Source of the DNA: Bacteroidota bacterium
GTDB taxonomy: Bacteria > Bacteroidota > Bacteroidia > Bacteroidales > B18-G4
NCBI GenBank assembly: GCA_003648575.1
Contig: QMPN01000004.1
Coordinates: forward strand, 1-31,552
DNA length: 31,552 nt
Reading direction: 5' to 3'
A program made the translations under genes and the position numbers. The notes under the pieces are model-generated. The model saw only the letters and a program-made list of their open reading frames with translations, had not been told where the DNA came from and made no database searches. The number at the start of each line of letters is the position of its first letter. The stretch's first letter is position 1. This document shows positions 1 through 31,552 of the stretch, in pieces.

Positions 1-1770
1 ATGCTTCACGACAGTATAAACATAGTGAGCAATGAGCTGGTGTGGGAAGCGGGTTATGAATATGTTTATGATCCTGACGGGATGCTGATCGATTCCAATG
101 AGGTTGTGGCAACGGAATTCGTAGAAATCACACTGCTCGAATACTACAGAAGGTATCCCGGCAAAGTGGAACTGATGTCTTTTGTAACTCCTTACGGGAT
201 CAACCTCGACCTCGGCATGGAAGGGAAAATATGGTATTTCGATGTGACCGATTATGTGGATGTGTTAAAAGGCCTGAAAAGGATGACGATAGAACTGGGT
301 GGACAGCGACAGGAAGATATGGATATCAAATTCCTTTATATTGTGGGTACACCGCCACACGACATCCTTGATTTCAGACAAATATGGAGGCCTGCCAGCA
401 AAAGCTACCAGGATATTCTGGCCGACAGGGCCTTTGAGCCGCGCGACTTTTTGATGCACCCCGACGGGGCGATGTTCAAACTCAAGTCTGTAATTACCGG
501 CCATGGACAGGAAGGTGAATTCATTCCCCGCATGCACCAGTTCAATATTGATGGCGGCGATCATGAATATCAATGGCAACTGTGGACAGAATGCTCCACC
601 ATACCCATCTACCCACAGGGAGGTACCTGGTTGTACGACCGTGCAGGATGGTGCCCGGGAGAACCCAGCGACCTGTATGAGTATGATATTACAGAGCATG
701 TCACAGCCGGCCAGGTACACAACCTGGATTATACCATCATATTTGCTTCAGGAAGTACAAATTATCAGCATAGCCAGCAACTGGTGACCTATGGCTCCCC
801 GAATTTCACCATCGATGCTGCCATTATCAATGTTAACAGGCCCAATCCTACGGCTGCACATCAACGTTTCAACCCGGCCTGCAGCAATCCCGTTGCAGTG
901 ATACAGAATACCGGGGAAACAACACTGACCGACCTTGATATAGAATACGGAGTATATGGTGCTGAGATTTTAAGCCAGTCATGGAGTGGTAGCCTTGAGT
1001 TTCTGGAAACAGCGGAGGTGATCCTCGACATTCCCAATTATGGTTTCTGGCAGGGTTCGTCAAACACCTTTACTGTAAGCATCAGCAACCCCAACGGGCA
1101 GGCAGATGAATATGCCTATAACAATGTCTACAGTCTCACATACGAAGATGTTGACCTGGTCGATATAAGCCAAACACCGGTTACCATCGAGTGCAGGACC
1201 AACAACCAGGGTTATCAGAACTATTATGCGATCACCGACATCGATGGAAATGTCATCTTTGAAAGGGACGACATGGAAAACACAACCCTGTATATCGATG
1301 AAGTAACGCTGGGCCCGGGCTGTTATAAGCTCAGGATCGATGATACAGGCGACAATGGCCTGTATTTCTGGCACCAACCGGGGTTCGGAAGTGGCTTCAT
1401 CCGTATAAAGAATAATAGCGGGGTTCCCATTTATAATTTCGATTCTGAATTCGGCCGATTTGCAGAGTATGAATTTGCTGTGGTAGATATGACCGGGACC
1501 TCAGAAATACCATCCTCTGAAAGTGCCATAAGCATCTATCCCAACCCTACCAGGAACAGGGTGAATATTGCGCACCAGGGCATGGATAATACCAGGGTGG
1601 TGGCTTCTGTATTCAACTCAGCCATGGTGAAGCTAAGGGAAACTGAGTATACGGTTTCCGGCCATGATTTCTTGAACAGCATCGACCTGTCAGACCTGCC
1701 ATCCGGAATATATTTTCTGAAATTGAGCTATGATGACAAGGTAATGGTGAAGAAGCTTATCAGGCAATAG
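1..1770 (+). CDS. Secreted PNGase F-like peptide-N-glycosidase with T9SS sorting domain (5' partial)
   Basis: The family removes N-linked glycans by hydrolysing the glycosyl-asparagine amide bond, and here would act outside the cell. Residues about 55-130 resemble the PNGase F N-terminal domain (SFVTPYGINLDLG, WYFDVTDY). Residues 158-270 match the C-terminal domain, with the hallmark PQGGTWLYDRAGWCPG at 205-220. Residues 270-375 look like a beta-sandwich spacer. Residues 510-589 form a T9SS type A sorting domain beginning SIYPNPT and ending VKKLIRQ. The window opens on an ATG with no signal peptide, and the N-domain starts abruptly, so the true start lies upstream and this ATG is probably internal. 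I did not assign the catalytic acids. Deglycosylation is inferred from family membership; the T9SS route follows from the sorting domain. Confidence 0.85.
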   Translation: MLHDSINIVSNELVWEAGYEYVYDPDGMLIDSNEVVATEFVEITLLEYYRRYPGKVELMSFVTPYGINLDLGMEGKIWYFDVTDYVDVLKGLKRMTIELGGQRQEDMDIKFLYIVGTPPHDILDFRQIWRPASKSYQDILADRAFEPRDFLMHPDGAMFKLKSVITGHGQEGEFIPRMHQFNIDGGDHEYQWQLWTECSTIPIYPQGGTWLYDRAGWCPGEPSDLYEYDITEHVTAGQVHNLDYTIIFASGSTNYQHSQQLVTYGSPNFTIDAAIINVNRPNPTAAHQRFNPACSNPVAVIQNTGETTLTDLDIEYGVYGAEILSQSWSGSLEFLETAEVILDIPNYGFWQGSSNTFTVSISNPNGQADEYAYNNVYSLTYEDVDLVDISQTPVTIECRTNNQGYQNYYAITDIDGNVIFERDDMENTTLYIDEVTLGPGCYKLRIDDTGDNGLYFWHQPGFGSGFIRIKNNSGVPIYNFDSEFGRFAEYEFAVVDMTGTSEIPSSESAISIYPNPTRNRVNIAHQGMDNTRVVASVFNSAMVKLRETEYTVSGHDFLNSIDLSDLPSGIYFLKLSYDDKVMVKKLIRQ

Positions 1771-1813
1771 CCCCCCTGCACCCCGAATCCTGCATCCTGA
1801 ACCTATTTTTTCA

Positions 1814-1821
1814 TATATTTG
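1814..1821 (+). promoter_or_regulatory. Bacteroidota -7 element (TATATTTG) for the histone-fold gene
   Basis: TATATTTG matches the TAnnTTTG consensus exactly and lies 24 bases before the ATG at 1846. No clear -33 TTTG is visible. A start site just after this box would exclude the upstream in-frame TTG at 1819, so the box helps decide the start codon. Confidence 0.5.
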
Positions 1822-1845
1822 TCAGGTAACCAAAACTACCCAACG

Positions 1846-2043
1846 ATGTCATTAGTCAATAAAACAGCTGTGCGTACACTGGCAAAATCCATGGACATGA
1901 AAATCAGTGCCGATTCAATGGAAGCGGCCGAAGCCAGGCTGAAGGTGATTCTTGAACATGCTGCAAAAAAAGCACAGCAGAAAAGAAGAAAAACCATCCT
2001 GAAAAGGGACTTTATTCATGAAATTGATCTTTTTGATTTGTAG
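1846..2043 (+). CDS. Small histone-fold protein (bacterial histone candidate)
   Basis: This 65-residue basic protein (14 Lys/Arg against 9 Asp/Glu) has the helix-loop-long helix-loop-helix layout of a single histone fold. Helix 1 is about residues 3-15, then loop MKIS, helix 2 about 22-46, then loop and helix 3 from about 53. The second loop carries RKTI at 48-51 followed by D55. This matches the RKTI...D motif of archaeal histones, where Arg and Asp form a conserved pair and the RKT loop touches DNA. Helix 2 seems about four residues shorter than in HMfB-type histones. An in-frame TTG at 1819 would add nine residues but overlaps the promoter box, so ATG 1846 is chosen. It would be expected to dimerise and bind DNA; this is inferred. 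The alternative is a histone-fold protein with no role in chromatin. Confidence 0.75.
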   Translation: MSLVNKTAVRTLAKSMDMKISADSMEAAEARLKVILEHAAKKAQQKRRKTILKRDFIHEIDLFDL

Positions 2044-2111
2044 GATTTAATTTCAGACAGGCCTTACTTTGCTGTGTTTTTTTTGGATAACACTTTTATA
2101 AAAAAACAGAA

Positions 2112-2522
2112 ATGAAAATTGTACGTATTATATCTATCATGGTCCTTGCTGTTGTGGCAGGCCTTCTTATTGTTTCCTGCGGCTCGGCTGAGGATAAACT
2201 GATCGGTACCTGGACGACTGAGAGCGTCTCTACCCGCGTGGATTCAAGCAATGCCAATCTGCAGAGTATCGACCATACCATTGCCTCTACAAAAACCACC
2301 AGATTTATCCTGAATGAAGACCACAGCATGTCCCTTAGTATTGATGGATACACCACTGATGCCTTCTGGACCTATAACTCAGATAACGACAGGATAAGCT
2401 TCCGCCTCGAAGCTGATGCTATGGACGATGCCATTGAACTGGGGAAAATGGATGGCGACAAGATCAAGTACGTAAGCAGTGTTAAACATGGTACTATCAC
2501 GGTTTTTTACATAAAAGAATGA
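2112..2522 (+). CDS. Small lipoprotein, lipocalin-like
   Basis: The first 22 residues are a lipoprotein signal peptide (MKIVRIIS then a hydrophobic run) ending in lipobox LIVSC with the acylated Cys at 23. The mature part begins GSAEDKLIGTW, the opening typical of small Bacteroidota lipocalin-like lipoproteins in which a GTW motif starts a beta-barrel. It is followed by alternating strands such as TRFILNEDHSMSLSIDG and FWTYNSDNDRISF. The mature length of about 114 residues suits one small barrel. The gene lies 68 bases after the histone-fold gene with a run of eight Ts between, so it may or may not be co-transcribed. The ligand and function are unknown. Confidence 0.7.
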   Translation: MKIVRIISIMVLAVVAGLLIVSCGSAEDKLIGTWTTESVSTRVDSSNANLQSIDHTIASTKTTRFILNEDHSMSLSIDGYTTDAFWTYNSDNDRISFRLEADAMDDAIELGKMDGDKIKYVSSVKHGTITVFYIKE

Positions 2523-2527
2523 AATAA

Positions 2528-2623
2528 CCCCTCTTGATCTCCCCTGAAGGGGAGAAGCCTATAAGATTCGGTGATCGTAAATTTACAATTATCTCCACCC
2601 TTTAGGGGGGAGATCAAGAGGGG
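2528..2623. repeat. Long inverted repeat between convergent genes
   Basis: CCCCTCTTGATCTCCCC at 2528-2544 is matched perfectly by its reverse complement at 2607-2623, 17 bases, with about 62 bases between. Inside the left arm, TCTCCCC-TGAA-GGGGAGA (2538-2555) forms a separate small hairpin. The element fills the gap between the lipoprotein gene and the convergent DUF4837 gene. The C-rich/G-rich arms resemble intergenic repeats seen in many Bacteroidota genomes. It might also stop transcription, but there is no T-run. Confidence 0.7.
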
Positions 2624-2657
2624 GGCAAATTCAACCCTCAACCTTCAAAACTCAACA

Positions 2658-3680
2658 CTATTTTTCGAAGGAAATTGTATAACAGATGGCTTCCATCTGC
2701 CTGATGAAATTCCTCTTCAGGTCGCCCGGATTATATACATATGCATCAACTGTGATCACCCTTTCCAGTTGCGGATCGACGAAGGTAAAGCTGATAAATG
2801 GCCCACCCATGAAGTCGTTTTGTACCATCCAGAGGCCCCTGGTTTCTACGGCAAAGCCGGTAACAAAATTATCTATGCGCTTAAAAACAGGCGCAATGAA
2901 ATCTTCTGAAATAACCATATATGAACCGGTGCTGGGCCCTGCAATAAATTTGGATGTAAGGGAGTCCCTGAGGATCAGGATCTCATTCCCTGCAAAGGCG
3001 CTGGTATCTACATAGGGTGCTTCGTGGATGATGATGCCAAGCTCTACATCCTGCTTTACCTTATGCATGCTCTGTCGTAGCCATATAAAGGTTTCATCCT
3101 CTTGCCCGACCACAAATCCACCGGGGATCTGCATGGTGAAGCCAAATTTCTTTTCAATAATGTTTCTCAGCTTAACACTGCGTGCCATCTTGAACTGCTC
3201 GTTGGTGCGCTCAATCTCTAATGCATTATAGGCTTCGAGGAATGCCGTTTTATGTTCATCGAAAGCCTGCCTGAATGAGGCTGTATCAGGTGCAGTGATC
3301 TTAATCACACGCTGTGGCCTGGTCCAGTGATTGTGCCGTGTTTCAACCAGTGCTTCCGTAAAATTTTTATCAATATCAATAATCAGGATATTGTGTTGTG
3401 ACATAAACACCTTATTGAAATCTTTCTCGGCCACATTGAAAAGGTGAAACATGGGCTCAGGTTGGGGCAGCCCGGAAAGGGGTTCCTCGAAAAATTTCCT
3501 GACGGTGAAGCCAATGCGTCTTTCCCATTGGGTCTTGGTGTTGGTCACTACCAATATCTCGTTGGTCTTTCCTGTCGAACGATCATGTCTAACTTCTGCA
3601 TTGCATGAAAGGATGACCATGGCAGATAATCCGAGAAGGATCATCCAGAGGCTGCGAAATCTGTTCTCAAATAAATGCAT
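2658..3680 (-). CDS. DUF4837 family lipoprotein
   Basis: This is a predicted lipoprotein of 340 residues. A charged N-terminus (MHLFENRFRSLW) leads into a hydrophobic segment and lipobox VILSC with Cys at 26. The region after it (NEILVVTNTKTQW, then LPQPEPMFHLFNV and HNILIIDID) matches the pattern of DUF4837, a Bacteroidota family of unknown function. It starts 25 bases after the stop of the MltD-like gene on the same strand, so the two are probably one transcript. That hints at a cell-envelope or peptidoglycan role, but no activity can be assigned. An in-frame internal Met at 13 would shorten the n-region but keep the signal peptide. Confidence 0.75.
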   Translation of the reverse strand: MHLFENRFRSLWMILLGLSAMVILSCNAEVRHDRSTGKTNEILVVTNTKTQWERRIGFTVRKFFEEPLSGLPQPEPMFHLFNVAEKDFNKVFMSQHNILIIDIDKNFTEALVETRHNHWTRPQRVIKITAPDTASFRQAFDEHKTAFLEAYNALEIERTNEQFKMARSVKLRNIIEKKFGFTMQIPGGFVVGQEDETFIWLRQSMHKVKQDVELGIIIHEAPYVDTSAFAGNEILILRDSLTSKFIAGPSTGSYMVISEDFIAPVFKRIDNFVTGFAVETRGLWMVQNDFMGGPFISFTFVDPQLERVITVDAYVYNPGDLKRNFIRQMEAICYTISFEK

Positions 3681-3705
3681 AATACTATGGTTTTAAGGTA
3701 TTATT

Positions 3706-5448
3706 TCAGGAGCTTTTTACAGAGATCCTGATCTTATCGCCGGGCTTCAACCGCCGGGCATTTGTGATATTATTCAGTTGCTTGATCTGGTTTACCGTCA
3801 CCCCGTCGTAGAGCTTTGCAATATCCCAGAGAGTATCTCCTGCTTTCACGGTATGATATACATACTCAGCATTTTCATCCACCTTAATGGCTGTTGCCGG
3901 CTTATTCACTTTCAGCTTTTGACCTGGCTGAATAGTATTTTTGCTGAGCTTGTTCCAGCTTTTAATCTGGTTTACACTACAGCCATATTTCGTGGCGATC
4001 AGTCCCAGGTTTTCTCCACTGCGTACTGTATGCACTCCATTTGGGCTTGCTGTTGCTGTTGAAGTGGACTGCTGCTTAGGAGCAAAAGAGGGATTATACT
4101 TGGCCGAGGGGTATACGACCAGCCTTTGCCCCGGGTAAATGGTAGAACTGCGCTTGTTGTTCCATGCCTTGAGCTGACTCACATAAACATGGTATTTACG
4201 GGCGATCAAACCCAAATTCTCCCCGCTTCGGACTATGTGTATAGTCCTCTCCTGTGCCTTTTTGATCTCCGCCAACAATGTCTTCTTTTCAGTCCCCTTC
4301 TTGGTGACATAGGCATATAGAGCTTGCTCATTATTAATGAAGTCACCTACATATTCCTTTGGAAGACAGATATAAAATTCTTCACTATCCTTATAGGGGA
4401 TGATGCTTTTTTTATAGAGCGGATTGAGTAATCGCAAGTCGTCCATAGGAACACCGAGCATTTCATTTACCTGGTCAAAAGAAAGCACATCATGCACCCT
4501 CAGGGTGTCTATTTTATAATAAAAAATACTGGGGGGAACAGGATAAATATTGTGTTCCGCAGCGTGTGTCATTACATAGTAAACAGCAATGAAAGCAGGT
4601 ACATATCCCCTGGTTTCTCTTGGCAGGAAGGGCCAGATGGCCCAGTAGCTTTTAATGCCACCGGTTCTTCGGATGGCCTTGTTTACGTTTCCGGCCCCGG
4701 AATTATAGGCTGCCATCACCAGTGACCAGTCGCCGTAAATATCGTAGAGGTCGTTCATATGCTCACAGGCGGCAATGGTGGCCTGGTAGGGGTCAAAGCG
4801 TTCGTCGATCAGGGAAGTGACACGCAGGCCATATACTTTTCCGGTTCCATACATAAACTGCCAGAGTCCTTTTGCCCCGGCACGGGAGCCGGCGCTTGGA
4901 TTCAGCGCTGATTCGACAATAGCAAGGTATTTCATCTCCAGCGGAATATTGAAACGATCCAGATGTTCTTCAAAGAGGGGGAAATATAATTCTGCCAGGC
5001 CAAGCATTCTGGCGGTAAGGTCCTTTTTCTTGTTTGCGTAGAGGTAGATGTAATCTTTAACCACCCTGTTATAAGCCAGCTCGATAGTTGTTTCGCCATT
5101 GAGGGAGTCTATCCTGGCGGCATACACGGAATCTGTATAGACTGGTTTCTCATTCAGTGCAAATCCATAGATGTTCAGGCTGTCGCGATTGGTGACAAAA
5201 TCATAATCGCCATAGTATTTCATGGCAGCCATACTGTCGAGCATAGCCAGTACCGGCGAATCTTTCCATATCACATGGCCCAGTTCATGGGTGTCGGCAA
5301 CCATCCTTGTGTCGAGAACGACTTTAGCAGGAGCAGGGCGTGTGAGTGTTGTATCAGTAAGCTGTTCTTCCTGGGCAGAAAGCATACTTGATGAGCTTAA
5401 TACAAAGGCTACAGAGAGGATAAAGAGAATATTTTTGGGAGCAATCAT
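3706..5448 (-). CDS. mltD: MltD-type lytic murein transglycosylase with three LysM domains
   Basis: This 580-residue enzyme would cleave the MurNAc-GlcNAc bond of peptidoglycan in the periplasm, giving 1,6-anhydro ends. Residues 1-25 are a signal peptide with no lipobox Cys. The GH23/SLT domain spans about 155-290: IVESALNPSAGSRAGAKGLW with the likely catalytic Glu at 179, then MAAYNSGAGNVNKAIR at 245-260. Three LysM peptidoglycan-binding repeats follow at about 402-447, 472-515 and 530-576, the last two each opening with HTV(R/K)(S/A)G(E/D). The order of SLT domain then LysM repeats is that of MltD. The gene precedes the DUF4837 lipoprotein by 25 bases. Upstream, tatA is separated by a terminator, so this gene should have its own promoter. 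Confidence 0.9.
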   Translation of the reverse strand: MIAPKNILFILSVAFVLSSSSMLSAQEEQLTDTTLTRPAPAKVVLDTRMVADTHELGHVIWKDSPVLAMLDSMAAMKYYGDYDFVTNRDSLNIYGFALNEKPVYTDSVYAARIDSLNGETTIELAYNRVVKDYIYLYANKKKDLTARMLGLAELYFPLFEEHLDRFNIPLEMKYLAIVESALNPSAGSRAGAKGLWQFMYGTGKVYGLRVTSLIDERFDPYQATIAACEHMNDLYDIYGDWSLVMAAYNSGAGNVNKAIRRTGGIKSYWAIWPFLPRETRGYVPAFIAVYYVMTHAAEHNIYPVPPSIFYYKIDTLRVHDVLSFDQVNEMLGVPMDDLRLLNPLYKKSIIPYKDSEEFYICLPKEYVGDFINNEQALYAYVTKKGTEKKTLLAEIKKAQERTIHIVRSGENLGLIARKYHVYVSQLKAWNNKRSSTIYPGQRLVVYPSAKYNPSFAPKQQSTSTATASPNGVHTVRSGENLGLIATKYGCSVNQIKSWNKLSKNTIQPGQKLKVNKPATAIKVDENAEYVYHTVKAGDTLWDIAKLYDGVTVNQIKQLNNITNARRLKPGDKIRISVKSS

Positions 5449-5475
5449 AAGTTATAAACGTAAGCTGTTATTAAT

Positions 5476-5487
5476 TTTGCATGCAAA
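5476..5487. promoter_or_regulatory. 12-base perfect palindrome upstream of mltD
   Basis: TTTGCATGCAAA is a perfect palindrome whose nearer edge lies 27 bases before the mltD start. It overlaps a near-consensus -7 box (GAAATTTG, minus strand, 5491-5484, seven of eight positions). A repressor operator or a dyad by chance are both possible. Confidence 0.3.
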
Positions 5488-5533
5488 TTTCGTGCAATTT
5501 TTAATAATACAGAGATTTTTGATCGAAATGGGA

Positions 5534-5580
5534 TAAAAAAAGGGAACAGGAATGATGTTGGTTCAACATTTCCTGTTCCC
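5534..5580 (-). terminator. Rho-independent terminator of tatA
   Basis: On the minus strand an 11-base stem pairs GGGAACAGGAA (its complement at 5570-5580) with 5542-5552. An inner stem pairs 5555-5560 with 5564-5569 around a three-base loop. A run of Ts on the minus strand follows (the A-run at 5534-5541). It lies just after the tatA stop and separates tatA from mltD. Confidence 0.85.
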
Positions 5581-5605
5581 CTAAATTTACAAGGAAAACT
5601 TTGTC

Positions 5606-5809
5606 TTAGTCTTTTTTAGCTACATCTTTGCCACCTTCGTCATCCTCTTCATCGGTATTCAAACCCTTCTTAAATTCACGTGTTCCACGTCCAATACCTT
5701 TCATCAGTTCCGGAATTTTCTTCCCGCCAAAAAGCAGTAGTACAACCAAAACGATCAGGATGATCTGCCAGTAGCCTGGTACGCCTAATATGATGGATAG
5801 TGATGTCAT
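5606..5809 (-). CDS. tatA: Sec-independent protein translocase TatA/E
   Basis: This 67-residue protein forms the pore component of twin-arginine export of folded proteins. It has the usual layout. There is one N-terminal membrane helix (about 10-28, [20 protein letters not shown]), whose end carries the FGGKKIPEL hinge typical of TatA. An amphipathic helix ([15 protein letters not shown]) follows, then an acidic, disordered tail (TDEEDDEGG). No tatB or tatC is nearby. A single-gene transcript is suggested by a -7 box upstream and a strong terminator downstream. Confidence 0.93.
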
Positions 5810-5827
5810 AGCTCAGTTTGTTTTATG

Positions 5828-5835
5828 CAAATATA
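5828..5835 (-). promoter_or_regulatory. -7 element (TATATTTG) for tatA
   Basis: On the minus strand TATATTTG matches TAnnTTTG and lies 18 bases before the tatA ATG, giving a very short leader. No clear -33 TTTG is seen. Confidence 0.5.
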
Positions 5836-5886
5836 AGAAAGATATCTAAAAATTGAATGGATAGATTTGACCATTGATTTAAATCG

Positions 5887-5955
5887 CCTCTCCCCCTGAC
5901 CTCCACTCCTTCATATGAGGAAGAAAGAGGGGCTTGGGGGGTTAAGGGGGTGAGG
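5887..5955. repeat. Imperfect C/G-rich inverted repeat
   Basis: CCTCTCCCCCTGACC (5887-5901) and GGTTAAGGGGGTGAGG (5940-5955) are imperfect reverse complements. A small dyad, TCCTTCATATGAGGA, lies in the loop. The base composition resembles that of the repeat at 2528-2623. It occupies the divergent region between tatA and the deiminase gene. Confidence 0.5.
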
Positions 5956-5988
5956 TATGTTGCTGAACAGTGTTAGTGATTTTTTATC

Positions 5989-5996
5989 TAAATTTG
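5989..5996 (+). promoter_or_regulatory. -7 element (TAAATTTG) for the deiminase gene
   Basis: TAAATTTG matches TAnnTTTG and lies 47 bases before the ATG at 6044. No well-spaced -33 TTTG is seen. Confidence 0.4.
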
Positions 5997-6043
5997 GCCA
6001 ACCAAATACATAAGCTGCTATCTAAACTATAAACCGCTAGTAA

Positions 6044-8059
6044 ATGAAAAAGATCAACCTCCTTGTATTTATCGGAATTGTCATGTTATCAGCCTCAGTG
6101 AGGGGACAGGACATCCCTGTCTGGAAAAAGATGCATTACCTCAGCGAAGAGGAAATGAAGCTTCCCAATAATAACCTGAAGAATTTTGTTCCTACTGATC
6201 CGCCGGCACACCCGGTGCGTATGGTGGCTGAGTATGAGCAGATGCAAAGTGTACTGGTAAGGTACCCCTTTGGTATACCAACATCTCTGATCATTGAAAT
6301 GTCGCAGGATTGTGGGGTGACTACCCTTGTTGCAAATTCATCCCAGCAAAACCTGGTTACCAGCATTTATCAGAGCGGGGGCGCCAATATGGATAATATT
6401 GATTTTATCATTGCCCCGACCGACTCATGGTGGACCCGCGATTACGGCCCATGGTTCGTGATCGATGGCAATGGGGAATTCGGAGTGTGTGACTTTCCTT
6501 ACAACAGGCCCAGGCCCAATGATGACGAAGTTCCTGTTGAGGTAGCAGCCCATCTGGGCATAAACCTTTTCGGAATGTCGCTGGAGCAGACGGGAGGAAA
6601 TTGGATGTGTACCGGGGATGCACAGGCATCTTCTACCGACCTCGTGTGGGAAGAAAACCCCGGCCTCAACCATCAGGATATTCAGGATATGGTTGACGAC
6701 TACCTTGGCGTGGAACAATATCATGTGCTGCCAGATCCACTGGGTGATTATATCAAGCATGTCGATTGCTGGGGTAAATTCCTTGGAGTGAACAAGGTCC
6801 TGATCGGGCAGGTCCTGGAAAATGATCCCAGGTATGATGATTTTGAATATGTTGCAGATTATTTTGCGAACACCCTTAGTGATTGGGGTATGCCATATGA
6901 AGTTTTCAGGGTTTATACACCCGGCTATGCCCCGAATACACCATATACAAACTCCCTGATCTTGAATAAGAAAGTATTTGTTCCTGTTACCGGGAGCACT
7001 TACGATGATGATGCCCTTGCTGTTTATGAAGCAGCCATGCCGGGTTATGAGATCCATGGCATCTTGTATGGTGAATGGTATAATACCGATGCCCTCCATT
7101 GCCGTACGAAAGGGATTGCAGATATCGGAATGCTGCATATCGACCACTTTCCATTGCATGGAAATATACAGTTACAGGATGAATACAATATAACCGCAAC
7201 CATAACAAATTATAGTGGCATGCCGCTTTATCCTGACTCCCTGCAGGTATTTTATCAGGTCAACGGCGGAGCCTTTGAATCGATTGTTATGGCACAATCG
7301 CTTGGCAACCAGTATTCGGCCAGCATCCCTTATATGGAAGAAGGAACTCTGGTGGGTTATTATATCCATGCAGCGGATGAATCCGGTCGCAGTACCAACC
7401 ACCCGCTGATCGGTGCACCCGATCCGCATGAGTTCACTGTAGTGCAAATGCTTCAGGGTCTGATCGTGATGCCCGATACCTTACTGTATACAACAATAGA
7501 TCAATGCATTGAAGGGCAGGAGGTAAAAATCTATCCCGACGGGGTAGAAGAGGTAACTGTCGACTTCATCAACCAGATGGAAACAGATATTTTCTACTGG
7601 TGGTCGGAACCCGAGATCACTTTCCCATATACTATTCCTTCGGGCGATTCCCTGGTATTGACAGTATACATTGGTATTCCTGTTGATCAAAGCACATATC
7701 TCGTACAGGACACCATGTTTATCGAATGTGGGGGAGGCGATGAACAGGTCTTGATCATGGTAGATGAAGATATTATTTCCAGCCTGCAAGAACCCGAAGA
7801 GAGCTTTAATATCTCGGGCATATATCCCAATCCTTTCGATCGTGTCACAAATATTAATTTGAGCATTCAGCAAGATCAACACATCAGGATCGATGTACTG
7901 GATATCAATGGGAAACTGGTATCAACTATTGCCGATATGCCGTTTGCTGCGGGCGATCATCAGGTGCAATGGGATGGCAGCCAGTACCCTGCCGGCATAT
8001 ATTATGTGACTGTAAAGGGTGATCAGCTTATCGGGACTGCCAAGCTTATTAAAAGGTAG
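6044..8059 (+). CDS. Secreted peptidylarginine deiminase (PPAD-like) with T9SS sorting domain
   Basis: The family hydrolyses guanidino groups; the Porphyromonas enzyme (PPAD) converts peptidyl-arginine to citrulline. Residues 1-21 are a signal peptide. The deiminase domain spans about 55-360 and shows the full active-site set: D127 (DSWWTRDYG), H239 and D241 (HVDCWGKF), N303 (YTNSLILN) and nucleophile C353 (ALHCRTKG). By family knowledge these correspond to PPAD D130, H236, D238, N297 and C351. R155 and R157 (YNRPRPND) sit where PPAD R152 and R154 hold the substrate's C-terminal carboxylate. Beta-sandwich regions follow, and residues 594-671 are a T9SS sorting domain (IYPNPF...AGIYYVTV...KLIKR). 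Cytosolic agmatine deiminases lack a signal peptide and sorting domain, which argues for the protein-modifying type. The specificity is inferred, not shown. Confidence 0.9.
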   Translation: MKKINLLVFIGIVMLSASVRGQDIPVWKKMHYLSEEEMKLPNNNLKNFVPTDPPAHPVRMVAEYEQMQSVLVRYPFGIPTSLIIEMSQDCGVTTLVANSSQQNLVTSIYQSGGANMDNIDFIIAPTDSWWTRDYGPWFVIDGNGEFGVCDFPYNRPRPNDDEVPVEVAAHLGINLFGMSLEQTGGNWMCTGDAQASSTDLVWEENPGLNHQDIQDMVDDYLGVEQYHVLPDPLGDYIKHVDCWGKFLGVNKVLIGQVLENDPRYDDFEYVADYFANTLSDWGMPYEVFRVYTPGYAPNTPYTNSLILNKKVFVPVTGSTYDDDALAVYEAAMPGYEIHGILYGEWYNTDALHCRTKGIADIGMLHIDHFPLHGNIQLQDEYNITATITNYSGMPLYPDSLQVFYQVNGGAFESIVMAQSLGNQYSASIPYMEEGTLVGYYIHAADESGRSTNHPLIGAPDPHEFTVVQMLQGLIVMPDTLLYTTIDQCIEGQEVKIYPDGVEEVTVDFINQMETDIFYWWSEPEITFPYTIPSGDSLVLTVYIGIPVDQSTYLVQDTMFIECGGGDEQVLIMVDEDIISSLQEPEESFNISGIYPNPFDRVTNINLSIQQDQHIRIDVLDINGKLVSTIADMPFAAGDHQVQWDGSQYPAGIYYVTVKGDQLIGTAKLIKR

Positions 8060-8065
8060 GTTTCG

Positions 8066-9955
8066 TCAGGAAGTTTCTTCCGGTTCAAGTTTTTCCAGAA
8101 TATCTTCTATCCTGAAGGGTTTGGGGATGTAGGCATCCATACCCTCCGAGAGGCAGTAATCCGCGTCCTGACCCAGAATATTGGCTGTGAGGGCAATGAT
8201 CCTGGTCCGTTTTTTGTCAGGATTTTCAGCCTCGTACTTCCTGATCAGATGGGTGACTTCAATGCCATCCATTTCAGGCATCTGGATGTCCATCAGGATG
8301 ATTTCGTAGTCATTTTCCTGATATTTCTTCCAGGCTTCTTTTCCGTTCACTGCCAGGTCGACCTTATGTCCCAGCTGCACCAGGTTGATAATGGTGATCT
8401 TCTGATTGATCACATTGTCTTCTGCCAGGAGGACCTGATATTGCTTTGTGTTAGCCAGGGGTAACAAGTCCTGTTCTTTTTCTTCAGGGCCAGTGTAATC
8501 AGTTTTTCCGAAGCGGATGCTAACTGAGAATGTTGTCCCTTTCCCAAACTCACTGCTTACGTCAATCTTCCCTTTCATCAGATTTACCAGGTTATATACG
8601 ATGTTCAGGCCAAGTCCTGTACCGCCAAAGCGCCTGCTGATGGAAACATCTGATTGGGAGTATTCAGCAAACATGTCTTTGATACGGGAATCGGGGATAC
8701 CAATACCTGAATCGATAACCTTGAACGTAGTATGCCATGCATCATGGCTTTCGCTGTCGATGGTCACGTCAAGGCTAACGCTGCCTTTCTCGGTAAACTT
8801 TATGGCATTCGACAGCAGATTAGCCAGGATTTGTTTCATGCGAAGCTCATCACCGGAAACATATTCCGGCACATGATGATGCACGCTCAGATAAAGTTTG
8901 ATGTTTTTCTCCGTGGCATTCGATAGGTTCGCACTTACAAGCTCATCCAGTATCTTTCTGAGGTTAAAAGCCTGATCTTCTATATCGATTTTTCCTGCTT
9001 CTATCTTGGAGAAATCGAGGATCTCATTTACAATTGATAATAAATTGTCGGCGGAGGCATTAATAATATCCAACAGTTCTGATTGCTGATCATTCACCCT
9101 GGTGCCTCTGAGTAATTGTGCAGAATTGGTGATACCTCCCAGCATAGTACGGATCTCATGGCTCATCTTGGCCAGGAAAAACGTTTTCGACTCTGTTGCT
9201 TTTTCTGCCTTTTCCCTGGCCCTGACCATCTCACTCTCTGCCCTTACGCGCTCGCTTATATTTCTGACAATGGCCTGTATAAAAGACTGCTCTCCAATAT
9301 TGATCATGTTCAGGCTTACTTCAGCATCGAAAGTGCTTCCGTCTTTCCGGGAATGGACCCAGTAAAAGCGTTGTGAGATGCCTTTTTTGCATTGTTCGAT
9401 ATAAAGAATTGCTTTGTCTTTCGAGGACTTCCCGTCGGGTTGTTTAGAAGGTGAATAATCATAGGGGGGATGACCGACAATCTCCTCCCGCTTGCACCCA
9501 AACATTTCTAAGGTTTTGCCATTACAATCGACAAAAGTTTCATGGTTCATCAGAAAAATAGCATCATTGGCCTGGGAAAAAATGGCTTTGTATTTGTCTT
9601 CACTGACCTGTTGGTCAAGGAGTGTTTGTTTTAGAATATTCCGCTGATGAGCAATGGCCTTGTTAGCCCTGCGCTGGCTGCGAAGCCTTCTGTATGATGT
9701 GATCAGGCTGATTGCGGAAAGGATCAGGATAATTATAACAAACCAGCGAGTGTACTTTGCAAGGCCACGATCATGTTCCGCCTGATTGAACTCTACGAGT
9801 TTATCTTCAGGCATTTCATTTTCCGCTTCGGAGTATACGGCCTCTGTCTCCGAGTGCAAATATGAAGGGCAGGATGCCTTCACAAACTGCTGGCATACAC
9901 AAATGCTGCATAATACCACCGCCAAAAGTATTTTCCTGATCATGGACAGACTCAT
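8066..9955 (-). CDS. Hybrid sensor histidine kinase/response regulator with PAS domain
   Basis: This 629-residue hybrid kinase has an N-terminal signal-like hydrophobic segment (6-24), a short periplasmic piece and a membrane helix (about 70-86). A PAS domain follows (about 118-236, ending in the PAC-like IVRNISERVRAE), then HisKA with phospho-acceptor H266 (KMSHEIRT). The HATPase has an N box near LLSNAIKF (380-387), a DSGIGI box (415-420) and GGTGLGL (444-450). The receiver (about 506-624) has acidic residues near LLAEDN, phospho-acceptor D556 (LMDIQMP) and K612. The usual Pro-Leu-Asn after SHEIRT is Met-Leu-Gly here. There is no large periplasmic sensor domain and no partner regulator next to it, so input and output are unknown. 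The stop lies six bases from the convergent deiminase stop. Confidence 0.92.
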   Translation of the reverse strand: MSLSMIRKILLAVVLCSICVCQQFVKASCPSYLHSETEAVYSEAENEMPEDKLVEFNQAEHDRGLAKYTRWFVIIILILSAISLITSYRRLRSQRRANKAIAHQRNILKQTLLDQQVSEDKYKAIFSQANDAIFLMNHETFVDCNGKTLEMFGCKREEIVGHPPYDYSPSKQPDGKSSKDKAILYIEQCKKGISQRFYWVHSRKDGSTFDAEVSLNMINIGEQSFIQAIVRNISERVRAESEMVRAREKAEKATESKTFFLAKMSHEIRTMLGGITNSAQLLRGTRVNDQQSELLDIINASADNLLSIVNEILDFSKIEAGKIDIEDQAFNLRKILDELVSANLSNATEKNIKLYLSVHHHVPEYVSGDELRMKQILANLLSNAIKFTEKGSVSLDVTIDSESHDAWHTTFKVIDSGIGIPDSRIKDMFAEYSQSDVSISRRFGGTGLGLNIVYNLVNLMKGKIDVSSEFGKGTTFSVSIRFGKTDYTGPEEKEQDLLPLANTKQYQVLLAEDNVINQKITIINLVQLGHKVDLAVNGKEAWKKYQENDYEIILMDIQMPEMDGIEVTHLIRKYEAENPDKKRTRIIALTANILGQDADYCLSEGMDAYIPKPFRIEDILEKLEPEETS

Positions 9956-9987
9956 TGATTGTAGTAAAGATTCGGGTTGAACTTGAG

Positions 9988-10020
9988 CAAATATAACAAA
10001 TCACATTAAACCTCATGCAA
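9988..10020 (-). promoter_or_regulatory. Promoter of the hybrid kinase gene (-33 TTG, -7 TATATTTG)
   Basis: On the minus strand TATATTTG (9995-9988) matches TAnnTTTG, and TTG (10020-10018) lies 22 bases upstream, within the spacing reported for Bacteroidota promoters. The -7 box is 32 bases before the ATG. Confidence 0.5.
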
Positions 10021-10021
10021 T

Positions 10022-10053
10022 AAAAAACCCCCAAACATGAAGGTAAGGGGGTT
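10022..10053 (-). terminator. Rho-independent terminator after the TPR gene
   Basis: On the minus strand AACCCCC (complement of 10047-10053) pairs with GGGGGTT (complement of 10026-10032) around a 14-base loop, followed by a run of Ts (A-run at 10022-10027). It sits just past the TPR gene stop and before the kinase promoter. Confidence 0.75.
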
Positions 10054-10074
10054 CTTATTAATTGTTAGATCTTT

Positions 10075-11028
10075 CTAGTTACATTTTAAAACCACATTTC
10101 GCTGGTAGTCAGCAACGTCCTTATTTGGTCCCTTTTTAACATTTCCGTATGCTTCACAGGCTTTTTCTTTATCGCCGGCTCCTTCATAAGCACGGGCAAG
10201 TTCGAAATAATAATTCCCTTTACTTTTTTCTCCTTCAAAACTGATGGCTTTTAAAGCTGCTTTCTGAGCGTTGAGCCAGTCTTCTTTTCCATTGCAAGCC
10301 ATTGCATAGTAGAAAAAAGCATTGGGATCTTCCTTATAATATTGAATGCTTTTCTCAGCATTCATTGTGGCAATATTATATTCTTCTTTTTTAATAGCTT
10401 CTCCGCAAATCCTCAGGAAAAATTTTCCTGCCGCGATATTTGCTTTGGTCTTCAGTTTCTCATCGCTACTGTAGTCCTGCACATTTTTCACAGATACTTC
10501 AAGCAGGCCAACATCATCAAGCTTACTGGCACCCAGCACAAGGCCGTAATGCGCATTAGCGTATTCAGGGTTATATGTTAAAGCCTGGTTATAGTTATCG
10601 ACTGCTTGTTGAAATTTAGTCTTTTTGAAAAGTGCATTTCCCTTCCCGGTATAACTGGCAGCAAAGTAACTCTTTAACTTGCCATCAATAGCGGGATCAT
10701 TGATCATTTTGGCATATGTGTCGGACTCGGTAAAAAGTATGATCGCTGAGTCATATTTCTTTACTTTAAACTTCTCAATACCCATTTTCATGTACAGGTT
10801 GCAGATCTGTGATTCAGCCTTTACCTTGAGGCCTTCTCCTACATCACCTAACTCTCCACTGATCTCTGCACATTTTTTATAAGATTCAATGGCACCCATA
10901 ACGTCACCACCTCCTGCAAGCTCGATGCCTTTGTTATATGATTTGCCTGCTGCATTCAGGTTCTGGGCTACCAGCCCGGTGCTGATCGTCATAAAAGCAA
11001 CGGTCAGAATGATAATTAATTTTTTCAT
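10075..11028 (-). CDS. Exported tetratricopeptide-repeat protein
   Basis: Residues 1-21 form a signal peptide (MKKLIIILTVAFM...GLVAQ), so the 317-residue protein is exported, probably to the periplasm. The mature part is all-helical with TPR signatures. Examples are AAGKSYNKGIELAGGGDVMGA at the start, GKGNALFKKTKFQQAVDNYN and NPEYANAHYGLVLGASKLDD in the middle, and ELARAYEGAGDKEKACEAYG at the end. TPR arrays act as protein-binding scaffolds; no enzymatic motif is visible. It seems to be a single-gene unit, with a -7 box upstream and a terminator downstream. The partner is unknown. Confidence 0.82.
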   Translation of the reverse strand: MKKLIIILTVAFMTISTGLVAQNLNAAGKSYNKGIELAGGGDVMGAIESYKKCAEISGELGDVGEGLKVKAESQICNLYMKMGIEKFKVKKYDSAIILFTESDTYAKMINDPAIDGKLKSYFAASYTGKGNALFKKTKFQQAVDNYNQALTYNPEYANAHYGLVLGASKLDDVGLLEVSVKNVQDYSSDEKLKTKANIAAGKFFLRICGEAIKKEEYNIATMNAEKSIQYYKEDPNAFFYYAMACNGKEDWLNAQKAALKAISFEGEKSKGNYYFELARAYEGAGDKEKACEAYGNVKKGPNKDVADYQRNVVLKCN

Positions 11029-11099
11029 AATGTGTTTATAAGATTTAATATTGATTTACTAAACGAACGATTGTGTAATACATTGTATTTTAAGGGGTG

Positions 11100-11107
11100 C
11101 AAATATA
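11100..11107 (-). promoter_or_regulatory. -7 element (TATATTTG) for the TPR gene
   Basis: On the minus strand TATATTTG matches TAnnTTTG and lies 71 bases before the ATG. A TTG within a TTGC motif lies about 19 bases further upstream, a workable -33 spacing. Confidence 0.42.
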
Positions 11108-11170
11108 GAAATCCTTCCAGTAATTGCAAGTACCATGCCATGAAGTTGATGATTAATTGATCAGGATATG

Positions 11171-12892
11171 TTATGATTCCAGCCAGGTTTTAACATCTGC
11201 CGGATTCAGTGCCGGGATATTCAGTTTTTTCTTTTTCCTGAGTCCGTTCAGGTCATTGGCAAGCTTATTGGGATTGGCTTCCTTCAGATCTGCCACACTT
11301 TCAAAGCCTTTTTCCCGGAGCACGGATACCCATTCAGCCGGGAAGCCCAGAGCAGTAAACTCATCATCAGAAGCAACTATTGCTTTCTTTTCGGGTCGCA
11401 TCTGTGGGAAGAAAAGAACATCCTGTATGGATGCTGAATCGGTCATGATCATACTTAAACGATCGATCCCAATCCCCAGCCCTGCCGTTGGCGGCATACC
11501 ATATTCCAGTGCTCTGAGGAAGTCCTCATCCAGCACCATGCTTTCGGTATCACCACGTTTCCCCAGCTCGAGCTGTTCTTCAAAGCGCTTGCGTTGATCC
11601 AGGGGATCATTGAGCTCACTAAAGGCATTGCAGAGCTCTTTGCCATTACAGATGGCTTCGAAGCGCTCCACCAGGCCTTCCTTGCTGCGATGCTTCTTGG
11701 CCAGGGGCGACATCTCCACAGGATAATCGGTAATGAAGGTGGGCTGAATAAGTTTGGCCTCACAGCTTTCCCCAAAGATCTCATCAATGAGCTTTCCTTT
11801 ACCCATGCTGGGATCTGTCTCAACATTAAGTTTATTTGCCGTTGCCCGAAGCTCAGCCTCATCCATTGCCGAAATATCGATCCCGGTATATTCATGGATT
11901 ACCCCAAGCATACTGTATTTTTTCCATGGCCGCTTGAAATCAATAGTGTTCTCTCCCACCTTAACTTTGGTAGTTCCGTGCAGGTCAATGGCGATCTTTT
12001 CTATCATCTCTTCCACCAGGTCCATCATCCACTCATAATCCTTATAAGCCACATAGAGCTCCATCTGGGTGAACTCAGGGTTATGGAACCTGCTCATCCC
12101 CTCATTCCTGAAATCTTTGCTGAATTCATATACACCGTCGTAACCACCAACGATGAGCCTTTTCAGGTAGAGCTCATTGGCAATGCGGAGATACAGGGTC
12201 ATGTCGAGGCTATTGTGATGGGTCTTGAACGGACGTGCCGCTGCTCCGCCATACAGGGGTTGCAGTATGGGTGTTTCTACCTCGAGGTAGCTTTTTGCGT
12301 TCAGGAAGCTCCGCATGGAGTTGACCAGTTCGGCCCGCTTCACAAACGTTTTCCTTACATCAGGGTTTACGATCAGGTCGAGGTAACGTTGACGGTACCG
12401 TTGTTCGGGGTCTGTAAAAGCATCCCATACCTGGTCTTCTTTTTCTTTTACCACAGGCAAAGGCTTCAGCGATTTACTGAGTAGGGTATATTCTTTAACG
12501 TGTATGGTGATCTCTCCCGTTTTGGTGGTGAAGGCATAACCTTTCACCCCGATGATGTCACCAATATCAAGCAAGCGTTTGAAAACAATGTTGTACAGGC
12601 TCTTATCTTCTCCAGGGCAGATCTCATCACGCTTGAAATAAAGCTGGATTTTCCCGCTGGGATCCTGAAGTTCTACAAAGGCAGCTGCCCCCATGATCCT
12701 ACGGCCCATAATGCGGCCGGCTATGCTGATATCCTGAAATAAGCTATCGTCATCGGGGTACTTGTCGAGGATCTCTGTAGTGGTAACATTAATGTCATAA
12801 GTTTCTGCCGGATATGGGTCGATGCCCATATTCCTGAGCTCCTTGAGCGCGTTTCTTCTTATCAGTTCCTGTTCGCTTAATTGCTGACTCAT
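11171..12892 (-). CDS. lysS: Lysyl-tRNA synthetase, class II
   Basis: The enzyme charges tRNA-Lys with lysine using ATP in the cytosol. From ATG 12892 it has 573 residues. It has an OB-fold anticodon-binding domain (about 52-135, [20 protein letters not shown]). Class II motif 2 is at about 261-275 ([15 protein letters not shown]) and motif 3 at about 471-479 (GLGIGIDRL). After the core come about 70 extra residues (503-573, from [10 protein letters not shown] to the end), helical and Lys-rich ([10 protein letters not shown]), that look like a helix-hairpin-helix module. Core bacterial LysS is about 500 residues, and a tail like this is known in Bacteroidota. An upstream in-frame ATG would add 28 residues but overlaps the -7 box, so MSQQLSEQE is preferred. 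Confidence 0.96.
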
Positions 12893-12906
12893 CTTAAAAA
12901 TTTTCG

Positions 12907-12914
12907 CAAAGATA
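12907..12914 (-). promoter_or_regulatory. -7 element (TATCTTTG) for lysS
   Basis: On the minus strand TATCTTTG matches TAnnTTTG and lies 14 bases before ATG 12892. It supports that start over the longer reading that begins at 12976. Confidence 0.5.
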
Positions 12915-12948
12915 ATACTTATTAAGGTTTGTGATAAGGAGTTTGGAA

Positions 12949-13008
12949 TATGGGGCGTGGGGAAGGTTTCGTCCACCGTCCCTCATAGCCCGGACCTCAC
13001 ACCCCATA
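12949..13008. repeat. Imperfect inverted repeat between lysS and lipA
   Basis: TATGGGGCGTGG (12949-12960) and CCTCACACCCCATA (12995-13008) are reverse complements apart from one mismatch within a 12-base overlap. They lie in the divergent lysS/lipA spacer and could form a stem or be a degraded repeat. Confidence 0.35.
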
Positions 13009-13015
13009 CCTACAA

Positions 13016-13023
13016 TATATTTC
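13016..13023 (+). promoter_or_regulatory. Near-consensus -7 element (TATATTTC) for lipA
   Basis: TATATTTC matches seven of eight positions of TAnnTTTG and lies 20 bases before the lipA ATG at 13044. Confidence 0.33.
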
Positions 13024-13043
13024 ATAATTTTACATCCGATATC

Positions 13044-13910
13044 ATGGCGGAAAAAAGAAAAAGACAAAAGCCCGATTGGCTTAAGATAAGGGTCCCTGCC
13101 GGGAAGGAATACCTGGCGGTGAAGGAGATTGTAAACAAGCACAAGCTGCATACCATCTGTACCAGCGGTAATTGCCCAAACATGAGCGATTGCTGGCAAC
13201 GTGGAACAGCTACGCTTATGATCCTGGGCGACATTTGCACACGTTCATGCAAGTTTTGCAATGTAAAAACAGGCAAACCATTGCCGGCTGATCTGGAAGA
13301 ACCGGAAAGGGTGGCAGAATCGGTCAGACTGATGGGATTGAAGCATTGTGTGCTTACTTCGGTCGATCGTGATGACCTTGACGATGGAGGTGCCGGCCTG
13401 TGGGCAGAAACTATCAGGGCAGTGAAAGAAAAGAGCCCCGGAACTACCATAGAGGCATTGATCCCGGATTTCCAGGGGAAAGAGCAGCTGGTACAAATCC
13501 TTATCGAATCGGGAGCTGAAGTGATCTCACATAACCTGGAAACCGTTAGAAGGCTAACTCCCCAGGTGAGAAGCGTAGCATCATATGATCGTAGCCTGGA
13601 GGTGATACGCATGATCAGCAAGGCCGGGGTCAGGTCCAAGTCGGGCATCATGACCGGGCTGGGGGAGACAAAAGAAGAAATACTTGAAGCCATGGATGAC
13701 CTGAGGGAAGCCGGTTGTGAAGTCTTCACCCTCGGACAATACCTTCAGCCAAGCAAAGAGCATTTGCCGGTTACCTCTTTTACAACACCGGAAGAATTTG
13801 AAGCCTTCAGGCTGGCAGGCCTGGGAAAAGGCTTTGCCCATATAGAAAGTCACCCATTGGTCAGATCATCCTACAAGGCTGAAAAACATGTGCCGGAGAG
13901 GTTTAAATAA
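13044..13910 (+). CDS. lipA: Lipoyl synthase
   Basis: This radical-SAM enzyme inserts two sulfur atoms into protein-bound octanoyl groups to make lipoyl cofactor. The 288-residue protein, of normal length, carries the auxiliary-cluster cysteines C39, C44 and C50 (CTSGNCPNMSDC). The radical-SAM cysteines are C65, C69 and C72 (CTRSCKFC). The C-terminal RSSY motif (VRSSYKAE) supplies the serine ligand of the auxiliary cluster. An in-frame GTG at 12957 would add 29 residues running through the repeat and promoter region, so ATG 13044 (MAEKRKRQ) is preferred. lipB begins two bases after its stop, so they form one operon and the product acts directly on octanoyl groups that LipB transfers. Confidence 0.97.
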   Translation: MAEKRKRQKPDWLKIRVPAGKEYLAVKEIVNKHKLHTICTSGNCPNMSDCWQRGTATLMILGDICTRSCKFCNVKTGKPLPADLEEPERVAESVRLMGLKHCVLTSVDRDDLDDGGAGLWAETIRAVKEKSPGTTIEALIPDFQGKEQLVQILIESGAEVISHNLETVRRLTPQVRSVASYDRSLEVIRMISKAGVRSKSGIMTGLGETKEEILEAMDDLREAGCEVFTLGQYLQPSKEHLPVTSFTTPEEFEAFRLAGLGKGFAHIESHPLVRSSYKAEKHVPERFK

Positions 13911-13912
13911 TC

Positions 13913-14584
13913 ATGAGTACGGAAATAATATATAAAGACCTGGGGAGCATTGCTTATGCAGAGGCATGGGAATACCAGGAAAAGCTGTTCAACGGGATCA
14001 TTGATGCTAAGCTGAGTGCTGCCAATACCCCCAATTATTTGCTCTTCTGTGAACACCCACATGTATATACTCTTGGCAAGAGCGGATCAGAGTCGAACCT
14101 GCTGCTTAATCAGGCGCTATTAGAGGAAAAAGGTGCTACATTTTTCAGGACTAACAGGGGAGGGGACATTACCTATCACGGCCCGGGACAGATCGTAGGT
14201 TATCCTATTCTCAACCTGGAGGCATTCGGCATCGGGATCAGAAAATACATTGAGCTGCTTGAAGAGGCTGTCATCCTTCTCCTGAAAGAGTATGGGATCA
14301 GGGCATTGAGGCTGGAAGGAGCAAGCGGTGCGTGGCTGGATGTAGGCAGTCCGCATGTCAGGAAAATTTGCGCTATAGGGGTGCGCACAAGCCGTTCTGT
14401 AACCATGCACGGCTTTGCATTCAATGTAAATACCGATCTGGATTTCTTCAGCTATATTAATCCTTGTGGCTTTGTCGATAAAGGTGTTACGTCCATGGAA
14501 AAGGAATTGGGCGAGAAGCAGGACATGGAGAAGATCAAAGGGGAACTGAAAGAAATAATCATTCAACTTCTTCTTAAGGCCTAA
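13913..14584 (+). CDS. lipB: Octanoyltransferase (lipoyl(octanoyl) transferase)
   Basis: LipB moves octanoyl groups from acyl-carrier protein to lipoyl domains, the step before LipA. The 223-residue protein shows RGGDITYHGPGQ (82-93), the family's most conserved block. RKICAIGVR (150-158) contains the likely catalytic K151. NPCGFVDKG (183-191) contains the acyl-thioester nucleophile C185. The start is two bases after the lipA stop. Its stop overlaps the convergent recO stop by four bases, and no terminator is visible between them. Confidence 0.96.
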   Translation: MSTEIIYKDLGSIAYAEAWEYQEKLFNGIIDAKLSAANTPNYLLFCEHPHVYTLGKSGSESNLLLNQALLEEKGATFFRTNRGGDITYHGPGQIVGYPILNLEAFGIGIRKYIELLEEAVILLLKEYGIRALRLEGASGAWLDVGSPHVRKICAIGVRTSRSVTMHGFAFNVNTDLDFFSYINPCGFVDKGVTSMEKELGEKQDMEKIKGELKEIIIQLLLKA

Positions 14585-15306
14585 CTAAAGACCTCCTTCA
14601 ATATTTCTATCGACTTTATAGTTCCCAGTCCGCTCAGGTGGATCTGGTAATATAATAAGATGGTATTCAGTAATTCATTTCTGAGGCTTTTGTCAAGGTT
14701 CAGGGAAGCCAGTTCACCCGCCTTAATATTGCTCAACATATATAGTTTCATGCCCAGATCCCTTTCTAGGTAATCGGGATGCAATGGTGGCGACATCGAG
14801 AATTTCCCTTCCCTGAGATCGAAGTATTCCCCTTCAGCAGCGGGGTTCCCCCTGGGATAGAAACCAAGGTATAAGCTGAGCTTTGTCAGGAAGAAGAGGT
14901 GAAAGTTTTCGATGCCGTCCTCCTGCATATTCAGGAAGCGCAAGGATGAACTGATAAAAGCGAACATTTCATCATTGGCTTCTCCTGCATTCAATGATTT
15001 CATAAGTATTTCGGAGAGGAAAAGGGCAATGGTGCTTTTCCGCAGCTCAGATGAGATGGAATGAAAAGGCTCGGCGATTTCCGCTTCACGTATGCGTTGA
15101 AGTTCGTTTTTTTCACGGTGATAGACCACCAGATCAAGCAAAGTCATGGGTTGAAAGAGGCTGCTTCTGAATGCTGAACGCTTTGAGCGGGCACCTTTCA
15201 CAAGATAGGTTTGCAAGCCGAGCGATTCCGTATAGATCTTTACGATCAAACTGGAGTCGGAATACTTGAGCTGATGCAGTACGATGCCACGAGTCTTGTG
15301 AATCAT
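14581..15306 (-). CDS. recO: DNA repair protein RecO
   Basis: RecO anneals single strands and, with RecR, loads RecA on SSB-coated DNA in gap repair. The 241-residue protein starts with the OB-fold signature (KTRGIVLHQLKYSDSSLIVK, then LVKGARSKRS), followed by the helical domain. It contains no cysteine at all, so the four-Cys zinc site found in some RecO proteins is absent here. It begins 23 bases after the porZ stop on the same strand, and the two are likely co-transcribed. It overlaps the end of lipB by four bases in convergent orientation. Confidence 0.92.
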   Translation of the reverse strand: MIHKTRGIVLHQLKYSDSSLIVKIYTESLGLQTYLVKGARSKRSAFRSSLFQPMTLLDLVVYHREKNELQRIREAEIAEPFHSISSELRKSTIALFLSEILMKSLNAGEANDEMFAFISSSLRFLNMQEDGIENFHLFFLTKLSLYLGFYPRGNPAAEGEYFDLREGKFSMSPPLHPDYLERDLGMKLYMLSNIKAGELASLNLDKSLRNELLNTILLYYQIHLSGLGTIKSIEILKEVFS

Positions 15307-15329
15307 GCTGCTAAGATAAATGAAATGGA

Positions 15330-17684
15330 TCAGTCGATGATGAGGATCTTGGTAACAACCGTTTCACTGCCATCCTCTGTGGCAGCAAATACAAGGTATA
15401 CACCCGGCTGGGCCTTTCTTCCGTCGAAATTGCGTCCGTTCCACACTGCCTGACCACCTTCAGAGCGGGTGGAATAGATCAGTACGCCGTTGATGTCGGT
15501 AATCTTCACGTCAGTATTCTGCATCAGCCCTTTCACGGCTATCCATCCGTCATAGCCATCCTTTACGGGGTTTGGATAGGCATAAACATCCGAATAGTCT
15601 CCACTGGGTGAAGACGCGGTGCCCTTATAGGCAATAATACCATTGGAGGTGCCAATAAACACTTCGCCATCAGCATTGATCACAATGTCGATGATCTGTT
15701 TTGAGAAGAGCGGGCTATTATCTTCGGTAAAGTGGGCTATCTGTTCTGTTCCGTCAGGGGAAAGCAGAAAAACACCGGAACGGTCTGTGCCGATCCATTT
15801 TCTGTTGTCTCCGTCAACGGCAATGGCTGTAACTACTTCCGTTTCGAGAAGGTACTGAACATAACCGTCGAAATTTACCAGTGGCCTAACAGCATCATAG
15901 TCGTTGGATGTAAGTATGGTTGAAGCGGAATAGAAAATCCCTATCCCCTCATCAGTACCGACCCATACTTCGCCATCCAGGTCCTGAGCAATGCTGAAAA
16001 CTGTTGTTCCGGGAACATTACCGACACCGGTTTCTGAGCGAAGCAGCCTTACCTGGTCGCCGGGAGGGTTCTTCTCATTGTATACGGCAAGTCTGTTCGG
16101 GTTGCTGTTCGAATGCCTGAACAGAATCCACTTCTGATTGTACGAATCTACCATGAGGTCGCTGCAGTCTACAGAAGATGCACTACCGCCCAGGCTGTAT
16201 GATGCCCAGCTGTCGTCACTTTTCTTCTCAGCCAGAAGCTTTTCGGCTCCTGAACACAACACCCAAAGACTACCAAATGAATCAAAGCCAAGCCCTGTGG
16301 TTGCAATAGAGCTGGCGGCTTCCCACTCTTGAAGCTCACTATTTTCTACTGTAAAACTGTTGACGACATCATCGCCATTCATTTCCAGCAGACCAACTTC
16401 GTTTCTGAACACACCAAGATAAACCTCATTGATATTTGATGGGTTAACGGCTATGGTCACAATGTCTCTGATGGATGCCAGCTCCGAGGTGTTGCTCATG
16501 TTGAAATTTTGCCATTCTTCATCGGCGAAGCGGAAAGCTCCCTGGTTGATGTACAAAGGATTCCATGTGCTGGTGTATCCACCCGGTGCTACCCATACAT
16601 TATTTTGTGCCGGAGTCATGGAAAATATACTGGCACTTCCCGGACCGCCCGGGTTGATGAACAGGCTTTGCCATCCTTCTCCTGATGATTTTACCAGGCC
16701 ATTGGTCTGGTCAGCAATCCATACATCACCTTCAATATTTCCGTTCACGGCATCATTCAGTCCCGGGCTGCCGGGATTGTAATTCCAGATGATATAATCG
16801 AGTTCAACATCCTCATTATAAACTTTACCTCCCCAATCCATAGAAATAACCAGTTTTCCATTGTTGGCCTTAAGGTTATTCACTCCTCCATAATTTCCTT
16901 TTGGAAGGTAATTCCAGTCATTGCCATCGAAATAGAGGATGCTATCCTGTGGAACGCTTCCACCTTCGGGAAGGACGGCAAAGAGGTTTCCGGAGAAAAA
17001 TTCAAGCATGTTGTATTCCTGATATGAAAAAGGAGCACTTGTCATTCTCTGCCAGGCTGTAAAATCTGCCAGATTAGGGTGATCTACAGAGGCATATAAT
17101 ATACCTTCTTCCGTTGCAGCGAAGAATGAGGTGTCGTTATGGGTAAGGTCAAGCACATTGATATGGCTTCCCTGGGAACCGATATACCAGGTGTCAGCGA
17201 TTTCTTCCCTGGCTACATCCAGCACCACAATTCCAAAACCACAGGAAAAATATGCAAAATCTCCCCTGAATGATACCTTGTTGATGACCTTGTTGCCGAG
17301 GATGGGTTTCCGCTTGATATCGGGAATATTGATGATGTAGTTTCCCTTGAAAAGATCAATATTTGTATTTGTATAGGCCAGGACAACAGTCTGAAGCTCA
17401 TCGCTATACCGTACATCGCTGATCTCAATGTCGGACAGACCATTGATCTTGGTAAAACGTTCTATCGATTCATCATTCTTGTTAAATGTCAGCAAAGCAT
17501 AAGGGGTTGCCCCGAATATTTTATCAGGCGTTTCGGTAACTGCAATGAACCTGTTGAAAGGAAGATGGTCTCGCCATTCTCCGACTCCTGCGTTTTGGGC
17601 AAGTGTTGAAAGCGTCATGAAACTCAGGAGAAAAACAAGAAAAGTATATGTGTGCCTATTCATTAGCGGGTTGAATTTTTTCAA
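15330..17684 (-). CDS. porZ: PorZ-like T9SS beta-propeller protein with sorting domain
   Basis: In Porphyromonas PorZ is a surface part of the T9SS attachment complex needed to deliver A-LPS to cargo proteins. This 784-residue protein has a signal peptide (to about residue 30). The N-terminal propeller block is typical of PorZ: GEWRDHLPFN, INGLSDIEISDVRY, NIDLFKGNYIINIPDIKRK and SCGFGIVVLDVAREEI. More propeller repeats of the two-component-regulator type follow (GEVWVGTDEGIGIFY, RKWIGTDRSGVFLLS, GEVFIGTSNGIIAY). Residues about 700-784 form a C-terminal sorting-type domain (VYAYPNPVKDGYDGW, QPGVYLVF). A second Met at residue 8 (MNRHTY) is an equally good start. Placement before recO agrees with the gene order seen in this phylum. 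Confidence 0.85.
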   Translation of the reverse strand: MKKFNPLMNRHTYTFLVFLLSFMTLSTLAQNAGVGEWRDHLPFNRFIAVTETPDKIFGATPYALLTFNKNDESIERFTKINGLSDIEISDVRYSDELQTVVLAYTNTNIDLFKGNYIINIPDIKRKPILGNKVINKVSFRGDFAYFSCGFGIVVLDVAREEIADTWYIGSQGSHINVLDLTHNDTSFFAATEEGILYASVDHPNLADFTAWQRMTSAPFSYQEYNMLEFFSGNLFAVLPEGGSVPQDSILYFDGNDWNYLPKGNYGGVNNLKANNGKLVISMDWGGKVYNEDVELDYIIWNYNPGSPGLNDAVNGNIEGDVWIADQTNGLVKSSGEGWQSLFINPGGPGSASIFSMTPAQNNVWVAPGGYTSTWNPLYINQGAFRFADEEWQNFNMSNTSELASIRDIVTIAVNPSNINEVYLGVFRNEVGLLEMNGDDVVNSFTVENSELQEWEAASSIATTGLGFDSFGSLWVLCSGAEKLLAEKKSDDSWASYSLGGSASSVDCSDLMVDSYNQKWILFRHSNSNPNRLAVYNEKNPPGDQVRLLRSETGVGNVPGTTVFSIAQDLDGEVWVGTDEGIGIFYSASTILTSNDYDAVRPLVNFDGYVQYLLETEVVTAIAVDGDNRKWIGTDRSGVFLLSPDGTEQIAHFTEDNSPLFSKQIIDIVINADGEVFIGTSNGIIAYKGTASSPSGDYSDVYAYPNPVKDGYDGWIAVKGLMQNTDVKITDINGVLIYSTRSEGGQAVWNGRNFDGRKAQPGVYLVFAATEDGSETVVTKILIID

Positions 17685-17772
17685 AAATAAGCTATTAAGC
17701 CAGAATTTATGGTAATATGATTAACTATTATTTCCTTTATTTATTGTAAGAATAGTATTTTTACATATTCTG

Positions 17773-19167
17773 ATGAACAGCCACAAACAATATATTTCAA
17801 GGGTCCTCAATATCGGGGGAATGCGGCTTGGAGGCCGACAGCCGGTTCGGATACAATCCATGACCAACACGCCAACTATGGATGTTGATGCAACATCTAT
17901 TCAGGCCATAGAGCTCTTCGAGGCAGGCTGTGAAATTGTCCGCATTACCGCCCGGAACATAAAGGAAGCGGGGGCATTGGAGAAGATACGTGCAAAGCTT
18001 GAAAACCAGGGATATAATATCCCGCTTGTAGCCGATATACATTTTAACCCCAGGGTGGCCGAAGAAGCAGCTACCATCGTTCATAAGATCAGGATCAACC
18101 CGGGTAATTATCTCGACAGGCAATTTTTTCTTTCAAAAGAACAAAAACATGATGGCGGTGAGCCTGGCCGGAATGAGATCGTAGAGGGTGTTTTGCGCCT
18201 GACTGATATTTGCCGCAAGCATGGAACCCTGATCCGTGTAGGGGTCAACCATGGCTCATTGTCTGAACGTATACTGATGAAATACGGTAATACTGCCAGA
18301 GGGATGGTAGCCTCAGCTATGGAATTTCTTGAGATCTGTCATGAAAACAACTTTCATGAGTTGCTTGTCTCCATGAAATCCAGCCATGTACCCACTATGA
18401 TCACAGCAACACGGGATATTGTACAGGAAATGATGGCCGCTGGTATGGATTATCCGGTACACCTTGGTGTGACCGAAGCCGGGGAAGGTGAAGACGGAAG
18501 GGTACGCTCTGCTGCCGGCATTGGGCCTTTGCTGGGTATGGGAATAGGGGATACCATCAGGGTATCTCTCACCGAAGATCCGGTAGCTGAGATTCCGGTT
18601 GCCAAAATATTAAGGGATCATTATGAGGATGTAAGGCAACCAGAGAAGGTACCCCTGGCCTGGCAAAATGAAGAAGTTTCACGGAAACCGGAATTGGTAG
18701 AAATGAAGTTTCCCGATCACAACCCGGAAGTATTGACCGTTGTAGCATCTGCAGAAATGTCCTCTCTTATCATGAAAGCGAAGGATAACGACTTTCGTAT
18801 CATAGGCGAGTCGGGGAAGGAATATCCCGACCTGGTGCTCAAAATATTGCAGGCAACAGGGGTCCGGATCAGTGGAACTGAATACATTTCCTGCCCGACA
18901 TGCGGCCGGACTACTTTCGATATTCAGCGCGTGCTGAAAGAGGTCAAACAGCATACAAAGGGGCTGAAAAATGTAAAAATAGCTGTGATGGGATGCATTG
19001 TGAACGGCCCCGGAGAAATGGCCGATGCCGACTACGGCTATGTTGGTGCTGCTCCGGGCAAGGTCACCCTTTACCATAAAGGCAAAATAGTGATGAAGAA
19101 CATCCCTGAAAAGGATGCACTGAAAGAATTACTTGAGCTGATAAATAAAACCTTGCCAGGGGAATAG
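17773..19167 (+). CDS. ispG: 4-hydroxy-3-methylbut-2-enyl-diphosphate synthase (IspG/GcpE)
   Basis: IspG reduces methylerythritol cyclodiphosphate to HMBPP in the MEP isoprenoid pathway, using a [4Fe-4S] cluster. The TIM-barrel part is at 8-280 (VRIQSMTNTPT, then VTEAGEGEDGRVRSAAGIG). Cluster ligands C374, C377 (SCPTCGRT) and C408, with E415 (GCIVNGPGE), keep the spacing of the Escherichia enzyme. At 464 residues it is longer than the two-domain form (about 370) and shorter than the three-domain plant/Bacteroidota form (about 600). The stretch between barrel and cluster domain (about 284-367) would be a reduced insert. No frameshift is visible. It is divergent from porZ across an AT-rich 88-base spacer. 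Confidence 0.95.
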   Translation: MNSHKQYISRVLNIGGMRLGGRQPVRIQSMTNTPTMDVDATSIQAIELFEAGCEIVRITARNIKEAGALEKIRAKLENQGYNIPLVADIHFNPRVAEEAATIVHKIRINPGNYLDRQFFLSKEQKHDGGEPGRNEIVEGVLRLTDICRKHGTLIRVGVNHGSLSERILMKYGNTARGMVASAMEFLEICHENNFHELLVSMKSSHVPTMITATRDIVQEMMAAGMDYPVHLGVTEAGEGEDGRVRSAAGIGPLLGMGIGDTIRVSLTEDPVAEIPVAKILRDHYEDVRQPEKVPLAWQNEEVSRKPELVEMKFPDHNPEVLTVVASAEMSSLIMKAKDNDFRIIGESGKEYPDLVLKILQATGVRISGTEYISCPTCGRTTFDIQRVLKEVKQHTKGLKNVKIAVMGCIVNGPGEMADADYGYVGAAPGKVTLYHKGKIVMKNIPEKDALKELLELINKTLPGE

Positions 19168-19280
19168 TGAACCTGCTGCCAGATAATTGATTTCAGGAAA
19201 TTCCATTGTATAAAAATTAGTTGATAATTCTTGTAACTCACTAAACAACAAAAGGGGAAAGAATGTTTAATTAAATAATT

Positions 19281-19429
19281 CCTCGTGGCTTGCCGCGAGG
19301 TTTCCTAATAAGCTCCCCTGATTTTCAGGAGAGATGTACCGCTTTGGCGGGACAGAGGGGCATTATAAAAACCTGGTTCCGCTATTGCGGAATGAAATTG
19401 GGTTAATACCTCGTGGGCTTGCCCCGAGG
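19281..19429. repeat. Cluster of small palindromic hairpins (REP-like)
   Basis: The 272-base gap between convergent ispG and the lipid kinase holds five short dyads: CCTCGTGGCTTGCCGCGAGG (19281-19300); CTCCCCTG/CAGGAGAG (19313-19333); CCGC/GCGG (19339-19350); TTCCGC-TATT-GCGGAA (19377-19392); and a near copy of the first at 19409-19429. The first and last share CCTCGTGG...CTTGCC...CGAGG. The rest of the gap shows nothing recognisable. They could act together as a bidirectional transcription stop. Confidence 0.65.
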
Positions 19430-19439
19430 ATAATCAATT

Positions 19440-20405
19440 TCAAAGATTTTTTTCTTTCTGTTTCGGTTCCGGGATGATAAGGTTCAGTGTTTTAGGGAGT
19501 ACGGAGAAATCAAGGGGTGAATGACCCAGGGATTCGCCATCTGCTTCCAGCAAAACGACACCCTTCGGACGGGAGACGATCCGGCAGTTGCTGCCACGGA
19601 AAGTATCAACAAACTTTAGTTTGATGAATGAACCGTCGTAAAGCTTGGCTACGTTCCGAATAATGACAAATTTCGAAACCCCTTTAATAATGGTTACATC
19701 CAGTAGGCCATCATCGGGGATTGCGTTGGGGACTTGCATCAGCCCTCCGCCATTATACTTACAAATGCCAAGGTTCATGCTCAGAACCTTTCCGCTGAAA
19801 ACATGCTTTCCGTCAACATCGATATCGAAATGGGTGTTTTTGTATTGGAAGAGGCCGGTGAAAATATTCATCATGTAGGCCATGGTGCCACCTTTTCCTT
19901 TGTCTTTCATGCGGTTGGTTTTGAGTGCTACGAGTGCATCATATCCCATCCCGCTGACATTGACAAAATAGCGTTCCTGCTTTCCCTCCTGATCATAATA
20001 ACTTACATGGCCAACATCCTGGGTAAAGCGGTAGTCTTTCATGATTACCTTGATGGCTTTCCTGTACTTTTTAGGCATCTCGTAGGTCCTGCCCCAGTCG
20101 TTACCCGTTCCTACTGGTATCGTTCCGATAATAACCTCATTGGATGAGCAGGCTTTTTGCCTGAAAATACCATTCACCACTTCATTCAATGTACCATCAC
20201 CACCAACAGCTATGATCTTCCTGAAGCCTTCATTCAGGGCAGAGGCTGTAAGGTCGATCGCATGATTGCGGTTTTCAGTGAACACGGCCTTGTATTTAAA
20301 ACCATACTCATCGAGAAGCTCAGCGATTTTTGGCCAATCTTTTTCTCCTTTTCTGCTACCGGCATTGGGGTTCACAACCACAAGCCAATTCTCGTTTATT
20401 ACCAT
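19440..20405 (-). CDS. Diacylglycerol/lipid kinase family protein (YegS-like)
   Basis: The family phosphorylates lipids such as diacylglycerol on the inner membrane face. The N-terminus (NWLVVVNPNAGSRKG) and the nucleotide-binding block (IAVGGDGTLNEVVNG, then IPVGTGNDWGRT) are the DAGK catalytic signature. The C-terminal half has GGGLMQVPNAIPDDGLLDV, typical of the same fold. The start is uncertain. ATG 20405 places the NPNAG strand right at the N-terminus, as is usual. ATG 20420 adds five residues and lies four bases after the upstream stop. ATG 20480 would overlap the upstream gene by 56 bases. It follows the O-antigen ligase-like gene and probably belongs to the same transcript. The lipid substrate cannot be told. 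Confidence 0.88.
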   Translation of the reverse strand: MVINENWLVVVNPNAGSRKGEKDWPKIAELLDEYGFKYKAVFTENRNHAIDLTASALNEGFRKIIAVGGDGTLNEVVNGIFRQKACSSNEVIIGTIPVGTGNDWGRTYEMPKKYRKAIKVIMKDYRFTQDVGHVSYYDQEGKQERYFVNVSGMGYDALVALKTNRMKDKGKGGTMAYMMNIFTGLFQYKNTHFDIDVDGKHVFSGKVLSMNLGICKYNGGGLMQVPNAIPDDGLLDVTIIKGVSKFVIIRNVAKLYDGSFIKLKFVDTFRGSNCRIVSRPKGVVLLEADGESLGHSPLDFSVLPKTLNLIIPEPKQKEKNL

Positions 20406-20424
20406 GCTTCCTTCGCCCATCTCC

Positions 20425-22104
20425 CTAAATTGAATTAATATCTTTCTTCCCGAAGAGGAAGAGTGAAGTAAAGAATGCAAAGATGCTGACCCCGGCCTGC
20501 GTCTCTATGGTGTCTTCAGATATCATGGAAACCATCATTATCACAAAAAAGGACAGGAAGAAATAATCATTGAAACGGCCGGCCTTTATGGGTGGATACA
20601 GCAGTCCGAAAATGAACCATATGATCCCTATAAGCCCGAAGCCAACAGTAATGGACAAGAACTGGTTGTGTGACCTCCAGCGGAACTCCGGCTTTAAGGG
20701 GCTGTTCATGATCTCGTATTGCCTTTCAAAGGCGATGTTCATATCTCCGGTACCCACTCCTATGAATGGGTATTGTTTTATGATCTGGAAGGAAGTTTTC
20801 CAGTATTCAATTCGTTGCATTGCTGAATAACCGCTGGGGTCACCGGTACGAAGGTATTGCTGTACCTCCCAGATGATCTTATATAACCTGATATAGAATA
20901 CCGATCGTTCATGGTAGTGATGGCTGGCTTCACCATTCTCTACCAGTCCGATGTCTTCCGGGTTGAGTGATGTTACCCCTTCAGCATCTTTTCTAAGCCC
21001 CCTGGAAGTCATATACCTGATGAGGGTATATTTTATAAGCTGCCCCTTGGAATCCTGCCCATCGAAATCATAAGAACTTCGTTGGTTCCAGGCATCTCTC
21101 ATCTCATCTGTAGAAATGTATAACCAGACATAATGGCCATTTTCTGTTTGCAGGTTAGTGGTATCATGCCAGTAGTAATTACCGCTGGCTGTTAAGCGGT
21201 CTAATTCGTTTAAGTCGGTCTTGTGAATCTTATATACATCTGTTACGACCCCCATCATATAAACAAACAACACTACCGGAGCCAGGATGAGGACCACAGT
21301 TGCGATACGTGAATAGATGTTTCGTTTTTGCATGGTGTAGTGCACGGCCATGACAAAGAGGGCAATGAAAAGCACCACGATACCGGTAATGGATGCCGAA
21401 AGCAATAAATATATGCCGAACCATCCCAGCAGCAGAATAAATATCACACGCATATACTTCTTGAACCCTGCCTGCCTGGTGATGAAATAAGCAAGGGTGA
21501 ATATAGCAATGCTGATGAGCAGGCTGAACCGGATATGTGAGATGAAGATTGAGATATCCCTCAGGTTATCTACCTCCTGTGTGAGAAGGATGAAGGTACT
21601 GATGAAAGTGCCGGCCACCACTGCCGCAATAAAAAATAACATCAGGGTCCTGAACTTTTTCCAGTCCAGGGATTCCGTAACTGAGAAGATCAAAGGGAGC
21701 ACCAGGAGCGGAAGCTTGATTCGCAGATCTTTCAAGGCATACTCGAAGTCAACGGTAAATAAAAGCCCCAGGACATGCAGCAAATACAGGGATGCAAAGA
21801 CAATAGCGGGCAGGTTCTCCTTCCTCATAAAACGCTTGAAAATGCTGATAATGCTCTCCAATATCCAGTAGAGGGCAGTTGGCAGGAACAGGAAAATATG
21901 AATATAGACCGGATATTTCTTCAGGTATTTCTTAACCTTATCAAGCGAAATAAACTCCAGGATCAGGAAACCGGAGAGCATAAACTGTGATACGCTCATC
22001 ATGAATCTCGACAGGGGGATGGATATGATCATCAACACCAGGCCCCCAAAAAACAAATGGGTTAATAGCTCTCCGGAATTGATATATTCTTTTATCCTTT
22101 TCAA
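20425..22104 (-). CDS. O-antigen ligase/polymerase family membrane protein
   Basis: This 559-residue protein has about ten or more membrane helices and a large extracytoplasmic loop (about 287-485) near the C-terminus, the layout of Wzy_C/WaaL proteins. The loop contains conserved features: an Arg in RIEYWKTSFQIIKQYPFIGV (from 431), GVGTGDMN (449-456) and SHNQFL (478-483). ISEDTIETQAG (529-539) is in the last helical pair. The family transfers undecaprenyl-linked glycans to lipid A core, or polymerises them, at the periplasmic face. Neighbouring GT9 and GT2 genes fit an LPS/glycolipid role. Ligase and polymerase cannot be separated on sequence alone. It starts 47 bases after the GT9 gene. Confidence 0.85.
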   Translation of the reverse strand: MKRIKEYINSGELLTHLFFGGLVLMIISIPLSRFMMSVSQFMLSGFLILEFISLDKVKKYLKKYPVYIHIFLFLPTALYWILESIISIFKRFMRKENLPAIVFASLYLLHVLGLLFTVDFEYALKDLRIKLPLLVLPLIFSVTESLDWKKFRTLMLFFIAAVVAGTFISTFILLTQEVDNLRDISIFISHIRFSLLISIAIFTLAYFITRQAGFKKYMRVIFILLLGWFGIYLLLSASITGIVVLFIALFVMAVHYTMQKRNIYSRIATVVLILAPVVLFVYMMGVVTDVYKIHKTDLNELDRLTASGNYYWHDTTNLQTENGHYVWLYISTDEMRDAWNQRSSYDFDGQDSKGQLIKYTLIRYMTSRGLRKDAEGVTSLNPEDIGLVENGEASHHYHERSVFYIRLYKIIWEVQQYLRTGDPSGYSAMQRIEYWKTSFQIIKQYPFIGVGTGDMNIAFERQYEIMNSPLKPEFRWRSHNQFLSITVGFGLIGIIWFIFGLLYPPIKAGRFNDYFFLSFFVIMMVSMISEDTIETQAGVSIFAFFTSLFLFGKKDINSI

Positions 22105-22151
22105 GTCTTTTTGTTTCTGCCATCAATAATACACATAATATTGACAGGCAT

Positions 22152-23153
22152 TTAAACGAGCAGTTTTTTAAGTGCTTCAGGAGGAATCTCCTTCATGCAG
22201 TGGCATTCGCCGCTATTTCTGCAATCACTGCAATTATTTTCCTTTGCGATGTATACGGCCTTTTTTCCAATGGGTGCCCACCTGCCGGGATGCATGGGCC
22301 TGATTGGCGGGTAAATGCCAATGGCTTTGATGCCGATGGCTGCTGCCAGGTGCAATGGCCCTGTGCTTGCTGCTACCAGGGCGTCACATTCACGAATGAA
22401 GCTCATGAATTGTCCCAGCGACATTTTTCCGGTCAGGTCGGTGACTTTCTTGTTGTCAAAAATACCTGTATTCTTTAGCATTTGCCCTTCATCGGCGGTT
22501 CCGCTGATGAAGATCCCATACTTTTCTTCCGGTAGTATATTGATAAGTTCGATAAAATTCTCCACGCCCCATTCCCTGGCGCTACCCTTTGATTTGGGAT
22601 GCAGGATAAGATTGTATTTGGTGGGATCTATAAGCTTTTTGAAGCTGTCTTCCAGGGCTTCAATTTTTGTGAATCCGTATAATTGGGGAATATTCTCTTT
22701 GCTGATAGTATCTTCGCCACTTATGCTTTCGATAAGCTTCAGGTTCAGTTGCGCTTCATGCAGCTCTGACCTTTTCCTCGATAATCGTACCAGCTTGTTG
22801 CAATTTCCCCAATGATAGAGCCTGTTGGTTGTTCCCAACCTGATGGGGATACCGGCTTTCCTGGCCAGCCGGGCGATCTCCTTTCTGGGAAACACATGAA
22901 TGATCATGTCGGCCGCTACCGATTTAAATTCTCTCAGGCTGTCGGTGGCATCGAGCTTGCTGATCTCGTCCCAGTTCAGGAAACGGTCGATGTGTTCGCA
23001 GGCCCCGATCACCTCCCGGGTATATGACCTTCCGAGGAAGATGAGTTCAGCATGCGGAAATTTTCTCTTCAGCATGCCGGCAATCGGCAGTGTAAGGATG
23101 ACATCTCCTATGCTGTCGGTACGGCTGATGATAATGCGGTGGAAGTCCCTCAT
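22152..23153 (-). CDS. Glycosyltransferase family 9 (heptosyltransferase-like)
   Basis: GT9 enzymes add heptose or related sugars to LPS core or other surface glycans from a nucleotide-sugar donor. The 333-residue protein has the N-terminal RTDSIGDVILTLPI (11-24) and two Rossmann-type halves. The second holds LILHPKSKGSAREW (182-195) and ASTGPLHLAAAIG (262-274), both family signatures. A Cys cluster (C308, C311, C317, C319) lies near the C-terminus, as seen in many Bacteroidota members. Its ATG overlaps the GT2 stop by four bases (ATGA), which suggests coupled translation. The sugar specificity is unknown. Confidence 0.9.
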   Translation of the reverse strand: MRDFHRIIISRTDSIGDVILTLPIAGMLKRKFPHAELIFLGRSYTREVIGACEHIDRFLNWDEISKLDATDSLREFKSVAADMIIHVFPRKEIARLARKAGIPIRLGTTNRLYHWGNCNKLVRLSRKRSELHEAQLNLKLIESISGEDTISKENIPQLYGFTKIEALEDSFKKLIDPTKYNLILHPKSKGSAREWGVENFIELINILPEEKYGIFISGTADEGQMLKNTGIFDNKKVTDLTGKMSLGQFMSFIRECDALVAASTGPLHLAAAIGIKAIGIYPPIRPMHPGRWAPIGKKAVYIAKENNCSDCRNSGECHCMKEIPPEALKKLLV

Positions 23154-23917
23154 AAGGCTTTATTATCCTTTTTCATCTGCATGATCTTGGCATATTTCAT
23201 GAATGTTGCCTGTGCGGAGATCCGGCAAACTACATAACCGTAATATCCATCAAGGAATCCCAGCTTGATAATATAATCGCGGATAAATTTCACCATGGGA
23301 CTGAAGATGATCTTGAGCATCCCCGCACGCTTGCCTTTTTCAAAAGCCAGCTCTGCGGTCATATTTGTAAAGTGATTGGCCTGAGCTACATGCTGAGATA
23401 TATCGTAATAAGAATAATGAAGGAGATCACCTAACAGATGCTCGATATTTACATCAGGCACTTTTTGTACCATATTTTCATGAATACGTTCACCGCCCCA
23501 TTCAAACTTATCCCTGTGGAACAAGCGTAATTTACGGTCGGGATACCATCCACAATGCCTGATCCACTTCCCGCAATAATTTGTAAGGCGGTTCATCTCA
23601 TAGCCATCAGCTCTGAAATCTTCTTTAATGGCCAGGATGGAAATTCTGAGCTTCTCCGACAGGGCTTCATCAGCATCGATAGACAATAGGTAGGGATGTT
23701 TGGCCAGACTGTTGGCATAGTTTTTCTGCTCAATATACCCTTTCCAGGCGTTGAATACGAAGCTGGCCCCCTTCTCTTCGCAAATTTCCCGGGTATGGTC
23801 AGATGATCCGGAATCAACCACAATAACCTCATCTGCAATATCTTTCACAGAGTCGATGCATCGGCCGATATTCCTCTCTTCATTCAGGGTGATGATAACT
23901 GCTGAAAGCTTTGGCAT
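23150..23917 (-). CDS. Glycosyltransferase family 2 (WaaE/KdtX-like)
   Basis: This GT-A enzyme of about 255 residues opens with LSAVIITLNEERNIGRCIDS. It carries VDSGSSDHT (about 35-43) for nucleotide binding and the metal-binding SIDADE (about 79-84). The block KWIRHCGWYPDRKLRLFHRD, and a hydrophobic C-terminal helix region, is typical of WaaE/KdtX-type LPS core glucosyltransferases. An earlier ATG at 23947 would add ten residues (MATIDQENLY); MPKLSAV matches the family start better. It is followed with a four-base overlap by the GT9 gene and lies 54 bases after trkH, all on the minus strand. The acceptor is probably a lipid-linked core sugar; this is inferred. Confidence 0.9.
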   Translation of the reverse strand: MPKLSAVIITLNEERNIGRCIDSVKDIADEVIVVDSGSSDHTREICEEKGASFVFNAWKGYIEQKNYANSLAKHPYLLSIDADEALSEKLRISILAIKEDFRADGYEMNRLTNYCGKWIRHCGWYPDRKLRLFHRDKFEWGGERIHENMVQKVPDVNIEHLLGDLLHYSYYDISQHVAQANHFTNMTAELAFEKGKRAGMLKIIFSPMVKFIRDYIIKLGFLDGYYGYVVCRISAQATFMKYAKIMQMKKDNKAL

Positions 23918-23971
23918 ATAAAGGTTTTCTTGATCGATCGTAGCCAAAGGTAAGGTATTTCCCGAAAATGT

Positions 23972-25435
23972 TTACTTTTTCCAGAAGGCTGGAGAGAAAA
24001 GTATCAGGACCGTAAAAAGTTCCAGACGACCCAGCAACATGAGAAAAGAAAGGAACCATTTACCTCCGTGTGGAATGAAAGCATAATTGTCGACAGGCCC
24101 AACATTCCCAATTCCCGGTCCAATATTTCCTATGGTGGCAGCAGCAGCGCCAATCGCTGTGGCGCCATCCAAACCAAATAGTGTCATTACGGTTGTTCCG
24201 AACAGGAAGATGATGATATATATGAGGAAGAATGCCATCACCTTGAAGATGATATCCTGCGATACTACCTTGCCGTTCATCCTTACCGGAATAATGGCCT
24301 GTGGGTGGATCAATCGCTTGAGCTCAAGCAGGCTGTTTTTTAGGAGCAATAACTGTCTCACCACCTTAATACCTCCTCCGGTAGATCCGGCCATCCCACC
24401 AACAAACATCATCAATACAATAAGGAACCAGACCATTCCCGGCCACAGCATATAGTTATCAGTGATATAGCCCGTGGTGGTAATAATAGAGGTAACCTGG
24501 AAGAAGGAAGTCCGGAAGGCCTCCTCAATTGACATCCCATCTTTACTTATTGCCAGTACAAGCGTGATGATCAGGGTGCCTGTTAGGATGAGGTAAATAA
24601 AGTACCTGAATTCTTCGTTTCTCCATACTTTGCGCAATTGTCCGTGCAGTGCGAAGTAGTGCAGGGTAAAATTGGTTCCCGCCAGGATCATAAATACAAT
24701 GATTACATATTGATTGTAAGCTGAAAATCCGGCTGCACTGGCATTGTGTGTGGAGAAACCTCCTGTGGCTACGGTGCCGAAAGTATGGCAGAGGGCATCG
24801 AAAAGACTCATGCCTCCGATGAGAAGAAATATCGTCTCGGCCAGGGTCAGTATCATGTATATAGCCCATAGCCTTTTGGCAGTTGCTGTGATCCTGGGAT
24901 GTAGCTTATCTTTTGTCACTCCGGGCATTTCCGCCGAATAAAGCTGCATGCCTCCGATACCAAGAATAGGCAGGATAGCCACGGTAAAGACAATAATCCC
25001 CATACCACCAATCCAGTGGGTCATGCTTCGCCAGAACAATATCCCTTTGGGCATGGCCTCTATATCAGTGAGTATGGTAGCACCTGTAGTAGTAAAGCCT
25101 GAAATGGTTTCGAAAAAAGCATCTGTAAAGTTGGGAATGGTTTGGCTGATAATAAAAGGCAGGGTCCCGAATAGCGATATAATGATCCAGGTGATGGCTA
25201 CGATCACATAACCCTCCTTGCGCCCAATATTCTTTGGATGTTTCCTGGTAGAGAACCAGAGTATCCCTCCGGTGAGAATCGTGATCAGCCCCGAATACAA
25301 TATCGAAAGGCTTTCATGCTCACCATAATAGAGTGAAAATGGCAGTGCGCCAAACATAAAAACACCCTCTATAATCAGGAGGAACCCGATCACCTTGATG
25401 ATCACCTTGAAATTGATTCCCTTCCAGTCTTTCAT
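23972..25435 (-). CDS. trkH: TrkH-family potassium uptake protein
   Basis: This 487-residue inner-membrane channel subunit for K+ uptake has the fourfold M1-P-M2 design. The four filter loops are visible: TTTGAT (115-120), ATGGFS (223-228), TTTGYI (319-324) and GNIGPG (436-441). Between the third and fourth repeats, GGMAGSTGGGIKVVRQ (346-361) contains the gating-loop glycines and the conserved Arg. Its start overlaps the trkA stop by four bases, so the RCK regulatory subunit is translated just before it. Promoter control would be shared with trkA. Confidence 0.95.
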   Translation of the reverse strand: MKDWKGINFKVIIKVIGFLLIIEGVFMFGALPFSLYYGEHESLSILYSGLITILTGGILWFSTRKHPKNIGRKEGYVIVAITWIIISLFGTLPFIISQTIPNFTDAFFETISGFTTTGATILTDIEAMPKGILFWRSMTHWIGGMGIIVFTVAILPILGIGGMQLYSAEMPGVTKDKLHPRITATAKRLWAIYMILTLAETIFLLIGGMSLFDALCHTFGTVATGGFSTHNASAAGFSAYNQYVIIVFMILAGTNFTLHYFALHGQLRKVWRNEEFRYFIYLILTGTLIITLVLAISKDGMSIEEAFRTSFFQVTSIITTTGYITDNYMLWPGMVWFLIVLMMFVGGMAGSTGGGIKVVRQLLLLKNSLLELKRLIHPQAIIPVRMNGKVVSQDIIFKVMAFFLIYIIIFLFGTTVMTLFGLDGATAIGAAAATIGNIGPGIGNVGPVDNYAFIPHGGKWFLSFLMLLGRLELFTVLILFSPAFWKK

Positions 25436-26781
25436 TTGTTGTTGAAGAGTTTATCCACTTTGTGGATAGATTCCGGCAAGCTGAATACAACTACCTTATC
25501 GCCTTCTTCTATCTGGAAATCGCCAACAGCAATATGGCTGTCTTCCCCTCTAATGATCCCACCTATGATGGCTCCCTTCGGCATATTCAGGTCCTTGATG
25601 GGTTTTCTGGTGACAGCGCTGCGGGGATTGGCTACCAACTCCATCGCCTCAGCATTGATGCCACTCAAACATTTAATGGAGGCGACTTCCGCATGCATGG
25701 TGTATTTTACGATATAGCTGGCAGTACTCAGTTTCTTATTAATGATAGTATCGATTCCGATATTCTGAGAGATGTCGATATAATCGATATTCTCAACCAG
25801 GGCTATGGTACGTTTCACACCGAACTTACGAGCATGCAAACAGGCAAGAATATTGGTTTCCGAGCTGTCGGTAACTGCAATAAATGCATCCATGCTCCGG
25901 ATATCTTCGTCTTCCATGAGCTGGATGTCACGGGCATCGCCATTGATCACGAGAGTATGCTCAAGTTTGCTGGCTAGCTGTAAACTTTTCTGCTTGTCTT
26001 TTTCAAAAAGCTTGATATTCAGGCTGCTTTCAAGCTTCCTTGCTGTGGTTCTTCCAACACGCCCGCCGCCCACGATCATCACATTTCTGATGTCGATCCG
26101 TTGCTTTCCGCCCAGCTTGAGGAGGTCGTCGATACCCCCGGGCTTGGTCACCACATAAGAGAGATCGTTTACCAGGAACTGATCATCACCCTTTGGGATA
26201 ATGGTTTTAGAATTCCGGTGTATGGCAACAGCTCGGAAATCAAGGTGGGGGAACATGGATACGATGTCGTTCAATGTCTTGTTCACAACAGGGGCATTCT
26301 CTTCGAGCTTGATCAGAAAGAGAAATAGTTTGCCATCGGAAAAATCAAATACTTCGGTAGCAGCCGTCTGGCTGAGCAAGGTGGCGATTTCCTGTGATAC
26401 AATATTTTCAGGACATACCAGCGCGTCTATGCCCATATTTTTGAAACGGGCCACATTCTCGGGCTGCAGGTATTCCAGGTTGTTGATCCTGGCTATGGTT
26501 TTCTTGGCACCCAGCTGCTTTCCCAGCGCAGCCGTTATCAGATTAATGCGCTCATCATGAAGTACAGAGATTAGCAGGTCGGCTTTCTTCACGTTGGCAT
26601 TCTTCAGGGTCTCAATAGAAGTTGAATCCCCCGTGATTGCCAATAGGTCGGTATGTGATTCTACCTGCTTCAGCAAATCTTCATGAGGATCTACAATAGT
26701 GATGTTCTGATTATCCAGGGAAGATAACTCCTGTGCCAGATGCAATCCTACTTCTCCGTCGCCTGCAATAACAATGTTCAT
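25432..26781 (-). CDS. trkA: Trk system potassium transporter regulatory subunit TrkA
   Basis: TrkA is a cytosolic, nucleotide-binding ring that gates TrkH. The 449-residue protein is a tandem duplication. RCK_N 1 carries GDGEVG (7-12) with the acidic ribose-binding D31 (IVDPHEDLL). RCK_C follows at about 135-220. RCK_N 2 carries GGGRVG (238-243) with E260 (KLFEKDKQ), and a second RCK_C is at about 365-449. This is the length and layout of TrkA rather than the single-domain KtrA. It overlaps trkH by four bases and is first in the long minus-strand gene series. Confidence 0.95.
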   Translation of the reverse strand: MNIVIAGDGEVGLHLAQELSSLDNQNITIVDPHEDLLKQVESHTDLLAITGDSTSIETLKNANVKKADLLISVLHDERINLITAALGKQLGAKKTIARINNLEYLQPENVARFKNMGIDALVCPENIVSQEIATLLSQTAATEVFDFSDGKLFLFLIKLEENAPVVNKTLNDIVSMFPHLDFRAVAIHRNSKTIIPKGDDQFLVNDLSYVVTKPGGIDDLLKLGGKQRIDIRNVMIVGGGRVGRTTARKLESSLNIKLFEKDKQKSLQLASKLEHTLVINGDARDIQLMEDEDIRSMDAFIAVTDSSETNILACLHARKFGVKRTIALVENIDYIDISQNIGIDTIINKKLSTASYIVKYTMHAEVASIKCLSGINAEAMELVANPRSAVTRKPIKDLNMPKGAIIGGIIRGEDSHIAVGDFQIEEGDKVVVFSLPESIHKVDKLFNNK

Positions 26782-26804
26782 GATATGATCTTAAAGTCGG
26801 CTGC

Positions 26805-26836
26805 CAAATTAATACAAACAATTAATAAAAAGCAAA
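26805..26836 (-). promoter_or_regulatory. Promoter of the trkA operon (-33 TTTG, near-consensus -7)
   Basis: On the minus strand TTTG (26836-26833) and TTAATTTG (26812-26805, seven of eight positions of TAnnTTTG) are separated by 20 bases. The -7 box lies 23 bases before the trkA ATG. Confidence 0.48.
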
Positions 26837-26870
26837 TTGTATAAAGCAATTCTTTGGGCGACCACCCTGT

Positions 26871-27662
26871 TTATATCAATTCAAACTTATCCCAATCCTT
26901 TCCCACACCTAATTTTTCACGCAGTTCAAGCATGGGTGTAGCCTTGAGCAGGATGTTTGTAACGACCTCCTTATCAGGAGGGATCCGGCACACTGAATGT
27001 CCGTCGGGAGCTACCACCAGGGAACTTCCATTATATTCATACCCTCTTCCATCGGTACCCACCCTGTTTACCCCTGCAGTGTAGGTCATATTCTCAATAG
27101 CCCTCCCTGTGATGAGTGAACTCCAGGCCTGGGCCCTGGCTGCCGGCCAGTTGGCCACATAAATCAGCAGGTCATACGTATAATCATTATCGATGAACTC
27201 GTTTTTGCTCCAAAGAGGGAATCTAAGATCATAGCATATCAGGGGCATCACCTTCCACCCCTTGAGTTCAGTGATAAGCTTTTTGTTTCCGGCCGAGAAG
27301 TGCCTGTGCTCATCACCCATCCTGAAAAGGTGCTTCTTATCGTAATGTTCATGGCTGCCATCCGGCCTCATCCATATGAAGCGGTTGAAGTACTTCCCCT
27401 GGTCCAGTATGATCAGGCTGCCACAGAGCACACAGTTTTTTTTACTTGCCGCGTCGGCCATCCATTGCAGGCTCCGGCCACTCATATCCTCTGCATTTTT
27501 AACAGCATTCATGGTAAATCCGGTATTGAACATCTCCGGCAGGATGACAAGGTCGGCAGGGTTCCCGGATGTTTCAAGCATTTTAGTGAAATGATCCAGG
27601 TTGGCCTCAGGATTTTCCCAGGCCAGGCTTGTCTGCACCAGGCTAAGGTTTATATCTTGCAT
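26871..27662 (-). CDS. Omega-amidase (YafV-type nitrilase superfamily)
   Basis: Omega-amidase hydrolyses 2-oxoglutaramate (or 2-oxosuccinamate) to the oxo-diacid and ammonia, pulling glutamine-dependent transamination forward. The 263-residue protein has the nitrilase Glu-Lys-Cys triad: E43 (VILPEMFNTGF), K109 (YDKKHLF) and C143 (LICYDLRFP). It also has the YafV-like ANWPAARAQAWSSL and RAIENMTYTAGVNRVG. Its start overlaps the end of the aminotransferase gene by 13 bases, which links the two functions. An unspecified carbon-nitrogen hydrolase is the fallback name. Confidence 0.9.
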   Translation of the reverse strand: MQDINLSLVQTSLAWENPEANLDHFTKMLETSGNPADLVILPEMFNTGFTMNAVKNAEDMSGRSLQWMADAASKKNCVLCGSLIILDQGKYFNRFIWMRPDGSHEHYDKKHLFRMGDEHRHFSAGNKKLITELKGWKVMPLICYDLRFPLWSKNEFIDNDYTYDLLIYVANWPAARAQAWSSLITGRAIENMTYTAGVNRVGTDGRGYEYNGSSLVVAPDGHSVCRIPPDKEVVTNILLKATPMLELREKLGVGKDWDKFELI

Positions 27663-28807
27663 ATGATCTCAGCTGCTTTATCGAGGGTTTCCTCTTTTTT
27701 GGCAAAGCACAGGCGGAGTACTCTGTTCTCATCCCCCTTGTGATAGAATGGGGAAACAGGAATGGTCCCTATCCCATATTCCTTGATCAATCTTGTAGCA
27801 AAATCCATATCCCCCTCTTCAGAGATCTTGCTGTAATCGACAAGCTGGAAGTAGGTCCCATGACAGGGAATGATCTCAAAGCGTGAACCACTGATGGCCT
27901 TTGCAAAGTAATCCCGTTTTTTCTGGTAAAAGCTGTGCAGGCCGAGGTAGTTTTTTTCGTTTTTCAGGAATTCAGCGATGGCATGTTGTACGGGGGTGTT
28001 GCATGTAAACACGACGAACTGGTGGGATTTGCGGAATTCTTTCATCAGGTTTTCAGGGGCCAGCACATATCCCATTTTCCAGCCCGTAGCATGAAAGGTT
28101 TTCCCGAAGGACCCGGTCACATAACTTCTTTCAACCAGCCCCGGATAATTGCATACGCTTTCATGGGTTTTACCGTCATAGATCAGGTGTTCATAAACCT
28201 CATCGCTGAGCACCACAATATCTGTTTTTTTGGTCAGGTGCTGTAAGGCCAGCAGGTCTTCTTTCTGAAGGATGGATCCTGTTGGATTATGGGGTGTATT
28301 GATAATAATCATTCGGGTGCGATGGGTCACCATACGTGATACTTCCGGCCAGTTGATCCTGTAATCCGGGGGTTCCATGCGGGCATGTTTTACTATGCCA
28401 CCACATAATTCAACAGCAGGAGCATAGCTGTCATAGGCCGGTTCAAAAATGATCACCTCGTCTTCGTCCCTGATCATAGAGGCAATGACGGTGTAGATCC
28501 CCTGGGTGGCTCCGGCTGTGACGGTAATCTCTTTGTCGGGATCGTATTTTATGTCATAGGTCTTGTAGATCTTTTCAGAGATACGCTCCCTCAGAAGCGG
28601 AACGCCTGGCATGGGAGCATACTGATTAAAGCCCTTCTTCATGTATTTATTAATGAGGCTGATCAGCTCAGAAGAGACATCGAAGTCGGGAAATCCCTGT
28701 GAAAGATTAATGGCGTTGTGCTCAGCGGCAAGCTGCGACATCACAGCAAAGATGGAAGTACCCGTACGGGGAAGCTTGGATGTTATGGTGCCGGGAAATT
28801 TTGTCAT
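27650..28807 (-). CDS. Class I/II PLP aminotransferase (methionine aminotransferase, YbdL-like)
   Basis: The family moves amino groups between methionine, aromatic amino acids or glutamine and 2-oxo acids. The 385-residue protein has INLSQGFPDF (33-42), typical of the glutamine transaminase K/YbdL group, and NQYAPMPGVP (61-70). PLP contacts are N174 (TPHNPTG), D202 with Y205 (SDEVYEHL), and Schiff-base K236 (GSFGKTFHATGWKMGY). A C-terminal substrate Arg in NRVLRLCF is also present. The omega-amidase start overlaps its end by 13 bases. The pairing fits glutamine-driven regeneration of methionine from its oxo acid. Kynurenine or aspartate aminotransferase activity cannot be excluded. Confidence 0.92.
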   Translation of the reverse strand: MTKFPGTITSKLPRTGTSIFAVMSQLAAEHNAINLSQGFPDFDVSSELISLINKYMKKGFNQYAPMPGVPLLRERISEKIYKTYDIKYDPDKEITVTAGATQGIYTVIASMIRDEDEVIIFEPAYDSYAPAVELCGGIVKHARMEPPDYRINWPEVSRMVTHRTRMIIINTPHNPTGSILQKEDLLALQHLTKKTDIVVLSDEVYEHLIYDGKTHESVCNYPGLVERSYVTGSFGKTFHATGWKMGYVLAPENLMKEFRKSHQFVVFTCNTPVQHAIAEFLKNEKNYLGLHSFYQKKRDYFAKAISGSRFEIIPCHGTYFQLVDYSKISEEGDMDFATRLIKEYGIGTIPVSPFYHKGDENRVLRLCFAKKEETLDKAAEIICKI

Positions 28808-28833
28808 CTGATGAAGTAGGTATTGGAGTAAAG

Positions 28834-28841
28834 CAAATGTA
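28834..28841 (-). promoter_or_regulatory. -7 element (TACATTTG) for the aminotransferase-amidase pair
   Basis: On the minus strand TACATTTG matches TAnnTTTG and lies 26 bases before the aminotransferase ATG. It is back to back with the pgk promoter box 40 bases away. Confidence 0.45.
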
Positions 28842-28881
28842 ATGATAATTAGTTTCCTTTTTATAATTTAGCAGGCAGACA

Positions 28882-28889
28882 TATATTTG
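28882..28889 (+). promoter_or_regulatory. -7 element (TATATTTG) for pgk
   Basis: TATATTTG matches TAnnTTTG and lies 22 bases before the pgk ATG at 28912. No exact -33 TTTG is seen. Confidence 0.5.
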
Positions 28890-28911
28890 AAAAATCATAA
28901 ATAGCATAGAT

Positions 28912-30102
28912 ATGAATACCATCGACAATTATAACTTCAACGGTAAAAAGGCGCTTGTTCGCGTCGACTTTAATGTGCCGCTTAATGATCAGTTTGAGAT
29001 TACGGATACGACCAGGATCGATGCTGCCTTACCTACGATCAGGAAGATCACCAAAGGAGGTGGATCCGTGATACTGATGTCACACCTGGGCAGGCCCAAG
29101 ACCGGTCCGGAAGATAAATTCTCTTTAAAACATCTACTGCCATACCTGTCAGAAAATTTGGGCGTTGATGTTCGCTTCGCTGATGACTGTATAGGTGAAC
29201 AAGCTAAAGAAAAAGCTGCATCATTGAAGCCGGGGGAGGTGCTTTTGCTGGAAAACCTTCGCTTCTATGGTGAGGAAACAAAGGGTGATGAGACTTTCGC
29301 CAGGAAGCTGTCTTCACTGGGAGATGTATATGTGAATGATGCTTTTGGTACCGCCCACAGGGCGCATGCTTCCACAGCCATCATTGCGCAGTTCTTCACC
29401 GACAATAAACTCTTTGGTTATATCATGGTGAATGAAGTAAAGAGTATTGATAAGGTGCTGCATGAATCCGGGAAACCATTTACTGCCATTCTTGGTGGTG
29501 CGAAGGTGTCGGGCAAGATCGAGATCATCATCAACTTGCTCGATAGGGTCGATAATATGATTATTGGCGGGGGCATGATGTTTACCTTTATCAAAGCTAT
29601 GGGTGGCCATGTGGGGCAAAGCCTGGTGGAAGAAGATCTTGTAGATACAGCCAGGAAGGCACTCTATAAAGCCAAAGAACTGGGTGTAAACTTTTACATC
29701 CCTTCGGATACGGTTGCCGCAGAAGAGTTCGATAATGATGCCCACAGGGCGATCGTTCAGGCCGATGCCGTGCCGGATGACATGATGGGCCTGGATATTG
29801 GCCCAAAAAGCATAAAGGCCTTTGAAGAAGCCATTGGCAATTCTTCTACCATTCTTTGGAACGGCCCCATGGGCGTGTTTGAAATGAGCAATTTCGAAGC
29901 AGGGACCAAGGCCATCGCCCTGGCAGTTGCAGAAGCCACTCAAAAAGGTGCTTTCTCACTCATTGGCGGCGGTGATTCCGTTGCAGCCATCAACAAATAT
30001 CATCTGAAAGATCAGGTCAGTTATGTTTCAACAGGCGGAGGTGCTATGCTGGAATATATCGAAGGCAAGGAACTGCCGGGAGTGAAGGCTATTAAAGGAT
30101 AA
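28912..30102 (+). CDS. pgk: Phosphoglycerate kinase
   Basis: This glycolytic enzyme transfers phosphate from 1,3-bisphosphoglycerate to ADP. At 396 residues it has normal length. It contains VRVDFNVPL (16-24), R36, the substrate-binding SHLGRPKTG (57-65), GGAKVSGK (195-202), WNGPMGVFE (316-324), the nucleotide-binding GGGDSVAA (352-359) and STGGGAMLE (373-381). It appears to be a single-gene unit, with a -7 box upstream and a perfect hairpin terminator downstream. Confidence 0.98.
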
Positions 30103-30120
30103 ATTCTAAGTTTGAATTTG

Positions 30121-30160
30121 AAAAGACCTGGCAGGTCCCCGACCTGCCAGGTCTTTTTTT
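30121..30160 (+). terminator. Rho-independent terminator of pgk
   Basis: A perfect 17-base stem pairs 30121-30137 with 30141-30157 around loop CCC and ends in a T-run (30154-30160). The stem begins 18 bases after the pgk stop. Each arm contains its own dyad, GACCTGGCAGGTC, so it may derive from a palindromic repeat. Confidence 0.9.
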
Positions 30161-30355
30161 ATGGTGTTTTATGGAATTTGCGTGACCGATGCATCATCAT
30201 GGTGTAATCGCGCTTATTTTTTATTCCTAAAACCCATGCCATGAAAAGAAAAACACGACAAGAACTGCTTGAAAAACAAAGAAGCGTGCCTGTCAGGCTT
30301 GCCATGACGGTTCCCTTCAAATTCAAATTACAATAACCCAATAACACATATTATT

Positions 30356-31552
30356 ATGAAAAAGAGAACATTGTATCAGATGGGCATACATGCCCTTTCA
30401 GGCCTGCTCATGGCCATGCCGATACTGGCAAGCACAACTGCTTTGTCGCAGGCGTACAAGGATAATGAGAATACCCTCTCACCCTATTTTATGATCCCGA
30501 AGGGTGATCCCGTGACGGATGCTATTCCATTGCTTTCGACATCGGCGGATGTGCGTATTGCCGGGGTAATCGCTGATGTGACCATCACCCAGGTTTATAA
30601 GAATGAGGGAAAGAACCCCATTGAAGCCATCTATGTATTTCCGGCTTCCACCAGGGCTGCTGTATACAGCATGCAGATGACCATAGGTGAGCGCAAGATC
30701 ATAGCTACGATAAAAGAAAGACAACAGGCCCGTGCTGATTATGAGGCGGCCCGGGAAAACGGACAGAGTGCTTCCCTTCTCGAGCAGGAAAGGCCCAATG
30801 TGTTCACCATGAATGTGGCCAATATTATGCCCGGGGATAAGATCCTGGTGGAGATGAGTTATACTGAATTGCTCATCCCTGAAGGTGGAGTTTATGAGTT
30901 TGTATATCCAACGGTGGTTGGCCCCAGGTATTCCAATACCAGGGAAGATATTGCCTCCACCACCGACAATTGGATCAGGAATCCTTATACCCTTGAAGGT
31001 GAAGCACCGCTCTATGATTTCGATATTGCGGTTAGCATTTCTGCCGGATTGCCCCTACAGGAGGTGAGCTGCACTACCCATAAGATGGATATCGACTATG
31101 AAGACCCTTCCGTTGCCAATCTGAAACTCAAGGATGGGGAGGCAGCATCAGGAAACAGGGATATGATCATCCGCTACCGCCTGGCAGGAGGGGAGATAGA
31201 GTCAGGCCTCTTGCTTTTTAAAGGGAAGGAAGAAAACTTCTTCCTGGTCATGGTGCAGCCTCCGGCCCGTCCTGAGGCGCATCAGATCCCGGCAAGGGAA
31301 TACGTCTTTATCGTAGATATTTCCGGATCCATGTGGGGCTATCCGCTCGATGTTTCAAAGGAGATGATGAGAAAGCTGCTGTCAAAGCTTAAGCCTACAG
31401 ATTGCTTTAACATCCTGCTTTTCTCAGGAGGCTCAAGTCTTTTTTCGGAGCGTTCCGTTGCGGCCACAGAAAGCAATATTAATAAGGGTATCGCCTTCAT
31501 CGACAAGCAGCATGGTGGTGGCGGCACCGAACTGCTGCCGGCACTCCGCAGG
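30356..31552 (+). CDS. VIT and VWA domain protein (3' partial)
   Basis: The reading frame is open from ATG 30356 to the window end, 399 residues with no stop. Residues 1-32 look like a signal peptide (MKKRTLYQMG then a hydrophobic run ending TALSQA). A VIT domain covers about 54-180 (VTITQVYKNEGKNPIEAIYV, KERQQARADYEAARENGQSA, VFTMNVANIMPGDKI). A VWA domain starts near 316 with the metal-binding MIDAS DISGSM (321-326) and the later GGTEL Thr (391). This is the inter-alpha-trypsin-inhibitor heavy-chain-like layout found in exported bacterial proteins, some of them sortase or exosortase targets. The C-terminus lies outside, so anchoring cannot be judged. Function is likely adhesion or protein binding; this is inferred. 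Confidence 0.88.
   Translation, partial: MKKRTLYQMGIHALSGLLMAMPILASTTALSQAYKDNENTLSPYFMIPKGDPVTDAIPLLSTSADVRIAGVIADVTITQVYKNEGKNPIEAIYVFPASTRAAVYSMQMTIGERKIIATIKERQQARADYEAARENGQSASLLEQERPNVFTMNVANIMPGDKILVEMSYTELLIPEGGVYEFVYPTVVGPRYSNTREDIASTTDNWIRNPYTLEGEAPLYDFDIAVSISAGLPLQEVSCTTHKMDIDYEDPSVANLKLKDGEAASGNRDMIIRYRLAGGEIESGLLLFKGKEENFFLVMVQPPARPEAHQIPAREYVFIVDISGSMWGYPLDVSKEMMRKLLSKLKPTDCFNILLFSGGSSLFSERSVAATESNINKGIAFIDKQHGGGGTELLPALRR

Follow-up and report, generated by a model that had tools for sequence, protein, structure and literature searches.

A predicted α3-truncated histone with a conserved C-terminal tail in uncultured Bacteroidota

Histones are increasingly recognised as genuine bacterial chromatin proteins, and the closest described counterparts of the protein analysed here belong to the α3-truncated class, in which helix α3 has 3-4 residues and helix α2 is shorter by 4-5 residues than in nucleosomal histones (available part of PMC11390915). 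In the nucleosomal archaeal histones, such as HMfB and HMfA, α3 has about 10 residues according to the same part of that paper, from which the roles of the RKT motif in DNA contact and of the RD clamp were also taken. Three solved α3-truncated histones serve for comparison. HTkC of Thermococcus kodakarensis (PDB 9F2C) is a face-to-face (FtF) histone forming a torus tetramer in the crystal (PMC11390915, in the part available), while HLp of Leptospira perolatii (PDB 9QT0) is a bacterial FtF histone; its tetramer wraps about 60 bp of DNA, and the organism is reported to lack HU (available part of PMC12701072). HBb, or Bd0055, of Bdellovibrio bacteriovorus (PDB 8CMP, 8FVX and 9EZZ) is a bacterial dimer histone, expressed beside HU (PMC11390915, same part).

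Regarding the Bacteroidota, no word beginning with 'Bacteroid' was found in the main texts of PMC10627809, PMC11390915, PMC12701072 and PMC13260811, whose species tables lie in supplements, and a literature search on histones in Bacteroidetes or Bacteroidota gave nothing on the subject by title. An entry labelled 'Hymenobacter marinus (ATH09486)' stands in an alignment in the available part of PMC12701072. The genus Hymenobacter belongs to the Bacteroidota, but we suspect the name to be a slip for Halobacteriovorax marinus.

Gene, protein family and predicted fold

The gene was found in a stretch of 31,552 nucleotides from a Bacteroidota bacterium, hereafter the window, at positions 1846-2043 of the forward strand, as an uninterrupted frame of 65 codons followed by a stop. 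The earlier note had described a 65-residue protein of net positive charge carrying R48, T50 and D55, and the translation agrees with it, with K49 present as well and a balance (K+R-D-E) of +5 over the whole protein and +8 over residues 1-56. A total of 41 proteins were retrieved from the protein database with the single sequence, 52 with a profile of 38 rows and, with a diverse profile of 12 rows, 54 family members (P0001-P0054), the worst of which, a fragment, had an E-value of 2.4e-15. After the 54th member there was a gap, the next E-value being 1.9e-3, and the 11 proteins below it were mostly longer, an example being an Elusimicrobia NFYB/HAP3 family protein (E 0.07). Homologue searches here used short words or exact patterns, in which absence is not proof of absence. 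Eight of the 54 members were already labelled 'histone H3/H4' by JGI, so the resemblance had been caught by automatic annotation. Organism names were attached to only five of the 54, all of them metagenome-assembled genomes named Bacteroidetes, Bacteroidota or Bacteroidales, and it is on these names, together with that of locus L001 and a common gene order, that the assignment of the family to the phylum rests. Between the window gene and three syntenic copies, dN ranged from 0.09 to 0.20, with dS of 1.4, 1.6 and saturated; the gene is under purifying selection. The frame at 1846-2043 is a real gene and not a chance frame.

The window protein scored 15.3 bits with Pfam PF00125 (gathering cut-off 26.4) and 12.6 bits with PF00808 (cut-off 21.4), NCBIfam gave no match for it and Rfam none anywhere in the window. 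Thus, the check by the archaeal histone/CBF-NFYB model that had been proposed earlier fell below its cut-off, while the family's own profile did find histones; the low Pfam scores reflect the sensitivity of the models rather than the fold. Against the PDB, the family profile matched HTkC (5.3e-10), HLp (7.7e-6), HBb (1.2e-4) and histone H4 (1.4e-3), the solved α3 histones ranking first. In the AlphaFold2 monomer models, three helices were predicted for the window protein, with α2 at residues 22-45 and α3 at 53-55, and similar limits were obtained for the divergent member P0054 (21-44 and 52-55), whose model superposed on HLp, HBb and HTkC with an rmsd of 1.1-1.5 Å and TM scores of 0.73-0.85. 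Moreover, in Foldseek searches of the PDB with two family members the top rows were histone-fold entries by title. The claim of a histone fold in the earlier note was therefore upheld by both the predicted structure and the profile matches.

Helix α1 (residues 3-15; 1852-1890) carries an invariant K6 and an R10 kept in 90% or more of the aligned members. Helix α2 (residues 22-45; 1909-1980) is predicted to be as short as in α3 histones, in line with the earlier remark that it is about one turn shorter than in HMfB. It is followed by the motif R48-K49-T50-x4-D55 (1987-2010), that is, the L2 loop and DNA-contact motif with its RD clamp, leading into an α3 of 3-4 residues. In the 12-row alignment A2, residues R48, K49, T50, L52, R54 and D55 were invariant, and K49 was present in all 55 members parsed. 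A predicted α2 of 24 residues and an α3 of 3-4 residues fit the published definition (seen in the available part of PMC11390915), and the window protein is thus best placed, on modelled helix lengths, among the α3-truncated histones HTkC, HLp and HBb. Since both predicted helices are short, the nucleosomal HMfB type was ruled out at the level of the models. Accordingly, the label 'archaeal-type' used in the earlier note stood as regards the histone fold but was too loose, as it fits the archaeal HTkC and the bacterial HLp and HBb, not HMfB.

DNA binding does not follow from a histone fold by itself, and the protein could instead be a subunit that pairs with another protein, as TAF or CENP folds do, without touching DNA. 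The Pfam TAF model indeed reached E <1 in 25 of the 38 members, but the Histone model did so in 24, about equally; furthermore, RKT is invariant in A2, the core is basic and each carrier genome had one family match, leaving no partner from the same family. A PF00808 search of the carrier G001 matched no histone fold. We regard such a non-binding subunit as very unlikely.

Two further observations concern proteins at the edges of the family. Four proteins of about 130 residues (P0055, P0057, P0058 and P0060) read as carrying a signal peptide at the N-terminus and, after it, a histone-like RKTILKRD segment; judging by sequence, they are possibly exported histone-fold proteins. The divergent P0051 and P0052, whose start codons are uncertain, have N-terminal extensions with several lysines before the fold, possibly comparable to the tails described at the N-terminus of other bacterial histones.

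Distribution and genomic context

A pattern scan of 84,980 species genomes, of low sensitivity, gave one locus (L001), and further carriers emerged by profile. Family matches were found in four of 393 genomes of the starting genome's order, three of the nine of its family, one of the three in the family of genome G047 and one of 395 sampled from the phylum, the last being the starting genome itself; the completeness of these genomes was not stated. The carriers seen so far form a limited set of uncultured Bacteroidota. PF00808 matched none of the 395 genomes of the phylum sample, and as these included the carrier G001, surveys by this model alone would overlook the family.

A viral or mobile origin was rejected, the phage and viral searches having given no confirmed relative: 50,697 phage records held no relative of the window protein at E-values up to 1, and none of 78 pattern matches in IMG/VR was confirmed. 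Like the scan of the genome collection, these scans rest on short words or exact patterns, by which absence is not proven. In BFVD, no E-value was below 0.11; the top three rows were unnamed and several of the lower, named rows were large-virus histones. One weak PADLOC match of the histone, to Csx23 (E 0.009, over part of the protein), and matches of three of the four members scanned to PHROGs of unknown function (E 0.015-0.14) were attributed to chance, given a protein so short and helical.

Downstream of the histone gene lie a gene for a 136-aa lipoprotein-like protein (2112-2522, forward strand; by reading) and, convergent to it, a gene for a DUF4837 protein (2658-3680, reverse strand; PF16125, E 8e-83). 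The order histone, lipoprotein, DUF4837, lytic transglycosylase, TatA-like and deiminase was identical in the window, L001, L019 and L020, all names except DUF4837 coming from reading of the translations. With the window and three other genomes carrying the histone in the same block, contamination is unlikely. The lipoprotein was 65-66% identical in L001, L019 and L020, where it adjoins the histone, and 24-27% identical in L022-L025, where lipoprotein and DUF4837 adjoin but the histone is missing. In three of these four loci, the genes beyond the lipoprotein read as a TetR-like regulator and efflux genes, and the contig of L022 ends about 970 bp beyond it. Upstream of the lipoprotein gene, carriers thus have different DNA from non-carriers, so the event that added or removed the histone may have affected more than a single gene. 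Two further genomes were uninformative on the site, G394 having no DUF4837 match and the contig of G103 ending inside that gene. A function based on an operon was also rejected: because the neighbours offer no DNA-related clue and occur without the histone in four relatives, none was derived from them.

The gene has a G+C content of 39.9%, mildly low for the window (45.7%). A promoter box TATATTTG, of the form TAnnTTTG that we take to be the Bacteroidota type, lies 32 nt before the ATG (1814-1821, forward strand), and the three syntenic copies have the box TATCTTTG at -30 or -31, so that it was found at -30 to -32 in four out of four. The chance rate of such a box in the window was 0.027 per 60 nt. 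Independent transcription is likely, as the earlier note had proposed from this box; however, the box is not special to the gene, since one occurs within 100 nt upstream of seven of the 24 listed window genes, that is, of six of the 23 others.

Two features of the surroundings are recorded separately. Between the convergent lipoprotein and DUF4837 genes there is a perfect inverted repeat of 17 nt, CCCCTCTTGATCTCCCC, whose arms (2528-2544 and 2607-2623) are 62 nt apart; as a 12-nt piece of it was found nowhere else in the window and in none of 41 fetched loci, the repeat could be a palindromic element that is mobile or specific to the strain. The divergent histone of G047 lies at a different locus (L021:6873-7350 and 7540-7743), near a small pair of genes that, by their reading alone, resemble a BrnT/BrnA toxin-antitoxin pair, which hints that this copy moved horizontally.

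DNA binding, assembly and the C-terminal tail

The reading we consider likely is that this chromosomal gene, whose position is kept in related genomes, encodes a minimal α3-truncated histone working as follows. The protein would most likely form a homodimer, which would bind DNA without much sequence preference through its L1-L2 loops (R48/K49/T50) and the basic residues of α1, the R48-D55 clamp ordering the loop of R48, K49 and T50. DNA would be bent and compacted as by HBb. The histone would act beside HU and not replace it: because HU-family (PF00216) matches were found in all ten relative genomes tested, its probable role is that of an accessory nucleoid protein. Finally, the conserved acidic-hydrophobic tail past the truncated α3 would be an extra segment for docking, either to a partner protein or to the histone's own dimer.

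Alternatively, the protein might assemble as an FtF tetramer with about 60 bp of DNA wrapped around it, in the manner of HLp. The best sequence matches, HTkC and HLp, are both FtF histones, and HLp heads both Foldseek lists; comparison by VIA-align put the dimer histone HBb level with the two of them. The residues at the FtF dyad are R49 and N53 of HLp (HMM positions 48 and 52; available part of PMC12701072). At the corresponding position 42 of the family there were 47 K, 6 R, 1 G and 1 A, and at position 46 there were 47 K, 3 D, 2 L and one each of E, R and H, with no N (n=55), although this is a weak test because Glu occupies the second site in HTkC, whose FtF assembly is proven. The Arg/Asn pair is thus missing from the family, as it is from HBb, yet HBb is not the nearest sequence. 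Moreover, an extension of 10 residues sits where FtF chains end, and this tail after D55 favours dimers over FtF assembly. We consider the tetramer unlikely and tentatively retain the homodimer.

The conserved C-terminal [DN]-L-F tail, absent from the earlier note, is the most distinctive feature of the protein. In the window it reads H58-E59-I60-D61-L62-F63-D64-L65 (2017-2040, forward strand), a candidate docking motif. Its conservation was counted over 55 of the 57 entries supplied, P0040 being without the region and L003 identical to P0045, and [EQK]-x-[DN]-L-F was present in 54. H58 was found in 52 members, D61 in 53 (N in two), L62 in all 55 and F63 in 54, while position 59 had E in 48, Q in 4 and K in 3, and position 60 had L in 28, I in 16, P in 8, K in 2 and R in 1. 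Tail conservation was about equal to that of the DNA-contact motif and extended to the 46%-identical G047 copy. In the models, the tail was of low confidence, with a pLDDT of 50 in the window protein (residues 61-65) and 61 in P0054 (residues 61-64); a short helix was predicted at 60-63 in the former and coil in the latter.

One explanation of this conservation is structural, L62 and F63 folding back on the dimer and replacing the hydrophobic contacts lost with the truncated α3. Aligned without gaps, these residues match the hydrophobic end of the nucleosomal α3, which we take to be M66-F67 of HMfB, and the short helix of the window protein would agree with it. On the other hand, Pro at position 60 in eight of the 55 members would break a continuous α3, and the tail is modelled with low confidence, as coil in P0054, in monomers, which are incapable of showing packing on a dimer partner. 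This explanation is possible but somewhat doubtful.

The tail also resembles, as a sequence, the motif by which proteins bind the sliding clamp, generally QL[S/D]LF or QxxLF, with variation at position 1 in DnaE3 polymerases (xxxLF; available parts of PMC12309361 and PMC9690074). It might accordingly tether the histone to DnaN, acting at replication forks or repair sites. At position 1 of the tail, four divergent histones have Gln; positions 3-5 are kept in 54 of the 55. Furthermore, QLDMF, QLNMF, QLDLF or QLDIF, followed by ED, was found 36-39 residues from the end of DinB in seven of the eight relatives searched (that of L032, QLDIF, was missed by the pattern and read by eye; G001, the eighth, had no DinB match), close to the histone tail ELDLFD. 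In a control of 86 other proteins of at least 150 residues from the window and ten loci, which include orthologues from related loci and are thus not independent, [QEK]x[DN][LM]F had a single occurrence among 35,156 residues, and no protein carried it within its last 12 residues. By contrast, Gln at position 1 is absent from the window protein (E59) and from 51 of the 55 members, Glu taking its place in 48 and Lys in three, while mutations at positions 1, 4 and 5 impair binding more than those elsewhere in the motif (PMC12309361, in the part available). Clamp binding by the DinB motif of this clade is itself an assumption. The missing Gln lowers membership among clamp binders, not the resemblance. 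In HolA (DNA polymerase III delta), no similar motif was seen in six loci, L040 yielding another ORF, which says little, as the clamp contact of delta may use a different motif. A tether to DnaN seems decidedly unlikely, and it is more improbable still that the tail would dock the histone on the clamp as a chromatin protein laid down behind the replication fork; if true, bacteria would have an equivalent of replication-coupled histone deposition. From the tail, a simple, testable docking hypothesis follows.

Comparison with known histones

HTkC was the best profile match, with the short α2, the truncated α3 and the RKT motif in common, but its chain of 59 residues stops no more than about two residues from the aligned RD region, whereas the family has 10 residues after D55. 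HLp shares the fold (rmsd of 1.1 Å to the P0054 model) and the RD clamp; it ends one residue past the clamp Asp, and L. perolatii differs from the relatives of the window genome in the HU-family genes that the latter possess. HBb, with the same fold and RKTxxxxD, likewise lacks the FtF Arg/Asn pair, had a lower profile score than the other two and, by chain length, extends about 6 residues past the clamp Asp, too short for the tail of the window family. HMfB and HMfA stand further apart, with their longer α2 and α3. Overall, this is a real, conserved α3-truncated bacterial histone of uncultured Bacteroidota, a tight family suggesting that bacterial histones can bear conserved C-terminal appendages, and it is the near-invariant, docking-like tail that sets it apart from HTkC, HLp and HBb.
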